Shown: one piece after another, positions 1-64,000 of the stretch
Position numbering within the stretch: position 1 is the stretch's first letter
How the letters are laid out: each line of letters starts with the position of its first letter
NCBI RefSeq assembly: GCF_000202635.1
Contig: NC_015125.1
Location: 1,550,001 to 1,614,000, forward strand
DNA length: 64,000 bases
Direction of reading: 5' to 3'
Source: Microbacterium testaceum StLB037
Lineage (GTDB): Bacteria > Actinomycetota > Actinomycetes > Actinomycetales > Microbacteriaceae
The notes under the pieces: model-generated
Databases searched by the model: none
What the model was told of the DNA's origin: nothing
The model's input: the letters and a program-made list of their open reading frames with translations, nothing else
Program-made: the position numbers and the translations under genes

Positions 1-563
1 AACACGGCGATCAGCAGGGTCGCCGCGCTCACCGCCAGCAGGATCACCGTGAGCGCGCTCGTCGTCGCCGACACGTCGGCCTGCGAGCTGCCGGCGAACA
101 CCGTCGTCCCGTCGACGTCGGCGGCCGCGACCCGGAAGGACCCCAGGTCACCGCCGAGGTCGATCGAGGTGGGTGTCCGGTCGGTGGACACGTCCGCGCG
201 CAAGCGGGCCACCTGATCCTCGGTGAGCTGCACCTGGGTGCCATCGCTGCGCGTGTAGCTCGAGGTGCGCACGGTCCCGTCGGAGGTGACCACCGCCTGC
301 AGCGATCCGATCCGCGGCGCCGGGCGTTCGGCATCCTGGCCCTGGTTCTGCCCCTCCCGCTGGTCCGGGGCGGGGCGCGGCTCGGACGACCCGCGCCCGA
401 CGGCGAACGACAGTCCCTCGACCACCTGCTGGTCGAGACGGTCGAGGGCGAAGGAACGCAACGCCACGATCGTGGCCAGGCTCATCACGACGAACGCGAT
501 CGCCACGAGCACGCTCGTCCCGACGACGAGGGTGCGACGCAGCGTCCACCGGGAACGGGTCAT
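1..563 (-). CDS. sensor histidine kinase, N-terminal part (runs off window start)
   Basis: Only the first 187 or so residues are present; the gene continues beyond base 1. It starts at an ATG (563-561) that overlaps the stop of the response regulator as ATGA, so the two are translationally coupled. Visible are a first membrane helix (about residues 9-32), an extracytoplasmic sensor region of about 125 residues rich in Gln, Glu, Arg and Pro, and the beginning of a second membrane helix at the window edge. The HAMP, DHp and ATPase domains are not in the window, so the kinase call rests on topology and on pairing with the OmpR-type regulator. It would sense an envelope signal and phosphorylate the neighbouring regulator; the divergent ABC transporter suggests the signal may be an antimicrobial or envelope stress. 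Confidence 0.8.
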   Translation of the reverse strand, partial: MTRSRWTLRRTLVVGTSVLVAIAFVVMSLATIVALRSFALDRLDQQVVEGLSFAVGRGSSEPRPAPDQREGQNQGQDAERPAPRIGSLQAVVTSDGTVRTSSYTRSDGTQVQLTEDQVARLRADVSTDRTPTSIDLGGDLGSFRVAAADVDGTTVFAGSSQADVSATTSALTVILLAVSAATLLIAV

Positions 564-1294
564 GACGCCTTGATCGTGTAGCCGACGCCGCGGACGGTGT
601 GGATGAGGGGCTCGCCGAGGCTGTCGATCTTCTTCCGCAGGTAAGAGATGTAGATCTCGACCACGCTGCCGTTGCCGCCGAAGTCGTAGCTCCAGACCTG
701 ATCGAGGATCTGCGCCTTGCTCAGCACCCGGCGCGGATTCTGCATGAGGTAGCGGAGGAGCTCGAACTCCTTCGCGGTGAGTTTGATCGGGATGCCGCCC
801 CGCTCGACCTCGTACGACTCCTCGTCGAGCGACAGGTCGCCCACGCGCAGTCGCGGGTCGGCGTCGGCGATGGCCGCGACGTGCCGGCGCGCCATCCCCC
901 GCAGGCGGACGACGACCTCCTCGAGGTTGAACGGCTTCGTGACGTAGTCGTCGGCTCCGGCCGAGATGCCCGCGATGCGGTCCTCCACGGCATCCTTCGC
1001 CGTGAGGAAGAGCACGGGGGCGTCGTTTCCGGCCGCCCGGATGCGGGTCAGCAGCTCCATGCCGTCGAGCCCGGGCATCATGATGTCGAGCACGAGGAGG
1101 TCGGGGCCGAACTCGCGGATGACGTTCAGCGCCTCCTGCCCGTTGGCGGCGGTGCGCGCGTCCCAGCCCTCGTTCTGCAGCGCCATGCGCAACAGGTCGC
1201 TGAGGTTGGCCTCGTCGTCGACGACGAGGACTCGGATCGGCGACCCGTCGGGACGGGTGAGGGGGGCGGGGCGGAAGGTCACGAGAGCCAGCAT
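560..1294 (-). CDS. OmpR/PhoB-family response regulator
   Basis: The 244-residue protein has an N-terminal receiver domain (about residues 20-135) with the acidic pair in VVDDE, phospho-acceptor Asp70 in LLVLDIMMPG and Lys100 in FLTAK. A C-terminal winged-helix domain follows (about 147-242), with the family's RRVLSKAQIL recognition region and closing VRGVGYTIK strand. The ATG at 1294 has a GGAG-type ribosome binding site about seven bases upstream; it gives roughly 18 residues before the usual receiver start, so an internal start is possible. It is coupled to the histidine kinase by a 4-base overlap. The divergent ABC transporter has an 11-bp direct repeat in its upstream region, the kind of site this class binds, so that operon is the likely target (inference). 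Confidence 0.95.
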   Translation of the reverse strand: MLALVTFRPAPLTRPDGSPIRVLVVDDEANLSDLLRMALQNEGWDARTAANGQEALNVIREFGPDLLVLDIMMPGLDGMELLTRIRAAGNDAPVLFLTAKDAVEDRIAGISAGADDYVTKPFNLEEVVVRLRGMARRHVAAIADADPRLRVGDLSLDEESYEVERGGIPIKLTAKEFELLRYLMQNPRRVLSKAQILDQVWSYDFGGNGSVVEIYISYLRKKIDSLGEPLIHTVRGVGYTIKAS

Positions 1295-1342
1295 GCCCGC
1301 TCTCCGACCCCGCTGTCACCGGACATACGCGCTTCATAGGAA

Positions 1343-1364
1343 CGGTGAGGGAGCGGTGAGGGTG
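1343..1364 (+). promoter_or_regulatory. 11-bp tandem direct repeat, candidate response-regulator operator
   Basis: CGGTGAGGGAG is followed at once by CGGTGAGGGTG, an 11-bp period that matches the head-to-tail half-site spacing of OmpR/PhoB-class regulators. The pair lies between the divergent regulator and transporter genes and is enclosed by an 8-bp inverted repeat, AGGAACGG (1338-1345) and CCGTTCCT (1365-1372). Confidence 0.5.
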
Positions 1365-1414
1365 CCGTTCCTACCTTCGGGGCACGGCCGCATCCCGCGT
1401 CCGAAAGGAGAAGC

Positions 1415-2875
1415 ATGTACGGCACCTACCTGCGGCGCGAACTCGCCGGCCGCGTCAAACAGACCGTGATCGTCGCGGTCGGGCTCGCGATCGCCATCGC
1501 GCTCGTCATCGTCGTGAACGCCCTGTCGGCGGGGGTGCGCGACGCGCAGTCCCAGGCCCTGTCGTCGGTCTACGGCGTCGGCACCGACCTGACCGTGACC
1601 GGCGCGCAGACCGAACCCGGACAGGGCGGCGGCGCGCGCTTCGACTTCGGCGCGGAAGACGGAGCGACCCAGGACGGCACGACCTCGCTCAGCCAGTCGC
1701 GCCTGATGACCGACATGCGACGCGGCACGCTCGACGCGTCGACCGTCTCGACGGTCGCGGGCCTCGACGGGGTGACCGCCGCGACCGGCGCGCTGTCGCT
1801 GACGAACACGACCTTCTCGGGCGAGGTCCCGGATCGCAGCGCTCAGTCCGGCACGGGCGAGGGCGGGCAGATGGGAGAGCCGCCGGCCGGCGGCGGTCCC
1901 GGCGGAGACGGCGGCAGTGCCTTCGGCGTCGACTCGTTCACCGTCCTCGGCGTCGACCCCTCGGCATCCGTCGGTCCCCTCTCGTCCGTCACCGTCAGCG
2001 AGGGCCGCGCCCTCACCGCGTCCGACGCCGGCACGGATGTCGCCGTCATCGACGCGACCTACGCGACGAGCGCCTCCCTCGCGGTCGGGGGCACGCTCGA
2101 CGTGGGCGGCACCGCGATGCAGATCGTCGGGATCGTCGCCTCGACGTCGTCCGACGCCGACACCGCCGCGAACGTCTACCTCCCCCTCGATACCGCTCAG
2201 GCCCTCGCGGGAGTGGGCAGCGTGGTCTCCACGGTCTACGTGCAGGCCGATTCCGCGGATGCCATCGGCTCCGTGCAGAGCGAGATCACGGCCGCGCTTC
2301 CCGACGCCACCGTCAGCTCGCAGTCCGAGCTCGCCTCGACCGTCTCGGGTTCGCTCTCGAGCGCCTCGGCGTTGATCTCGAACCTCGGGACCTGGCTCTC
2401 GGCGGTCGTGCTGCTGGTGGCCCTCTCGCTCGCCGTCCTCTTCACGATCTCGGGCGTCGCACGCCGCACCCGCGAGTTCGGCACCCTCAAGGCCATCGGC
2501 TGGTCGAACGGTCGCATCGTGCGGCAGGTCGCGGGCGAGTCGCTGACGCAGGGGCTTCTCGGCGGGGTCGCGGGGCTGATCCTCGGGCTCGGCGGCATCC
2601 TGCTCGTCAACGTCATCTCGCCGACGATCTCGGTCAGCAGCCAGGCCTCGGGCCGTGGCGACGGCGGTCCCGGCGGGGGTGGCATGGGCGGCCCGGGCGG
2701 ATTCGGCCAGGCCGCCGCCCAGGCCACCGACATCGTCCTTTACGCACCGGTGACCCCGGTGATCATCGTGGCCGCGGTCGGGATCGCCGTCCTCGGCGGC
2801 GTCCTCGCCGGTGCCTTCGGCGGATGGCGCGCTGCGCGCCTCAGCCCCGCCGCCGCCCTCCGCTCGGTCGCGTGA
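1415..2875 (+). CDS. ABC transporter permease, MacB/FtsX type
   Basis: The 486-residue protein has the MacB/FtsX layout: one N-terminal membrane helix (about residues 16-40), a large extracytoplasmic domain, and three C-terminal helices beginning near residue 325. The sequence after the second helix contains RRTREFGTLKAIGWSNGRIVRQV, typical of FtsX-domain permeases (a cytoplasmic coupling segment). The extracytoplasmic part contains Gly-rich stretches near residues 65-75, 148-166 and 408-430, longer and more repetitive than usual. The ATG is preceded by AAGGAG at good spacing. The matching ATPase follows after 25 bases. Such pairs export peptides, lipoproteins or drugs, or act in envelope stress signalling; the substrate cannot be read from the sequence. 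Confidence 0.9.
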   Translation: MYGTYLRRELAGRVKQTVIVAVGLAIAIALVIVVNALSAGVRDAQSQALSSVYGVGTDLTVTGAQTEPGQGGGARFDFGAEDGATQDGTTSLSQSRLMTDMRRGTLDASTVSTVAGLDGVTAATGALSLTNTTFSGEVPDRSAQSGTGEGGQMGEPPAGGGPGGDGGSAFGVDSFTVLGVDPSASVGPLSSVTVSEGRALTASDAGTDVAVIDATYATSASLAVGGTLDVGGTAMQIVGIVASTSSDADTAANVYLPLDTAQALAGVGSVVSTVYVQADSADAIGSVQSEITAALPDATVSSQSELASTVSGSLSSASALISNLGTWLSAVVLLVALSLAVLFTISGVARRTREFGTLKAIGWSNGRIVRQVAGESLTQGLLGGVAGLILGLGGILLVNVISPTISVSSQASGRGDGGPGGGGMGGPGGFGQAAAQATDIVLYAPVTPVIIVAAVGIAVLGGVLAGAFGGWRAARLSPAAALRSVA

Positions 2876-2900
2876 CCGGCATCCCCTCGAAGGAGACATC

Positions 2901-3599
<699 letters not shown>

Positions 3600-3607
3600 G
3601 GCGCCCG

Positions 3608-3681
3608 GTGGCTTCGACGGGCTCAGCCACCTCCTCGTAGGTCCCTGAGCCCGTCGAGGTCCCTGAGCCTGTCGAAGGGAC
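3608..3681. repeat. cluster of three palindromic dispersed-type repeat units
   Basis: Between two genes lie three versions of one motif: GGTGGCTTCGACGGGCTCA on one orientation, then GGTCCCTGAGCCCGTCGA and GGTCCCTGAGCCTGTCGA, ending AAGGGACC. The ends are complementary and each unit can fold. Motifs of the form CTTCGACAGGCTCAGGGACC recur between genes in Microbacteriaceae as far as I recall; that memory is not verified here. Only this cluster was noticed in the window. Confidence 0.55.
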
Positions 3682-3733
3682 CGGACCCCCACCCAGCCCG
3701 TCAAGTCCCGCCGCCTTCCCGGCACCCTCCCCC

Positions 3734-3739
3734 TACAGT
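3734..3739 (+). promoter_or_regulatory. -10 hexamer TACAGT
   Basis: TACAGT lies 26 bases before the start of the SRPBCC gene and leaves room for a short leader that includes the ribosome binding site GGAGG at 3755-3759. Confidence 0.4.
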
Positions 3740-3765
3740 CGAAACACGCCGACCGGAGGGATGCC

Positions 3766-4308
3766 ATGGCCGCCCGCAACACCCGCCTCATGCGCTGCAC
3801 GCCCGACGACCTCTTCGCGGTGCTGTCCGACGGCTGGCTCTACCCCGTGTGGGTCGTCGGCGCGGCGCGGATGCGCGACGTCGACGAGGAGTGGCCGAAG
3901 GAGGGCACGCGGATCCACCACTCGCTCGGAGTCTGGCCCGTGATGATCCACGACCAGACGGAAATGGTCGAGTGGGACCCGCCCCGACGCCTGCGGCTGC
4001 GCCCGGAGGCCGGCATCCTGGGCCGCGGAGTCATCCGCATCGACGTCCGGCCGCACGAGGAGGGCATCGCGGTCACCATCGCCGAGGAGCCCGTGACGGG
4101 TGCGGCGTCGATCCTGCCCGGGGTGCTGTGGAAGCCCCTCCTCGTCGCGCGCAATCACGAGTGCCTCAACCGCCTGGCGTTCCTGGCCGAGGGGCGGCGC
4201 GAGGAGCGCGAAGCGCGCGAGCTCGACCACCGCACGGAGACGCCCGATCCGGAGGAGGGCACTCCTTCTCCCCAGGCCCAGGAGGACGTGCGGGAAGCCG
4301 ACATCTGA
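3766..4308 (+). CDS. SRPBCC-family (polyketide cyclase/START-like) protein
   Basis: This 180-residue soluble protein looks like an SRPBCC helix-grip domain: an N-terminal segment with DDLFAVLSDGWLYPVWV, central strands VEWDPPRRLRLRP and IDVRPHEEGIAVTIAEEP, and a C-terminal helix near LLVARNHECLNRLAFLAE. About 30 charged residues follow as a low-complexity tail. The family binds lipids or other hydrophobic ligands; no ligand can be named. The second of two nearby ATGs (3766) was chosen because it has GGAGG at six-base spacing. It lies 70 bases before the flavoprotein gene on the same strand and could be co-transcribed. Confidence 0.8.
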   Translation: MAARNTRLMRCTPDDLFAVLSDGWLYPVWVVGAARMRDVDEEWPKEGTRIHHSLGVWPVMIHDQTEMVEWDPPRRLRLRPEAGILGRGVIRIDVRPHEEGIAVTIAEEPVTGAASILPGVLWKPLLVARNHECLNRLAFLAEGRREEREARELDHRTETPDPEEGTPSPQAQEDVREADI

Positions 4309-4378
4309 CCCGGATGCACCCGGCCTGAGAGAGAATCTCCCCGGACGTGTCGCCGACGACGCGGGGAAGGGGGATCGA

Positions 4379-6055
4379 ATGGATGCCGACGTCATCGTCA
4401 TCGGCGGAGGGCTCGCCGGTCTCGTCGCGAGCAGCGAACTCGTGCGCGCGGGAAAGCGCGTCGTCATCGTGGATCAGGAGAACGCCGCCAACCTCGGTGG
4501 CCAGGCGTTCTGGTCGTTCGGCGGCATCTTCCTGGTCGACTCCCCGATGCAGCGCCGACTGGGTGTGAAGGACTCGTTCGACCTCGCGTGGCAGGACTGG
4601 CAGGGCTCGGCCGGATGGGATCGCCTCGACGGCGAGCACCCGGAGGACGAGTGGGCGCAGCGCTGGGGCCGCGCCTACGTCGAGTTCGCCGCCGACGAGA
4701 AGCGCGCCTGGCTGCAGGAGCACGGCGTGCGATTCACCCCGGTGGTCGGCTGGGCGGAACGCGGATCGCTGTCGGCGCGCGGCCACGGCAACTCCGTCCC
4801 CCGGTTCCACGTGCCGTGGGGCACCGGAACGGGGATCTCGGAGCCCTTCGCCGACCGGGCGCGGGCGGCCGCCGAAACGGGACAGGTCGTCTTCCGCTTC
4901 CGTCATCGCGTCGACGGCCTGACCTTCACCGACGGCCGGGTCACCGGCATCCACGGGTCGGTCCTCGCGCCGGACGACTCTCCGCGGGGTGTCTCGTCGT
5001 CGCGCGAGGTCGTGTCGACGTTCGAGCTGTCGGCGCAGGCGGTCGTGATCGCGACGGGTGGCATCGGCGGGGATCACGAACGCGTCCGCCGGTGGTGGCC
5101 GGAGCGTCTGGGAACGCCCCCGAAGAAGATGGTCACCGGTGTTCCGGCCCACGTCGACGGGCGCATGCTCGACATCGCCGCCGACCAGGGCGTGCGCCTC
5201 GTGAACCGCGACCGCATGTGGCACTACACCGAGGGCGTGCAGAACTGGGATCCCATCTGGCCCGGGCACGCGATCCGCATCCTGCCGGGGCCGTCGTCGC
5301 TCTGGCTCGACGCGCGGGGCCGTCGCCTTCCGGCGCCCGGACTCCCGGGGTACGACACGCTCGGAACCCTGCGGCTCCTGCGGACGACTCCCGACATCGC
5401 GGATTACGACTACTCGTGGTTCGTCCTCGACCAGTCGATCATCAAGAAGGAGTTCGCCCTCTCCGGCTCCGAGCAGAATCCCGACATCACGAACCGCGAC
5501 CGCGCGCTGCTGCTGCGGAGCCGGCTCGGGCGGACGGCCCCGGGACCCGTGGAGGCGTTCAAGAGCAAGGGGGCCGACTTCGTCGTCGCCGACACCCTCG
5601 AAGACCTCGTGCGCGGCATGAACGACCTGACGGGCGACGACCTCCTGGATCCGGATGCCGTGCGCGAACAGGTCGTGGCACGCGACCGCGAGCTCGTGAA
5701 CCCGTATTCCAAGGACGTGCAGGCGATGGGGATCCGCAACAGCCGACGCTTCCTCGGCGACCGCATCTTCCGGACGGCCAAGCCCCACGCGCTGCTCGAC
5801 CCCGACCACGGTCCGCTGATCGCCGTGCGGTTGTGGGTGGTCACGCGCAAGTCGCTCGGCGGCATCCAGACCGATCTGCGGGGCCGCGCGCTCGACGACC
5901 AGGGCCGCCCGATCGAGGGCCTCTACGCCGCGGGCGAGGCGGCCGGGTTCGGCGGCGGCGGCGCACACGGCTACAACGCGCTCGAGGGGACCTTCCTCGG
6001 CGGCTGCCTCTTCACGGGCCGCACGGTCGGCCGCTCCCTCGCCGCGACGCTCTGA
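4379..6055 (+). CDS. FAD-binding dehydrogenase, KstD/fumarate-reductase-flavoprotein-like
   Basis: The 558-residue protein starts with the dinucleotide-binding motif VIVIGGGLAGLVAS (residues 5-18) and ends with the typical C-terminal FAD-contact segment GLYAAGEAAGFGGGGAHG followed by NALEGTFLGGCLFTGR. It resembles the predicted oxidoreductase group related to 3-ketosteroid delta-1-dehydrogenases and fumarate reductase flavoproteins, which oxidise or reduce alpha-beta carbon bonds using FAD. The substrate is unknown, and no steroid-degradation genes are nearby, so I avoid the kstD symbol. The chosen ATG follows a GGGGAAGGGGG purine stretch; the open frame upstream overlaps the SRPBCC gene and is unlikely to be translated. 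It is cytoplasmic, with no signal peptide. Confidence 0.85.
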   Translation: MDADVIVIGGGLAGLVASSELVRAGKRVVIVDQENAANLGGQAFWSFGGIFLVDSPMQRRLGVKDSFDLAWQDWQGSAGWDRLDGEHPEDEWAQRWGRAYVEFAADEKRAWLQEHGVRFTPVVGWAERGSLSARGHGNSVPRFHVPWGTGTGISEPFADRARAAAETGQVVFRFRHRVDGLTFTDGRVTGIHGSVLAPDDSPRGVSSSREVVSTFELSAQAVVIATGGIGGDHERVRRWWPERLGTPPKKMVTGVPAHVDGRMLDIAADQGVRLVNRDRMWHYTEGVQNWDPIWPGHAIRILPGPSSLWLDARGRRLPAPGLPGYDTLGTLRLLRTTPDIADYDYSWFVLDQSIIKKEFALSGSEQNPDITNRDRALLLRSRLGRTAPGPVEAFKSKGADFVVADTLEDLVRGMNDLTGDDLLDPDAVREQVVARDRELVNPYSKDVQAMGIRNSRRFLGDRIFRTAKPHALLDPDHGPLIAVRLWVVTRKSLGGIQTDLRGRALDDQGRPIEGLYAAGEAAGFGGGGAHGYNALEGTFLGGCLFTGRTVGRSLAATL

Positions 6056-6068
6056 GCGGCGGATCCGC

Positions 6069-6449
6069 TCAGCTCTCGGGCCGTGACTCCGTGTGCGTGC
6101 CGCCCGGCTGCTCCGTGCTGTGGTTCAGCTCGTCGACGTAGAGGTTCTCCTCATCGGTCGTGCGGTTGCGGTACGCCGCCCGGCCGACCATGTGCGCCGC
6201 GAGCGGCGCCGTGGCGAACTGGATGAGCACGATCGGGATGCCGAAGGCCAGCGCCTCCCACGAGCGCAGAGCGAGCTCGACCGCCACGACGATGAGCAGC
6301 ACGCCCAGCACCTGCGGCTTCGTCGCCGCGTGCAGACGGGTCGGCACGTCCTTCCACCGCAGCAGACCGATGGTCGCGGTGAGGCAGAGGATCGCGCCGA
6401 TGAGGACGAGGATCAGCGCGAGGATGTCGAGCACGTTCTCGAGGGTCAT
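6069..6449 (-). CDS. mrpG: Na+/H+ antiporter Mrp subunit G
   Basis: This 126-residue protein is the last gene of the Mrp operon. It has three membrane helices in about the first 85 residues (VLDILALILVLIGAIL; PQVLGVLLIVVAVEL; FGIPIVLIQFATAPLAAHMVG) and the conserved LLRWKDVPTRLHAATK segment of MnhG/MrpG. The C-terminal tail of about 35 residues is polar and dispensable-looking. The start is the ATG in an ATGA overlap with mrpF. In the complex MrpG is one of the small subunits required for assembly and activity of the multi-subunit cation/proton antiporter. Confidence 0.93.
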   Translation of the reverse strand: MTLENVLDILALILVLIGAILCLTATIGLLRWKDVPTRLHAATKPQVLGVLLIVVAVELALRSWEALAFGIPIVLIQFATAPLAAHMVGRAAYRNRTTDEENLYVDELNHSTEQPGGTHTESRPES

Positions 6450-6724
6450 CGCGGATTCTCCTTCCGCGCGACGAACCGGGCGACGGCGATCGACCCGAAC
6501 ACACCCACCGCAGCGATGATGAGCATCGCCGGCAGCGACCGCGTGTGATGGTTGATCACCATGTCGGCACCCAGGATGCAGACCACCTCGGTCAGCAGCA
6601 CGTCGGCCGCGACCGCGCGGTCGAGGATCGATGGGCCGATCACGAGGCGGATGAGCGCCAGAACGGCCGCCACGGCGAAGACGAGAAGGATGACGACGAC
6701 GAGGACGGTGGTCACGGGGGTCAC
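6446..6724 (-). CDS. mrpF: Na+/H+ antiporter Mrp subunit F
   Basis: This 92-residue subunit has three predicted helices and the MnhF/MrpF signature RLVIGPSILDRAVAADVL with NHHTRS between helices. The GTG start at 6724 overlaps the mrpE stop as GTGA, matching the coupling seen at all other junctions of this operon; a second in-frame GTG nine bases downstream is less likely. It is a small membrane subunit of the antiporter complex. Confidence 0.92.
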   Translation of the reverse strand: MTPVTTVLVVVILLVFAVAAVLALIRLVIGPSILDRAVAADVLLTEVVCILGADMVINHHTRSLPAMLIIAAVGVFGSIAVARFVARKENPR

Positions 6725-7329
6725 AGGGGGGTCCTCCCCTCTCGGGGCGAATCGGTCGCGTGGTGCGCGGAGCTGTCCGCGATCCGCGCGCGCAGCTCCT
6801 GCAGCTCTTCCTTCGAACCGACGGCGCGCGTGATGCGCGCCTCCCACCCGAGCACGACACGGCGCTGGTGCTCGGCATCCTCATCGCTCCGCACGCCGAT
6901 GGTGTGCAGGTAGAGCGTGCGGTTCTCGCGGTCGACATCGACGATGAGGGAGCCCGGGATGAGGGATGCCGTGACCGCCGTGTGCGCCATGATCACGTCG
7001 TCGTCCACGCGGAGCGGGACGGCGATGATCGCCGCTCCCGGCTGCCGACGGACGTCGAGCACCTGCCACGCGACGATGAGCGAACCACGGATGACGGCAC
7101 CGAGGAAGGTGACGACGAAGATCAGGCCGTACCAGAGGTTGATGCGCCCCGACAGCTCCACCGGCGGCAGACGGAAGACGCGCGTCACGAAGATCGCCGC
7201 GGCGAGACCCGTGAGGAAGGCGAGCCAGGTGAACTGCCCCCACAGCATCATCCAGAGGGCGACGAGCCACACCAGGAACGGCAGCTGATGCAGGAAGAGG
7301 GATATCTGCGACCGACGCGACGGGCTCAT
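6721..7329 (-). CDS. mrpE: Na+/H+ antiporter Mrp subunit E
   Basis: The 202-residue protein has two or three N-terminal membrane helices (LPFLVWLVALWMMLWGQFTW; FLTGLAAAIFVTRVF; GLIFVVTFLGAVIRGSLIVAWQV) followed by a soluble domain with AHTAVTASLIPGSLIVDVD and TLYLHTIGV, the conserved MrpE core. About 40 charged C-terminal residues extend beyond the usual family length. The start is the ATG at 7329, overlapping the mrpD stop as ATGA. Confidence 0.93.
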   Translation of the reverse strand: MSPSRRSQISLFLHQLPFLVWLVALWMMLWGQFTWLAFLTGLAAAIFVTRVFRLPPVELSGRINLWYGLIFVVTFLGAVIRGSLIVAWQVLDVRRQPGAAIIAVPLRVDDDVIMAHTAVTASLIPGSLIVDVDRENRTLYLHTIGVRSDEDAEHQRRVVLGWEARITRAVGSKEELQELRARIADSSAHHATDSPREGRTPL

Positions 7330-8882
7330 TGCTGCCCCGCCTGTTCCTGCAGCTGCACGAGACTCACGCCATCGGTGATGGTGACGCCCGCCCGCAGGCA
7401 CATGTCGAGCAGCGGACCCGCGAAGACGGTCAGCGAGACGGTCACGGCGACCATTCCCACCGTCGCGAGCGTCATGATCCGCGGGATGGTGCGGCGCTCG
7501 GTCGAGATCGCCGCGGCGGGCGCATTGCCGAGGTACGCGATGCGCTCGAGCGTCTCGGTGGAGTCGTCGTTCTCGCGCCAGAACGAGAGGTTCCACGCCC
7601 GCATGAGGGCGTACAGCGTGAGGATCGACGTCGCAATGCCGCCCACGATCAGCACCATCATCACGGGGGTGCCCACCTGCGCAGCGGCGTCGAAGAGGGC
7701 GTACTTGCCGATGAAGCCCGAGAACGGCGGCAGGCCGCCCAGGTTGATCGCCGGGATGAAGTAGAGCACCGCGAGCAGGGGGGCCGCGCGCATGAGGCCC
7801 TTCACCTTGAGGATCGACGTGCTTCCCGCGCGGCGCTCGATGAGGCCGACGGCGAGGAACAGGGTCGTCTGCACGATGATGTGGTGGACGATGTAGTAGA
7901 TCGTCGCTCCCACCGCGAGCGGGGTGTTGATCGCCAGTCCGAAGATCATGTAGCCGATGTGGCTGACCAGCGTGAACGACAGGATGCGCTTGAGCTCGGC
8001 CTGCGCGACGGCGCCCAGGATGCCGACGATCATCGTCGACAGCGCGACCATCATCAGCAGGAAGTTCAGGTCGTTGTCGACGAACAGCTGCGTCTCGGTG
8101 CGGATGATCGCGTACACGCCGACCTTGGTGAGCAGGCCCGCGAACACCGCCGTCACGGGAGCGGGAGCCGTCGGGTACGAGTCGGGCAGCCAGAACGACA
8201 GCGGGAACACCGCGGCCTTGATCGCGAACGCGAGAAGCAGCATGAGGTGCAGGATCGTCTGCGTGTCCTGGGGCAGCAGCGCCATGCGCTCGCTGATCTG
8301 CACCATGTTGACGGTGCCGAGCGCGCCGTAGACCATCGCGATCGCGGCGAGGAAGAGGATCGACGACACCAGCGACACGACGATGTAGACCACGCCCGTG
8401 CGGATGCGCGACTCCGTGCCGCCGAGCGTGATCAGCACGTACGAGGCGACGAGCAGGATCTCGAAGCCGACGTAGAGGTTGAACAGGTCGCCCGCGATGA
8501 ACGCGTTGAAGATGCCCGCGCCGAGGATCAGATACGCCGGGTAGAAGATCGAGACCGGGGTGTCCTCGTCGTTGTCGGCCGCGCCCTGGCCGATCGAGAA
8601 GAGCAGAACCGCGAGCAGCACGATGCTCGTCACGACCACGAGGAGCGCCGCGAGGACGTCGACGTACAGCACGATGCCGAAGGGGATGTCCCACCCGGCG
8701 ATCGCGACGGCGAGCGGGCCGTTCGTGTCGACCTCGACGAGCAGGATCGCTCCGAGGACGAGCACCGCGGTCAGCGCCGCGACCGACACCACGATCTGCG
8801 TCTTCTTGCGACGGCCGAAGATGAGGTTGATCGCGGCCCCGATGAGCGGGATGCCGACGAGCAAGGGGACGAGGGCGCTCAC
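7326..8882 (-). CDS. mrpD: Na+/H+ antiporter Mrp subunit D (NuoN/ND2-like)
   Basis: The 518-residue polytopic protein belongs to the proton-pumping antiporter family shared with complex I subunits. It shows the family's conserved acidic and basic membrane positions: FNLYVGFEILLVASYVLI near residue 135, the KAAVFPLSFWLPDSYPTAPAPVTAVFAGLLTKVGVYAI core near 217-255, and LKRILSFTLVSHIGYM near 303. MrpD and MrpA form the putative ion paths. The start codon is GTG in a GTGA overlap with mrpC. Confidence 0.96.
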   Translation of the reverse strand: MSALVPLLVGIPLIGAAINLIFGRRKKTQIVVSVAALTAVLVLGAILLVEVDTNGPLAVAIAGWDIPFGIVLYVDVLAALLVVVTSIVLLAVLLFSIGQGAADNDEDTPVSIFYPAYLILGAGIFNAFIAGDLFNLYVGFEILLVASYVLITLGGTESRIRTGVVYIVVSLVSSILFLAAIAMVYGALGTVNMVQISERMALLPQDTQTILHLMLLLAFAIKAAVFPLSFWLPDSYPTAPAPVTAVFAGLLTKVGVYAIIRTETQLFVDNDLNFLLMMVALSTMIVGILGAVAQAELKRILSFTLVSHIGYMIFGLAINTPLAVGATIYYIVHHIIVQTTLFLAVGLIERRAGSTSILKVKGLMRAAPLLAVLYFIPAINLGGLPPFSGFIGKYALFDAAAQVGTPVMMVLIVGGIATSILTLYALMRAWNLSFWRENDDSTETLERIAYLGNAPAAAISTERRTIPRIMTLATVGMVAVTVSLTVFAGPLLDMCLRAGVTITDGVSLVQLQEQAGQQ

Positions 8883-9454
8883 GGGCGATCACCATCCTGG
8901 GTATCGCGGGAGTCGTCTTCGTCGTCGGGACGGCGCACGGCCACCCGATCGACCGGGGCGTCGTCGACGAGCTGCGACAGATCCCCCTGGTGCAGGACGC
9001 GGATCGGCGAGGCCACATCGCCCACGAAGTCGGTGGTGACGTCCTCGTCGTCGGACCGGGACTCCTCGTCCATCGCGTCTTCGGGCTCGTCGGCCGTGCG
9101 CGTGCGCAGGGCCACGTCGTCGGCATCGTCGATGACGGTGTCGGCCTGTCCGAGCTGCCACGAACGGTAGATCAGAGCGAGCAGGAACGCGGAGATGCCG
9201 AACGTGATGACGATCGCGGTGAGCGTGAGCGCCTGCGGGAGCGCGTCCGACATGTCGGCGGCATCCGTCTCTCCCCCGTCGTAGAACGGGGCGACGCCCG
9301 GCGCGCCCATGACGACGAGCAGCAGCAGATTCGCCGCGTTGCCGAGAAGGAGGAAGCCGATGAGCACGCGGGTCAGACTGCGCTCGAGCATCGCGTACAC
9401 GCCGCACGCGAAGAGCACCGCCATGACGATGACGAGGACGAGCGAGATGGTCAC
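8879..9454 (-). CDS. mrpC: Na+/H+ antiporter Mrp subunit C with long acidic tail
   Basis: The first 110 residues are a normal NuoK-like MrpC: three helices, with GVYAMLERSLTRVLIGFLLLGNAANLLLLV and QALTLTAIVITFGISAFLLALIYR. The protein then continues for about 80 residues of mostly Asp, Glu, Arg and Ser, giving 191 residues against roughly 115 in the family as known to me. The tail is in the same frame and high-GC codon style and overlaps mrpD by 4 bases, so it is not an annotation artefact. The start is a GTG overlapping the mrpA stop. Tail function is unknown. Confidence 0.93.
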   Translation of the reverse strand: MTISLVLVIVMAVLFACGVYAMLERSLTRVLIGFLLLGNAANLLLLVVMGAPGVAPFYDGGETDAADMSDALPQALTLTAIVITFGISAFLLALIYRSWQLGQADTVIDDADDVALRTRTADEPEDAMDEESRSDDEDVTTDFVGDVASPIRVLHQGDLSQLVDDAPVDRVAVRRPDDEDDSRDTQDGDRP

Positions 9455-12378
9455 GAGGGCACCACCTCCGCGTCTTCGGGGTGGAGCGACTGCCGGTCGA
9501 CCTCGGCCCCGAGGCTGCGCAGCACGTCGAGCACGAGACCGATCACGACGAGGTACACCCCGACGTCGAAGATCGTGCTGGTGACGAACTCCCAGTGCCC
9601 GATGAGCGGGAGCTCGCCCTCGAACGTGAAGCTCTGCAGCGGAGCGAAACCGAAGAACATCGGCACGAGCGCGCACAGCACGGCGATCGCCATGCCCGCC
9701 CCCAGGAGTCGCCCGGCGTCGGTGGGCGCTGCCGCCCCCAATTCCCAACGGCCGCCCGCGATGTACCGCATGACCAGGCCCATGCCCGCGACGAGACCAC
9801 CGGCGAAGCCACCGCCGGGCAGGTTGTGCCCGGCGAAGAGCAGGTACAGCGACACGATCATGATCGAGTGGAAGAGCACTCGGACGATGATCTCGAGCAG
9901 GATCGACCGGTTCTCGGGCTGCACCTTCGCGCCCGAGATGAGCCACGCGCGCGGCGCGCCCGTCTCCCCGACGCGCTGCGCCCGGACGCCGTCCTCGGTC
10001 TCGACCAGGGGGCGGCGGCGACCGAAGCCCACGCGAGCGCGAGCGGTTCCCGAGCGACGGGCGAGGTTGTCGCTGCGATCGGTGATGAAGACGAGGGATG
10101 CCACACCCGTGGCGGCCAGGACGAGCACCGACAGCTCCCCCATCGTGTCCCACCCGCGCAGGTCGACCAGCGCGACGTTGACGACGTTGCGTCCGTGGCC
10201 GATCTCGTACGCCAGCGGCGGCCACTCGAGCGAGATGGGGAGGTCCTGACGGGCTCCGGTCGCGACGATCGCGACGAGGGCCATCGTGAGGCCGACGCCG
10301 GCACCGAGGACGGCACGGGCGATCGGGGCGACGGACGCGTTCTGCTCGCCCATGCGAGCCGGGAGCCGTCGCAGGACGAGGGCGAACACCACGAGGGTCA
10401 CCGTCTCGATGAGCACCTGGGTGAGGGCGAGGTCGGGAGCGCCGCTCGTCGCGAACAGCACGACCATGCCGAGACCGGTCACCGACACGAGCGCCACGCC
10501 CGTGAAGCGCTTGCGGGCCCGCACGGCGAGGATGCCGGCGGCGATCATGAGCGGCGCCGCGATCAGCTGCGCGGGCGACTGCCACGCGTCCAGCTGTGCG
10601 CGCCACTCTTTCGAGGCGAGCAGCGCTGTTCCCTCGGCGACGACGAGCACGACGAAGATCGTGCCGACGTAGAACGGCAGCGACCCCCGCTGGAATCGCG
10701 CCGTGACCCACTCGGACGAGTGGTCGATGCCCCGCAGCACGCCGTTGTAGAGGTCGTTCGCGGTGAACGGAAGCACCCGCCGCCGCTTGTGCAGCTGCGT
10801 CTTGCGGACGACCCAGAAGATCGCCGCGCCCAGGGCGAGCGTGCCGAGCGAGATGAACAGCGCGGGCTCGAGACCGTGCCAGAGCGCGAGGTGATATGGG
10901 TAGTCCGGCGCGGCGATGCCGGGCGTGGCCTCGGGCAGACCGTCGGCATACGGCGCGAGCCAGTGGTCGACGATCGGGGCGAGGAATCCGAGGACGAGCG
11001 ACGCCGCGGCCAGCAGCACGGGTGCCGCGAGGAAGCCCATCGGGGGATCGGGCCAATCGGTCTTCTCGACGTCGCGCTTGGTCCAGTACGCCCCCCAGAG
11101 GAAACGGATGCCGTACGCCGCCGTCAACGCCGACCCCAGCACGATCCCGGCCAGGGCGACGATGCCCCATCCGGCCCCGGCCTCCGCCTCGTGCAGCAGC
11201 GCGGTGAGCGCCGTCTCCTTCGCGACGAATCCGAGCGTCGGGACGACACCGGCCATCGACGCGATGGCGATGAAGGACGCGGTCGCCATGACCGGCGCCT
11301 GTCGGCCGAGGCCCGAGAGCTCGCCGATGTCACGCGTGGAGAGCTGCCGGTCGATCACGCCGACGACGAGGAAGAGGCATGACTTGAACAGCGCGTGGCT
11401 GAGCAGGAGCGCGACGCCGGCGAGGGCGGCATCCCTCGTTCCATAGCCGAGCATGACGGTGAGGAAGCCGAGCTGGCTGACCGTGCCGAAGGCGAGGATG
11501 CGCTTGAGGTCGCGTTCGCGCAGCGCCTGGAACCCGCCCAGCAGCATGGTGAACACGCCGAGGGTGATGAGCGTGGGGCGCCAGAACGGCGTCTCGGCGA
11601 ACGCGGGCGAGAGCCGCGCGATGAGGTAGATGCCGGCCTTCACCATCGCCGCGGCGTGAAGGTACGCGCTCACGGGGGTGGGAGCGGCCATGGCGCCGGG
11701 GAGCCAGAAGTGGAAGGGGAAGATCGCCGACTTGCTCAGCGCGCCGACGAGGAGTAGGAGCACGGCGATGTCGACGACGGTGCCGGTGGGCGGATCGGCG
11801 AGGATCGTCGAGAGGCTCGCGGTGCCCGACTGCACGACGATCAGGACGACGCCGATCAGCATGACGAGCCCGCCGAGGGTCGTCACGAGCAGGGCCTGCA
11901 GTGCCGCTCGGCGACTGGCCGCACGGCCGTGGTAGTACCCGATGAGCAGGTACGAGAGGACGCTCGTGACCTCCCACAGCATGATCAGCACGACGATGTC
12001 GTCGGTGAGCACGAGGCCGTACATCGCCCCGGCGAAGGCGAGCAGCACCGCAGAGAACTGCCCCACTCCCTGCGTCTTGCCGCGGAAGTACCAGCGGCAA
12101 TAGAGCATGACCAGCGCACCGACACCCGTCACCACGAGCGTGAGGAGCCAGCTCAGGACGTCCATCCGCATCGACAGCGAGACCCCGAGCGCGGGGATCC
12201 ACTGGTATTCCTCGAAGGGAATGTCGCCGGCGAACACGGCCGGAGCCGCCACGATCGCCTGCGCGAAGGCGATCGCCGGCAGGAGCGCCGCGACGTAGAA
12301 CGCGCGGGCTCCGATGCGACTCACGAGCCAGGGGAGGACGAGAGGGACCAAAGTGAACGCGCTGAGGAGTGCCAACAA
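9451..12378 (-). CDS. mrpA: Na+/H+ antiporter Mrp subunit A, fused to an MrpB-like C-terminal domain
   Basis: The 975-residue polytopic protein is the large subunit. Residues 1 to about 500 match the NuoL/ND5-like antiporter core, including LWEVTSVLSYLLIGYYHG, KSAIFPFHFWLPGAMAAPTPVSAYLHAAAMVKAGIYL and the DLKRILAFGTVSQLG helix. The C-terminal 200 residues carry the MrpB-type domain (SLYLLFAGHNLPGGGFAGGLVAGM), so no separate mrpB is needed and none is present. The TTG at 12378 is the likely start: AGGAGG lies seven bases upstream. It heads a six-gene operon, all junctions overlapping by four bases, for Na+/H+ exchange, pH homeostasis and salt tolerance in the cytoplasmic membrane. Confidence 0.96.
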   Translation of the reverse strand: MLALLSAFTLVPLVLPWLVSRIGARAFYVAALLPAIAFAQAIVAAPAVFAGDIPFEEYQWIPALGVSLSMRMDVLSWLLTLVVTGVGALVMLYCRWYFRGKTQGVGQFSAVLLAFAGAMYGLVLTDDIVVLIMLWEVTSVLSYLLIGYYHGRAASRRAALQALLVTTLGGLVMLIGVVLIVVQSGTASLSTILADPPTGTVVDIAVLLLLVGALSKSAIFPFHFWLPGAMAAPTPVSAYLHAAAMVKAGIYLIARLSPAFAETPFWRPTLITLGVFTMLLGGFQALRERDLKRILAFGTVSQLGFLTVMLGYGTRDAALAGVALLLSHALFKSCLFLVVGVIDRQLSTRDIGELSGLGRQAPVMATASFIAIASMAGVVPTLGFVAKETALTALLHEAEAGAGWGIVALAGIVLGSALTAAYGIRFLWGAYWTKRDVEKTDWPDPPMGFLAAPVLLAAASLVLGFLAPIVDHWLAPYADGLPEATPGIAAPDYPYHLALWHGLEPALFISLGTLALGAAIFWVVRKTQLHKRRRVLPFTANDLYNGVLRGIDHSSEWVTARFQRGSLPFYVGTIFVVLVVAEGTALLASKEWRAQLDAWQSPAQLIAAPLMIAAGILAVRARKRFTGVALVSVTGLGMVVLFATSGAPDLALTQVLIETVTLVVFALVLRRLPARMGEQNASVAPIARAVLGAGVGLTMALVAIVATGARQDLPISLEWPPLAYEIGHGRNVVNVALVDLRGWDTMGELSVLVLAATGVASLVFITDRSDNLARRSGTARARVGFGRRRPLVETEDGVRAQRVGETGAPRAWLISGAKVQPENRSILLEIIVRVLFHSIMIVSLYLLFAGHNLPGGGFAGGLVAGMGLVMRYIAGGRWELGAAAPTDAGRLLGAGMAIAVLCALVPMFFGFAPLQSFTFEGELPLIGHWEFVTSTIFDVGVYLVVIGLVLDVLRSLGAEVDRQSLHPEDAEVVPS

Positions 12379-12437
12379 GGTGGGGCCTCCTCGGGGTCGA
12401 CGGGCGCAGGGCCTCGGCTCTCGGGGTGTCTCTTCTT

Positions 12438-12443
12438 ATTCTA
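12438..12443 (-). promoter_or_regulatory. -10 hexamer TAGAAT before the mrp operon
   Basis: On the minus strand TAGAAT lies about 60 bases upstream of the mrpA TTG. A clear -35 element is not seen. This is the only good -10 candidate in the 98-base gap to the LacI gene. Confidence 0.4.
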
Positions 12444-12476
12444 TGCGGAGCATGAGAGTCCGCGTACCGGCGAGGG

Positions 12477-13526
12477 TCATGTGGTAGGCGGGGCGGCGGT
12501 CGTCGTGCCGACGCGGAAGGTGCAGGCGAGATCGAGGCCCGAGGGCGGCTCGTCCTCGAGCATCGCGGCCACCGCCTCGCCCGCCGCACGACCCTTGGCG
12601 GTCGCCGGCTGGACGAGCGTCGTGAGCACGTGGGGGGCGAGCCCGTCGACCACGACACCGTCGAAGCCGGTCACGCTGACGTCCTGCGGCACCCGCAATC
12701 CGGCTTCCTCGGCCGCGCGGATCACCCCGGCGGCGATCATGTCGCTCTGCGCGATCACGGCGGTCGGGCGATGCTCGGGGTCGGAGAAGATGGTCCGGCC
12801 CGCGATCATGCCCTCGTCGATCGAGCTCATCGCCGCGGCGAGCGCGGGCGCCTCGGGGAAGATCTCCCGAGCCCCCGCGAGCCGATCGGCCGTGACGTCG
12901 ACACGGACCTCCGCGTCATCGGTGATCCATCCGCGGTGGCGGGCGGCATCCGTCGGCAGCGTGACGATGGCGACGTCGCGGTGCCCCAGATCGGCGAGGT
13001 GGCGCGCGGCCTCGCGCTGGGCCTCGACGTTGTCGAGGAGCACGCGGGGGACGCCGTCTCCCGCGTCGCCCTCGATCACGACGACCGGGATGCCGCGGGC
13101 TCGCACGATCTCGAGAGAGTCGCGCATGCGCGGGCTGCACCCGATCAGCACGGCGGCGTCGATCGGTGCGGTGTGGAGGGAGGGTTCGCTCACCGTCTCG
13201 CCGTCATCTCGGAGCAGCAGCAGGGCCGCCCCCAGACGGGAGACGCCGTCGGCGAGGCCGTCCATCATGTGGGTGGTGACCGGGTCGAGGAACGCGGTGC
13301 GGAGGTGCTCGTCGAAGACCACGCCGACGATGCCGGACCTCCCGCGACGCAGGGAGGCGGCGCGAGGATCCGGGCCGGTGTACCCCAGCTCCGCCGCCGC
13401 CGCGAGGACGCGAGCGCGCGTCGACTCGGACGTGGGGGTCTTGCCACTGAAGACGACCGACGCGGTCGACGCCGAGACGCCCGCTGCCCGGGCGACGTCG
13501 CTGATGGTCGCTCGGCGCGTGCTCAC
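12477..13526 (-). CDS. LacI-family transcriptional regulator
   Basis: The 349-residue repressor has an N-terminal helix-turn-helix (TISDVARAAGVSASTASVVFSG, residues 7-28), a hinge, and a periplasmic-binding-protein-like sensor domain (GIVGVVFDE onwards, with PTAVIAQSDMIAAGVIRAAEE and VSVTGFDGV). Where most LacI proteins have a V-S-R-V pattern this has A-S-V-V. The GTG at 13526 was chosen over the longer open frame because a TACGAT -10 hexamer sits exactly six bases before it, implying a leaderless transcript. Two CGAATCGATTCG palindromes lie 33-68 bases upstream, between it and the divergent MFS gene, so it probably represses both. The effector, likely a sugar or nucleoside, is unknown. Confidence 0.93.
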   Translation of the reverse strand: MSTRRATISDVARAAGVSASTASVVFSGKTPTSESTRARVLAAAAELGYTGPDPRAASLRRGRSGIVGVVFDEHLRTAFLDPVTTHMMDGLADGVSRLGAALLLLRDDGETVSEPSLHTAPIDAAVLIGCSPRMRDSLEIVRARGIPVVVIEGDAGDGVPRVLLDNVEAQREAARHLADLGHRDVAIVTLPTDAARHRGWITDDAEVRVDVTADRLAGAREIFPEAPALAAAMSSIDEGMIAGRTIFSDPEHRPTAVIAQSDMIAAGVIRAAEEAGLRVPQDVSVTGFDGVVVDGLAPHVLTTLVQPATAKGRAAGEAVAAMLEDEPPSGLDLACTFRVGTTTAAPPTT

Positions 13527-13532
13527 GGGGCG

Positions 13533-13538
13533 ATCGTA
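13533..13538 (-). promoter_or_regulatory. -10 hexamer TACGAT, leaderless promoter of the LacI gene
   Basis: TACGAT on the minus strand ends six bases before the GTG start. No ribosome binding site is seen, consistent with transcription starting at the start codon. Confidence 0.5.
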
Positions 13539-13557
13539 CCCGCGACACGCCCTGTTT

Positions 13558-13591
13558 CCGAATCGATTCGATTCACGTCGAATCGATTCGG
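13558..13591. promoter_or_regulatory. paired LacI-type operators
   Basis: Two perfect 12-bp palindromes CGAATCGATTCG lie at 13559-13570 and 13579-13590, centres exactly 20 bp apart (about two helical turns). With one more base on each side they form a 14+6+14 inverted repeat (CCGAATCGATTCGA, spacer TTCACG, TCGAATCGATTCGG). The central CG in an AT-flanked palindrome is typical of LacI-family operators. The right copy abuts the TACAGT -10 of the MFS gene, so occupancy should block that promoter. Confidence 0.8.
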
Positions 13592-13597
13592 TACAGT
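13592..13597 (+). promoter_or_regulatory. -10 hexamer TACAGT, leaderless promoter of the MFS gene
   Basis: TACAGT ends seven bases before ATG 13605 and directly adjoins the right-hand LacI operator. Confidence 0.5.
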
Positions 13598-13604
13598 GAT
13601 GCGC

Positions 13605-14843
13605 ATGGACACCGCCCTCACCCGCTCCCAGCTCGTGCGCTGGCACATCGCGATCTGCGCGATCTTCCTGGCGAGCGGACTGAGCATCGCGACCTGGGCG
13701 TCACGCGTCCCCGCGATCCGCGCCTCGCTCGACATCGAGAACTCCGGCGTGGGTCTGCTGCTGCTCGGCATGGGGGTGGCATCCATCATCGGACTCTCGG
13801 TCGCCCCCGCCGTCCTCGCGCGCCTCGGCGCCCGCGCAGGCATGCTCACGGCTCTCGTGCTGGTCGGCGTGGGTCTGGCGATCATCGGCTTCGGCGCCGA
13901 CGCGCTGCAGGTGTTCGGGGTCGCCCTCGTGGGTCTCGCCCTGTTCGGTCTGGGCAACGGCGCGGTCGACGTGATGATGAACGTCGAGGGAGCCGCGCTC
14001 GAGAAGGCCACCGGCCGCACGATCATGCCACTCCTGCACGCCTTCTTCAGCTTCGGCACCGTCATCGGCGCCGGCCTCGGGTTCGTGGCCGTGAGCATGG
14101 GGATCCCCGTCCTGGCGCACTGCGTCGCCATGGCGGTCGTGATCCTCGTGGTGGCCTTCGTCTCGATCGCGAACGTCCCCCGCCGCGAGGTCGCGATGGA
14201 CGCGCCCGTGGAGGAGGAGCGCGCCCACTGGCGCGAGCGTCTCGCCACCTCGCTGCAGGCGTGGAAGGAGCCGCGCACCTACACGCTCGGCGTCATCATG
14301 CTCGGCATGGCCTTCGCCGAGGGCAGCGCGAACGACTGGCTCCCCTCGGCCGTGGTCTTCGGCCACGGCGCCCCCGAAGAGGCCGGTCCCGCTGTCCTCG
14401 CGGTCTTCTCGGTGGCCATGACGGTCGGTCGCATCGCGGGAGGGCCGGTGGTCGACCGGCTCGGCCGGGTGGTCGTCCTGCGCGTGCTCGCCGCGACCGC
14501 CGCCGCGGGCCTCCTGCTGTTCATCGTCGCGCCCTTCGGCCCGCTCGTCTTCATCGGCGCCGCCCTCTGGGGCCTCGGCGCGTCGCTCGGCTTCCCGATC
14601 GGCATGTCGGCCGCCGCCGACGACCCCGCGAAGGCCGCCTCACGCGTCGCGGCCGCGGCGACGATCGGCTACATCGCCTTCCTCTGCGGTCCCCCGATCC
14701 TCGGCTGGATCGGAGACCACATCGGGCTGCTGCCGACGCTGTTCATCGTGGTCGGGCTGATCGTGGCATCCGGGCTCTTCTCGGGGGCGGCCAAGCCGCT
14801 TCCCGCGACCAGCGACGAGCCGGAGAAGGCTCGGCGGGGCTAA
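13605..14843 (+). CDS. MFS transporter
   Basis: This 412-residue membrane protein has the twelve-helix pattern of the major facilitator superfamily, with SRVPAIRASLDIENSGVGLLLLGMGVASIIGLSVAP in the first helix pair and a long basic loop (RREVAMDAPVEEERAHWRERLATSLQAW) between the two six-helix halves. It resembles the YbjJ/FucP-like group; the substrate is not readable. ATG 13605 was preferred to ATG 13599 because the -10 hexamer TACAGT is seven bases upstream, suggesting a leaderless message. The divergent LacI gene and the paired operators indicate substrate-controlled repression. It converges on the next gene, their stop codons overlapping by two bases (14841-14842). Confidence 0.9.
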   Translation: MDTALTRSQLVRWHIAICAIFLASGLSIATWASRVPAIRASLDIENSGVGLLLLGMGVASIIGLSVAPAVLARLGARAGMLTALVLVGVGLAIIGFGADALQVFGVALVGLALFGLGNGAVDVMMNVEGAALEKATGRTIMPLLHAFFSFGTVIGAGLGFVAVSMGIPVLAHCVAMAVVILVVAFVSIANVPRREVAMDAPVEEERAHWRERLATSLQAWKEPRTYTLGVIMLGMAFAEGSANDWLPSAVVFGHGAPEEAGPAVLAVFSVAMTVGRIAGGPVVDRLGRVVVLRVLAATAAAGLLLFIVAPFGPLVFIGAALWGLGASLGFPIGMSAAADDPAKAASRVAAAATIGYIAFLCGPPILGWIGDHIGLLPTLFIVVGLIVASGLFSGAAKPLPATSDEPEKARRG

Positions 14844-16258
14844 CGTGCGACCGCGGTCGTGGCTTTCGACGTCGCGGTCTTCGAGGCGTATCCGGCCTTC
14901 GTCCCGGTCACCGCGACGGTGAGCTTCGCGCCGCGCTGCGCGGTGGTCGGCGTGAACGACACGGACGTCGCCCCGCGGATCTTCGTCCCGTTCGCGAACC
15001 ACTGATAGCTGAGGGTCGTCCCGCTCGTCCACGTCCCGGGGACCGCGGTCAGCGTCGTCCCGACCCGCGCGGTCCCGCGGATCGTCGGGGTGGGAGCGGT
15101 CAGGATGCCGGCGGCCACCGCCGACGTCGGCTTCGACGTCCTCGACACCGACGTGTAGCCCGCGAGCTTCCCGGTGACCGTCACGGTGATGGCCTTGCCC
15201 TTCTGTGCGGCACCCGGGGTGAACGACGTGGCGGTGGCCCCCCGCACCGCCACGCCGTCGGCGGACCACTGATACGTCAGCGTCGCGCCTCTCGCCCACA
15301 CCCCCGTGGTGGCCGTCAACGCGCGTCCGACGCGGGCGGTGCCCGAGACGGTCGGCGTCGACGAGGCGAGTTTCGGAGCCGCGGCTGCGGCCCAGTCGAA
15401 GGTCAGACGGGTGAACGACCACATGCCGATCGAGACGGCGACCGCACGAGCGGGATCACTCGTCCCCTTCGCGGTCCCGTCGTAGTAGACGACACGGCCG
15501 TCGGTGTATTGAGCGCGCACGGTGACCTTCGTGCCGGTGGGGAGGATGGTCTCGTTGTAGACCCCGCCGAGTCCACCCCCGATGAGGTCGAGCTCGGTCT
15601 CCGCCTTCGTGGAGACATCGGTCGCCACGACGCGCAGCTTCCTCACGAGCACGGACTCGTCGAACATGAGCAGCTCCGTCGCGAGGCCCCCGCGCGCGGC
15701 GCTGTAGTCGATCGTGACGTCCGAGACGTTCTTGGTCGTCGCGTCCACGACGATCTCGTAGGGCGTGGGCGCGAACCACCCGTCCGCCAGCTCCATTCGG
15801 CTGAAGACGCTGTACGTCCCGCGCGGAACGTCCGAGATGCGGAACGTGCCCGCCTTCGCGTCGTACTTCACCTTGGCATCCGGAACCGGCACGCCTCCGG
15901 CCGGGGTGGCGGAGACGACGACCGCCGCCCGCTGCGCCGTCGTCGTGCGCTTGTCGAAGACCACACGGCCCGAGATCGTGACGGTCTTCGCCGCCGCTGC
16001 ATCGCCCGTCGGGAGGGGGGCGGAGGTCGGGAGAGGCTCGGAGGTCGGGGCGGGTGACGAAGAGGGGGTGGCGGACGGCGCGACGGTCACCGGTGCCACC
16101 GCACCGGTGGCGGTGGGGACGGGAGTCGCCGTCGAGGGAGGGGGTGTCGAGACATCGGCCGTCGCGGGAGCGGCGGCGACGACCCCCGCCACGAGAACGG
16201 CGGAAACGCCGAGACCGACCGCCACGCCGGCGCGCGACAGTCTCGAGAAGAGCGACAT
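14840..16258 (-). CDS. secreted protein with two C-terminal Ig-like repeats
   Basis: The 472-residue protein has a signal peptide (SRLSRAGVAVGLGVSAVLVAG, cleavage probably after APATA), a Thr/Pro/Ser-rich linker to about residue 100, and a carboxypeptidase-regulatory-like domain (ISGRVVFDKRTTTAQRAAV to DVTIDYS). The last 160 residues are two about 80-residue repeats, each with the pattern GTARVGxxLTAxxGxWxxGxxLxYQWxAxG and SFTPxxAQxG, known from many actinobacterial secreted proteins as Ig-like modules. No sortase motif or C-terminal anchor is seen. ATG 16258 has AAGGA at suitable spacing; an in-frame ATG two codons upstream would sit too close to it. Probably cell-surface or exported; function unknown. 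Confidence 0.8.
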   Translation of the reverse strand: MSLFSRLSRAGVAVGLGVSAVLVAGVVAAAPATADVSTPPPSTATPVPTATGAVAPVTVAPSATPSSSPAPTSEPLPTSAPLPTGDAAAAKTVTISGRVVFDKRTTTAQRAAVVVSATPAGGVPVPDAKVKYDAKAGTFRISDVPRGTYSVFSRMELADGWFAPTPYEIVVDATTKNVSDVTIDYSAARGGLATELLMFDESVLVRKLRVVATDVSTKAETELDLIGGGLGGVYNETILPTGTKVTVRAQYTDGRVVYYDGTAKGTSDPARAVAVSIGMWSFTRLTFDWAAAAAPKLASSTPTVSGTARVGRALTATTGVWARGATLTYQWSADGVAVRGATATSFTPGAAQKGKAITVTVTGKLAGYTSVSRTSKPTSAVAAGILTAPTPTIRGTARVGTTLTAVPGTWTSGTTLSYQWFANGTKIRGATSVSFTPTTAQRGAKLTVAVTGTKAGYASKTATSKATTAVAR

Positions 16259-16394
16259 GGGCATCCTTGTGATCCGGAGCCGCCGGATCCGGGCCCCCCT
16301 GCTCGTCACGCTAGACAGTCCGCGGGCGCGGATTGGGGCCGAACGGCATTCCCGAACGATCCCGAACAGCCCGGCGGCTCCCGCGCGGGGCGAT

Positions 16395-16400
16395 TAGGCT
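16395..16400 (+). promoter_or_regulatory. -10 hexamer TAGGCT, leaderless promoter of nucS
   Basis: TAGGCT ends six bases before the GTG start of nucS; no ribosome binding site is visible. Confidence 0.45.
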
Positions 16401-16406
16401 CGACGG

Positions 16407-17102
16407 GTGCGTCTCGTCATCGCCCGTTGCTCCGTCGATTACACCGGCCGTCTCAACGCGCATCTCCCCCTCGCCACCCGTCTGCTCGTGCACAAGGGGG
16501 ATGGATCGCTGCTGGTCCACTCCGACGGCGGCTCGTACAAGCCGCTGAACTGGATGAGCCCGCCCTGCTCGCTCACCCTGGAGCAACCCGACGAGGCCGA
16601 CGTCGAGGACGGCGTGATCGAGCGCTGGCGCGTCACGCACGCGAAGACCGGAGACGCTCTCCTCGTGCGGATCCACGAGGTCATCCACGACACGTCCCAC
16701 GACCTGGGCATCGACCCCGGCCTCATCAAGGACGGCGTCGAGGCGGACCTCCAGCGCCTGCTCGCCGAGCAGGTGTCCGTCGTCGGCGAGGGGCTCACCC
16801 TCGTCCGACGCGAGTACCCCACCGCGATCGGCCCGGTCGACCTGCTGCTGCGCGACGACAACGGCGGCACCGTCGCGATCGAGGTCAAGCGCCGCGGCGA
16901 CATCGACGGCGTCGAGCAGCTCACGCGCTACCTCGAGCTGCTGAACCGCGACCCCCTGCTCGCCCCCGTGACCGGTGTGTATGCCGCTCAGGAGATCAAG
17001 CCGCAAGCCCGCGTGCTCGCGACGGACCGCGGCATCCGGTGCCTCACCCTCGACTACGACGAGATGAAGGGCATCGATTCGGGGGCTCCGCGCCTGTTCT
17101 GA
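16407..17102 (+). CDS. nucS: mismatch-specific endonuclease NucS/EndoMS
   Basis: This 231-residue protein begins with [21 protein letters not shown], diagnostic of actinobacterial NucS, and its nuclease domain shows the acidic and Lys positions Asp145 (IGPVDLLL), Glu159 and Lys161 (AIEVKRR). NucS replaces MutS/MutL in most actinobacteria: it cuts both strands at mismatches and works with the sliding clamp. The C-terminal SGAPRLF looks like the clamp-binding tail described for this family. The GTG start follows a TAGGCT -10 hexamer by six bases. Its neighbours are two unrelated secreted proteins, so it is probably a single-gene unit. Confidence 0.96.
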
Positions 17103-17235
17103 GCGGCGCGCAGACAGCCAAGCTTGCAGCCGACTCCCAGGTTGCGATATGACTTAGCCAGCGGGAGGCGCTTCCGCGCTGAACCGCGGGTCCCGAAACC
17201 CGCGCTGCCGGCCGCGAGGCCGCCCGGGGGGGAAC

Positions 17236-21513
<4,278 letters not shown>

Positions 21514-21549
21514 CCGTCGTGCCCTGACACCGACGCTCGATCGCGCCGG

Positions 21550-21555
21550 TAGCGT
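21550..21555 (+). promoter_or_regulatory. -10 hexamer TAGCGT, leaderless promoter of the HAD gene
   Basis: TAGCGT ends six bases before ATG 21562; the same TAGCGTGG string precedes the gene at 26794 at the same distance. Confidence 0.5.
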
Positions 21556-21561
21556 GGACAC

Positions 21562-22263
21562 ATGCCTGTGCGTTCCCCCTTCTCGTGTGTCCTGTGGGAC
21601 GTCGACGGCACTCTCGTCGACGCGTCCGAGGGGATCCTCCGCCGACTGACCATCACGCTCGAGCACTTCGGGCGCACTCCTCCGACCCGCGGCGAGCTCT
21701 CGCGCTGGATCGGTCCGCCCATGTTCGAGTCGTTCCAGGTGAACGTCGGCATGACCCCCGAGCAGTCGACCGAGGCCGTCGCCTTCTACCGCGGCCTCAA
21801 CAAGAGCGAGGGATACACCGTCAGCGCGCGGCTCTACCCCGGTGTCGCCGAGCTCGTGCACGACCTCCACGCCGCGGGCGTCCCGCAGTCGACCGCGAGC
21901 TCGAAGCCCGAGGTGCAGGTCGTCGCCCTCATGGACCACTTCGGCCTCGCCCCCGACCTCGAGGCGATCGTCGGCGCCTCGCTCGATGAGCGCAGCCTGA
22001 GCGCGAAGTCCGACATCGTGCGCGAGGCGCTGCGTCGCCTCGAAGCCAACGGGGTCGACACCTCGCGTCCCGTCCTCATCGGCGATCGGCACCACGACGT
22101 CGAGGGCGGAGCGGATGCCGGAGTGCCCGTCATCTTCGTCCGGTGGGGCTTCAGCTGGCCCTACGAGGCCGACGGCGCCCAGGCCGCGGTCGACGACATC
22201 GATCAGCTGCGCGCCCTGCTCCTCGTCCCCGACGAGGAGGAAGCCGTCGTGCCCCGTGTCTGA
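21562..22263 (+). CDS. HAD-superfamily hydrolase, phosphoglycolate-phosphatase-like
   Basis: The 233-residue protein shows HAD motif I, LWDVDGTLVD (nucleophile Asp13, Asp15), motif II near STASSKPE, and the late motif RPVLIGDRHHDVEGGADAGVPVI containing the paired acidic residues. The cap region (MFESFQVNVGMTPEQSTEAVAFYRGLNKSEGY) matches the Gph-like group, which dephosphorylates phosphoglycolate or related small phosphates. Exact substrate unknown. The ATG is six bases after a TAGCGT hexamer. The stop overlaps the start region of the next gene, implying co-transcription. Confidence 0.9.
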   Translation: MPVRSPFSCVLWDVDGTLVDASEGILRRLTITLEHFGRTPPTRGELSRWIGPPMFESFQVNVGMTPEQSTEAVAFYRGLNKSEGYTVSARLYPGVAELVHDLHAAGVPQSTASSKPEVQVVALMDHFGLAPDLEAIVGASLDERSLSAKSDIVREALRRLEANGVDTSRPVLIGDRHHDVEGGADAGVPVIFVRWGFSWPYEADGAQAAVDDIDQLRALLLVPDEEEAVVPRV

Positions 22264-23455
22264 CGTCTCGTGGGCGGTCCCGACGGCGCTGGCCATCGTG
22301 GCGGCCCTCGTCGTGGCCCTCGTCATCGTCCTGGTGGTGCGCGCGCGCCGCCGCTCCCCTCGCGCCCACGCCGCCGCCGATGCGGCCCGGATCGCCGCCG
22401 CGGAAGCCCTCCTTCGTCTGGACGACGCGGCAACCGACCTCGACATCGCGTTCGAGGCATCCGAGGCTCTGACGGACGGCGATTCGACGAGCGCTCTGCG
22501 TCGCGCCCGCGCGGCGGCCCTGCGCGCACGCGATCGCGGTTTCGCCGAGCTCGCCGCGCTCTCGGTCTCGACGGCGGTCCCCGCCCGACGACGCGCGGTG
22601 ACCGAGGCCCTGCGCGCGCAGTTCGAGACCCAGCTCGAGACGATCGCCCGCACGCGCATCGACCTCGCCGAGTGGACGCGGACGCACGGTACCGCCGCGG
22701 GTCGCGTGACGGCGGCGCGGGCGCGGCGCGACGAGGTCGTCCGCACCGCCGGCGACCCGGCCCCCCTCATCGCCACGCTGCGCGACCGGTTCGCCGAAGA
22801 CGACTGGCGCAACGCGGCCGACTCCGCCGACGCCGCGGCCGCTGCCCTCGCGGAGGCCGACGCCGCCCTCGACGCGGCCGAGGCCACGCCCGACACGAGC
22901 GAGACCGATCTTCTGGTCCACCGGGCGACGGATGCCGTGCGCCGCGCGGCCCGGCACCTGCGAGCCGTCGAGGACGCCCACCGCATCGCCCTCCAAGCCG
23001 CCGACAACGCCGGGACCGAGCTCGCGGCCGCGCGGGAGGAGCTCGTCGCGGCGGTCGAGATCGCCGAGGCGCGACCGGCGGAGTGCGCACCCGACGCCGC
23101 CGAGCGGCTCCGCGCCGCGAGGCGCGACCTCGATGCGGCCGCAGACGAGGCCGACCGACGTCCGCACACGGCGATCGAGACGGTGGCCCGTATCCGCGAA
23201 CTGCGCGACGAGGTGCTCCTCGACGCTCCGAGCCCGCGACGACGCCTCGAGGCAGCCCGCGCCGCCCTTCCCGGCACGCTGGCGTGTGCGCGCGCTGCCC
23301 TCGCGGCCGCGGAGGCCCGCGACGACCGATCGATCGAGGCGCGCCTGCGACGCGACCGCGCGCGACGGGAGTTGGCGGCCGCGCGGGCCGCCACGGACGC
23401 GGGCGTGGCCCTCGAGAACGCCCGAACCGCCTGGCGAGCGACTTCCGCGCGCTGA
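22256..23455 (+). CDS. membrane-anchored coiled-coil protein
   Basis: The 399-residue protein is not one I recognise. It has a single N-terminal membrane helix (WAVPTALAIVAALVVALVIVLVV, residues 6-28), a short basic stop-transfer RARRRSPRAH, then about 360 residues dominated by Ala, Arg, Glu and Asp in a helical, coiled-coil-like pattern with almost no aromatic residues. This topology, with the body in the cytoplasm, is seen in envelope- or septum-associated scaffolds, but nothing specific supports that role. The GTG start overlaps the HAD gene by eight bases, with GAGGAGG about 15 bases upstream, which is rather far. Codon use matches neighbouring genes, so I treat it as real. Confidence 0.75.
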   Translation: MSDVSWAVPTALAIVAALVVALVIVLVVRARRRSPRAHAAADAARIAAAEALLRLDDAATDLDIAFEASEALTDGDSTSALRRARAAALRARDRGFAELAALSVSTAVPARRRAVTEALRAQFETQLETIARTRIDLAEWTRTHGTAAGRVTAARARRDEVVRTAGDPAPLIATLRDRFAEDDWRNAADSADAAAAALAEADAALDAAEATPDTSETDLLVHRATDAVRRAARHLRAVEDAHRIALQAADNAGTELAAAREELVAAVEIAEARPAECAPDAAERLRAARRDLDAAADEADRRPHTAIETVARIRELRDEVLLDAPSPRRRLEAARAALPGTLACARAALAAAEARDDRSIEARLRRDRARRELAAARAATDAGVALENARTAWRATSAR

Positions 23456-23476
23456 CGGCCATCCGCCCCGGTGCCC

Positions 23477-23482
23477 TATCGT
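23477..23482 (+). promoter_or_regulatory. -10 hexamer TATCGT, leaderless promoter
   Basis: TATCGT ends seven bases before ATG 23490 of the rhomboid-like/lysyltransferase gene. Confidence 0.45.
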
Positions 23483-23489
23483 GAGCGGC

Positions 23490-25553
23490 ATGGGGGAGAA
23501 CACCACGGTCCGCCGCTCGCTTCACGTGCTGCGCCGCGTGCCCGCCACGCTCGCACTGGCCGGCATCCTGATCGTCGTCGGTGTCGTCGGGGCGGGTCTG
23601 TGGCATCCCTTCTCCACCTCCGACCTGTTCCCGACGGTGGCGTACGGTCTGCCGGCCCTTGAGGAGGGCCGTTGGTGGACGCCGATCACCGGCACGTTCT
23701 TCCTCGACGCGCCGTGGGTCTACGCGCCGATCCTGGTCGGTCTCGTGGGCATGGGCTATGTCGAGTTCCGCCGCGGTTCGCTCGTGGCAGCGGGATACTT
23801 CACCGCGGGCCAGCTCGTCTCGGTACTGGCCTCGGCGCTCTTCCTCTGGGCGGCCGCCCTGCTCCCCTGGCCGTGGGCCCAGCAGCAGGCCACCGTCCTC
23901 GACGTCGGTCCCTCCGGGGGCGTCGTCGCGACGATCGCCGCAGCCGTCTCGCTCCTCCCCTCGCCGTGGCGCCTGCGCGCCTGGACGGTCCTGGTCGCCG
24001 GCCTGTCCGTGACCCTGCTCTACTGGGGCACGCTGCCCGATCTCGAGCACGCCTTCGCGGTGGCGTTCGTGCTCGTGCTCGACCGCTCTCTTCGTCCGCA
24101 GCGCGTGTCCGTGCGCGAGCAGCGTCTCATCGCGTTCGTCGTGGTCTGCGCGCTCGGCGCCATCGAGATCCTCACGTTCCTCAGCCCCACGACGGGTCCC
24201 TTCGGAACCTCCGAACCCGTCTCGGGCTCGTGGGTCGACGTCGCGGTGAACACGGTGCTCGTTCTCGTCGTGGCCACCGGCATCCGACGCGGCCGCCGCT
24301 GGGCATGGGTGCTCCTCATCGCGTACGCCGCGCTGAACGCCGTGATCGTGCTGTTCCTCGCGCTGATCGTGCTGCTCGGCGGAGCCGCCGGTTTCGAGAC
24401 CCTGCTCGGGGCCGACCTCACGATCACACTGGCCTCCTCGCTGCTGTGGACCATCGTGTTCGTCTACCTGGTGCTCGTCCGCGCCGCATTCCGCGCCCGT
24501 CCGCGGGCCGCGCTCGGCGACACTCCCGCGCCGAGCGTCGACGAGGTGAAGGCGGAGTTGCACCGCTCCGGCGGCGGCACCCTGTCGTGGATGACCACGT
24601 GGGAGGGGATGTCGTACGCGCGCTTCGGTCGCGGCATCGTCGCGTTCCAGCGTCGAACGGGTGTGGCGCTCGCCCTGGGCGACGCGCTCGGTCCCGCGGA
24701 GGTGCGCGCCGCGACCGTGCGCGCGTTCATCGACCGCGCCGAGGCAGCCGGTCTCGCGCCCTGCTTCTTCAGCGCCGGAGAAGAGACACGCGCGGCCGTG
24801 CCCGAGGGGTGGCGCAGCATCGTCGTCGCCGACGACACCATCGTCGACCTGCCCGGCCTCGCGTTCACCGGCAAGGCGTGGGGCGCCGTCCGCACCTCGC
24901 TCAACCGCGGCGAGCGCGAGGGTATGACCTTCCGTCTCTCCCGTCTCGCCGACGAGACCTGGGGCGTACGACAGCAGCTGCGGGCCATCTCCGACAGCTG
25001 GGTCGGCGAGAAGGGCCTCCCCGAGATGGGCTTCACCCTGGGAACGCTCCACGAGGCGAACGACCCCGAGGTGCGTGTCGCCCTCGCGATCTCACCCGCC
25101 GGCGACGTCGACGGGTTCCTGTCGTGGCTGCCCGTGTACGGCGAGGGCCGCGTACGCGGCTGGACCCTCGATCTCATGCGCCGACGCGACGGAGGCTTCG
25201 GCCCCGTGATGGAGTACCTCATCGGCTCGTCCGCGCTGCAGTTCTCGAGCGAAGGAGCCGAGGTCATGTCGCTCTCCGGGGCCCCGCTCGCGCACGAGTA
25301 CCCCGCGGATGCCGGACCCATCGCCGACCTGCAGCAGCGCATGGCCACGATGCTCGAGCCGGTCTACGGCTTCGCGTCGCTGCACCGGTTCAAGCAGAAG
25401 TTCCAGCCTCGCTACGAGACGATGTACCTGCTCTACCGCGACGAGGCCGACCTCACGCGCATCGGCACCGCTCTGACCCGAGCATTCCTGCCGCACGCGA
25501 CGATCCGGCAGTTCGCCGCCGCCGGTCTCGACCTCGTGCGCCACGAACACTGA
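23490..25553 (+). CDS. rhomboid-like membrane domain fused to phosphatidylglycerol lysyltransferase (DUF2156/MprF C-terminal) domain
   Basis: The 687-residue protein has two parts. Residues 1 to about 205 form six or so helices resembling a rhomboid: a GPSGG motif with Ser142 and a helix containing His187 (LPDLEHAFAVAF). Further helices run to about 345. Residues 360-680 match the DUF2156 GNAT-like transferase of MprF/LysX proteins (GRGIVAFQRRTGVALALGDALG; GEREGMTFRLSR; GDVDGFLSWLPV; LDLMRRRDGGFGPVMEYLI; FKQKFQPRYETMYLLY). It should transfer lysine or another amino acid from tRNA to membrane phosphatidylglycerol, lowering surface negative charge and sensitivity to cationic peptides. Whether the rhomboid-like part is a protease or only an anchor is open. 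ATG 23490 follows a TATCGT -10 hexamer. Confidence 0.85.
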   Translation: MGENTTVRRSLHVLRRVPATLALAGILIVVGVVGAGLWHPFSTSDLFPTVAYGLPALEEGRWWTPITGTFFLDAPWVYAPILVGLVGMGYVEFRRGSLVAAGYFTAGQLVSVLASALFLWAAALLPWPWAQQQATVLDVGPSGGVVATIAAAVSLLPSPWRLRAWTVLVAGLSVTLLYWGTLPDLEHAFAVAFVLVLDRSLRPQRVSVREQRLIAFVVVCALGAIEILTFLSPTTGPFGTSEPVSGSWVDVAVNTVLVLVVATGIRRGRRWAWVLLIAYAALNAVIVLFLALIVLLGGAAGFETLLGADLTITLASSLLWTIVFVYLVLVRAAFRARPRAALGDTPAPSVDEVKAELHRSGGGTLSWMTTWEGMSYARFGRGIVAFQRRTGVALALGDALGPAEVRAATVRAFIDRAEAAGLAPCFFSAGEETRAAVPEGWRSIVVADDTIVDLPGLAFTGKAWGAVRTSLNRGEREGMTFRLSRLADETWGVRQQLRAISDSWVGEKGLPEMGFTLGTLHEANDPEVRVALAISPAGDVDGFLSWLPVYGEGRVRGWTLDLMRRRDGGFGPVMEYLIGSSALQFSSEGAEVMSLSGAPLAHEYPADAGPIADLQQRMATMLEPVYGFASLHRFKQKFQPRYETMYLLYRDEADLTRIGTALTRAFLPHATIRQFAAAGLDLVRHEH

Positions 25554-25557
25554 TCGG

Positions 25558-25586
25558 CCGGACACGAGGGATGCCGTCGTGCCCGG
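25558..25586 (+). terminator. hairpin after the lysyltransferase gene
   Basis: CCGGACACGA pairs with TCGTGCCCGG with one mismatch and a nine-base loop, starting five bases after the stop codon. Confidence 0.5.
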
Positions 25587-25593
25587 CCGAGGT

Positions 25594-25614
25594 CACCCCG
25601 GGGCTGCCGGGGTG
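25594..25614. terminator. hairpin between converging genes
   Basis: CACCCCGG and CCGGGGTG form an eight-base GC-rich stem with a five-base loop, midway between the stop of the plus-strand gene (25553) and the stop of cspA (25620). It could serve both strands. Confidence 0.55.
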
Positions 25615-25619
25615 AGAGG

Positions 25620-25826
25620 TCAGATGGGGCGGATGTCTTCCGCCTGCAGGCCCTTCGGGCCCTGCGCGATCTCGAACTCGACGCGCTGGTTCTCTTCGAG
25701 CGAGCGATAGCCGCCCGACTGGATCGCGCTGTAGTGCGCGAAGACGTCCTGCCCGCCGTCATCGGGGGCGATGAAGCCGAAGCCCTTCTCCGAGTTGAAC
25801 CATTTGACCGTGCCCTGCGTGCTCAT
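25620..25826 (-). CDS. cspA: cold-shock protein (CspA family)
   Basis: This 68-residue single-domain protein has both RNA-binding motifs, KGFGFI (RNP1) and VFAHYSAI (RNP2), with [11 protein letters not shown] at the start, in the five-strand OB fold. It binds single-stranded RNA and DNA and melts RNA structure, mainly at low temperature. ATG 25826 gives the standard family start ([10 protein letters not shown]); an in-frame ATG two codons upstream is possible. There is no strong ribosome binding site, but a 300-base gap lies upstream with a stable hairpin at 25957-25995, consistent with the long structured leaders known for cspA messages. Confidence 0.96.
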
Positions 25827-25956
25827 CGACATGCCGTTTTCCGCTTGAGCCGGCACCGTGCGCGCCGGACTTGCCCCCAAAGTAACGCCCGGGTGGAAAC
25901 AGCGCACGAACCCGTGACACAAACGTTGCACGTCGAGAAAACGGCCGAAGCCCATA

Positions 25957-25995
25957 CGACGCCCGGGCTGAGCAGAGCTCGAAGCCCGGGCGTCG
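25957..25995 (-). promoter_or_regulatory. 13-bp perfect hairpin upstream of cspA
   Basis: CGACGCCCGGGCT and AGCCCGGGCGTCG form a perfect 13-base stem with a 13-base loop. It lies 131-169 bases before the cspA ATG. If the cspA transcript starts upstream of it, this is a leader element; otherwise it shields cspA and the GntR gene from each other. No other gene needs a terminator here. Confidence 0.5.
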
Positions 25996-26013
25996 ACGGA
26001 TCCCCCCGGATAT

Positions 26014-26030
26014 GTCACGCGAGGCGTGAC
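26014..26030. promoter_or_regulatory. dyad GTCACGC-GAG-GCGTGAC
   Basis: A perfect seven-base inverted repeat with a three-base spacer lies about 105 bases before the GntR-family gene, in the gap shared with cspA. It could be an operator for that regulator; nothing else identifies it. Confidence 0.4.
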
Positions 26031-26122
26031 GGAGATGACATTACAGCCGCGGAAGGCCTCTGCGCGACACGAAAGCTGTGAATACGTAACGCAAAGTCGA
26101 AGACTGTGATACTCGCGCGACG

Positions 26123-26128
26123 TAAACT
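26123..26128 (+). promoter_or_regulatory. -10 hexamer TAAACT, leaderless promoter of the GntR gene
   Basis: TAAACT ends seven bases before ATG 26136. Confidence 0.45.
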
Positions 26129-26135
26129 CCGCGTG

Positions 26136-26744
26136 ATGAGCGCTCCCCCGTCCCGGTTCGCCCTCGTCGACGAGGCCTACGCGGCCCTCGGCGAGGCGAT
26201 CGTCGACGGCCGCCTCCGGCCCGGGGATCGCTTGCGCGACGTGGAGCTGGCCGCCCACATGGGCATCTCGCGGACCCCCGTGCGCGAAGCGCTGCAGAAG
26301 CTGCAGCGCATCGGCCTGGTCGAGGTCGCCGCGAACCGCTACACGCGGGTCGCCGCGCTGACGGACCGCGCGCGCAACGACATGCGCGAGTACGCCGCGC
26401 ACACGATCGCTTCGGCGATGCGCGTCGCTCTCCCGCGCTGCACACCCGAAGAACTCGACACCGCCCTGCGCCACGTCGACGCGATGCGCGACGCCGAGTC
26501 CTCGAAGGACTACGTCGCCGCCGTCCTGGATCTGTACGCGCTCGTCGTGGCGTGCTCGCACAACATCCCCTTCCAGAGGACGCTCGAGCAGACCGACCTC
26601 GTCCTCCGGCGCAACCTCGAGGGATGGCAGAGCGTCACGGACGAGACGCGGCCCGTGCTCTTCGCGCACCTTCGCACCCAGCTCGCCGCGCGCGACGCGA
26701 ACGGCGCGACCTGGACGTTCCTCGCCCTGCACGGCTTCGCCTGA
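26136..26744 (+). CDS. GntR-family transcriptional regulator
   Basis: The 202-residue protein has a GntR winged helix-turn-helix (residues 10-75; [43 protein letters not shown]), matching the FadR subfamily, and an all-helical C-terminal ligand domain of about 125 residues. The C-terminal domain is a short FCD-like domain; the usual metal-binding His residues are not obvious. The ATG follows a TAAACT hexamer by seven bases, so translation is probably leaderless; an upstream in-frame ATG (26106) lacks such support. The dyad at 26014-26030 may be its site. Effector and targets are unknown. Confidence 0.88.
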
Positions 26745-26781
26745 GCGCGCAACCACTCGGCATCCCGCACCACGCCCCCGG

Positions 26782-26787
26782 TAGCGT
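26782..26787 (+). promoter_or_regulatory. -10 hexamer TAGCGT, leaderless promoter
   Basis: TAGCGT ends six bases before ATG 26794, the same arrangement as at 21550. Confidence 0.5.
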
Positions 26788-26793
26788 GGCGCC

Positions 26794-27222
26794 ATGGCCC
26801 ACATCGACCTGCGCGAGCTGAACGACGACGATCGGGATGCCGCCTTCGCCGTCGTCCGTGACAGTTCCTCCTCGTGGCCCCGCGCCACGGTCGACACCCG
26901 CGAGGCGTTCGACGCCTGGGTCGCCGAGGACCGCGTGTCCGCCCGCGCAGTGGTCTCCGACGATGCCGTCGTCGGCCTCGCCGCCACGCTCGACGTCGAC
27001 GGCGACCGCGAGATCCTCCTCGCCGTGGCCCCCGACGCGGTCGAGGGCGTGGCCACCGAGGCTCTGCGCCTGCTCACGTTCCTCGAGCCGGAACGCCCCC
27101 TCTACGCCTGCCTCGCCGCCGACGACGACCCCTCGCATGCCGTGCTCGCCGGTCTGGGCTTCGTCGAGGACTCGCGCGACGGCGACGACATCGTCTACGT
27201 GCTGCCCCCGACGCTGGAGTGA
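26794..27222 (+). CDS. small acidic protein, possibly GNAT-like
   Basis: This 142-residue protein is rich in Asp, Ala and Val. The pattern [21 protein letters not shown] at the start, a central strand pair ([31 protein letters not shown]) and the late [21 protein letters not shown] resemble the N-acetyltransferase fold, but the acetyl-CoA loop (Q/RxxGxG/A) is not clear. I would call it a diverged GNAT-like or hypothetical protein. A TAGCGT -10 hexamer six bases upstream fixes the start. It is followed after seven bases by a small membrane protein gene. Confidence 0.7.
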
Positions 27223-27229
27223 GATCGAC

Positions 27230-27568
27230 ATGGGTGAGATGACGTGGCAGGGCATCGTTCCGAGCGTGGTCCTGATCATCGCCGGCGGAGCGCTGTGGTG
27301 GTGGTCGATCGCCCTGACCGTGCGTGCGTACCGCGGCGAGCGCGTCCCGGTGTGGCGCAACCCGCCGAAGGCCCCGGGCCGGGCTATCGCCGCCCGCGCG
27401 TTCGGAGCGGCCGTGCTCACCCTCGGCGTCGGGATCGCGCCCTGGGGCCAGCTCGACGGGCCGTCCTGGCTCGGACCCCTGCTGGCGGGCTCGGTGGCCG
27501 CGGTGGTCCTGCTCGTGCCGTACTTCGCCGCCGTGGCGATCCACAACCGGCGCGTCGACGAGGCCTAG
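27230..27568 (+). CDS. small membrane protein, three helices
   Basis: The 112-residue protein is not recognised. It has three predicted helices (IVPSVVLIIAGGALWWWSIAL; AFGAAVLTLGVGIAP; LLAGSVAAVVLLVPYFAAVAI) with a basic loop RAYRGERVPVWRNPPKAPGRA between the first two. The ATG follows GGAGTGAGATCGAC from the end of the previous gene at short spacing, so the two are likely co-transcribed. It converges on a 45-residue gene; their stops share a CTAG. Confidence 0.65.
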   Translation: MGEMTWQGIVPSVVLIIAGGALWWWSIALTVRAYRGERVPVWRNPPKAPGRAIAARAFGAAVLTLGVGIAPWGQLDGPSWLGPLLAGSVAAVVLLVPYFAAVAIHNRRVDEA

Positions 27569-27702
27569 TTCGGCTCTTCGCTCTCCTCGAGCGGCTCGTC
27601 GGCGTCGACCGACGTGTCGTCCGTGGCGCTGTCCTCCTCCGCCGCCGCGGCCTGCTGGGCGGCGAGGGCGTACGCCTCTTCTTCTCTGCGCTTCTCCGAC
27701 AT
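27565..27702 (-). CDS. 45-residue highly charged protein
   Basis: A short gene begins MSEKRREEEAYALAAQQAAA and ends in an acidic tail rich in Asp, Glu and Ser (ESEEPN). The sequence looks helical at its N-terminus and disordered afterwards. Support for it being real: an ATG preceded by TAGGTT (27710-27715) at seven bases, the leaderless pattern seen at other genes here; normal high-GC third positions; and a neat tail-to-tail junction with the membrane protein gene. Function unknown. Confidence 0.6.
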   Translation of the reverse strand: MSEKRREEEAYALAAQQAAAAEEDSATDDTSVDADEPLEESEEPN

Positions 27703-27741
27703 GACGCCCAACCTAGGCGCGTGCCGACGGGCGCGTAAAGG

Positions 27742-28740
27742 TCAGCGGCGCGAGAGGGTCGCGACGATCGGCCGGTGGTCGCTGCCGGCGTCGTCGAAGT
27801 CGGTGCGCACCTCGAACCCGCGCACCTCCCACGCCGACCCGACGAGCACGTGGTCGATGGGCGCCGCAAGCCCCGGGGGAAGGCGCACCGGCCAGGTTCC
27901 CACCGCGGCCGCTCCCGCCTCGGCGGCGGCATCCCGGCACTCTCCCACCGTTCCGCCGTTCCGCCCCAGACCCGCGAGGTGATCGAGCGTGGAGTTGAGG
28001 TCGCCGGCGAGGATGACGTCGGGACTCGAGCACTGCGCCGCCACCCAGTCCATCCCCTCGGTCCAGTCGGTCATGATCAGCGGCAACGGGGGCAGCGGGT
28101 GCGCGGCGACGAGCGTCGGTCCCCCGCCCTGAGCCGGTCGGAAGACGCCGCTGGGCACGCCGGGTGTCGAACCGGCCGCGAGATCGAGAACATAGGGCCC
28201 CATCGACTCCGCGACGAGAAGCGTCGTGGGCACCGGGTCGTCCCCCGGGGCGGCGACGAGCGTCGAGGGTGTCATGCGGATCCCCTCGCGGGACAGGATG
28301 CCGACGACCTCCGCCGCCGCGTCCGCGTCGGTCTCGGGCAGGCTCACGACGTCCGCCCCGGTCTCGCGGACGAGTCGGGCGATGCTCTCGGGTGAGGCTC
28401 CGCCCCCGTAGGTGTTCCACGCCACCACGACCAGCTCGCCCCCGGGAGCCGACCCGCCCCCACCGCGCACGACGAGCACGGCACCGTTTCCGAGCGACGC
28501 CGCGGCGAGCACCATCGCCAGCCCCGCCGCCACACCCCACCGCCGCCGGAGCAGGGCGATGACGCCCGCGACCACGGCGAGCGCGGCGAAACCGAGGGCC
28601 AGGATGCCGCGGAAGGGGATCAGCTGCGCCACGCCCTGCAGCCGCTGCGCGCCGACCACCTGCGGCCACACCGCCACGACGGCGAGGACACCGCCGAGGA
28701 CGAGCGTCACGATCAGGCCGGTGCGTCGGGTCTTCGGCAT
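27742..28740 (-). CDS. endonuclease/exonuclease/phosphatase-family protein, membrane anchored
   Basis: The 332-residue protein has two or three N-terminal helices (LIVTLVLGGVLAVVAVW; ILALGFAALAVVAGVIAL; GVAAGLAMVLAAASLG) followed by an EEP-fold catalytic domain outside the membrane. Catalytic landmarks are the early Asn in VVAWNTYGG, the Glu in VVSLPETDAD, DVILAGDLNST and the final GSDHRPIVATL containing the catalytic Asp-His. Such proteins hydrolyse phosphodiesters in nucleic acids, phospholipids or inositol phosphates; the extracytoplasmic placement suggests a lipid or nutrient substrate. The ATG is preceded by a TTTACT hexamer at six bases. Confidence 0.85.
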   Translation of the reverse strand: MPKTRRTGLIVTLVLGGVLAVVAVWPQVVGAQRLQGVAQLIPFRGILALGFAALAVVAGVIALLRRRWGVAAGLAMVLAAASLGNGAVLVVRGGGGSAPGGELVVVAWNTYGGGASPESIARLVRETGADVVSLPETDADAAAEVVGILSREGIRMTPSTLVAAPGDDPVPTTLLVAESMGPYVLDLAAGSTPGVPSGVFRPAQGGGPTLVAAHPLPPLPLIMTDWTEGMDWVAAQCSSPDVILAGDLNSTLDHLAGLGRNGGTVGECRDAAAEAGAAAVGTWPVRLPPGLAAPIDHVLVGSAWEVRGFEVRTDFDDAGSDHRPIVATLSRR

Positions 28741-28820
28741 CCGACCAGTAAACCCGACTGCCCGCGCGGAGCAGAGAGCGCCGATGCCGAGAGCGGTTTG
28801 GCCACCACGTGACCCTCGCC

Positions 28821-28826
28821 TAACGT
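28821..28826 (+). promoter_or_regulatory. -10 hexamer TAACGT, leaderless promoter of the DUF368 gene
   Basis: TAACGT ends seven bases before ATG 28834, which favours that start over the GTG at 28825. Confidence 0.45.
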
Positions 28827-28833
28827 GGACCGA

Positions 28834-29751
28834 ATGGCCGACACCCTTGCCGACCGACGTTCGCCCCTCCGCCCCGCTCTCGATGTGGTCCGCGGCGCCC
28901 TGATCGGGGCGGTGGAAGTCATCCCGGGGGTCAGCGGGGGCACGGTCGCGTTGATCGTGGGGGTGTACGCGACGCTGATCGATGCGGCGAGTCACATCGT
29001 GCGCGGCACGGTCGCGGCGACAGACGTCGTGCGCGGGCGCGGACTCGCACGCAGCGCCCGACACTTCCGGGCGGTCCGGTGGCGCGTGGTCGCGCCGGTG
29101 CTCATCGGCATGGTGCTCGCGGTCGTGCTGGGTGCGCGCATCCTCGCTCCCCTGGTGCAGGAGTACCCGACCGAGACGCGCGCGGTCTTCGGAGGAATGA
29201 TCGCGGCATCCCTGCTCATCCCCATCCGCCTGCTGGGCCGCGGGTGGACGTGGCGGCTGGGCCTTCTCGCGCTCGTCGCCGCCGTGGCCGCCTTCATCCT
29301 CACCGGCCTGCCCTCGGGCTCGATCGAAGACCCACCGCTCGTCGTCGTCGCGCTGGCGGCCTCGGTCGCGGTCTGCGCCCTCGTGCTGCCGGGGCTCTCG
29401 GGAGCATTCCTGCTGCTCGTGTTCGGCCTCTACGAGACGACGCTGGTCGCGCTGAACGAGCGCGACCTGCCCTACATCCTGGCGTTCGCCGTCGGCGCGG
29501 TCGTCGGGCTGAGCCTCTTCGTCAACGTCCTGCGCGTGCTCCTCGCGCGGTTCCACGCCGGAATGCTCGCCCTGATGACGGGGTTGATGCTCGGCTCGCT
29601 CCGCGCCCTCTGGCCCTGGCAGGACGACGCCGGGCAGTCCCTCGCCCCGTCGGGGGACATCGCCGTCACGGTGCTGCTCGCCGCGGCCGGTGCCGCAGTC
29701 GTGCTGTTCGTGGTGTGGATGCAGGCGCGCCTGACGACGAAACCTTCCTGA
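28834..29751 (+). CDS. popT: DUF368 membrane protein, PopT-type undecaprenyl-phosphate transporter
   Basis: The 305-residue polytopic protein carries the DUF368 signatures VVRGALIGAVEVIPGVSGGTVALI near the start and ALVLPGLSGAFLLLVFGLYETTL in the second half; the two PGxSGG-type loops are the pseudo-symmetric halves of the fold. DUF368 proteins were reported as flippases returning undecaprenyl phosphate, the lipid carrier of wall synthesis, to the inner leaflet. The name is by family membership only. A TAACGT hexamer seven bases before the ATG suggests a leaderless message, and a strong hairpin terminator follows at 29791-29819. Divergent to the EEP-domain gene. Confidence 0.88.
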   Translation: MADTLADRRSPLRPALDVVRGALIGAVEVIPGVSGGTVALIVGVYATLIDAASHIVRGTVAATDVVRGRGLARSARHFRAVRWRVVAPVLIGMVLAVVLGARILAPLVQEYPTETRAVFGGMIAASLLIPIRLLGRGWTWRLGLLALVAAVAAFILTGLPSGSIEDPPLVVVALAASVAVCALVLPGLSGAFLLLVFGLYETTLVALNERDLPYILAFAVGAVVGLSLFVNVLRVLLARFHAGMLALMTGLMLGSLRALWPWQDDAGQSLAPSGDIAVTVLLAAAGAAVVLFVVWMQARLTTKPS

Positions 29752-29790
29752 CTCGAGCGGCACCCGACAGATCCGGAGGAGTGCAACGAG

Positions 29791-29819
29791 ATCGGATGCC
29801 AGAGGGCTTGGCATCCGAT
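29791..29819 (+). terminator. rho-independent-like hairpin after the DUF368 gene
   Basis: ATCGGATGCCA and TGGCATCCGAT form a perfect 11-base stem with a seven-base loop, 39 bases after the stop codon. No long T-tract follows, as is common in high-GC actinobacteria. Confidence 0.7.
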
Positions 29820-29884
29820 TCTGTTCGCCGTGTCCGATTCCGGTGCCCCCCTCGCGCGGGTCTCAAATTCTCCCACTCCCGCAG

Positions 29885-29928
29885 ACAACGAAGAGGGCCC
29901 CGGGAAACCCCGGGGCCCTCTTCGTTGT
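29885..29928 (-). terminator. 20-bp perfect hairpin directly after tRNA-Leu
   Basis: ACAACGAAGAGGGCCCCGGG and its exact complement surround a four-base loop. The structure starts one base after the tRNA-Leu 3' end on the minus strand and should end its transcription; being perfect it also protects against plus-strand readthrough. Confidence 0.75.
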
Positions 29929-29929
29929 G

Positions 29930-30013
29930 TGCGCGAGGGGGGACTTGAACCCCCACGCCCGTGAAGGCACTGGCACCTGAAGCCAGCGCGTCTACCTATT
30001 CCGCCACTCGCGC
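29930..30013 (-). tRNA. tRNA-Leu (anticodon CAG)
   Basis: The 84-base sequence folds as a class II tRNA: acceptor stem GCGCGAG/CTCGCGC with discriminator A, D-arm, anticodon stem CTGGC/GCCAG around TTCAGGT (anticodon CAG), a long variable arm typical of leucine tRNA, and T-loop GTTCAAGTC. The 3' CCA is not encoded. It reads CUG, the main leucine codon of such genomes. Confidence 0.95.
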
Positions 30014-30166
30014 GTGCGCGGCATCCAGGATGCCACGCGACCAACTTCCCGAGAATATCACGGCCGCGACGGCGCAGCGAAACGCGGCGTCGGAAGCGGC
30101 ATCCATGACCTGCACAGCCGCCCTGACTACGATGTGCCTACTGGTCTGCCTGCCCGAAGGAGTCTC

Positions 30167-30904
30167 GTGGGACTACTCGACAGTTTCGAGAAGGGTCTCG
30201 AACGCGCCGTCAATGGTGCGTTCGCGAAGACCTTCCGCAGTGGCATCCAGCCGGTGGAGATCGCCTCGGCACTGCGCAGTGAGCTCGACAAGAAGGCCGT
30301 CGTGGTCACCCGCGACCGCATCCTCGCGCCCAACACGTTCGCGGTGCGCCTCTCGCCCGCCGACGACGAGAAGATGGGCGCGCTGGGGTCGACCCTGGTG
30401 ACCGAACTCACCACGCTCGTCAAGAAGCACGCGAGTACGCAGGGCTACTCGTTCGCCGGTCCGCTCTCGATCTCGATCGAGCGGGACCCGTCCCTGTCGA
30501 CCGGAACGCTCCGCGTCGACTCGCAGACGAGCGAAGGCCAGGTGGCCTGGCGCGGCGTCGTCGACATCGACGGCACCCGTCACGAACTCACGCGGGCCCG
30601 CACGGTCATCGGGCGCGGCAGCGACGCCGACATCACGATCCCCGACGCGGGCACCAGCCGCAAGCACGTCGAGATCCTGTGGGACGGCGAGCGAGCCATG
30701 GTCCGCGACCTGGGGTCGACGAACGGCACCACCCTCAACGGCCGTAAGGTGTCAGAAGCCGCACTGCCGCCTGACTCGACCATCTCCATCGGTCGCACCA
30801 CGATCGTGTTCCGTGTGGTGGCGCAGGCACAGCCGGCCCGACGCGCGGCGGTTTCCGACGCCACACGTATGTTCGACGTTCGGGAGCGGGGGCCCCTGTC
30901 ATGA
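30167..30904 (+). CDS. fhaA: FHA-domain protein with DUF3662 N-terminus (FhaA)
   Basis: The 245-residue protein begins with the DUF3662 domain (GLLDSFEKGLERAVNGAFAKTF, about residues 1-115) and ends in an FHA domain (about 155-235) with the phosphothreonine-binding residues in VIGRGSDADI, SRKHVEI and LGSTNGT. FhaA binds phosphorylated targets of PknA/PknB, including MviN in mycobacteria, and restrains peptidoglycan synthesis. The GTG start has GAAGGAG just upstream. It heads the seven-gene wall-growth operon and overlaps fhaB by four bases. Confidence 0.95.
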   Translation: MGLLDSFEKGLERAVNGAFAKTFRSGIQPVEIASALRSELDKKAVVVTRDRILAPNTFAVRLSPADDEKMGALGSTLVTELTTLVKKHASTQGYSFAGPLSISIERDPSLSTGTLRVDSQTSEGQVAWRGVVDIDGTRHELTRARTVIGRGSDADITIPDAGTSRKHVEILWDGERAMVRDLGSTNGTTLNGRKVSEAALPPDSTISIGRTTIVFRVVAQAQPARRAAVSDATRMFDVRERGPLS

Positions 30905-31437
30905 GTCCGTTGACTCTTCTGCTGCTGCAGGGCGGCTTCCTCGTCCTCATGTGGTTCTTCGTGTTCGGAGTGGTCTACTCCCTGCGCGCCGACCTGTTCG
31001 GCGTGAAGGTGCGCAAGCTGCCCGAGCCGGCGGCATCCGCCCCCGTAGCTCCGGCGCCCGTCGCCTCTCCCGACGCGGTGACCACGCAGGTCAAGCGGCC
31101 GGCGCCCCCGGCGCCCGCTCCCGCGGGCGGCCTCGCGACCACCGACACCGTGTCGCGCATCGTCATCACGAGCGGCCCCAAGGTCGGCCTCGAGCTCCCG
31201 CTGGGCACCGAGCCGCTCACGATCGGTCGCTCGAGCGAGTCCGGTCTCGTCGTGCGCGACGACTACACCTCGAGCCACCACGCACGCCTCGTGCTGTGGG
31301 GCAACCAGTGGATGCTGCAGGACCTCGACTCGACCAACGGCACCACGCACGACGGGGTGCGCGTGGCATCCCCCGTGCAGGTGAAGGTCGGCGCCCCGAT
31401 CAAGGTGGGCGCGACGACCTTCGAGCTGAGGAAGTAA
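30901..31437 (+). CDS. fhaB: FHA-domain membrane protein (FhaB/FipA)
   Basis: The 178-residue protein has an N-terminal membrane helix (LTLLLLQGGFLVLMWFFVFGVVYSL), a Pro/Ala linker to about residue 75, and a C-terminal FHA domain with LTIGRSSESGLV, SSHHARL and LDSTNGT. In mycobacteria FhaB (FipA) binds phosphorylated partners of the division and wall machinery. Its ATG overlaps the fhaA stop as ATGA, and pstP starts nine bases after its stop. Confidence 0.94.
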   Translation: MSPLTLLLLQGGFLVLMWFFVFGVVYSLRADLFGVKVRKLPEPAASAPVAPAPVASPDAVTTQVKRPAPPAPAPAGGLATTDTVSRIVITSGPKVGLELPLGTEPLTIGRSSESGLVVRDDYTSSHHARLVLWGNQWMLQDLDSTNGTTHDGVRVASPVQVKVGAPIKVGATTFELRK

Positions 31438-31446
31438 CCCTCCTCC

Positions 31447-32681
<1,235 letters not shown>

Positions 32682-32685
<4 letters not shown>

Positions 32686-34082
32686 CCGATCAGAAGCTGA
32701 CCCGCGATAACGCCGTGTCGACCGACACGGCCGTCATGCGCGCGCTGAAGAAGATCCGCGTCCCCGCCACGCAGCGCAATCGCGAGCTGGGCCTGCTGCT
32801 CTTCGCGATCGTCGTCTACGGCGCCGCGCTCGTGCTCGTCCAGCTGGGCGTGAACGGTACCGTCGAATCGGGCTTCCTCACGCTCGCGAGCATCCCGGCC
32901 GTCCTCGCGTTGATCATGCACATCGTCCTGCGCCTGCGCGCGCGGGATGCGGACCCCTTCGTCCTCCCGATCGCCACGGTGCTCACGGGCATCGGCATCG
33001 CGATGATCTACCGGATCGACCTCGCGGTGCGTCTCCAGGGCTGGGATGCCACCTCCAACCGCCAGATCGCCTGGGCGGCCATCGCTCTGGTAGCCGCCCT
33101 CGCCGTGGTGATCTTCGTGCGCAACTACCGCGTGCTGTTCCGCTACACCTATCTCTCGGGCCTCATCGGCATCCTGCTCCTCCTCCTGCCGTTCGTCCCG
33201 GGCCTGGGAACGGAGCAGAACGCCGACGTGTGGGTCTCGCTCGGTTTCGTGTCGTTCCAGCCGGGCGAGCTCGCGAAGATCTGCCTCGCGATCTTCTTCG
33301 CCGGATACCTGGTGCGCACGCGCGAGAGCCTCACCTCCACCGGGACGCGCTTCCTCTTCATGACGTGGCCGCGTGCCCGCGAGCTCGGCCCTCTCCTGAT
33401 CATCTGGCTCGTCTCGCTCGGCATCATCGTCCTCCAGCGCGACCTCGGTACGGGTCTGCTCATCTTCGGCATGTTCGTCGCGATGCTCTACGTCGCGACC
33501 GGCAAGACGAGCTGGGTGCTGATCGGCGTGGTCCTGGCCGCGACCGGGGCGTTCCTGGCATCCCGGGTCCTCCCCTACGTCAACGGCCGCTTCGCCAACT
33601 GGCTCGACGCCTTCAACCCGGAGATCGTGAACCGCGACGGCGGCAGCTACCAGCTCGTGCAGGGCATCTTCGGCCTCTCGCACGGCGGGCTGTTCGGCAC
33701 CGGTCTGGGCCAGGGGCGCCCCTACATCACGCCCCTCTCCCAGAGCGACTACATCGTCCCCAGCCTCGGCGAAGAGCTGGGCCTCGTCGGCCTCTTCGCG
33801 ATCCTCGCGCTGTACATGGTGTTCGCGAGCCGCGGCATCCGCATCGGTCTGGCCGGCCAGGACGATTTCGGCAAGCTCCTCGCCACCGGCTTCTCGTTCA
33901 CCATCGCACTGCAGGTGTTCATCATGGTCGGCGGTGTCACACGCGTCATTCCGCTGACCGGCCTCACGACCCCGTTCCTCGCCGCCGGCGGCTCCTCGCT
34001 CGTGGCCAACTGGATCATCGTCGCGTTCCTGCTGCGGATCTCGGATGCCGTGCGCAGCCGCCCCCGGGTGGTGATCGGTTGA
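32682..34082 (+). CDS. rodA: SEDS-family peptidoglycan glycosyltransferase (RodA/FtsW)
   Basis: The 466-residue polytopic protein has ten or so helices and SEDS signatures: QPGELAKICLAIFFAGYLV, LIIWLVSLGIIVLQRDLGTGLLIFGMF with the conserved Arg-Asp of the active site, and the final loop QSDYIVPSLGEELGLVG. With the class B PBP encoded next it forms a bifunctional peptidoglycan polymerase for side-wall or polar growth. It starts in an ATGA overlap with pstP; pbpA follows after 61 bases. Confidence 0.95.
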
Positions 34083-34143
34083 TGACGCCCACGACCGCAC
34101 CGACGACCGCGCTCGCGCGCGCTCCCCGACCGGAGGAGGCACC

Positions 34144-35601
34144 GTGACCAAAGAACTCCGACGCCTCAGCATCGTGATGCTGGCGATGTTCGTCGCCCTG
34201 TTCGCCTCGACGAGCGTCATCCAGGTCGCCCAAGCGGGGAACCTCACGAACACTCCGGGCAACACACGTGCCCTGTACGACTCGTACGAGATCCAGCGCG
34301 GCTCGATCATCGCGAGCGGCACTCCCATCGCCCAGTCGGTGCCCGCCGACGACGTCTACAGCTGGCAGCGCCAGTACACGGACGCGCAGATGTGGGCTCC
34401 GGTCACCGGGTACGTCAACGCGGTGCTCGACTCGCGGACGCAGATCGAAGACGCCGAGAACACCGTCTTGAGCGGCTCGGGCGAGAACGAGTTCTTCTCG
34501 CGCATCAACCGCGCGATCACGGGTCAGGCTCCTCGCGGAGCGAACGTGGAGCTGTCGCTCGACGCGAACGTCCAGCGCGCCGCGTGGGACGCCCTCGGCG
34601 GCCTGCAGGGCGCCGTCGTCGCCATCGAGCCGTCGACCGGTCGCATCCTGGCCATGGTGTCCACCCCGAGCTTCGACACCAACGCCCTCGCCTCGCACGA
34701 CACGGATGCCGTCAACTCCACGTACGACCAGCTGATGTCGGACCCCTCGCAGCCGATGGACAACCGCGCCATCGCGGGCAACCTCAACCCTCCGGGATCG
34801 ACGTTCAAGCTCGTCGTGGCATCGGCGGCCCTGGCATCCGGGAAGTACACGCCCGACTCGTCCTTCCCCAACGTGGCCCAGTACACGCTTCCGCAGTCGA
34901 CGAGCGTCGTGCAGAACGCGGGCGGCGGAACGTGCGGCGGAGGCGACACCGTGACGATCGCCACGGCGCTCCGGCTGAGCTGCAACATCCCGATGGCCGA
35001 GCTGGCCGTCGAGCTCGGCGACGACGCGATCCGCGCCGAGGCGGAGAAGTACGGCTTCAACAAGCAGTTCTCGATGCCGCTCACCTCGACCGCGTCCAAC
35101 TACCCGTCGGGTCTCGACGCCGCGCAGACCGCGCTCAGCGGTTTCGGACAGGGCCAGGTCACGGCGACACCGCTGCAGATGGCGATGGTGTCCGCCGGGA
35201 TCGCCAACGGTGGCGTGGTCATGAACCCGCGGATGATCGATCGGGTCATCGAGTCGGACCTGTCGGTGACCGACGAGCGCTCCGACAGCGAGTTCGGCCG
35301 CGCACTCGATGCGAATCTCGACGCGCAGATGGTTTCGATGATGACGGCGAACGTCCAGGACGGCGCCGCGTCGAATGCAAGAATAGACGGGGTCCAGGTC
35401 GCGGGTAAGACCGGGACCGCCGAGAACGGGGCGTCCCGACCGTTCTCGCTCTGGTTCACGGGGTTCGCTCCGGCCGACGACCCCAAGGTCGCCGTCGCCG
35501 TGGTGGTCGAGAACGGCGGGGGCCAGGGGCAGAGCGGGAGCGGCAACGACATCGCCGCCCCGATAGCGAAGAAGGTCATGGAGGCGGTGCTGGGTAAATG
35601 A
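34144..35601 (+). CDS. pbpA: class B penicillin-binding protein (PbpA)
   Basis: The 485-residue transpeptidase has one N-terminal helix ([19 protein letters not shown]) and an extracytoplasmic catalytic domain with the nucleophile motif STFK (Ser219), SCN in LRLSCNIPM and KTGT (from Lys422). It cross-links peptidoglycan made by RodA and is the target of beta-lactams. The GTG start has GGAGGAGG eight bases upstream. Its stop overlaps the pknA start as ATGA, so partner synthase and controlling kinase are translationally linked. Confidence 0.95.
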
Positions 35602-37343
35602 GACCGACGCAGGGAGTGACCTTCGGAGGACGCTACGAGCTCGATTCGCGTATTGCGATCGGCGGCATGGGCGAGGTGTGGGAGGCGACGGATCACGTCA
35701 TCGGACGCACCGTCGCCATCAAGATCCTCAAAGACGAGTACATGGGCGACCCCGGGTTCCTCGAGCGCTTCCGCGCCGAGGCCCGTCACGCCGCCCTGGT
35801 GAACCACGAGGGCATCGCCAGCGTGTTCGACTACGGCGAGGAAGACGGGAGCGCCTTCCTCGTGATGGAGCTCGTCCCCGGCGAGGCCCTGTCGACGATC
35901 ATCGAGCGCGAGGGTTCGCTCTCGACCGACAAGACGCTCGACATCGTGGCGCAGACGGCGGCGGCCCTTCAGGCCGCGCACGCGGCCGGTCTCGTCCACC
36001 GCGATATCAAGCCGGGCAACCTGCTCATCACGCCCGACGGTCGCGTCAAGATCACCGACTTCGGCATCGCCCGTATCGCCGACCAGGTGCCCCTGACGGC
36101 CACCGGCCAGGTCATGGGCACCGTGCAGTACCTCTCGCCCGAGCAGGCATCCGGTCACCCGGCGTCCCCGGCGACCGACATCTACTCGCTCGGCATCGTC
36201 GCGTACGAATGCCTCGCCGGCAAGCGTCCGTTCACGGGCGAGTCGCAGGTCGCCATCGCGATGGCGCAGATCAACGAGCAGCCCGCCCCGCTTCCCCCCA
36301 CGGTCGCGGTACCGGTGCAGAACCTCGTGATGGCGATGATCGCGAAGAAGCCCGACGAGCGTCCCGCCTCCGCGGCCGCCGTCTCGCGCGCCGCGACGGC
36401 TCTGCGCCGTGGTGACCTCGCGGCCGCAGCCGCGGCCGTCCCCGCGATCGCCGCCGGCGCAGCCGTCGCCGACGACGTCACCCAGCTCCTCTCGCCCGGG
36501 CAGACGAGCGCGGCGACGCGCCTGATGCCGACGCCGGCCGCGACGTCGCTCCTCACCGAGGAGCACACCGAAGAGACCGTGCCGCCGAAGAAGAAGCGGA
36601 GCCGCCTCACGTGGCCGCTCATCGCTCTCATCGTCCTGCTCGTGCTCGTGCTCGGCGGGACCCTCGCCGCCCTGCTCACCAACCAGAACGAGCCGGATGC
36701 CGCTCCCTCGAGCAGCACGTCGACGGTGCCCACGCCGGCTCCGAGTCAGTCGACGCCGACCCCGTCCGCGACGCCGTCGCAGAGCCTCATCGATGTCGAC
36801 GCGCTCGAGCTCGTGGGTCGTACCTGCGACGAGGCGCGCGCGATCCTCCGCGAGAACAACCTCGCGGCGACGTGCGCCACCGGAAACGCGGCGACCACCG
36901 CCGACGAGGTCGGCAAGGTGTACACCGTCGACCCGACCGGCCGTAACCCCGCCGGCACCAACATCACGGTGACCACGTACGGCGAAGAGACGCCGCTGAC
37001 CCAGCCGGGCGCCCCCACGCTCCCGACGACGGTTCCGGCCGGTGCCACCGAGCAGGTCTCGTGGCAGCAGTACACCTGCCCCGCGGGCACGGGCAACGTC
37101 ACGTCGTACAACTTCACGGCCACCGGCGGAACCTTCGTCACCAACGGCTCCTCCACCGCGTCGTTCTCCCCCGACGAGCGCAACGCCCAGCTGATGGTGA
37201 GCAACTCCCCCGGGTCGACCCTCAAGGTGACCTACACGGTGAGCTGCTCGAGCACCGACCGCACCGCCGGCCCCTCGGCCGAGGCATCCGCCACGATCAC
37301 CGGTGGCTCGACGCCCAGCCCGAGCGCAAGCCCGAAGAACTGA
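35598..37343 (+). CDS. pknA: Ser/Thr protein kinase PknA-like, with PASTA-like extracytoplasmic part
   Basis: The 581-residue kinase has a glycine loop [10 protein letters not shown], Lys42, catalytic HRDIKPGN (Asp136), DFG at 154-156 and YLSPEQ. A juxtamembrane Ala-rich segment, a basic KKKRSR and a membrane helix (about 339-360) lead to a Ser/Thr/Pro linker and one PASTA-like domain ([22 protein letters not shown]; about 398-463). A further extracytoplasmic domain of about 90 residues containing two Cys and a Ser/Pro tail closes the protein. Mycobacterial PknA lacks such an ectodomain, so this version could sense muropeptides itself. It regulates wall growth and division together with PknB. 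Confidence 0.93.
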
Positions 37344-37380
37344 CCTCTCTCGCACAACGCACCACGCCTGGAGTTTTTTC

Positions 37381-39111
37381 GTGACCACTGAGACGCGCGT
37401 CCTGTCGGGGCGCTACCGCGTTGACGACCTCATCGGTCGTGGCGGCATGGCGAGCGTCTACCGCGGCTACGACCAGACCCTCGGGCGCACCGTGGCGATC
37501 AAGATCCTCAAGGCCGATCTCGCCGGCGACGCGGCGTTCCGCACGCGTTTCCGTCTCGAGGCGCAGGCCGCGTCGCGCATGGCGCACCCCACGATCGTGC
37601 GGGTGTTCGACGCCGGCGAAGACGTGGAGACGGGTCCGGACGGGCAGGAACGCCCCGTTCCGTACATCGTCATGGAGCTCGTGCACGGGCGGCTGCTGAA
37701 GGACATCATCGCGGCTGGCCCGGTGCCCACCGACGACGCCCTGCGGTACGCCGACGGCATCCTGGAGGCGTTGGAGTACTCGCACCGCGCCGGTGTCGTG
37801 CACCGCGACATCAAGCCCGGCAACGTGATGATCACCGAGGCCGGCGGGGTGAAGGTCATGGACTTCGGCATCGCCCGCGCGGTGTCGGACTCCTCCTCCA
37901 CCGTCGCCGAGACCACGGCGATCGTCGGTACCGCCGCCTACTTCTCTCCCGAGCAGGCGAAGGGCGAGTCGGTCGACGCTCGCGCCGACCTGTACTCGAC
38001 AGGCGTCGTCCTCTACGAGCTGCTCACCGGCCGCCCGCCCTTCCGCGGCGAGACCCCCGTCGCGGTGGCGTACCAGCACGTCAGCGAAGCCCCCGTCCCG
38101 CCGAGCGAGGTCAGCGAGACGGTGTCGACGGCTCTGGATGCCATCGTGCTCCGCGCCCTCGCGAAGGATCCGTTCCAGCGCCCGCAGGATGCCGCGAGCT
38201 TCCGCGAAGCTCTGGATGCCACCGTCGACGGCAAGGGCCCCACGAAGCGCCAGATGTCGGCGCTGTCGAACGAGCTGTACGGCCCCAACCCGCGTCAGGC
38301 GGCGGAGACGGCGCGTTCGCTGCGCCAGCTGAGCACCGATACGACCATGCGTCGCACGCAGCCCGGTCCTCCCGTCGCGTGGATCTGGGCCGGGGTCACG
38401 GTGCTCGCCGTTCTTCTGGTCGCCGTCCTGTTCTGGGTGATGCAGATCCAGCCGTCCAACGACGTCCCGTCCGCGGGCCGGGCGGTGCCGAACGTCGTGG
38501 ACATGTCCTACGACCGCGCCGTCGAGACCCTCCAGGAGCAGGATCTCGTCGCCAAGCGCGTCGACGAGCCGAGTGACAAGATCGCCGCCGGCAACGTGAC
38601 CCGGACGACGCCCACCGCCGACACGTCTGTCGCCGAGGGCCAGGAGATCGTCCTGTACGTCTCCAGCGGGCCCGATCTGGCCACGGTGCCCACCCTCGAG
38701 GGGATGAGCGAGGAAGCCGCGCGCACGGCGCTGCAGCAGGCGGGACTCTCCGTCGGATCCATCCGGCGCCAGAACGATCCCTCGCTCGCGGCCAACACCG
38801 TCATCTCCGCCAACGTCACGAACGGCGGGTCGTCGGCCAACGTCGAGGCGGGCTCCCCGCTCGCGAAGAACACGACGGTCAACCTCGTGGTCGCCAGTGG
38901 CCAGGTCGTGATCGTCGACTACACGGGATACACCGTGGATGCCGCGAAGCGCCAGCTCGAGTCCGACGCGATGCAGTTGACGGTCAAGACGCAGGAGGAT
39001 CCCAGCTGCCCCGCGTCGAAGCCGTCGCCGACGGTCAAGACGCAGTCGCTGGCTCCCGGCGAGGTGCCGGTGCACAGCGAGATCACGCTGATCTCCTGCT
39101 CCGGCTCCTGA
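37381..39111 (+). CDS. pknB: Ser/Thr protein kinase PknB with PASTA domains
   Basis: The 576-residue kinase has GRGGMASVYRG, Lys41, HRDIKPGN (Asp143), DFG at 161-163 and the activation loop SSSTVAETTAIVGTAAYFSPEQ carrying the usual phosphorylated Thr residues. A membrane helix (about 333-354) precedes three PASTA repeats (each starting near VPNVVDMSYDRAVETLQ, VPTLEGMSEEAARTALQ and VDYTGYTVDAAKRQLES). These bind muropeptides or lipid II and couple wall status to phosphorylation. The GTG start has GGAG eight bases upstream. Its 3' end overlaps the converging amidotransferase gene by 29 bases. Confidence 0.96.
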   Translation: MTTETRVLSGRYRVDDLIGRGGMASVYRGYDQTLGRTVAIKILKADLAGDAAFRTRFRLEAQAASRMAHPTIVRVFDAGEDVETGPDGQERPVPYIVMELVHGRLLKDIIAAGPVPTDDALRYADGILEALEYSHRAGVVHRDIKPGNVMITEAGGVKVMDFGIARAVSDSSSTVAETTAIVGTAAYFSPEQAKGESVDARADLYSTGVVLYELLTGRPPFRGETPVAVAYQHVSEAPVPPSEVSETVSTALDAIVLRALAKDPFQRPQDAASFREALDATVDGKGPTKRQMSALSNELYGPNPRQAAETARSLRQLSTDTTMRRTQPGPPVAWIWAGVTVLAVLLVAVLFWVMQIQPSNDVPSAGRAVPNVVDMSYDRAVETLQEQDLVAKRVDEPSDKIAAGNVTRTTPTADTSVAEGQEIVLYVSSGPDLATVPTLEGMSEEAARTALQQAGLSVGSIRRQNDPSLAANTVISANVTNGGSSANVEAGSPLAKNTTVNLVVASGQVVIVDYTGYTVDAAKRQLESDAMQLTVKTQEDPSCPASKPSPTVKTQSLAPGEVPVHSEITLISCSGS

Positions 39112-39739
39112 TCCCCCGGGGGTGAAGAGCGGCGGCTCTCTCGATGGCGCCCGCGCACCCGGCATCCTGCATCCACCGTCCGAGCAGCTGATGCCCGCCC
39201 TCGGTGAGCACGCTCTCGGGGTGGAACTGCACGCCGACGAGGGGTGAGGAGCGGTGCCGAAGGCCCATGATGACACCGCTGTCGGTGCGGGCCGTCACCT
39301 CGAGCTCCGCCGGCAGGGTTTCCTCCGACACGGCCAGGGAGTGGTATCGGGTCGCCTCGAACCCATCGGGCAGGTCGGCGAAGACCCCGCGTCCGGAATG
39401 GCGGATCCGGCTCGTGATGCCGTGGAGGAGCTCGGGCGCGTGGCCCACCCGAGCACCGAAAGCGACCGCGATCGCCTGATGACCGAGGCACACACCGAGA
39501 AGCGGGATGCCGCCCGCGTGCGCGGCACGAACCACCTCGATCGACCGACCCGCGGCATCCGGATGCCCGGGGCCGGGCGAGATGACCACGGCATCCGCCC
39601 GATCCCCGAGCGAGTCCGCCACCGTGGGATCGTCGGCCGACACCGTCTCCACCGTGGCGCCGAGATCGCTCAGGTACCCGGCGAGCGTGTGGACGAAGCT
39701 GTCGCGATTGTCGACGACGACCACGCGCCATCGGCTCAC
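39083..39739 (-). CDS. class I glutamine amidotransferase, PabA/TrpG type
   Basis: The 218-residue protein has the catalytic triad: Cys84 in LLGVCLGHQAIA, His173 and Glu175 in VQFHPESVL, plus the oxyanion motif VISPGPGHPDAAG. It liberates ammonia from glutamine for anthranilate or aminodeoxychorismate synthase. Its position beside pknB is common in actinobacteria, where it is annotated as either pabA or trpG; the sequence does not decide between them. The GTG start overlaps the preceding small gene as GTGA. It converges on pknB with overlapping 3' ends. Confidence 0.9.
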   Translation of the reverse strand: MSRWRVVVVDNRDSFVHTLAGYLSDLGATVETVSADDPTVADSLGDRADAVVISPGPGHPDAAGRSIEVVRAAHAGGIPLLGVCLGHQAIAVAFGARVGHAPELLHGITSRIRHSGRGVFADLPDGFEATRYHSLAVSEETLPAELEVTARTDSGVIMGLRHRSSPLVGVQFHPESVLTEGGHQLLGRWMQDAGCAGAIERAAALHPRGIRSRSRRSA

Positions 39740-39891
39740 TCGACCGTGACCTCCTGCGGGTACACGATGTCGCTCACCCAGGGGAAGACGTAGAAGAAGA
39801 GTCCGTAGAGCACCGCGGCCGCGAGGACGAGGAGAATGAGCACGCGCACCCACCAGGGTCCGGGCAGCACACGCCAGAGGGCTCCGTACAT
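39736..39891 (-). CDS. 51-residue single-helix membrane protein
   Basis: The short gene sits between the sortase and amidotransferase genes. The product has one helix (VRVLILLVLAAAVLYGLFFYVFPWV), a short basic/aromatic N-terminus (MYGALWRVLPGPWW) and an acidic C-terminus. The ATG shares one base with the sortase stop (TGATG) and its own stop overlaps the next start by four bases, so it is translated in the operon. The family is known in actinobacteria next to class E sortases; function unknown. Confidence 0.8.
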   Translation of the reverse strand: MYGALWRVLPGPWWVRVLILLVLAAAVLYGLFFYVFPWVSDIVYPQEVTVE

Positions 39892-40688
39892 CAGGCGGCT
39901 CCAGAGGTCAGCGAGGCGGGGGCACCGTTGGCGCGAGGGGTGAACGACTCGAACACCCCGTAGCCGATGGCTCGTTCCGAGAACCCGTAACGGGGGCTGC
40001 ACGTCGTCATCGTGATCAGGCGATCCGTCGCCTCGACCTGGTCCGCCTGCGGCACGGGCAGGAGCACGCCGACGCCGTCGGGCTGCACGTACTCGAGATT
40101 GCGGTAACGGTACGTGTACCAGCCGTCCGGGGTCTCGACCACGATCGCGTCTCCGATCCGCAGAGACGGGAGGTCGGCGAACGGCGCTCCGTGGCTGCCG
40201 CGGTGCCCCGCGACGGCGAAGTTGCCCACCTGTCCCGGCATCGCGTTGTCGGGATAGTGGCCGATGCCGATCGGGTCGAGCGTGACCGAGGAACTCACTC
40301 CGCCGGCGAGTTTGAACTGCCAGTCCGCACCGAGACGGGGGATGCGCATGACCCCGAACACCTCGCCGTTACCCGGCTGCGGGAGCGCCGGCGGATCGGC
40401 GGTCGCCGGCGCCGTCGGAGCGGGCGAAGCCGTGGGTGACCCGGAGGGAGAAGGGAGAGGCGGGGGCGGGTCGGTCGCCCACTGCTCGGTGAGGGAGTTC
40501 GCCTCGTTCTTGTACTGCGCGCCGATGATGGCGTCGCCGATCCACAGCTGCCACGCCACGAACAGCAGTACGAGAACTCCCGCGGTCAGCAGGAGATCGC
40601 CGATGACGCCGATCACCGATACGCCGCGCCGGCGCGCGGGACGCCGACGGGCATCGCGACGGGTCTGCGGCGAGGAGGCGGTGGACAC
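39891..40688 (-). CDS. class E sortase
   Basis: The 265-residue transpeptidase has an N-terminal membrane anchor (VIGVIGDLLLTAGVLVLLFVAWQLWI), a Pro/Ser/Thr linker at about 74-105 and a catalytic domain with His162 (FAVAGHRGSHGAPF), Cys230 (ITMTTCSPRYG) and Arg239. Class E enzymes of high-GC Gram-positives prefer LAXTG-type signals. No substrate with such a C-terminal motif is seen in this window, including the two large secreted proteins. The GTG start is six bases after TAGAAT (40695-40700), a leaderless-type promoter facing that of crgA. Confidence 0.95.
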   Translation of the reverse strand: MSTASSPQTRRDARRRPARRRGVSVIGVIGDLLLTAGVLVLLFVAWQLWIGDAIIGAQYKNEANSLTEQWATDPPPPLPSPSGSPTASPAPTAPATADPPALPQPGNGEVFGVMRIPRLGADWQFKLAGGVSSSVTLDPIGIGHYPDNAMPGQVGNFAVAGHRGSHGAPFADLPSLRIGDAIVVETPDGWYTYRYRNLEYVQPDGVGVLLPVPQADQVEATDRLITMTTCSPRYGFSERAIGYGVFESFTPRANGAPASLTSGAA

Positions 40689-40694
40689 CAGGCG

Positions 40695-40700
40695 ATTCTA
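40695..40700 (-). promoter_or_regulatory. -10 hexamer TAGAAT, leaderless promoter of the sortase operon
   Basis: TAGAAT on the minus strand ends six bases before the GTG at 40688. Confidence 0.5.
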
Positions 40701-40729
40701 GTTCCGTGGGTCGCACAGCACCTGAGCAT

Positions 40730-40735
40730 TAGACT
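40730..40735 (+). promoter_or_regulatory. -10 hexamer TAGACT, leaderless promoter of crgA
   Basis: TAGACT ends seven bases before ATG 40743. It is 30 bases from the divergent sortase promoter. Confidence 0.5.
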
Positions 40736-40742
40736 GGGCCGC

Positions 40743-40982
40743 ATGGCTCGAACTGGTAACGGCGACGACCCGATCGCGGAGCGCAACGAAGGCGCATCGG
40801 CACCGAACCCTGTGTGGTTCCTGCCCATCATGATCGGCCTCATGCTCATCGGCCTGGTCTGGGTCCTGGTGTTCTACCTGAGCAACTCGCAGTTCCCCAT
40901 CCCGGGCATCGGCCCGTGGAACCTCGTCATCGGCTTCGGAATCGCCTTCGTCGGCTTCCTGATGACGACGCGCTGGCGCTGA
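40743..40982 (+). CDS. crgA: cell division protein CrgA
   Basis: This 79-residue protein has two helices (PVWFLPIMIGLMLIGLVWVLVFYL; WNLVIGFGIAFVGFLMTTRW) joined by SNSQFPIPGIGP, the CrgA signature. CrgA recruits division and wall-synthesis proteins at the septum and pole and coordinates FtsZ-ring function. The ATG follows a TAGACT hexamer by seven bases. Location near the pknB operon and oriC is standard for actinobacteria. Confidence 0.96.
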   Translation: MARTGNGDDPIAERNEGASAPNPVWFLPIMIGLMLIGLVWVLVFYLSNSQFPIPGIGPWNLVIGFGIAFVGFLMTTRWR

Positions 40983-40994
40983 ATTCCTCGCGAC

Positions 40995-41008
40995 TTACAC
41001 CCGTGTAA
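40995..41008. other. dyad TTACAC-CC-GTGTAA between converging genes
   Basis: A six-base inverted repeat with a two-base spacer lies just after crgA. It is followed by two DnaA boxes. Too short for a confident terminator; possibly a protein site. Confidence 0.3.
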
Positions 41009-41020
41009 TTCATCCCCACC

Positions 41021-41041
41021 TGTGGATGAGCCTGTGGATAA
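41021..41041 (-). promoter_or_regulatory. two DnaA boxes outside oriC
   Basis: TGTGGATGA (41021-41029, one mismatch) and TGTGGATAA (41033-41041, perfect TTATCCACA on the minus strand) lie 12 bases apart in the 62-base gap between the crgA and rhomboid stop codons, about 11.8 kb from the origin. Confidence 0.6.
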
Positions 41042-41044
41042 CTC

Positions 41045-41974
41045 TCAGTAGTACACGACGACCGGGACCACGAGCAGCCCGAGCAGAACGAGGGTCACCG
41101 CGACCAGCGATCCGATCTGCAGCGCCTTCTGGCGCGCGAGGCGCGTCCGCGCGTAGATGAAGCCCACGGCCGCGCCGGTGACCAGACCGCCCAGATGCGC
41201 CTGCCAGGAGACGCCGACGTCGTTCAGCGCCGCGACGAAATCTCCCGTGGTGATCGAGCTGATCAGGGCCACCACGAACGGCCAGGCGAAGTTGATGCCG
41301 ATCAGCACCGCGATCACGCGGATGTCGGCTCCGATGTGACGCCCGATCACGAGCAGAGCACCGAAGAGTGCGAAGATCGCGCCGGAGGCGCCGACCACCG
41401 GCGTCAGCGGGGCGATCAATGCCACCGCGACCGAACCGCCGAGCGTCCCCAGAACGTACAGGGCGACGAACCGCCACCGACCGAGCAGCGGTTCGAGGTT
41501 CCGACCGATGAACCACAGGGCCAGCATGTTCAGGCCGATATGGAAGAAGCCGGAGTGCACGAGCGACACCGTGAGGAGGCGCCACGGTTCGAACGCCCCG
41601 AACTGCGGCACCAGGTAGGGGCCGTAGAACAGCAGCGCGTTGCTCAGCAGGGGTTCGAGACCCGGGACCAGGCCGATGATGTACACCAGACCGGTGATCG
41701 CGATGATCGCCAGCGTGGCGACCGGGCGTCCGGACGAAACCGCGACGACCGGCCGCGACGACGCCCAGCGGCGCTCGGCCTTCTTCTGCGCCGGGGTCTC
41801 GGTGGCGCGCTGTTGCGCCATGCACTCCGGGCAGATCACGCCGACGGCGGCGGGGGTGCGACACTCCGAACAGACCGTTCGCAGGCACCGCTGGCAGAGG
41901 ACGAAGCTCTGCCGATCTGGATGCCGGTAACAGAAGTTGTCGCTGTTTCGACGGAAATCGTCGGTTGTGGACAC
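41045..41974 (-). CDS. rhomboid-family intramembrane serine protease with N-terminal zinc-finger
   Basis: The 309-residue protein has a B-box-like zinc-binding segment at residues 15-51 (Cys15, His18, Cys27, Cys30, Cys35, Cys38, Cys48, Cys51) and then six or seven membrane helices. The catalytic dyad is Ser197 in GASGAIFALFG and His260 in WQAHLGGLVTG, with the HxxxN-type loop HIGLNMLALWFIG. Rhomboids cut membrane proteins within the bilayer. The start is GTG. It follows the cyclophilin gene by 18 bases on the same strand, an arrangement often seen in actinobacteria. Substrates are unknown. Confidence 0.95.
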   Translation of the reverse strand: MSTTDDFRRNSDNFCYRHPDRQSFVLCQRCLRTVCSECRTPAAVGVICPECMAQQRATETPAQKKAERRWASSRPVVAVSSGRPVATLAIIAITGLVYIIGLVPGLEPLLSNALLFYGPYLVPQFGAFEPWRLLTVSLVHSGFFHIGLNMLALWFIGRNLEPLLGRWRFVALYVLGTLGGSVAVALIAPLTPVVGASGAIFALFGALLVIGRHIGADIRVIAVLIGINFAWPFVVALISSITTGDFVAALNDVGVSWQAHLGGLVTGAAVGFIYARTRLARQKALQIGSLVAVTLVLLGLLVVPVVVYY

Positions 41975-41992
41975 CCGCCGCCGCCTTGAAGG

Positions 41993-42550
41993 TCAGACCG
42001 AGACGATGTCGACCGAGTGCAGGACGACGTCGGCCTTCGGGCGGTCCTGGGCACCGGTGGGCACCGCGGCGATGGCGTCGACGACGGCCTTCGACGCGTC
42101 ATCGGCCACCTCGCCGAAGATCGTGTGCTTGCCCTGCAGCCACGGGGTGGGGTCGGTCGTGATGAAGAACTGCGAGCCGTTCGTGCCCTCCGGCTGGCCG
42201 GTGATGGCGTTGCGACGCAGACCGGCGTTCGCCATCGCGAGCTTGTACGGCGCGGTGAAGTCCAGCTCGGGGTGGATCTCGTCGTTGAAGTTGTAGCCGG
42301 GACCCCCGATGCCCTGACCGAGGGGGTCTCCGCCCTGAATCATGAAGTTGGGGATGATGCGGTGGAAGATCACGTCCTTGTAGAGCGGACCTTCACCCTT
42401 GGCGCCGGTGGCGGGATTGGTCCATTCCTGGGTTCCATCGGACAGACCGATGAAGTTGCGGACGGTACGGGGAGCGTGGTCGCCGAACAGGTTGACCACG
42501 ATGTCGCCGTGGTTGGTGTGCAAGGTCGCGACGGCGGTGTGAGTAGCCAT
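41993..42550 (-). CDS. ppiA: peptidyl-prolyl cis-trans isomerase, cyclophilin type
   Basis: The 185-residue cytoplasmic protein has the cyclophilin core: VNLFGDHAPRTVRNFIGL, FHRIIPNFMIQGGDPLGQGIGGPGY (the active-site Arg-Ile-Ile segment), SQFFIT and the HTIFGEV strand. It catalyses proline isomerisation during protein folding. No signal peptide. The ATG at 42550 is used. The rhomboid gene follows after 18 bases. Confidence 0.96.
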   Translation of the reverse strand: MATHTAVATLHTNHGDIVVNLFGDHAPRTVRNFIGLSDGTQEWTNPATGAKGEGPLYKDVIFHRIIPNFMIQGGDPLGQGIGGPGYNFNDEIHPELDFTAPYKLAMANAGLRRNAITGQPEGTNGSQFFITTDPTPWLQGKHTIFGEVADDASKAVVDAIAAVPTGAQDRPKADVVLHSVDIVSV

Positions 42551-42650
42551 GGGTACATTCTCTCAGAGTTATCTGCAAGGGTCCGTGGTGGGCACCGCCC
42601 GGTCTGGCAAGATGAAGCAACGTACATCCCATCGATAGGGAGGATGAGCC

Positions 42651-43223
42651 GTGGGCCTCAGCCGCAAGAGCAAGAAGGAACTGCGCAAGCTCCAGAAGCA
42701 CGCCGCGAAGGTGTGGGAGTCGCAGCAGGTGCTGCTGGGCGAGAGCGGAAAGGTGGCTCGTGAAGCCGGCCACCAGCTCGGTCGCTTCAGCCGCGAAGAC
42801 CTCGTTCCCGTCGTGCAGGACGGCTACAACAAGTACGCCGCGCCCTACGTCGACAAGAGCGTGAAGTACAGCAACCGCTTCCTCAGCAACAAGGTCATCC
42901 CGGCCGCCGGTGCTGTCGTGGGCGGGGCGATGTCGGTCTGGGACGCCGCGGGCGACACCCGCGACCGTCTCGCCAAGGGTCAGGGCTTCGACCTCGATGC
43001 CCACAAGTACGCCAAGCGAGCCGAGAAGTACGGCAAGAAGGCGTCCAAGAACCTCGCCAAGAAGCTGCCTCACCAGAACGACGGCATCGGTGCCGGTGGC
43101 GTCATCGCGATCATCCTCGGGGTGGTCGCCGCGGCCGGCGTGGCCTACGCCGCCTGGCAGACGCTTCGCGCCGACGACGAGCTGTGGGTCGCGGACGACC
43201 CGCTGCGCGCGCCGGACGCGTGA
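42651..43223 (+). CDS. conserved hypothetical membrane-associated protein
   Basis: The 190-residue protein starts with a very basic helix (SRKSKKELRKLQKHAAKVW), continues with a long amphipathic region rich in Lys, Tyr and Ala, and has one C-terminal membrane helix (GAGGVIAIILGVVAAAGVAYAAW, about 147-169) before an acidic tail. Related proteins in Microbacterium-like genomes are sometimes labelled DNA helicase, but no helicase or nucleotide-binding motif is present. The GTG start has GGGAGGA upstream. The stop overlaps the ybaK start (GTGA), so the two genes are linked. Confidence 0.75.
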   Translation: MGLSRKSKKELRKLQKHAAKVWESQQVLLGESGKVAREAGHQLGRFSREDLVPVVQDGYNKYAAPYVDKSVKYSNRFLSNKVIPAAGAVVGGAMSVWDAAGDTRDRLAKGQGFDLDAHKYAKRAEKYGKKASKNLAKKLPHQNDGIGAGGVIAIILGVVAAAGVAYAAWQTLRADDELWVADDPLRAPDA

Positions 43224-43693
43224 GCGACCCCACCATCAGAGTCCGAGAGGCCGCGCGTGAGCGCGGCCTCTCGGTCGATGTGCGCGAAAGACCCGCGGCC
43301 TCCAGCCTCGATGAAGCCGCGGAACTCCTCGGAATCCCTCCCGCGTCGATCGTGAAGACCCTCGTCGTCAAACGTTCCGACGACACCTACCTCTTCGCCC
43401 TTGTTCCCGGTGACCGGGCCATCTCGTGGCCGAAGCTCCGAGCGGCGGTCGGGGTCAACAAGCTCCGGCTGCCCGAGCCCGAACTGGCCCTCGCCGCCAC
43501 CGGGTACGAGCGCGGCACGATCGTTCCGATCGGCAGTACTCACGACTGGCCGATCTACGCCGACGAGAGCATCGTGGGTCAGCGCATCGCGATGGGAGCC
43601 GGAGCGCACGGGTACAGCCTGTTCGTCGACGCCGACGACCTCATCCGCTCCTACGACGCGACCGTCGCCGACATCACGTCTCCTCGAGCCTGA
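43220..43693 (+). CDS. YbaK/EbsC-family aminoacyl-tRNA deacylase
   Basis: The 157-residue protein matches the YbaK/ProX deacylase domain: SLDEAAELLGIPPASIVKTLVVKRSDD with the catalytic Lys, FALVPGDRAISWPKLRAAVG, a Gly-rich GYERGTIVPIG and the final HGYSLFVDADDLIR. These enzymes hydrolyse mischarged tRNA such as Cys- or Ala-tRNA-Pro. The GTG start overlaps the preceding stop by four bases. A 14-base perfect hairpin with a GTGA loop lies inside codons 8-19 and may affect expression. Confidence 0.9.
   Translation: MSDPTIRVREAARERGLSVDVRERPAASSLDEAAELLGIPPASIVKTLVVKRSDDTYLFALVPGDRAISWPKLRAAVGVNKLRLPEPELALAATGYERGTIVPIGSTHDWPIYADESIVGQRIAMGAGAHGYSLFVDADDLIRSYDATVADITSPRA
43243..43274 (+). promoter_or_regulatory. 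14-bp perfect stem with GTGA tetraloop inside ybaK
   Basis: CCGAGAGGCCGCGC and GCGCGGCCTCTCGG enclose GTGA, a GNRA-class tetraloop, 23-54 bases after the start codon. It is the most stable intragenic hairpin I noticed. Confidence 0.6.
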
Positions 43694-43697
43694 GCGG

Positions 43698-44144
43698 TCA
43701 CTGCTCGCCCTCCCCACGGGGAGGGAGCTTCGCCATGCGAAGCGCGATGTCCACGAGCTGTACCCGACGCAGCTTCCGCACCGCAGCAAAGCTGAACCAC
43801 TCGGCTCGGTCGGTGGATCCGCCCACCTCATGGCGCAGCCGGCCACCGACGATACGCGCCCGATAAACAATGCGGAGGGTGTGCAGAGGCCCCTCCGCGC
43901 CCGTGGAGAGCCTGGAGGCGGCCGGGATCACCCGGGAATGGATGCCGAGGAGCGAGTCCACGTCGACGCGATACCCCGTCTCCTCTCGCACCTCGCGGCG
44001 AACAGCGCGTTCAGGGTCCTCGCCGGCCTCCAGGCCGCCTCCCGGGAGCGTCCAGGCCGCCCGACGCCCCTCGACCCAGTGCGCGAGCAACAGGCGATCG
44101 TCGGAGCCGGTGATGACGGCGTACGCGGCGACTCGCATGTCCAT
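43698..44144 (-). CDS. Nudix hydrolase
   Basis: The 148-residue protein has a complete Nudix box, GGGLEAGEDPERAVRREVREETGY, containing the REVREE metal-binding core. Nudix enzymes cleave nucleoside diphosphates linked to other groups; this short form resembles MutT-like house-cleaning enzymes but the substrate is not determined. ATG 44144 is chosen because TATGGT (44151-44156 on the minus strand) lies six bases upstream, the leaderless pattern; the longer open frame upstream runs into the tRNA-Ala region. Converges on ybaK with a four-base gap. Confidence 0.9.
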   Translation of the reverse strand: MDMRVAAYAVITGSDDRLLLAHWVEGRRAAWTLPGGGLEAGEDPERAVRREVREETGYRVDVDSLLGIHSRVIPAASRLSTGAEGPLHTLRIVYRARIVGGRLRHEVGGSTDRAEWFSFAAVRKLRRVQLVDIALRMAKLPPRGEGEQ

Positions 44145-44150
44145 TGCGAC

Positions 44151-44156
44151 ACCATA
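44151..44156 (-). promoter_or_regulatory. -10 hexamer TATGGT, leaderless promoter of the Nudix gene
   Basis: TATGGT ends six bases before ATG 44144. Confidence 0.45.
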
Positions 44157-44279
44157 GCGGCGCGGCCGACGACATGCTCGCGAAAGGTCGTGCCGTTTCA
44201 CGCCTCGGGGAGATCGACGACGGATGTGCGGCGGTTCCGCTCGATGCCGCTTCCGGCATTCGGGAGAAGGAAGAAGATG

Positions 44280-44352
44280 TGGAGCCTGGGAGATTCGAAC
44301 TCCCGACATCCTGCTTGCAAAGCAGGCGCTCTACCAACTGAGCTAAGGCCCC
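44280..44352 (-). tRNA. tRNA-Ala (anticodon TGC)
   Basis: The 73-base sequence folds with acceptor stem GGGGCCT/AGGCTCC (one G-T pair), D-arm TAGCTCAGTTGGTAGAGC, anticodon stem CCTGC/GCAGG around TTTGCAA (anticodon TGC), T-loop GTTCGAATC and discriminator A. CCA is not encoded. It lies downstream of gyrA and tRNA-Ile, a conserved actinobacterial arrangement. Confidence 0.97.
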
Positions 44353-44364
44353 GTGGGGATGGGG

Positions 44365-44438
44365 TGGGGCTACCAGGACTTGAACCTGGGACCTCTTCAT
44401 TATCAGTGAAGCGCTCTAACCGCCTGAGCTATAGCCCC
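44365..44438 (-). tRNA. tRNA-Ile (anticodon GAT)
   Basis: The 74-base sequence has acceptor stem GGGGCTA/TAGCCCC, anticodon stem CTTCA/TGAAG around CTGATAA (anticodon GAT), T-loop GTTCAAGTC and discriminator A. CCA is not encoded. It is 12 bases upstream of tRNA-Ala on the same strand and probably shares its transcript. Confidence 0.97.
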
Positions 44439-44506
44439 GTTGCGACGACGTGATGTCGTCAACCTCGAAGACTTTACCGGAATCCCGAGGTTTTTCCGAA
44501 TCGGCG

Positions 44507-44911
44507 TCAGTTCGAGGTGAAGCCGACCAGGAGACCGCCGGTCACCTTGACCGCGAGGTTGTAGATCCCGGCCACCACGGCGCCCAGCACGGTGATGACG
44601 ACGAGGTTGAGGATCGCGACGATCGCCGCGAACGCCATGACCTGGGGAAGCCCGATGTACTGCGAAAGCGTCGTGCCGCCGTCGGTGAAGCTCGTGAAGA
44701 ACTCGTCGAGCTTCGTGATGAGGCCCGTCGCGCTGACGACCAGGTAGATCAGGAAGTAGGAGACGACCGTCACGATCGCGACGGCCACCGCCGCGAGGAA
44801 GGACAGCTTCACCGCCGACCAGAAGTCGATGTAGACGAGGCGCAGACGCACCTGCTTCGCGGGGGTCTTGTGAGTCGACTTCTTAGCGAGCTTGTCGGCT
44901 ACCGTGCTCAT
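44507..44911 (-). CDS. DUF3566 membrane protein
   Basis: The 134-residue protein has two helices ([53 protein letters not shown]) and the DUF3566 signature [18 protein letters not shown]. It is nearly always downstream of gyrA in actinobacteria; its role is unknown. The ATG overlaps the gyrA stop (ATGA), so it is translated from the gyrase message. Confidence 0.93.
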
Positions 44912-47538
44912 GCGTCAGTACTTTCCTCAGGGGTCTCGGGAGCGGAGGCGTCGGCCTCATCCGCGGGAACTGCGGCGGGCTCCGTGGTCGTCTCCGTCGT
45001 CTCTGCCAAGTTGCGTTCCGCGTTTCGCGCGATCGCGATGATGCGGTCGTCGCCTCCAGCGCGGGCGAACACGACACCCATCGTGTCGCGTCCCTTGGCG
45101 GGCACCTCGGCCACGGCAGAGCGTACCACCTTGCCGCTGGCAAGAACCACAAGGACCTCGTCGCCCTCCGACACCATCATTCCGCCCGCGAGGACGCCTC
45201 GATCGTCGGTCAAACGGGCCACCTTGATGCCCAGACCACCGCGATTCTGCATGCGGTACTCGGTCACCGCGGTGCGCTTGGCATAGCCGCCCTCGGTCAC
45301 CACGAAGACGAACTCGTCGTCCTTGGCGACGGATGCCGAGAGCAGGCTGTCGCCCTCGCGGAAGTCCATGCCCTTCACGCCCGACGTCGACCGGCCCATG
45401 GGGCGCAGCGCGTTGTCGGTCGCGGAGAACCGGAGGGACATTCCCAGGCGGCTGATCAGAAGGATGTCGTCGCCCTCGTCGACGAGGAGCGCGCTGACGA
45501 GCTCGTCGGCGCCGCCCTGCTCGGTCTCGTCCGCCTCGTCCGACACCTGGCCGCGGAGCTTGATCGCGATCACGCCGCCCTGACGGTTCGTGTCGTACTC
45601 GTCGAGACGAGTCTTCTTGACCAGACCGTTGCGGGTGGCGAGCACCAGGTAGGTCGCGACGCTGTAGTCGCGGATGTCGAGGATCTGGGCGATCTCTTCA
45701 TCGGGCTGCAGCGCGAGGAGGTTGGCCACGTGCTGGCCCTTGGCATCCCGTCCCGCCTCGGGGACCTCGTAGGCCTTGGAGCGATAGACGCGACCCTTGT
45801 TCGTGAAGAACAACAGCCAGTGGTGGGTCGTCGTGACGAAGAAGTGCTCGACGACGTCGTCGGCGCGCAGCTGCGCGCCCTTCACGCCCTTACCGCCGCG
45901 GTGCTGCGAACGGTAGTTGTCGCTGCGGGTGCGCTTGATGTAGCCGTCACGGGTGACCGTGATGACCATCTCTTCTTCCGCGATCAGGTCTTCGATCGAC
46001 ACGTCGCCGTCGAAGCCGTGCAGGATCTGGGTGCGACGGTCATCGCCGAAACGGTCGACGATCCCGGTCAGCTCGTCACGGATGATCGTGCGCTGGCGCG
46101 CGGGGGACGCCAGGATGTCGTTAAAGTCGGCGATGCGAGCTTCGAGCTCGGTCGCCTCGTCGACGATCTTCTGCCGCTCGAGGGCCGCCAGACGACGCAG
46201 CTGCATGTCGAGGATCGCCTGCGCCTGGATGTCGTCGATGTCGAGGAGCTTCTGCAGGCCCTCGTTGGCATCCTGAGCCGTCGGCGAGCGACGGATGAGC
46301 GCGATGACCTCGTCGAGGGCGTCGAGCGCCTTCAGGTAGCCGCGCAGGATGTGCATGCGCTCTTCGGCCTTGCGGAGGCGATAGCGCGTGCGCCGGACGA
46401 TGACGTTGACCTGGTGGTCGATCCAGTGGCTGACGAATCCGTCGAGCGAGAGCGTGCGCGGCACACCGTCGACGATCGCCAGCATGTTGGCGCCGAAGTT
46501 CTCCTGCAGCTGGGTGTGCTTGTAGAGGTTGTTCAGCACGACCTTGGCCACCGCGTCGCGCTTGAGCACGACGACGAGACGCTGACCGGTGCGACCGGAC
46601 GTCTCGTCGCGGATGTCGGCGATACCGGTGATCTTGCCCTCGCGAGCGAGGTCGCCGATCTTGACCGCGACATTGTCGGGGTTGACCTGGTACGGCAGCT
46701 CGGTGATCACGAGGCACGTGCGGCCCTGGATCTCCTCGATGTTCACGACGGCACGCATCGTGATCGAGCCGCGACCGGTGCGGTAGGCGTCCTTGATACC
46801 GCGCGTGCCGAGGATCTGCGCGGCGGTCGGGAAGTCGGGCCCGGGGATGCGCTCCATGAGCGCTTCGAGCAGCTCCTCGCGGGTGGCATCCGGGTTCTCG
46901 AGAGCCCAGAGCGCGCCGGCGGAGACCTCGCGGAGGTTGTGCGGCGGGATGTTCGTCGCCATACCGACCGCGATGCCGACCGAACCGTTGACGAGGAGGT
47001 TCGGGAAGCGCGACGGCAGGACGACGGGTTCCTGCGTCTGGCCGTCGTAGTTGTCCTCGAAGTCGACGGTCTCTTCTTCGATGTCGCGGACCATCTCGAG
47101 CGCGAGTTGCGACATCTTCGTCTCGGTGTAGCGCGGGGCGGCCGCACCCTGGTTGCCCGGGGAGCCGAAGTTGCCCTGGCCGAGCGCGAGGGGATAGCGC
47201 AGCGACCACGGCTGCACGAGACGCACGAGGGCGTCGTAGATGGGGGCGTCGCCGTGGGGGTGGTAGTGCCCCATGACCTCGCCGACGACACGGGCGCACT
47301 TCGAGAACGACTTGTCGGGTCGGAAGCCGCCGTCGTACATGCCGTAGATCACGCGGCGGTGCACGGGCTTGAGACCGTCCTCGACGCGCGGCAGTGCGCG
47401 ACCGACGATGACGCTCATCGCGTAGTCGAGGTAGCTCCGCTGCATCTCGAGCTGGAGGTCGACCTGGTCGATCCTGCCGTGGTTGTGCGCGGGTTCCGAC
47501 CGGACCTCGTCGGGCTCGGGCGTGATGTCGTCAGCCAT
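44908..47538 (-). CDS. gyrA: DNA gyrase subunit A
   Basis: The 876-residue subunit has the catalytic Tyr137 in APRYTETKM, the winged-helix breakage-reunion domain and six C-terminal beta-pinwheel blades, the first with the GyrA-box-like [10 protein letters not shown]. It cleaves and rejoins DNA for negative supercoiling with GyrB. The quinolone-resistance region reads [10 protein letters not shown]: Ala98 and Pro99 occupy the positions of E. coli Ser83 and Ala84 (M. tuberculosis Ala90 and Ser91). A Pro there is a known resistance substitution in other species. gyrB ends 61 bases upstream. The acidic C-terminal tail ([17 protein letters not shown]) is normal for the group. Confidence 0.98.
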
Positions 47539-47599
47539 GTCTTCTCAGTTTCGTAGTGCGTCGTCGATCGTCGTCGTGCGGGGTCGCAGAGCGACGGGT

Positions 47600-49633
47600 T
47601 CAGATGTCGAGGAAGCGGACGTCTTTGGCGTTGCGCTGGATGAAGCTGCGTCGCGACTCGACGTCTTCGCCCATGAGGACCGAGAAGATCTCGTCGGCGG
47701 CGGCCGCATCGTCGATCGTGACCTGCTTCAGGGTGCGCGTCTCGGGATCCATGGTGGTCTCCCAGAGCTCGTGGTCGTTCATCTCGCCCAGACCCTTGTA
47801 GCGCTGGATGCCGTTGTCCTTGGGGATGCGGCGACCGGCGGCCTGACCGTCGACCAGCATCGCGTCGCGCTCCCGGTCGCTGTAGGCGTACTCGTGCGGG
47901 TGGTTCGACCACTTCAGGCGGTACAGCGGCGGCTGGGCGAGGTAGACGAAGCCGGCCTCGATGAGTCCGCGCATGTAGCGGAAGAGGAGCGTGAGCAGCA
48001 GCGTCGTGATGTGCTGGCCGTCGACGTCGGCATCGGCCATCAGCACGATCTTGTGGTACCGCGCCTTGGCCATGTCGAAGTCTTCGCCGATCCCCGTCCC
48101 GAAGGCCTGGATCATGGCCTGGACCTCTTTGTTGCCCAGAGCTCGGTCGAGGCGGGCGCGCTCGACGTTGAGGATCTTGCCGCGCAGCGCGAGGATCGCC
48201 TGGGTGTGGGGGTCGCGGCCCTGAACGGCCGAGCCGCCGGCGGAGTCACCCTCGACGAGGAAGATCTCGCTGATCGAGGGATCCTTCGACGTGCAGTCCT
48301 TCAGCTTGTCGGGCATGGCCGCCGACTCGAAGACGCTCTTGCGACGAGCGGTCTCGCGCGCCTTGCGTGCCGCCAGGCGCGCGGTGGCCGCGTCGATCGC
48401 CTTGCGGATGATGTTCTTGGCCTGGCCCGGATTGCGGTCGAACCAGTCGCCGAGCTTGTCGCCGACGACCTTCTGCACGAAGGCGCGGGCTTCGGTGTTG
48501 CCGAGCTTGGTCTTCGTCTGCCCCTCGAACTGCGGCTCCGACAGCTTCACCGAGATGACGGCCGTGAGGCCCTCGCGGATGTCGTCGCCGGTGAGGTTGT
48601 CGTCCTTCTCTTTGAGGAGGTTGTTCGCGCGGGCGTAGCGGTTGACCAGCGTGGTCAGCGCGGCACGGAAGCCCTCTTCGTGGGTGCCGCCCTCGTGCGT
48701 GTTGATCGTGTTGGCGTAAGTGAAGACGTTCTCGGTGTAGGCGGTCGTCCACTGCATCGCGAGCTCGAGCGCGATGTGCCGGTCGGTGTCTTCGGACTCG
48801 ACCTCGATGATCTCGTCGTTGACCACGTCGGCCTTGCGGACGCGGTTGAGGTGCTCGACGTAGTCCACGAGACCGCGCTCGTAGAGGAAGGAGTCGTTGC
48901 GCGCCTCGGTGACTTCTTCGCCCGGCTCTCCCTCGACGACCACCGACTGGGGACGCTCGTCACGGAGGCTGATGCGCAGCCCCTTGTTCAGGAACGCCAT
49001 CTGCTGGAAGCGGGTGCGGAGGGTGTCGTAGTCGAAGTCGATGGTGTCGAAGATCGTCGCATCGGGCCAGAACGTGATCGTCGTCCCCGTCTGGTCGCTC
49101 TCTTCGCCCTTCTCGAGAGGGGCGAGGGGCTGGCCGCCGTCGCGGAAGGACTGGCGCCACACGTGACCCTGTCGCTTGACCTCGACCTCGAGCCGCGTCG
49201 ACAGGGCGTTCACGACCGACGAACCGACGCCGTGCAGACCACCGGAGACGGCGTATCCGCCACCGCCGAACTTTCCACCGGCGTGCAGCACGGTCAGGAC
49301 GACCTCGACCGTCGACTTCCCCTCGGTGCGGTGCATGTCGACCGGGATGCCGCGACCGTTGTCGACCACGCGGACGGCGCCGTCGCTGAGGATCGTGACG
49401 TCGATCGTGTCGCAGTAGCCGGCGAGAGCCTCATCGACGGAGTTGTCGACGATCTCCTGCACCAAGTGGTGGAGGCCGCGCTCACCGGTCGAGCCGATGT
49501 ACATACCGGGGCGCTTGCGAACGGCTTCGAGACCCTCGAGCACCTGGATGGCGTCGGCCCCGTACTCGTTGGGAACCTTCGTGGAGGGTGCTTCAGGTTC
49601 CTCGGAAACGCTGTCGGGGTTTTCGGACGTCAT
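47600..49633 (-). CDS. gyrB: DNA gyrase subunit B
   Basis: The 677-residue subunit has the GHKL ATP-binding motifs ([35 protein letters not shown]), the transducer domain and the TOPRIM domain with [18 protein letters not shown] and QRYKGLGEM. Length fits actinobacterial GyrB. The ATG follows a GGAG site; a TAGGAT -10 hexamer at 49671-49676 suggests a promoter within the gap after dciA. Confidence 0.98.
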
Positions 49634-49670
49634 GGGTGCGCGCGCTCCAGATCGGTTCTCGGAGCTTCCA

Positions 49671-49676
49671 TCCTAT
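49671..49676 (-). promoter_or_regulatory. -10 hexamer TAGGAT before gyrB, with upstream dyad
   Basis: TAGGAT lies 37 bases before the gyrB ATG. Upstream, GTGTA (49700-49704) and TACAC (49711-49715) form a small dyad that could be an operator or a supercoiling-sensitive element. The evidence is weak. Confidence 0.35.
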
Positions 49677-49751
49677 CGCGCGGGACCCCGGGAAATGGCG
49701 TGTACGCCCCTACACGGGGATAAATCGGGCCGAGGCGGGATCGACCATGGC

Positions 49752-50240
49752 CTAGCCGTAGGTATCGCGCGGGCCGCGGCCTGGAACGGCTCTGGGCCCC
49801 CATTTCCAAGAGGGGACGTCCGGCCCTACGAACCGGATCGCCTCGACGCCGGCCTCCGGGAACCGTCTCAGGATCTCCGACAGGATCTGCGCGCGCATGA
49901 GCTGCAGCTGTTTCGCCCACGCCGTGGAGTCCGCCTGCACGGTGAGGGTGCCGGCATCCAGGGCCACCGGGCGGGTGTGAGCGGCGGTGTCCGCGCCCGC
50001 GACATCGTGCCAGGTGCGCACGAGATCCTCGCGGGCCAGCTGTGGCTCCCAGCCCGCCGACTGCGTGAGGGTCGCGAGAACGTCTCCCAGTCCTCGCGGG
50101 TCTCGGCCCGGCGAGAACGGGGCGTTCTCGTCGTCGTCGGTGCGGCGGCGACGCCTCCTCTTGCGGTACGGCGACGGCTCGAGACCGCGCAGACGCAGGT
50201 AGGTCGCCATCGTCTCGGGGAGTTCGGCGTCGTCACTCAT
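49752..50240 (-). CDS. dciA: DciA-type helicase-loading protein (DUF721)
   Basis: The 162-residue protein has the DUF721 core (LAREDLVRTWHDVAGADTAAHTRPVALDAGTLTVQADSTAWAKQLQLMRAQIL) and the actinobacterial C-terminal WKWGPRAVPGRGPRDTYG. DciA loads the replicative helicase in bacteria lacking DnaC/DnaI. A basic cluster (RKRRRRRR) lies near residue 28. The gene overlaps recF by eight bases. Its place between recF and gyrB is conserved. Confidence 0.93.
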   Translation of the reverse strand: MSDDAELPETMATYLRLRGLEPSPYRKRRRRRRTDDDENAPFSPGRDPRGLGDVLATLTQSAGWEPQLAREDLVRTWHDVAGADTAAHTRPVALDAGTLTVQADSTAWAKQLQLMRAQILSEILRRFPEAGVEAIRFVGPDVPSWKWGPRAVPGRGPRDTYG

Positions 50241-51384
50241 CGTCGACCGTCACGATCTGGCCCGCCTCGACACGGACGACGTGCGCGCGAAGGGCATCGG
50301 GAACGTCCTCCTCGACGGCCGAGGTGACGATCACCTGCTCGTACCCGCCGACCAGCTCGGCGAGGCGAGCGCGCCTCCCCGCGTCGAGCTCGGCGAACAC
50401 GTCATCGAGGATGAGCACGGGGTCTCCCAAGCGGGACTCGGCGCGAAGAATCTCCGCCGAGGCCAGACGCAGAGCAAGAGCGACCGACCAGGACTCGCCG
50501 TGTGAGGCGTACCCCTTCACCGGAAGGCCCCGGACGCGCAGGACCAGGTCGTCACGATGGGGACCGACCAAGGTCAGCCCGCGCTCGAGTTCCGCGGACC
50601 GTCGCGCAGCGAGGGCGGCGCGGAACTGCTCCGCGAGGGGCCCGCCCGGAGCGGAGGTCGCCGCGTCTCCCTCTTCGGGATCGCCGCCACCGACCGACAG
50701 TGCCCACTCCAAACGGGGCTCGTGGTCGGCGCCCGCGATCGCCGCGTAGGCGCTCGCGACCGGCTCGGACAGATCGGATGCCAGCGCCAAGCGCGCCTCG
50801 ATCAGTTCGGTCCCCAGGGTGACGAGCTTGTCGTCCCAGACGTCGAGGGTTCCGAGGGCGTCACCGCGCACGCCCCGCGCCCGAGCGGACTTCAACAGCG
50901 CGGTCCGCTGGCGGAGGACCCGGTCGTAATCGGCGACGACCGCGGCCATCCTCGGAGTGCGCTGCACGATCAGCTGATCGGCGAACCGCCGCCGCGCAGA
51001 TGGGTCGCCCCGCACGATCTGCAGGTCTTCGGGGGCGAAGAGCACCACCTGGGCGTACCGGGGAAGTTCCGCGGTGCGCACGTTCACCCCGTTTACCCGC
51101 GCGCGGTTGGATCCCTGGCGATTCAGCTGCAGCTCGAGCAGCACGCTGCGTTCCCCGTGGGCGAGACGCGCGCGGACGATCGCGGCATCCGTCCCGTCCT
51201 TCACCATCGGCGCGTCGCTGGACACCCGATGAGAACCGAGAGTCGCCAGATAGGCGACGGCCTCGACGAGGTTCGTCTTGCCCTGGCCGTTCCGGCCGAC
51301 GAAGACGTTGGCACCGGTGGAGAGCGAGACATCGACTTCCGCGTAATTGCGGAAATCCCTGAGTCCCAACTGCTCCACGATCAC
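50233..51384 (-). CDS. recF: DNA replication and repair protein RecF
   Basis: The 383-residue SMC-like ATPase has Walker A GRNGQGKTN near residue 33, the signature region VKGYASHGESWSVALALRLAS and Walker B LILDDVFAELDAGRR. It helps load RecA on gapped DNA. GTG 51384 fits the family start (IVEQLGLRDFRNYAEVDV). It is 47 bases after dnaN and overlaps dciA by eight bases. Confidence 0.97.
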   Translation of the reverse strand: MIVEQLGLRDFRNYAEVDVSLSTGANVFVGRNGQGKTNLVEAVAYLATLGSHRVSSDAPMVKDGTDAAIVRARLAHGERSVLLELQLNRQGSNRARVNGVNVRTAELPRYAQVVLFAPEDLQIVRGDPSARRRFADQLIVQRTPRMAAVVADYDRVLRQRTALLKSARARGVRGDALGTLDVWDDKLVTLGTELIEARLALASDLSEPVASAYAAIAGADHEPRLEWALSVGGGDPEEGDAATSAPGGPLAEQFRAALAARRSAELERGLTLVGPHRDDLVLRVRGLPVKGYASHGESWSVALALRLASAEILRAESRLGDPVLILDDVFAELDAGRRARLAELVGGYEQVIVTSAVEEDVPDALRAHVVRVEAGQIVTVDDE

Positions 51385-51431
51385 CGAGTCAGACTACCCG
51401 CCGCCTCCGACATCCCGGCGGGGCGCCGGTC

Positions 51432-52583
51432 TCAGCGGAGCAGCAGGTTGGGCTGGAGGAGGTACTTGAAGGTCCCCTCGCCGCCCTTGTCGACCGAGGT
51501 CTGCGGGGTGACCAGCACGGGGCTGAGCTTGTTCGCGTTGTCGCTCGACGTGAAGGTGATGCGCGTGAACTCGCTGCGCACCGCGCCGAGGGACTCGAGG
51601 AGGTACTGGGGGTTGAGCCCCAGGGTGACCTCGTCGCCGACGAGGGTGGCATCCACGGTCTCGGTGGCGCGAGCCTGCTCGGTGCCGGAGGCGTCCATCG
51701 ACACGCCATCCGCCCCGAAAGTGAAGCGGAGCGGCGCGGAACGGTCGAGGACCAGGGCGACACGGCGAACGGCCTCGGCGAGCTCGGCGGTGTTGACCAC
51801 GCTGTGGTGTTCGGTCTGCTCGGGGAAGAGCCGACGGACGGGCGGGAAGTTGCCCTTGATGAGGAGCGAGGTCACCGTCTTGTTGGCTGCGGTGAAGGCG
51901 ATGATCTCGCGGTCACCCGACCCGGAGAAGGCGATGGAGATGTCGCCACCGTGCGCGAAGGTCTTGCCGACCTCCTGCAGGGTGCGAGCGGGAACCAGCG
52001 CCGACGTCGTCTCGTCAGATGCCGCCTGCCCCCCGTCCCACGGGATCTCGCGGAGCGCGACCCGATAACGGTCGGTGGCCACGAGGCTCAACCGTGTTCC
52101 GGAGACCTCGAGCTGCACACCGGTGAGGACCGGAGTGACATCGTCACGCGATGCGGCGAAGGCGACCTGCGCGATGGCGGTGGCGAACTCGTCCGCCGGC
52201 ACGAGACCGGACTCGCCGGTGACCTCGGGAATCGCGGGGTATTCCTGGACGGGCATCGAAGCGAGCGTGAAGCGCGCCGAACCACAGGTGAGCAGGATGC
52301 CGCCGTCTTCATCGACCGCGATCTGGATCGGCGCATTGGGCAGTCGGCTCGCGATGTCGCTGAGCAGTCGGCCGTGGACGAGGATCGTGCCGGGCTCGTC
52401 GACCGTGGCCTCGATGGTCGTCCGAGCGGATGCCTCGTAGTCGAAAGCCGCGAGCGTGAGTCCCTGCTCGTTCGCTTCGATCAGGACACCGGCCAGGATC
52501 GGCTGCGGGTTGCGCTGAGGCAGGAGCTTGACCACGAACGACACAGCTTCGCTGAACACATCGCGATTGACGTGGAACTTCAC
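51432..52583 (-). CDS. dnaN: DNA polymerase III sliding clamp (beta subunit)
   Basis: The 383-residue protein shows the three-domain clamp fold, from MKFHVNRDVFSEAVSFVVKLLPQRNPQPILAGVLIEA to the C-terminal TPQTSVDKGGEGTFKYLLQPNLL. It encircles DNA and tethers the replicative polymerase and other partners, probably including NucS encoded in this window. The ATG has GGGAGC upstream. The oriC region lies between this gene and dnaA. Confidence 0.98.
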   Translation of the reverse strand: MKFHVNRDVFSEAVSFVVKLLPQRNPQPILAGVLIEANEQGLTLAAFDYEASARTTIEATVDEPGTILVHGRLLSDIASRLPNAPIQIAVDEDGGILLTCGSARFTLASMPVQEYPAIPEVTGESGLVPADEFATAIAQVAFAASRDDVTPVLTGVQLEVSGTRLSLVATDRYRVALREIPWDGGQAASDETTSALVPARTLQEVGKTFAHGGDISIAFSGSGDREIIAFTAANKTVTSLLIKGNFPPVRRLFPEQTEHHSVVNTAELAEAVRRVALVLDRSAPLRFTFGADGVSMDASGTEQARATETVDATLVGDEVTLGLNPQYLLESLGAVRSEFTRITFTSSDNANKLSPVLVTPQTSVDKGGEGTFKYLLQPNLLLR

Positions 52584-53032
52584 GGACGCTCCCTTGACGG
52601 CGGGTATGGCTTACCCATGCTAGCCCCCGGCCGGGGATGACCCCGGTCCACGACTGAGCGCACCACGAGGTCATCGAATCTCTCTTAACTCAATAGGGAT
52701 CTTTCATCTTGTTAACAGCTGTGGAGAGTGTGGATAACTTCGCGGATCGCTGTTAACAGAAGGGAACGACAGGACTGTCACTTGTGGACGGGCTGCGGAG
52801 AGCTTGCGCAGTTAACACGGCGAGGAGGGAAGTCGATCCGATCGCCGTCCACAAGTTAAGGCGCGTCGTGCACAGTTCATCCGCAGAGATTCGGAGTTAT
52901 CCACAGGTTTTCCACACTGTGTAGAACCCGCTGAAACATCCCTCTGGTGCGGGTGAAGCGGAGCTCTGACCGCCGAAAAGACGAAGGACCCGACCGCGGA
53001 TGCGGACGGGCCCTGGGCCGGGAGAGAGGCGC
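52584..53032. other. oriC: replication origin oriC (dnaA-dnaN intergenic region)
   Basis: The 449-base gap contains two perfect DnaA boxes TTATCCACA (52729-52737 minus; 52897-52905 plus), two CCGTCCACA (52783-52791 minus; 52845-52853 plus), and two weaker ones, CTCTCCACA (52720-52728 minus) and TTTTCCACA (52908-52916 plus). The three pairs are mirror images about 52818. GTTAAC occurs at 52711, 52752 and 52811. The stretch 52681-52717 is unusually AT-rich for this genome and may be the unwinding element. Position between dnaN and dnaA is that of oriC in many actinobacteria. Confidence 0.88.
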
Positions 53033-54448
53033 TCAGCGCATACGCCCGAGCTGGCTCGTGATCTCGGAAACCTGGTTGAAGATCGAGCGGCGCTCCTTCA
53101 TCAGGTCGCTGATCTTCTTGTAGGCGTACATGACCGTGGTGTGGTCGCGGTTGCCGAACAGCTGCCCGATCTTCGGCAGTGACAGGCTCGTGCGCTCACG
53201 ACAGAGGTACATCGCGATCTGCCGAGCCGTGGCGACGGCTTGCGATCGGCTCGATCCGTAGAGGTCGTCGACGGAGAGCTTGAAGTATTGCGCGGTCGCG
53301 GTGATGATGTCCGTCGGCGAGACGACGTTGGCGTCGTCCTGGTCGATGATGTCGCGGAGCACGGTCTGCGCGAGCGACATGTCGAGCGTCGACCGATTCA
53401 AGCTCGCGAACGCCGAAACGCGGATGAGCGCGCCCTCCAGTTCGCGGATGTTCGACGAGACGACCGTGGCGATGTACTCGAGCACGTCGTCCGGGATGAG
53501 AAGTCTCTCGCTCTGCGCCTTCTTGCGGAGGATCGCGATGCGTGTTTCCAGGTCGGGCGCCTGCACGTCGGTGATCAGACCCCACTCGAATCGACTTCGC
53601 ATGCGGTCCTCGAAGCCGGTCAGCTGCTTCGGGGGCAGATCGCTCGTGATCACGACCTGCTTGTCGTGATCGTGAAGGGTGTTGAACGTGTGGAAGAAAG
53701 CTTCCTGCGTCTCGGCCCGGCCCTGGAGGAATTGGATGTCGTCGATCAACAGGATGTCGACGTCGCGATACCTCGCCTGGAACGCCGAGCCCCTGTTGTT
53801 GGCGATCGAGTTGATGAAGTCGTTCGTGAACTCTTCGCTCGAGACGTACCGGACACGGATGCCGGCGTACATGCTCGCCGCGTAGTCACCGATCGCGTGG
53901 AGCAGGTGTGTCTTACCGAGACCGGAGTCGCCGTAGATGAAGAGGGGGTTGTACGCCTTCGCCGGTGCTTCGGCCACGGCGACGGCTGCGGCGTGAGCGA
54001 AGCGGTTGGACTGACCGATGACGAAGTTGTCGAACGTGTACTTGGGGTTCAGTCGGGTGTCGCTCCGGGATGCCGGGACGATCGGTTCCGGTGCCTGCTC
54101 CGGGATGAGCGAATGGCTGGTGGGAGCCGGCGCCGGGCGGTCATCGCTCGACGCGGATCGCGGGGAGTCGATGAGGTCGGGGTTCACGACGACACGGAAG
54201 GCGTTCACCTCGGGGTCGGGTCCCTGAACCTGGGTCAACGCTTCGAGGATGGGGGCGCGCATGCGCTTGTTCATCTGCGCCGCGGTCAGATCGTTGGGGA
54301 CGTCGAGGTAGAGGGTCCCGCCCATGACGCCCTGCGGAACGGCGAGGTTCAGGAAGCCGTGGAGTTGCGGAGTGACGCGCTCGTCTTCCAAGAGGTGGTC
54401 GAGCACGGCGGACCAGACAGGAACATCCGGTACTTCGTGCAATGACAT
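53033..54448 (-). CDS. dnaA: chromosomal replication initiator protein DnaA
   Basis: The 471-residue initiator has domain I (residues 1-90), a Pro/Ser/Ala-rich linker (domain II, about 92-130), the AAA+ domain with Walker A GDSGLGKT (173-180) and Walker B ILLIDDIQFL, and C-terminal domain IV with the DNA-binding signature DHTTVMYAYKKI. It binds DnaA boxes at oriC and melts the origin. The ATG has GGAGGGG just upstream. Boxes upstream of the gene (54501-54609) suggest autoregulation. Confidence 0.98.
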   Translation of the reverse strand: MSLHEVPDVPVWSAVLDHLLEDERVTPQLHGFLNLAVPQGVMGGTLYLDVPNDLTAAQMNKRMRAPILEALTQVQGPDPEVNAFRVVVNPDLIDSPRSASSDDRPAPAPTSHSLIPEQAPEPIVPASRSDTRLNPKYTFDNFVIGQSNRFAHAAAVAVAEAPAKAYNPLFIYGDSGLGKTHLLHAIGDYAASMYAGIRVRYVSSEEFTNDFINSIANNRGSAFQARYRDVDILLIDDIQFLQGRAETQEAFFHTFNTLHDHDKQVVITSDLPPKQLTGFEDRMRSRFEWGLITDVQAPDLETRIAILRKKAQSERLLIPDDVLEYIATVVSSNIRELEGALIRVSAFASLNRSTLDMSLAQTVLRDIIDQDDANVVSPTDIITATAQYFKLSVDDLYGSSRSQAVATARQIAMYLCRERTSLSLPKIGQLFGNRDHTTVMYAYKKISDLMKERRSIFNQVSEITSQLGRMR

Positions 54449-54500
54449 GTCCCCTCCGGGATCTCGGCGCGCGGGCAGACCGACGGAGTCGCGTCGAACC

Positions 54501-54609
54501 TGTGGATAACTTCCGGGGCCACGCTAGTTCGCGGCTCATCCGGAGCAAAATCCACTGTAGAACGCTGTCGCGTGTCTTTGCCACGCCTGTGGACAACGAC
54601 TGGGGATAA
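54501..54609 (-). promoter_or_regulatory. DnaA boxes upstream of dnaA
   Basis: TGTGGATAA at 54501-54509 (perfect), TGTGGACAA at 54588-54596 (perfect for the actinobacterial TTGTCCACA) and TGGGGATAA at 54601-54609 (one mismatch) lie in the 297-base gap between dnaA and rpmH. They may be part of a bipartite origin or autoregulate dnaA. The remainder of the gap holds the rpmH promoter. Confidence 0.7.
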
Positions 54610-54629
54610 TGGGCGGTCGGTTTCTCGGT

Positions 54630-54658
54630 TTGAGTTAAGGGCGCGCGCGACGTAGCCT
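54630..54658 (+). promoter_or_regulatory. candidate rpmH promoter
   Basis: TTGAGT (54630-54635) and TAGCCT (54653-54658) are separated by 17 bases, about 88 bases before rpmH, the best housekeeping-sigma match in this gap. Confidence 0.45.
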
Positions 54659-54745
54659 TAGTCGGTTGACTTATGCCTATACGGCAGTCCCGACCCCACG
54701 TCCCCGGCAGAAGAGCATCGGGCGACACCACCTCCGGAGTGACCC

Positions 54746-54883
54746 ATGAGCAAGCGCACCTTCCAGCCCAACAACCGTCGCCGCGCCAAGAAGCACGGCT
54801 TCCGCGCCCGCATGCGCACGCGCGCCGGCCGCGGCATCCTCGCGGCCCGTCGTGCCAAGGGCCGCACCGAACTCTCGGCCTGA
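54746..54883 (+). CDS. rpmH: 50S ribosomal protein L34
   Basis: The 45-residue basic protein is a complete L34 ([19 protein letters not shown] ... ending RTELSA). It is part of the large ribosomal subunit near the exit tunnel. The ATG has GGAG seven bases upstream. Divergent from dnaA, with rnpA eight bases downstream, as in nearly all bacteria. Confidence 0.98.
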
Positions 54884-54891
54884 TCCCCCTA

Positions 54892-55230
54892 GTGCTCGCG
54901 AAGCCGAACCGACTCACCCGCGGATCGGACTATAAAGCCACTGTCCGTCGGGGCTCTCGGTGCGCCGGAACGCACGCCGTGACGTACGTCGGCGGTGTGG
55001 ACGAAGACGGCCCCGCCCGTTTCGGCTTCATCGTGAGCAAGCAGGTCGGATCCGCGGTCACTCGCAACACCGTTCGCCGCCGCCTCAAGGCGGTGTGCGC
55101 CGAGGCGCTCCCGTCTGTTCGCGGGGGCGCCTCGGTCGTCATCCGAGCACTCCCCTCTTCGGCGACAGCGGACTACGCGTCGCTTCGGTCCGACGTCCTT
55201 CGTTGCCTCCAACGGAAGGCCTTCGTATGA
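54892..55230 (+). CDS. rnpA: ribonuclease P protein component
   Basis: The 112-residue protein has the RnpA signature SKQVGSAVTRNTVRRRLKAV and N-terminal LAKPNRLTRGSDYKATVRRG. It assists the catalytic RNA in maturing tRNA 5' ends. The GTG at 54892 gives the family's usual start. Its stop overlaps the yidD start (ATGA). Confidence 0.96.
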   Translation: MLAKPNRLTRGSDYKATVRRGSRCAGTHAVTYVGGVDEDGPARFGFIVSKQVGSAVTRNTVRRRLKAVCAEALPSVRGGASVVIRALPSSATADYASLRSDVLRCLQRKAFV

Positions 55231-55583
55231 GCGCGTCGACCCTCCCCACCTCCTCCACCGGCACCGCTCACTTCGAGCTGTCCGCGGTGGTGGCCTCCGT
55301 CCCGCTCCTCCCCCGGAACGCGGGACTCGCCCTGTTGCACGCGTATCGCGCGACGATCTCGCACGTCTATGGCGACGTCTGCAAGTACTACCCCTCCTGT
55401 TCCGCCTATTCGGTGGGCGCCGTGCAGCAGCACGGACTCGTCAAGGGTGTCGCGCTGACCGCGGCCCGTCTCGCACGCTGTCATCCCTGGGCTCAGGGAG
55501 GCATCGACGATGTCCGTCCTCACCGCGCTTTCCGTCACGAACTCACTCCGCACGGATTCGTCGTGCCCTCCCGGAAGGACTGA
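55227..55583 (+). CDS. yidD: membrane protein insertion efficiency factor YidD
   Basis: The 118-residue protein contains the YidD core LLHAYRATISHVYGDVCKYYPSCSAYSVGAVQQHGLVKGV with the conserved Cys pair and ARLARCHPWAQGGIDDV. It is thought to aid YidC-dependent membrane insertion. The N-terminal 30 residues extend beyond the usual start, but the ATGA overlap with rnpA supports this ATG. yidC follows after two bases. Confidence 0.95.
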   Translation: MSASTLPTSSTGTAHFELSAVVASVPLLPRNAGLALLHAYRATISHVYGDVCKYYPSCSAYSVGAVQQHGLVKGVALTAARLARCHPWAQGGIDDVRPHRAFRHELTPHGFVVPSRKD

Positions 55584-55585
55584 TC

Positions 55586-56662
55586 GTGCAATTCGATCTC
55601 ATTGGGACCATCCTCTGGCCGTTGAAATGGATGGTCGAGCTCGTCCTCGTGGGCTGGCATGCGCTCTTCACGGCGCTCGGCATGGCGCCGGCAGCCGGCC
55701 TCACGTGGGTGCTGTCGATCGTGGGCCTCGTTCTCATCGTGCGAGCCGCCCTGATCCCGCTCTTCGTGAAGCAGATCAAGAGCCAGCGCAAGATGATGGA
55801 GATCGCTCCGGAACTGCGCAAGGTGCAGGAGAAGTACAAGGGCAAGCGCGACCAGCTGTCTCGCGAGGCCATGAGCCGCGAGACCATGGCGCTGTACAAG
55901 AAGCACGGTACGACGCCCGTCTCGAGCTGCCTGCCGCTCCTGGTGCAGATGCCGATCTTCTTCGCGCTCTTCAGCGTGCTGAACGACGTCTCGAAGCACG
56001 CCGCGAGTGGTGTCGGTGGTGTGGGTCTGCTCACGCCGGAGCTCACGACCGAGTTCTACGACGCACGCCTGTTCGACGTGGCATCCATGCACGTGAACCT
56101 GGTGACCGCGTGGAATCAGCCCGACGGTCAGGTCACCGTGGCGATCCTGCTCACGCTGGTCGTCCTCATGATCGCGTCGCAGTTCTTCACGCAGCTGCAG
56201 ATCATCTCGAAGAACCTCTCCCCCGAGGCGAAGACGGGTCAGGCCTACCAGATGCAGAAGGTGATGCTCTACATCCTTCCGCTGGCCTTCATCTTCTCGG
56301 GTGTCTTCTTCCCGCTCGGTGTGGTCATCTACTGGTTCGTCAGCAACCTGTGGACGATGGTCCAGCAGTTCGTCGTCATCCGTGAGATGCCGACTCCGGG
56401 CTCGGACGCCGCCAAGGCTCGTGAAGAGCGTCTGGCCCGCAAGGGGAAGGCGATCGACTCCAGCGGCAAGGTCGTTCCCATCGAGAAGTACCGCGCCGAG
56501 CAGCAGCGTCTGCTCGAAGAGGCGGAGCGTGCCCGCGCCACGCAGCCGAAGCGCCAGCAGCCGGTCGGCAAGCAGCGCGCCAAGAAGCAGCAGGGCGGCA
56601 AGCCCGGGGGCTCCCCCGCGCGACCGGCCCCCGGCTCCACTGCATCCGATCCCTCCTCCTGA
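55586..56662 (+). CDS. yidC: membrane protein insertase YidC
   Basis: The 358-residue protein has the five-helix YidC/Oxa1 core: LKWMVELVLVGWHALFTALG at the start, VLIVRAALIPLFVKQIKSQRKM with the cytoplasmic coiled hairpin, YKKHGTTPVSSCLPLLVQMPIFFALFSVL, and later helices with FSGVFFPLGVVIYWFVSNLWTM. The basic Lys/Arg/Gln-rich C-terminal tail is typical for binding ribosomes. GTG 55586 has GGAAGGA upstream. Confidence 0.97.
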   Translation: MQFDLIGTILWPLKWMVELVLVGWHALFTALGMAPAAGLTWVLSIVGLVLIVRAALIPLFVKQIKSQRKMMEIAPELRKVQEKYKGKRDQLSREAMSRETMALYKKHGTTPVSSCLPLLVQMPIFFALFSVLNDVSKHAASGVGGVGLLTPELTTEFYDARLFDVASMHVNLVTAWNQPDGQVTVAILLTLVVLMIASQFFTQLQIISKNLSPEAKTGQAYQMQKVMLYILPLAFIFSGVFFPLGVVIYWFVSNLWTMVQQFVVIREMPTPGSDAAKAREERLARKGKAIDSSGKVVPIEKYRAEQQRLLEEAERARATQPKRQQPVGKQRAKKQQGGKPGGSPARPAPGSTASDPSS

Positions 56663-56678
56663 CGACACGGAGACCATC

Positions 56679-57182
56679 ATGACGACGTCCGAGCAGATCT
56701 CGACCGACCAGAACGCCGCCACCGAAGAGCAGCTCGAGCAGGAGGGCGACATCGCCGCCGACTTCCTCGAGGGGCTGCTGGACATCGCCGACATCGACGG
56801 TGACCTCGCCCTGGATGTCCGCGCGGGTCGCGCCTACGTGTCGGTGGAAGCGGAGGACGCGAGCGCACTGTCGGCGCTGTCGCACTCGGACACGGTCCAG
56901 GCGCTCCAGGAGCTCACGCGGCTGGCCGTGCAGAACGCGACCGGTCGTTTCTCCCGATTGATCCTCGACGTGGGCGGTTCGCGCGACGCGCGTCAGCGTC
57001 AGCTCGAGAACCTGGTCGACCGTGCGATCGAGCGCCTCGACGAGGGTGCATCGCAGGCGTCTCTGCCCGCGATGTCGAGCTACGAGCGCAAGCTTGTGCA
57101 CGACATCGCCGCGGAGCGCGGTTGCGTGTCCGAGTCGTTCGGTGAGGGCGCGGATCGCCACACCGTCCTGCGACGCAGCTGA
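56679..57182 (+). CDS. jag: Jag/KhpB-type RNA-binding protein (R3H domain)
   Basis: The 167-residue protein has an acidic N-terminus, a KH-like domain (DFLEGLLDIADIDGDLALDVRAGRAYVSVEAEDAS) and a C-terminal R3H domain (LPAMSSYERKLVHDIAAERGCVSESFGEGADRHTVLRR). It binds RNA and in Gram-positives influences division and wall genes. It follows yidC by 16 bases, the conserved order. Confidence 0.94.
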   Translation: MTTSEQISTDQNAATEEQLEQEGDIAADFLEGLLDIADIDGDLALDVRAGRAYVSVEAEDASALSALSHSDTVQALQELTRLAVQNATGRFSRLILDVGGSRDARQRQLENLVDRAIERLDEGASQASLPAMSSYERKLVHDIAAERGCVSESFGEGADRHTVLRRS

Positions 57183-57191
57183 GGACGTCGG

Positions 57192-57821
57192 ATGCCGATG
57201 GAGCTGGAGCCGGAGCCGGATGTCGCCGCCGAGATCTTCGGCGATCGTCTGGATCTCGCTCGGCGCTTCACACAGGCGCTGGCAGACCACGGTGAGGAGC
57301 GTGGGCTGATCGGCCCACTCGAGGTACCGCGTCTGTGGACGCGGCACATCCTCAACAGTGCCGTTGCCGCCCCCCTGTTCGAGGGGCAGGCGGCGGACAT
57401 CGGTTCAGGTGCCGGACTCCCCGGTATCGTCCTTGCGATCGCGCGGCCGGATGTGCAGTGGACTCTCATCGAGCCCATGGAGCGTCGAACGGTCTGGCTC
57501 ACGGAGCAGGCGGAGAGCCTCGGCCTCACGAATGTGACGGTCGCGCGGATGCGCGGTGAGGAGTGGACCGGCGGACGTTCCTTCGATGTCGTCACCGCTC
57601 GCGCCGTCAGTGCTCTGCGCACCCTGTTGCCTTCGACCGCACCGCTCGTGCGCCCGGGAGGCAGGCTCGTTCTCCTCAAGGGAGCGAACGTCGCGGCAGA
57701 GATCGACGCCGCGGCGAAGCAGGTGCGTCGCTTCGGATTGACGGACGTTCGTGTAGAGGTCGTCGGCGAGCGGCAGTTGGACGAACCGACGCGCGTGTTC
57801 GTGGCGACCGTTTCGCGCTGA
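57192..57821 (+). CDS. rsmG: 16S rRNA (guanine-N7) methyltransferase
   Basis: The 209-residue enzyme has the SAM-binding motif ADIGSGAGLPGIVLAIARPD, the family N-terminal RLDLARRFTQALADHGEERGLIGPLEVPRLWTRHILNS, and DVVTARAVSALRTLLP. It methylates G527 of 16S rRNA; loss gives low-level streptomycin resistance. It lies nine bases after jag. Normally parA follows closely; here 5.5 kb intervene. Confidence 0.97.
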   Translation: MPMELEPEPDVAAEIFGDRLDLARRFTQALADHGEERGLIGPLEVPRLWTRHILNSAVAAPLFEGQAADIGSGAGLPGIVLAIARPDVQWTLIEPMERRTVWLTEQAESLGLTNVTVARMRGEEWTGGRSFDVVTARAVSALRTLLPSTAPLVRPGGRLVLLKGANVAAEIDAAAKQVRRFGLTDVRVEVVGERQLDEPTRVFVATVSR

Positions 57822-58239
57822 CCGCGCGTCGCGTCGTCCGTCTTAGAAGACACTGCCCCTCATCGATGACGGGCCACGTGGGCCGTCGGGCGTCACGCGT
57901 CGTTGCCGGTGCGGAGACCTCGCCTGCCCAGTCCGCGCCGCGAGGGATGCGCGTCGACGGGGTGGCGGGCGTCAGGCCGGAAGCTGGGGTGGCGACAGCC
58001 CGTCAGCGACGGACCTCACGGGAGGGTGTGTCCCTGCGTGCCGTGTGGATGTGAGTGTCCGCTCCCGTGATGTGATCCCAGCTCGGGAAGATCGCATCGA
58101 TCCGACGGCTTGGGTCCGTTCGTTGCGAACTCCGACGGAGGGCGAGAGGAGTCAGATCGCCCTCGCTGTGGCAGGGCCAGGATTCGGGGCAGTGCGAGTC
58201 GCGGGCCTTTACTTAACTGGTTGTAAAATGAAGTCCTTA

Positions 58240-58261
58240 TCGGCATCCGCGCGTTGATGCC
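58240..58261 (+). other. small hairpin CGGCATC-loop-GATGCCG
   Basis: A seven-base stem with an eight-base loop follows an AT-rich stretch (TTAACTGGTTGTAAAATG). It is about 420 bases after rsmG and could end readthrough; no other role is evident. Confidence 0.35.
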
Positions 58262-58479
58262 GAGTGTGGGAACGGCTCTGTCGGCGTTCTGAATGCGCGA
58301 GCATCTTCCTGCCGTGGAACGCTGGCGTCGCCCCGGGCGTAGCGGACCGCGAGGTCATCGTCGTCGAGGAGATTGACCTGATGGACGACGAGGGCGGTGC
58401 GGATGTGGGGGGTGCCGTGCGCACGGGTCGACGTGGGACACCATCGCAGGCTTTTCGAAGACGAGCCGGGAGGGCCGGC

Positions 58480-58493
58480 GTTTCACGTGAAAC
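58480..58493. other. parS: parS site 1 (perfect)
   Basis: GTTTCACGTGAAAC, the ParB-binding palindrome. The preceding CCGGC is shared with parS site 5. Confidence 0.92.
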
Positions 58494-59426
58494 GAGCTGC
58501 CAGGCGGACGTGGCGTGACGTGCGGTTGGGAGGTCTCCTCGGCCGCCGCTCGAGCTGGCCTTCGGGGTGCTCGGGTGCCCCCGTGGCTTGGCACGTTGCA
58601 GCAGGCGGCGTATTGCTGATCCTTCATTTCAGGTCGGACGATGATGCGGCGCCGAGATGAACTTCGGGTGCGTGAGCCTGCGAAAGGCCGGTGGTGTGCA
58701 CGTGTCGCGGAATGGCTGCGGTGACGTCGGCGAGTCTCGGCGCCCTCGGTGACGACGTCCGTCCGCCGGAGTCGGGCCTTTGTCGGAGCTGGCTCGGTGG
58801 GTGCGGAGCGTCAGGGGTGGTTGGGTGCTCTCGAGGGGGGTATCCGCCGCCATGACGGAATGGGCTGGGTGAGGCGCGTCCAAAGGGGGTACTCGCTCAG
58901 CTCGTTGCGCGGGCATCCGGGCGAGCGAGAACTGCAATGCTGTCCGAGTGCGATTCTTCACGTGAGCGGACCCTCCGCGCGGCGGCGAGGATCGACGCCT
59001 CGATCCGAAGGCCGTGAGCGTGAGACCTATTCGGGATGTGTGTCGGACGCTGGTGTCTGACAGGTGATTCGTGCGGACTTCGTCGCGACGCTCAGATGGC
59101 GGAGCTCAACCAAGTTCCGGTGAGGGCTCCCCAGCGGACGGGATCATACGATCCGCTGTGGTCGGGTACATCGCCCGCGCTCCTGTTGACGGTGTTCCCG
59201 ACGTCGTGAGGCGGCTTGAGGAGACGTCGCTGTTCCACTGTGAGCAGCGCTATCTCGTGTCACTGCTGCTTCGCCGCGGAGGCTGGCCGGCTTCGAACCA
59301 ACACTCCCCCGCCTGGTTCCACAGCTCATAGGATGCGGATGATGCAGGTGTTGGTGAACGTCTTCGTCCGCTGCGGGAGGGCGTCCCCGGGGCTTGGCGG
59401 TGGATTGCGTGTCGTGATCATTCGGA

Positions 59427-59440
59427 GTTTCACGTGAAAC
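59427..59440. other. parS: parS site 2 (perfect)
   Basis: GTTTCACGTGAAAC flanked by A on both sides. Confidence 0.92.
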
Positions 59441-60535
59441 ATCCCTCGTGTGATGCAAATGGTTCGCATGTTGAGTCGGGCGCTCGGGCGGCTCGAGTGA
59501 GTGACCACGCCCCGATTGCAGGTTCTGGCACGACCTCACGGCGTGGACCTCGCGTGCAGTTCCGGCGCTGCCGTCGTTCTGTACCTGATTCCGATCTCGC
59601 CTGGCGCCACTTGCTGAACCTGACCTGGGCTTAGGCGAGCGCACGCGGGTGCCTCACAGCGCGGTGGTATACCGAGATGGGTTTCCGACGAGCGGAGCGT
59701 CGGATCCGTCGGACCGCCGAAGGACGTTGCCGCGCCGAGGTGCCAACCCCCGGCGAGTTGTGGCACTAGTTTCACGCGGTGTGGTGTGTTTCGTGGCAGC
59801 CGTCCGGTGTGAGCGATCACTGTGGAGCCACGAGCGAGCGCCATGTACGCCGAGATTCTTCTTCGAGGCGGTGTGGTTCGCGCCTGTTGTCGTGCGGGTC
59901 CGGCGGCATCGCCATAGGTGGCATCGCAGCGGTCTCTGCCGTCTCGAGTGCCGCAGTGACCGGAGCACATTCGCGTCGGTGTGCGCGACTCCGAGCCTGG
60001 AGCTGGCTGCGGGCCAATTCTCGCTCACTCGGAATGCACACGGTCGTGCTGATATCCGTGTGTGCTCCCGATCCACCCAAGACGGAGACGTTCGTAGATG
60101 GGGTGTGACAGGCGGGTCTCCCGGCTAGGAACTCACCAGGGCGCTGGACGCAGCTGGCGGTTGCGGATCGAGGGTGTCGGGGCCGCGTTGCCTCGGCGTC
60201 AGTCCAGCTGGGCCGCGGATTGGACGGAACTACACCGTGGGGTTGCGTGAGCCGAGGAACCTGTCCGCAGGCACCGCGTACGTCACGCCGACGCCATGGG
60301 GAAGCACAAAGTCGGGCATCCTGCGTCCCCGCACACACCCCTTACGGGGACACGGGAGCCGCGCGAGGTCTGCGGCAAAGTGTCAAATGTGCCTACAGGC
60401 ACCGATCACGCGGTCAGATGCCGGCGGCGGCGGGTGCGCCGCGGCCACGATGGTGAGCTGTCGATCTGCCCTGCCCCTCCCCCGCTGCCATGTTGCCGCG
60501 TGCAAGACGGAGGGAGGGTGTTGCGCTGGCCAAGT

Positions 60536-60549
60536 GTTTGACGTGAAAC
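60536..60549. other. parS: parS-like site 3 (one mismatch)
   Basis: GTTTGACGTGAAAC differs from parS only at the fifth base. It is flanked by T and A as in the 16-base consensus. Confidence 0.6.
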
Positions 60550-60814
60550 ATGCCGAGTGTCCGGGTGTCGGAAGAAGCCGCGGGCTGAACATCGCAGCCG
60601 CCTACATCCCTGAGCCGATCCGCGGGCGGTCATGAGAGTCGGCACTGTTGCAGCTTCGCCGCGTGGCCCGGGGAGTGCTCTCCGCGTGTACGGAGCGTCA
60701 CCGCAGCCATCGATTGGGAGGTGGTCTGGGCCGCCTCGCGCGCTCTCCGGAGTGTGGTGGTGGTGGTCGGGCCCACAATTCTGCCAGCGCCCAACTCCCC
60801 CCGCGTCTTCCGCG

Positions 60815-61190
60815 CTGGCCCGCTACGGCGACAACGGCCGCTCGCGCCACGCTCCGCTGTGAGGGTCTACCGTGACAGCTATCGCTCGCGTCGCGCTCCG
60901 CTGTGGGGCGCTGTTGTGACAGTGGCGGCTCGCGTCGCGCCCTGCTGTGAGGGTCTATCGTGACAGCTGTCGCTCTCGCGGCGCTCCGCTGTGGGGCGCT
61001 GTTGTGACAGGGGCGGCTCGCGTCGCGCCCTGCTGTGAGGGTCTATCGTGACAGCTGTCGCTCTCGCGGCGCTCCGCTGTGGGGCGCTGTTGTGACAGGG
61101 GCGGCTCGCGTCGCGCCCTGCTGTGAGGGTCTATCGTGACAGCTGTCGCTCTCGCGGCGCTCCGCTGTGGGGCGCTGTCGTGACAGCGGC
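60815..61190. repeat. tandem array: 88-bp unit made of two 44-bp half-units
   Basis: An 88-bp unit repeats with exact phase at 60859, 60947, 61035 and 61123, the last copy breaking down near 61190. Each unit consists of two related 44-bp halves (A starting GTGAGGGTCTATCGTGACAG, B starting GTGGGGCGCTGTTGTGACAG), so the array reads A-B-A-B. The later copies are almost identical. A diverged B-like half lies at 60815-60858. Each A half contains the palindrome GACAGCTGTC. No protein of known type is encoded. Confidence 0.93.
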
Positions 61191-61771
61191 CGCCCGCACC
61201 GAGTCCGGCCCTGGGCCTTCTGCGGCCGTGGCCGCGTCGACGGTGCGACGAACACCCGCGCCGCCGAGAGATGTGGGCCGGTATCGCAAGATGGGGCCGA
61301 CATAGCGAGGTGGACAGAGATGGCGGGCTCACGGGCCGACCTCCTCGGCTCGCGACGCCGCTACGACGCGTGTGAGGCGTGGAGATGAGTTCCGAAGACG
61401 CCCCCATTGGCGCGACTCCTTCGAGCTTTGTCTTGCTGGACCCGGTATTGGGCTCCCTTCCGCGTCTCAACGCGGGTGCGGCCTGCACGTGTGGCGTGTC
61501 GGCTGCTGTCTCGCGACATCACGTAGTGCAGGGGCTCCTGAGCGAAACCGCTTCTCGACGTGACGCGCGGAATCCGGTCAGCATCCCCGCGATGCCGTGA
61601 ATCTGGCACCGACGCTCGACGGTTCTTGCGATGAGGTTGCGGCAAGGCGGTGGGGCACCTTGCACAGGCCCGCCCCAACTCGGACCGGGTCACCGCGGTC
61701 CAGAAGGAGGCTCCCGGGGTGCTGTCAGGACCAGATGCAGTGATCAGGTTGTGAATGGGCAGGGCGCCCGT

Positions 61772-61785
61772 GTTTCACGTGAAAC
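61772..61785. other. parS: parS site 4 (perfect)
   Basis: GTTTCACGTGAAAC, flanked by T and C. Confidence 0.92.
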
Positions 61786-61860
61786 CCCACGGGTGCGGCT
61801 TCTTCAGGACGCAGGGTCCGCGTGGCTGTGTGCCCTGGACGCGGCACGTGCCCTGTCGCG

Positions 61861-61874
61861 ACGCCACGTGGCGT
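61861..61874. other. 14-bp palindrome ACGCCACGTGGCGT
   Basis: A perfect palindrome with the parS core CACGTG but different arms, 76 bases after parS site 4; GGCACGTGCC lies just before it at 61843-61852. Confidence 0.5.
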
Positions 61875-62195
61875 GGAGGAGAAACACCCCGCTTCGCACG
61901 GGAGCCGAGCACCGCCCCACGGCGGACGGGACAGCAACGTTTGTGTGAATGCCGGACGCCGGAACTGGCTCGGTGAATAGACGACACATTCTGCACCCGA
62001 GGCTTGGGGCGCGCGAGGCCAGTGCGCCGATCGCACTTCGCTGAGATCACGCCTGCGATGGCACATTGGATATTGACCCAATTGATGATGATCACGCCGC
62101 GGTGAGCCTTTCGCTCGGTTGCCCTACAGTGCAGAACGTCGCTGGCCGCCTCAATCGACAGGGATGGCTTGGCCGTGCACGGAACGGACTCCGGC

Positions 62196-62209
62196 GTTTC
62201 ACGTGAAAC
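62196..62209. other. parS: parS site 5 (perfect)
   Basis: GTTTCACGTGAAAC in the context CCGGC-parS-A. Confidence 0.92.
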
Positions 62210-62638
62210 ATCGGGGTGTGAGCCTGGCTCATCCGAGTGCCGAAACCGTGGCTCCATGCGATCCGCTGCACACTCCCACGTTTGGAATGCGCACCCGCCC
62301 GCCAGGCGCTCTCTCGTCGCGAGTTAGCCGTCGCGGTCTCCGTGCAATGGTCTGGCGTTGACCCGCGGCGCCTCACCCGAGCGCGAGGTGGGGTGACACG
62401 GTGCGCTCGGCGTCGTCGAGTCCACTAGTCGTGGTGTGGACTGAGGGGAGTGTCCGCGGGGGTCTCAAGAGATCCTCGACGCACCGGCCTACTCGGACAC
62501 GGGTGTCGCTTGGGGTAGTGCCGGCTTTGGACCAAGCGTGGGTGCCCCGCCCCAAATGGTCGCATCTAGCTCTACGGCGCTCTGGGCCCAAGGAACACCG
62601 TCTGGTGACGGAAAGCGGAGGGTGAGCGAGCAGGACAT

Positions 62639-62652
62639 GTTTCACGTGAAAC
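62639..62652. other. parS: parS site 6 (perfect)
   Basis: GTTTCACGTGAAAC, flanked by T and G. Confidence 0.92.
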
Positions 62653-62982
62653 GGAAGAGAGATGTGCCGAGCGCGGGGCAGGTAGGAACGACTGTGGGCG
62701 GCCCTGGTGGTGTTCTGATCGGGAGCGGGCACGTCACGGCATCGCGCGACCGACCGCTCGTTCGCTGACATGCAGGGGCCGAAGGTGGACCGGATCAGGA
62801 GCGTCGAAGAGGCGCAACGAGATGGCGCGATGATGATCCGGACGCGAGCCAGAACGCATCGACACATCCACACGACGGGAATGGCTCCGCGGAGGGTGGG
62901 TCAGCGTGTCCCGATCGCCGCCATCCAGTACGTCGTTCCCATCAATGGAGCCGGAGCAGCACCACGGTAGACCGCTGCCGCG

Positions 62983-63062
62983 GCGGTGCGGCGGTGCGGC
63001 GGTGCGGCGGTGCGGCGGTGCGGCGGTGCGGCGGTGCGGGGATGCGGGGATGCGGGGATGCC
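62983..63062. repeat. 8-bp tandem repeat, ten units
   Basis: Seven exact copies of GCGGTGCG (62983-63038) are followed by three variant units of GGGATGCG type (63039-63062, the last ending CC). An eight-base unit shifts all frames when copy number changes, consistent with non-coding sequence. Confidence 0.92.
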
Positions 63063-63262
63063 CGGCTGCGGCCAACCCCCCTCAGGTTCAGATCGACGAA
63101 GGAGCGTTCCGAGTTGCATTCCTCCAATGAGTTCAGAATCGATCCCACGGCTCGCCCCGGCCGTCGAACGAGACAGGCTCGCGCTCCTGCGGCGCGACGT
63201 CAACGAGCGAGGCGTCACGGGCTCGGCGATGGTGAAGCACGCAATCGGGTAGCGCATTCTCA

Positions 63263-63292
63263 CCTCACCTACCCTCCCCTCACCTACCCTCC
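63263..63292. repeat. 15-bp direct repeat, two copies
   Basis: CCTCACCTACCCTCC occurs twice in tandem about 85 bases before parA, in a pyrimidine-rich stretch. Confidence 0.8.
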
Positions 63293-63368
63293 CCACAGGG
63301 CATACGCGTCGGACGTCCGCGCCACCTCGCGGGTAGACTGGGCGAGTTCGGCGACGGCAAGGGAGAAC

Positions 63369-63382
63369 GTTTCACGTGAAAC
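63369..63382. other. parS: parS site 7 (perfect), spanning the parA start codon
   Basis: GTTTCACGTGAAAC; its central GTG (63376-63378) is the probable start codon of parA. ParB bound here would cover the translation start and could repress the operon. Confidence 0.92.
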
Positions 63383-64000
63383 AGTCCGACGAGACGCCAT
63401 CGTCATCCTCGTTCTTCGACTCCCCTATCGCGCGCGAGATCGCTGACCTCTCCGCGCGACGCCGTGCGCTTGAAGCCGTGAAGGTCGAACTATCTGGGCG
63501 AACGCGGGTCTTCACCGTTTCGAATCAGAAGGGCGGCGTTGGTAAGACCACGACGGCCGTGAACATCGCCGCCGCGCTGGCCTCTGTCGGCGCGCGCGTT
63601 CTGGTGATCGATCTCGACCCGCAGGGCAATGCATCCACCGCTCTCGGTGTCGCGCACAACGCGGAAACGGCGAGCATCTACGACGTCCTGATCAACGAAG
63701 TGCCCCTCGCGGACATCGTGCAGACGAGCCCGGAATCCTCCGACCTCCTCTGCGCGCCGAGCACGATCCACCTCGCGGGAGCTGAGATCGAACTCGTGTC
63801 GCAAGTCGCCCGTGAGCACCGGCTTCGCGGTGCACTACGCGACTACCTCGCCATCGAGGGTAACCATCTCGACTTCGTCATCATCGACTGTCCCCCGTCG
63901 CTGGGCCTCCTCACGATCAACGCCTTCACCGCAGCCGACGAGGTTCTCATTCCCATCCAGTGCGAGTACTACGCGCTGGAGGGTCTGAGTCAGCTCCTGG
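63376..64000 (+). CDS. parA: chromosome-partitioning ATPase ParA (truncated by window end)
   Basis: The first 208 residues are present. After a 42-residue leader come the deviant Walker A VSNQKGGVGKTTTAVNIAAALA, LVIDLDPQGNASTALG, and FVIIDCPPSLGLLTINAF, diagnostic of Soj/ParA. ParA binds DNA non-specifically with ATP and moves ParB-parS complexes. GTG 63376 lies inside parS site 7, with AAGGGAG about ten bases upstream. Alternative starts are the GTG at codon 35 (VKVELSGRTR) close to the Walker A. parB is expected beyond the window. ParA proteins usually begin closer to rsmG. Confidence 0.95.
   Translation, partial: MKQSDETPSSSSFFDSPIAREIADLSARRRALEAVKVELSGRTRVFTVSNQKGGVGKTTTAVNIAAALASVGARVLVIDLDPQGNASTALGVAHNAETASIYDVLINEVPLADIVQTSPESSDLLCAPSTIHLAGAEIELVSQVAREHRLRGALRDYLAIEGNHLDFVIIDCPPSLGLLTINAFTAADEVLIPIQCEYYALEGLSQLL

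Follow-up and report, generated by a model that had tools for sequence, protein, structure and literature searches.

A gene-free, parS-bearing block between rsmG and parA of Microbacterium testaceum StLB037 as a candidate chromosomal centromere

Introduction

Kilobase-scale clusters of parS sites are already known. In Myxococcus xanthus, 22 parS are packed into 3 kb at a distance of about 4 kb upstream of parA, with parAB lying about 35 kb from oriC and one additional parS elsewhere in the genome (PMC3899335). Caulobacter crescentus carries at least five clustered parS about 8 kb from ori and shows ParB over about 10 kb; the expansion of such centromere-like regions was posed as an open question (PMC5815017). 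Corynebacterium glutamicum, belonging to the same phylum as Microbacterium, has ten parS in one cluster, where ParB spreads and SMC is enriched (PMC7083940).

Here, we analysed a 64,000-nt stretch (the window) of Microbacterium testaceum StLB037 (NC_015125.1); all coordinates are those of the window. Like the M. xanthus array, the block between its rsmG and parA genes is a dedicated kilobase-scale parS cluster near parAB, in which the sites are concentrated within a few kb, with none or nearly none elsewhere. The M. xanthus array is denser, with one parS per ~140 bp against ~800 bp, and has the consensus TGTTCCACGTGGAACG instead of GTTTCACGTGAAAC; neither a spacing of about 100-200 bp nor the GTTCCACGTGGAAC consensus of a Myxococcus-like array was found in the window, where neighbouring parS are 424-1236 bp apart. 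C. crescentus likewise has its parS clustered near ori, but in the account of PMC5815017 drawn on here the cluster is described without a gene-free block. C. glutamicum shares the single cluster, with nine of ten parS intergenic, whereas its sites extend over 35 kb at 73 kb from oriC and one is intragenic (PMC7083940). A first-pass annotation of the window had stated that parS are scattered in genes in most bacteria, which is too strong in view of the C. glutamicum sites and the 3-kb M. xanthus cluster (PMC3899335). What is new here is the gene-free, possibly repeatedly evolved form, and it bears on the question why parS cluster.

Results

The block (57822..63367) is bordered on the left by rsmG (gidB; 57192..57821, + strand; Pfam PF02527, NCBIfam TIGR00138) and on the right by parA (63376..64000, + strand; Pfam AAA_31), which is truncated by the window end. 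With rsmG ending at 57821 and parA starting with GTG at 63376, the gap measures 5.55 kb, in agreement with the ~5.5 kb given before. Upstream of rsmG lies jag (R3H domain; 56679..57182, + strand), whose Pfam R3H match was above and whose NCBIfam Jag_EloR match was below the cut-off. The presumed oriC is the dnaA-dnaN intergenic region (52584..53032) with DnaA-box-like sites at 52729, 52897 and 52908, dnaA and dnaN having been identified by reading their translations, without a family search. The block is located ~4.8 kb (about 5 kb) from this presumed oriC and directly before parA, a position near oriC and parAB as in a ParABS centromere; parB lies outside the window. That rsmG and parA are normally close in actinobacteria was borne out by a gap of <1 kb in 48/51 genomes from other families of the class, a hand-picked subset of the 140 found.

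Scanning of the window and the chromosome recovered the seven parS or parS-like sites annotated earlier. Six are exact copies of GTTTCACGTGAAAC (58480..58493, 59427..59440, 61772..61785, 62196..62209, 62639..62652 and 63369..63382), and the third site in order, GTTTGACGTGAAAC (60536..60549), has one mismatch, in a form outside the 15 commonest in relatives' blocks. Strictly, six sites lie within the gap, the last one overlapping the predicted parA start, where a parS is also present at the equivalent place in aligned relative pairs. Seven sites in the whole window stand against 0.04 expected from shuffles (<=3 mismatches to the 16-mer), far above chance as in a ParABS centromere, and the whole chromosome contains no further parS with <=1 mismatch; all seven lie within 4.9 kb. 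Their spacing, about one per ~800 bp, is more even than 98% of random placements; evenness above random was seen in all three groups examined, as a modest effect among related, non-independent genomes. Across 107 blocks, 595 exact parS were counted.

The earlier claim that the block holds no supportable gene withstood a codon-periodicity check. The block's period-3 power (median over 35 windows, 0.61) equalled that of shuffled sequence (0.63) and was tenfold lower than that of the rest of the window (6.1), while the longest open frame, 199 codons from stop to stop, was shorter than the random-model mean of 343. No Pfam match was found for six block ORFs, no NCBIfam match for seven and no homologous protein for two, and with these results a coding content of the block was rejected. 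A non-coding RNA was likewise rejected, the block stretch searched giving no Rfam match. As for insulating terminators downstream of rsmG, folding energies directly after the gene resembled those within the block, and between 57600 and 63600 only two terminator-like and zero sigma-70-like sites were predicted in this actinobacterial host, not exceeding shuffles. The lower apparent GC described before is real but slight (66.8% versus 69.1%). In relatives' blocks, a coding signal is mostly absent; local signals occur in some, covering 27% of the windows in L030 and 50% in L162, whose interval is short. By the definition proposed here for a gene-free centromere block (>=0.9 kb without coding signal and >=2 parS), the window contains one.

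The block also contains repeats and captured DNA. Of the two tandem arrays reported previously, both are present, and a third, short one was added: an array of period 88 (two 44-bp halves) with ~4 copies (60836..61201), an 8-bp array of GCGGCGGT with 9.5 copies (62980-63055) followed by a degenerate 16-bp repeat (together 62980..63071), and a 15-bp repeat with 2.4 copies (63259..63294). An 83-bp gene piece (58326..58408) is 92% identical to part of a chromosomal gene (C1:2367711-2367793), and stretches similar to it were found elsewhere in relatives' genomes. Searching the block against its own genome yielded this piece and a low-complexity match in the 8-bp array. In the sister species G288, 945 bp of the block recur with 99% identity at another site of its own genome, probably as an insertion sequence, and own-genome searches of the G037 and G358 blocks revealed no captured pieces. 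With such pieces in two of four genomes, the idea that the block arose mainly from captured DNA was dismissed.

In what we call the testaceum group (RsmG identity ~75% or more), the block is present in 34/34 measured genomes with 2.2-6.3 kb and 5-10 parS, length and parS number being only weakly related (rho 0.34, p 0.05); blocks of this kind are carried by StLB037 (L016) and by NBRC 12675 (L027). The longest other run of low period-3 signal in 33 loci of this group was 840 bp. Interval lengths within Microbacterium lie between 113 bp and 7.2 kb, and some more distant members show just 113-141 bp. An expanded interval with divergent sequence and retained parS, as anticipated for related strains, was in fact seen in relatives, and the outcomes named beforehand as speaking against it, conserved proteins in the block or a close relative without it, were looked for and not encountered, the latter among the 34 genomes of the group.

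At the same place, sequence similarity to the sister species is confined to ~50 bp before parA (63318..63367, + strand, from DNA comparison), presumably the parA promoter region. Against 20 close relatives, the block matched in the gene piece, the repeat arrays and this stretch, and nowhere else. Three pairs of relatives have blocks 81-91% identical and aligned end to end. In these, 14/18 parS (those of the first genome per pair, without the parA-start site) are letter-identical, where the 14-mers of these alignments would predict 4.2 (binomial p = 1.6e-6, pooled over three pairs of unequal background), and three of the four others face a near-match in the partner genome. The more distantly related pair L049/L069 (75%), a fourth one kept outside the binomial test, retains 3/3. 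The parS are under purifying selection, as in a ParABS centromere. Identity at fourfold sites was 0.91/0.90/0.86 as opposed to 0.91/0.85/0.81 in the block, which diverges equally or faster. An unusually fast turnover was superfluous as an explanation, close pairs aligning throughout and the unalignability of distant ones fitting saturation of neutral sites. The close pair L016/L092 differs by 35 indels in 5.1 kb; with so few indels, block length may persist over that time without selection.

Among 171 Microbacteriaceae, the shortest gap is 7 bp and the longest 7.2 kb, the number of parS inside runs from 0 to 15, and interval length correlates with parS inside (rho 0.87) and inversely with parS outside (-0.66). 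Gap lengths are overstated by up to ~135 bp, the interval end being the parA match. Ten loci were left out, L100 and, from the set of 80 loci, the open intervals L011, L026, L041, L051, L055, L067, L072, L077 and L079. Independent contrasts on a tree of 170 taxa, without the window, gave 0.61 inside and -0.32 outside. Upstream flanks of other genera extend over only ~250 bp, so the outside counts in the 171 genomes are minimum values and sequence of the jag-rsmG junction is mostly missing; exact-site counts in 80 whole genomes (19 Microbacterium, 61 of other genera) gave rho 0.82 inside and -0.64 outside. The parS density declines from 4.0 per kb at 600-1500 bp to 1.7 above 3 kb, so that in long blocks parS number does not keep pace with growth.

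Among 80 other-genus genomes, a parS-bearing stretch free of genes was located between rsmG and parA in 20, after parA in 13 and at both places in none, an exclusivity of just nominal significance (hypergeometric 0.016; Fisher p 0.03). One further genome has such a stretch with 17 parS between jag and rsmG. By the criterion applied, 47/80 are without a block, the jag-rsmG junction being outside the covered sequence in most.

Discussion

The analysis confirmed a gene-free parS block between rsmG and parA. All parS of the chromosome lie within it or at its edge, it is non-coding, and conservation extends to the parS but not to the spacer; genomes with a long interval have fewer parS elsewhere, and similar blocks occupy other junctions in other genera. 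As relatives keep both the absence of genes and the segregation signals despite a changed spacer, the block looks like a dedicated bacterial centromere, and the centromere-like reading of the first pass was supported, the roles it suggested in ParB spreading, SMC loading or origin anchoring being hypothetical. Probably, the block is the chromosome's centromere, a gene-free, sequence-tolerant ParB landing strip of ~5.5 kb carrying the parS set; we infer that it is coated with ParB, that SMC is loaded there and that selection keeps it free of genes. ParB-CTP clamps would load at every parS and slide onto the spacer, and with sites 0.4-1.2 kb apart the whole stretch would be coated with ParB, giving a single compact ParA cargo and one SMC loading zone beside oriC. 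A gene-free spacer would avoid RNA polymerase traffic as well as the silencing of useful genes; its sequence might drift freely, while only the parS, in their number and approximate spacing, and the lack of genes would be kept.

Eukaryotic regional centromeres are marked by gene-poor, fast-diverging DNA whose sequence itself is not conserved. The Microbacterium block would work like one without being a member of this class, its identity residing in a conserved 14-bp site and not in chromatin. It is quite possible, and tentatively proposed, that one family repeatedly evolved such regional centromeres, gene-free, usually one per chromosome, freely drifting, with evenly spaced parS and refoundable at other jag-rsmG-parA-parB junctions. 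Selection would then act on gene-freeness and spacing, not on spacer sequence, because ParB clamps and transcription would be mutually exclusive. In favour of a centromere, a parS can repress nearby genes in Pseudomonas aeruginosa (PMC5521831), and in an E. coli host Caulobacter ParB reaches no further than about 2 kb from a site (PMC5815017). Counting against it, Bacillus subtilis without its ParB homologue was reported to show no significant expression change (cited in PMC5521831), and C. glutamicum grows like the wild type with a single parS (PMC7083940), which leaves the need for a kilobase block less than obvious.

A possible, though rather doubtful, alternative is that only the parS are selected and the gap is a tolerant place gathering neutral insertions, fragments and repeats between undeletable sites as a functionless spacer, with point mutations creating new parS in the gap, where they do the least harm. 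The 83-bp fragment, the three tandem arrays and the 945-bp repeat of the sister species are of the kind expected, spacer divergence is neutral-like, gains and losses of parS resemble point changes, and parS density drops with length; a self-reinforcing expansion of centromeres has also been proposed (PMC7333895, PMC5815017). Such passive growth does not require, however, that parS outside be scarce when the interval is long, the sites are more evenly spaced than random, and captured pieces are absent from two of the four genomes searched against themselves. Non-coding DNA in bacteria usually decays, yet all 34 testaceum-group genomes retain 2.2-6.3 kb, while other low-period-3 runs (33 loci) do not exceed 840 bp.

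That the block is a long non-coding RNA or an extended parA regulatory leader is very unlikely. The conserved ~50 bp directly before parA and the enrichment of some G-run words in relatives' blocks would fit, but Rfam gave no match and nothing else is conserved at the same place in the sister species. The word ACTCCCCC occurs in 42/101 relatives' blocks versus 12 expected (second-order model), and on the + strand still about fourfold above expectation (40 versus 9, fourth-order model). G-run words are, however, similarly frequent per kb in the coding DNA on both sides (19 in 325 kb upstream and 39 in 396 kb downstream, compared with 40 in 305 kb of block) and are not counted as a centromere motif for this reason. 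Local period-3 signals in some relatives, often directly after rsmG, and ORFs of >400 codons in the L012, L020, L047 and L099 blocks might indicate fast-evolving or very small proteins, or a decayed genomic island. This is hardly credible for the window, whose block shows no period-3 signal anywhere, has ORFs below the chance mean and, for the ORFs tested, matched no protein family or homologue; as its DNA cannot be aligned with that of the sister species, no frames are shared with them. A strain-specific misassembly or foreign insertion would explain why no similarity at the same place extends beyond the last ~50 bp, but its probability is practically nil: the interval is expanded throughout the testaceum group and blocks of close pairs align end to end, so the relatives refute it.

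With its range of gap lengths, three alternative places for the block, and close pairs in which births and deaths of parS can be followed, the Microbacteriaceae form a natural series in which it can be tested whether ParB loading prefers gene-free DNA and how much spacer is required by a bacterial centromere. As to origin-related motifs, the DnaA boxes TTGTCCACA and TTGTGCACA were not enriched in 101 relatives' blocks. The DnaA-box word TTATCCACA was found 6-7 times in the same 101 blocks, with about 0-1 expected.

The gene-free block and its parS sites

The StLB037 chromosome is a single contig of 3.98 Mb, and the window corresponds to its bases 1550001-1614000. Within it, rsmG ends at 57821 and parA is read from 63376, leaving 5.55 kb between the two genes, of which 57822-63367 form the gene-free block. 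Six exact copies of parS, the 14-bp site of ParABS chromosome segregation, were located here, at 58480, 59427, 61772, 62196, 62639 and 63369, the last one overlapping the start of parA, together with one single-mismatch site, GTTTGACGTGAAAC, at 60536. No further parS with at most one mismatch was found when the whole chromosome was scanned.

The period-3 power of the block is that of shuffled DNA, while the remaining window is tenfold higher, and the ORFs of the block are shorter than the chance mean. Six of these ORFs gave no match in Pfam and seven none in NCBIfam, a homologue search with two of them found none, and Rfam revealed no match in the block. The next longest silent runs of the window, 720 and 660 bp, adjoin dnaA. 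In 33 loci of what we call the testaceum group (RsmG identity of about 75% or more), the longest silent run within the block had a median of 3180 bp and a minimum of 1440 bp, and the longest stretch without coding signal outside the block was 840 bp (median 780). Coding signal was mostly absent from the relatives' blocks and local in some, the highest share in the testaceum group being 27% of windows (locus L030); the short interval of L162, from another genus, showed it in 50% of windows. Among the 101 blocks that reach 900 bp, the + strand has more G than C in 90% and more T than A in 93%, which we read as a neutral leading-strand bias.

Distribution among relatives

Intervals between rsmG and parA were taken from 80 named loci and from 20 and 80 regions of further genomes, and 171 of them, the window included, could be measured. 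All 34 testaceum-group intervals are 2.2-6.3 kb long with 5-10 parS each, and none of these 34 fetched loci has a parS elsewhere. The RsmG encoded in the window shares 94% identity with that of M. testaceum NS283. Other Microbacterium ranged from 113 bp to 7.2 kb (57 intervals), and the largest blocks among them were those of Microbacterium sp. MAH-37 (6.1 kb, 14 exact parS) and Microbacterium sp. ASV49 (a 7.2-kb interval with 10 exact parS inside). Other genera of the Microbacteriaceae had a median of 123 bp, with 23 of 80 intervals exceeding 600 bp. Since the interval was below 1 kb in 48 of 51 genomes from other families of the class, hand-picked from 140 found so as to spread over families, a kilobase-sized gene-free gap at this place is, within our sample, essentially a trait of the Microbacteriaceae; of the three longer intervals, two carried coding signal and one (1.3 kb, four parS) did not.

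Requiring a stretch of 900 bp or more that lacks coding signal and contains two or more parS, we scanned the 80 other-genus loci and found a block between rsmG and parA in 20. In 13, one starts 1.6-3.5 kb past the point where the parA match begins, presumably downstream of parB. No locus had both, against 3.25 expected (hypergeometric 0.016; Fisher p 0.03), and 47 had a block at neither place. One of these 47, genome G454 (L244:7771-12589), carries its block between jag and rsmG. The gap there is 4.8 kb long, contains 17 parS (11 exact) and is for the most part free of coding signal. The count at jag-rsmG is a lower bound, as this junction was covered in a minority of other-genus loci; further blocks may exist there. 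At least two parS were present in 36 of the 44 long silent stretches of these 80 loci. On the tree, the four-state place required at least 30 changes, compared with 60 on average when the labels were shuffled; the position is therefore inherited, yet has frequently been gained, lost or moved.

Number and spacing of parS

Over the 171 genomes, interval length correlated with the number of parS inside the interval (rho 0.87), in the rest of the fetched locus (-0.66) and in total (0.70). Independent contrasts on a 170-taxon tree, on which the state "over 600 bp" changed at least 18 times, gave 0.61, -0.32 and 0.46, respectively. When exact sites were counted in 80 whole genomes, the interval gave 0.82 and the genome outside it -0.64; in 19 of the 80 every exact parS lay within the interval. 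The rule is not a tight one: the relation is weak in the testaceum group alone (rho 0.34, p 0.05), and density drops from 4.0 parS per kb in intervals of 600-1500 bp to 1.7 per kb above 3 kb.

With both end sites fixed, the coefficient of variation of the gaps was compared with random placement. Its mean z was -0.59 (34 blocks), -0.90 (48) and -0.65 (15 other-genus blocks), with standard errors of 0.12-0.19, and the array of the window surpasses 98% of random placements in evenness. Gaps more even than random are suggestive here, because related genomes are not independent.

Sequence evolution

Except for the DNA directly 5' of parA, the block could not be aligned at the same place with the nearest named sisters. 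Identity to these sisters is just 45-46% even at fourfold sites, and the lost alignment is thus the behaviour expected of neutral DNA. In closer pairs among the relatives, the blocks align over their full length, with identities of block and fourfold sites of 91% and 91% (L050/L108), 85% and 90% (L016/L092) and 81% and 86% (L033/L099). Leaving aside the site at the parA start, parS was letter-identical in 14 of 18 cases in these three pairs, against 4.2 expected, with 53-97% identity in the 30 bases preceding each site; a fourth, more distant pair kept three of three. Gains and losses of parS look like point changes in these alignments, as where one parS stands opposite a two-mismatch site in the paired genome.

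Possible function and origin of the block

Caulobacter ParB placed in an E. coli host is described as spreading at most about 2 kb per site (PMC5815017), so gaps of 0.4-1.2 kb between parS should allow ParB to fill the block. In P. aeruginosa, parS-bound ParB is described as repressing neighbouring promoters, and a B. subtilis transcriptome study is cited in the same article for no significant changes (PMC5521831). The absence of genes from the strip would keep ParB clear of transcription and genes clear of repression; SMC might be loaded at the block, and the cell might benefit from its being gene-free. The main rival to such a benefit is passive growth, in which parS alone is selected and the spacer around the needed sites accumulates neutrally. 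It is favoured by the other DNA that blocks tolerate, namely a gene piece, repeats and a 945-bp repeat. The first of these (58326-58408; L111:1501-1583) is a captured fragment of 83 bp. It matches, at 92% identity, a section of a chromosomal gene whose protein has a long RDGDRPFRRD repeat region, and similar stretches occur in relatives' genomes. The 945-bp stretch, in the block of a sister species (genome G288, L090:5210-6154), is 99% identical to a second and 74% identical to a third place in its own genome, and is probably an insertion sequence that landed there.

A search of open-licence full texts turned up no account of parS blocks free of genes in Microbacterium or the Microbacteriaceae. 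A 2007 survey of parS sites by Livny et al. is cited in this literature. We regard the block as a variant form of the chromosomal parS centromere. Clusters of parS near oriC were already known, and the 22 parS described within 3 kb in M. xanthus (PMC3899335) resemble the block in their kilobase-scale clustering. PMC4255298 names M. testaceum in its genome list and, where it turns to parS, treats the site in general terms.

Variant sites

The 107 blocks above 600 bp contain 595 exact parS; their commonest single-mismatch form is GTTTCACGTGGAAC, or its complement GTTCCACGTGAAAC (35 + 22). The site at 60536 differs from this dominant variant and may be decaying. Four other-genus loci with rsmG and parA present (L150, L170, L186 and L187) lack exact parS throughout the fetched locus, and whole-genome counts, which covered two of their genomes, G393 and G503, gave zero in both; a variant site may serve their ParB instead. 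The 6.8-kb interval of genome G430 (L142) holds 13 parS, 11 with a single mismatch and two exact, and its ParB has perhaps shifted in specificity. A DnaA-box-like word, TTATCCACA, occurs 6-7 times in 101 relatives' blocks of at least 900 bp, against about 0-1 expected, a count that is small and above the model.
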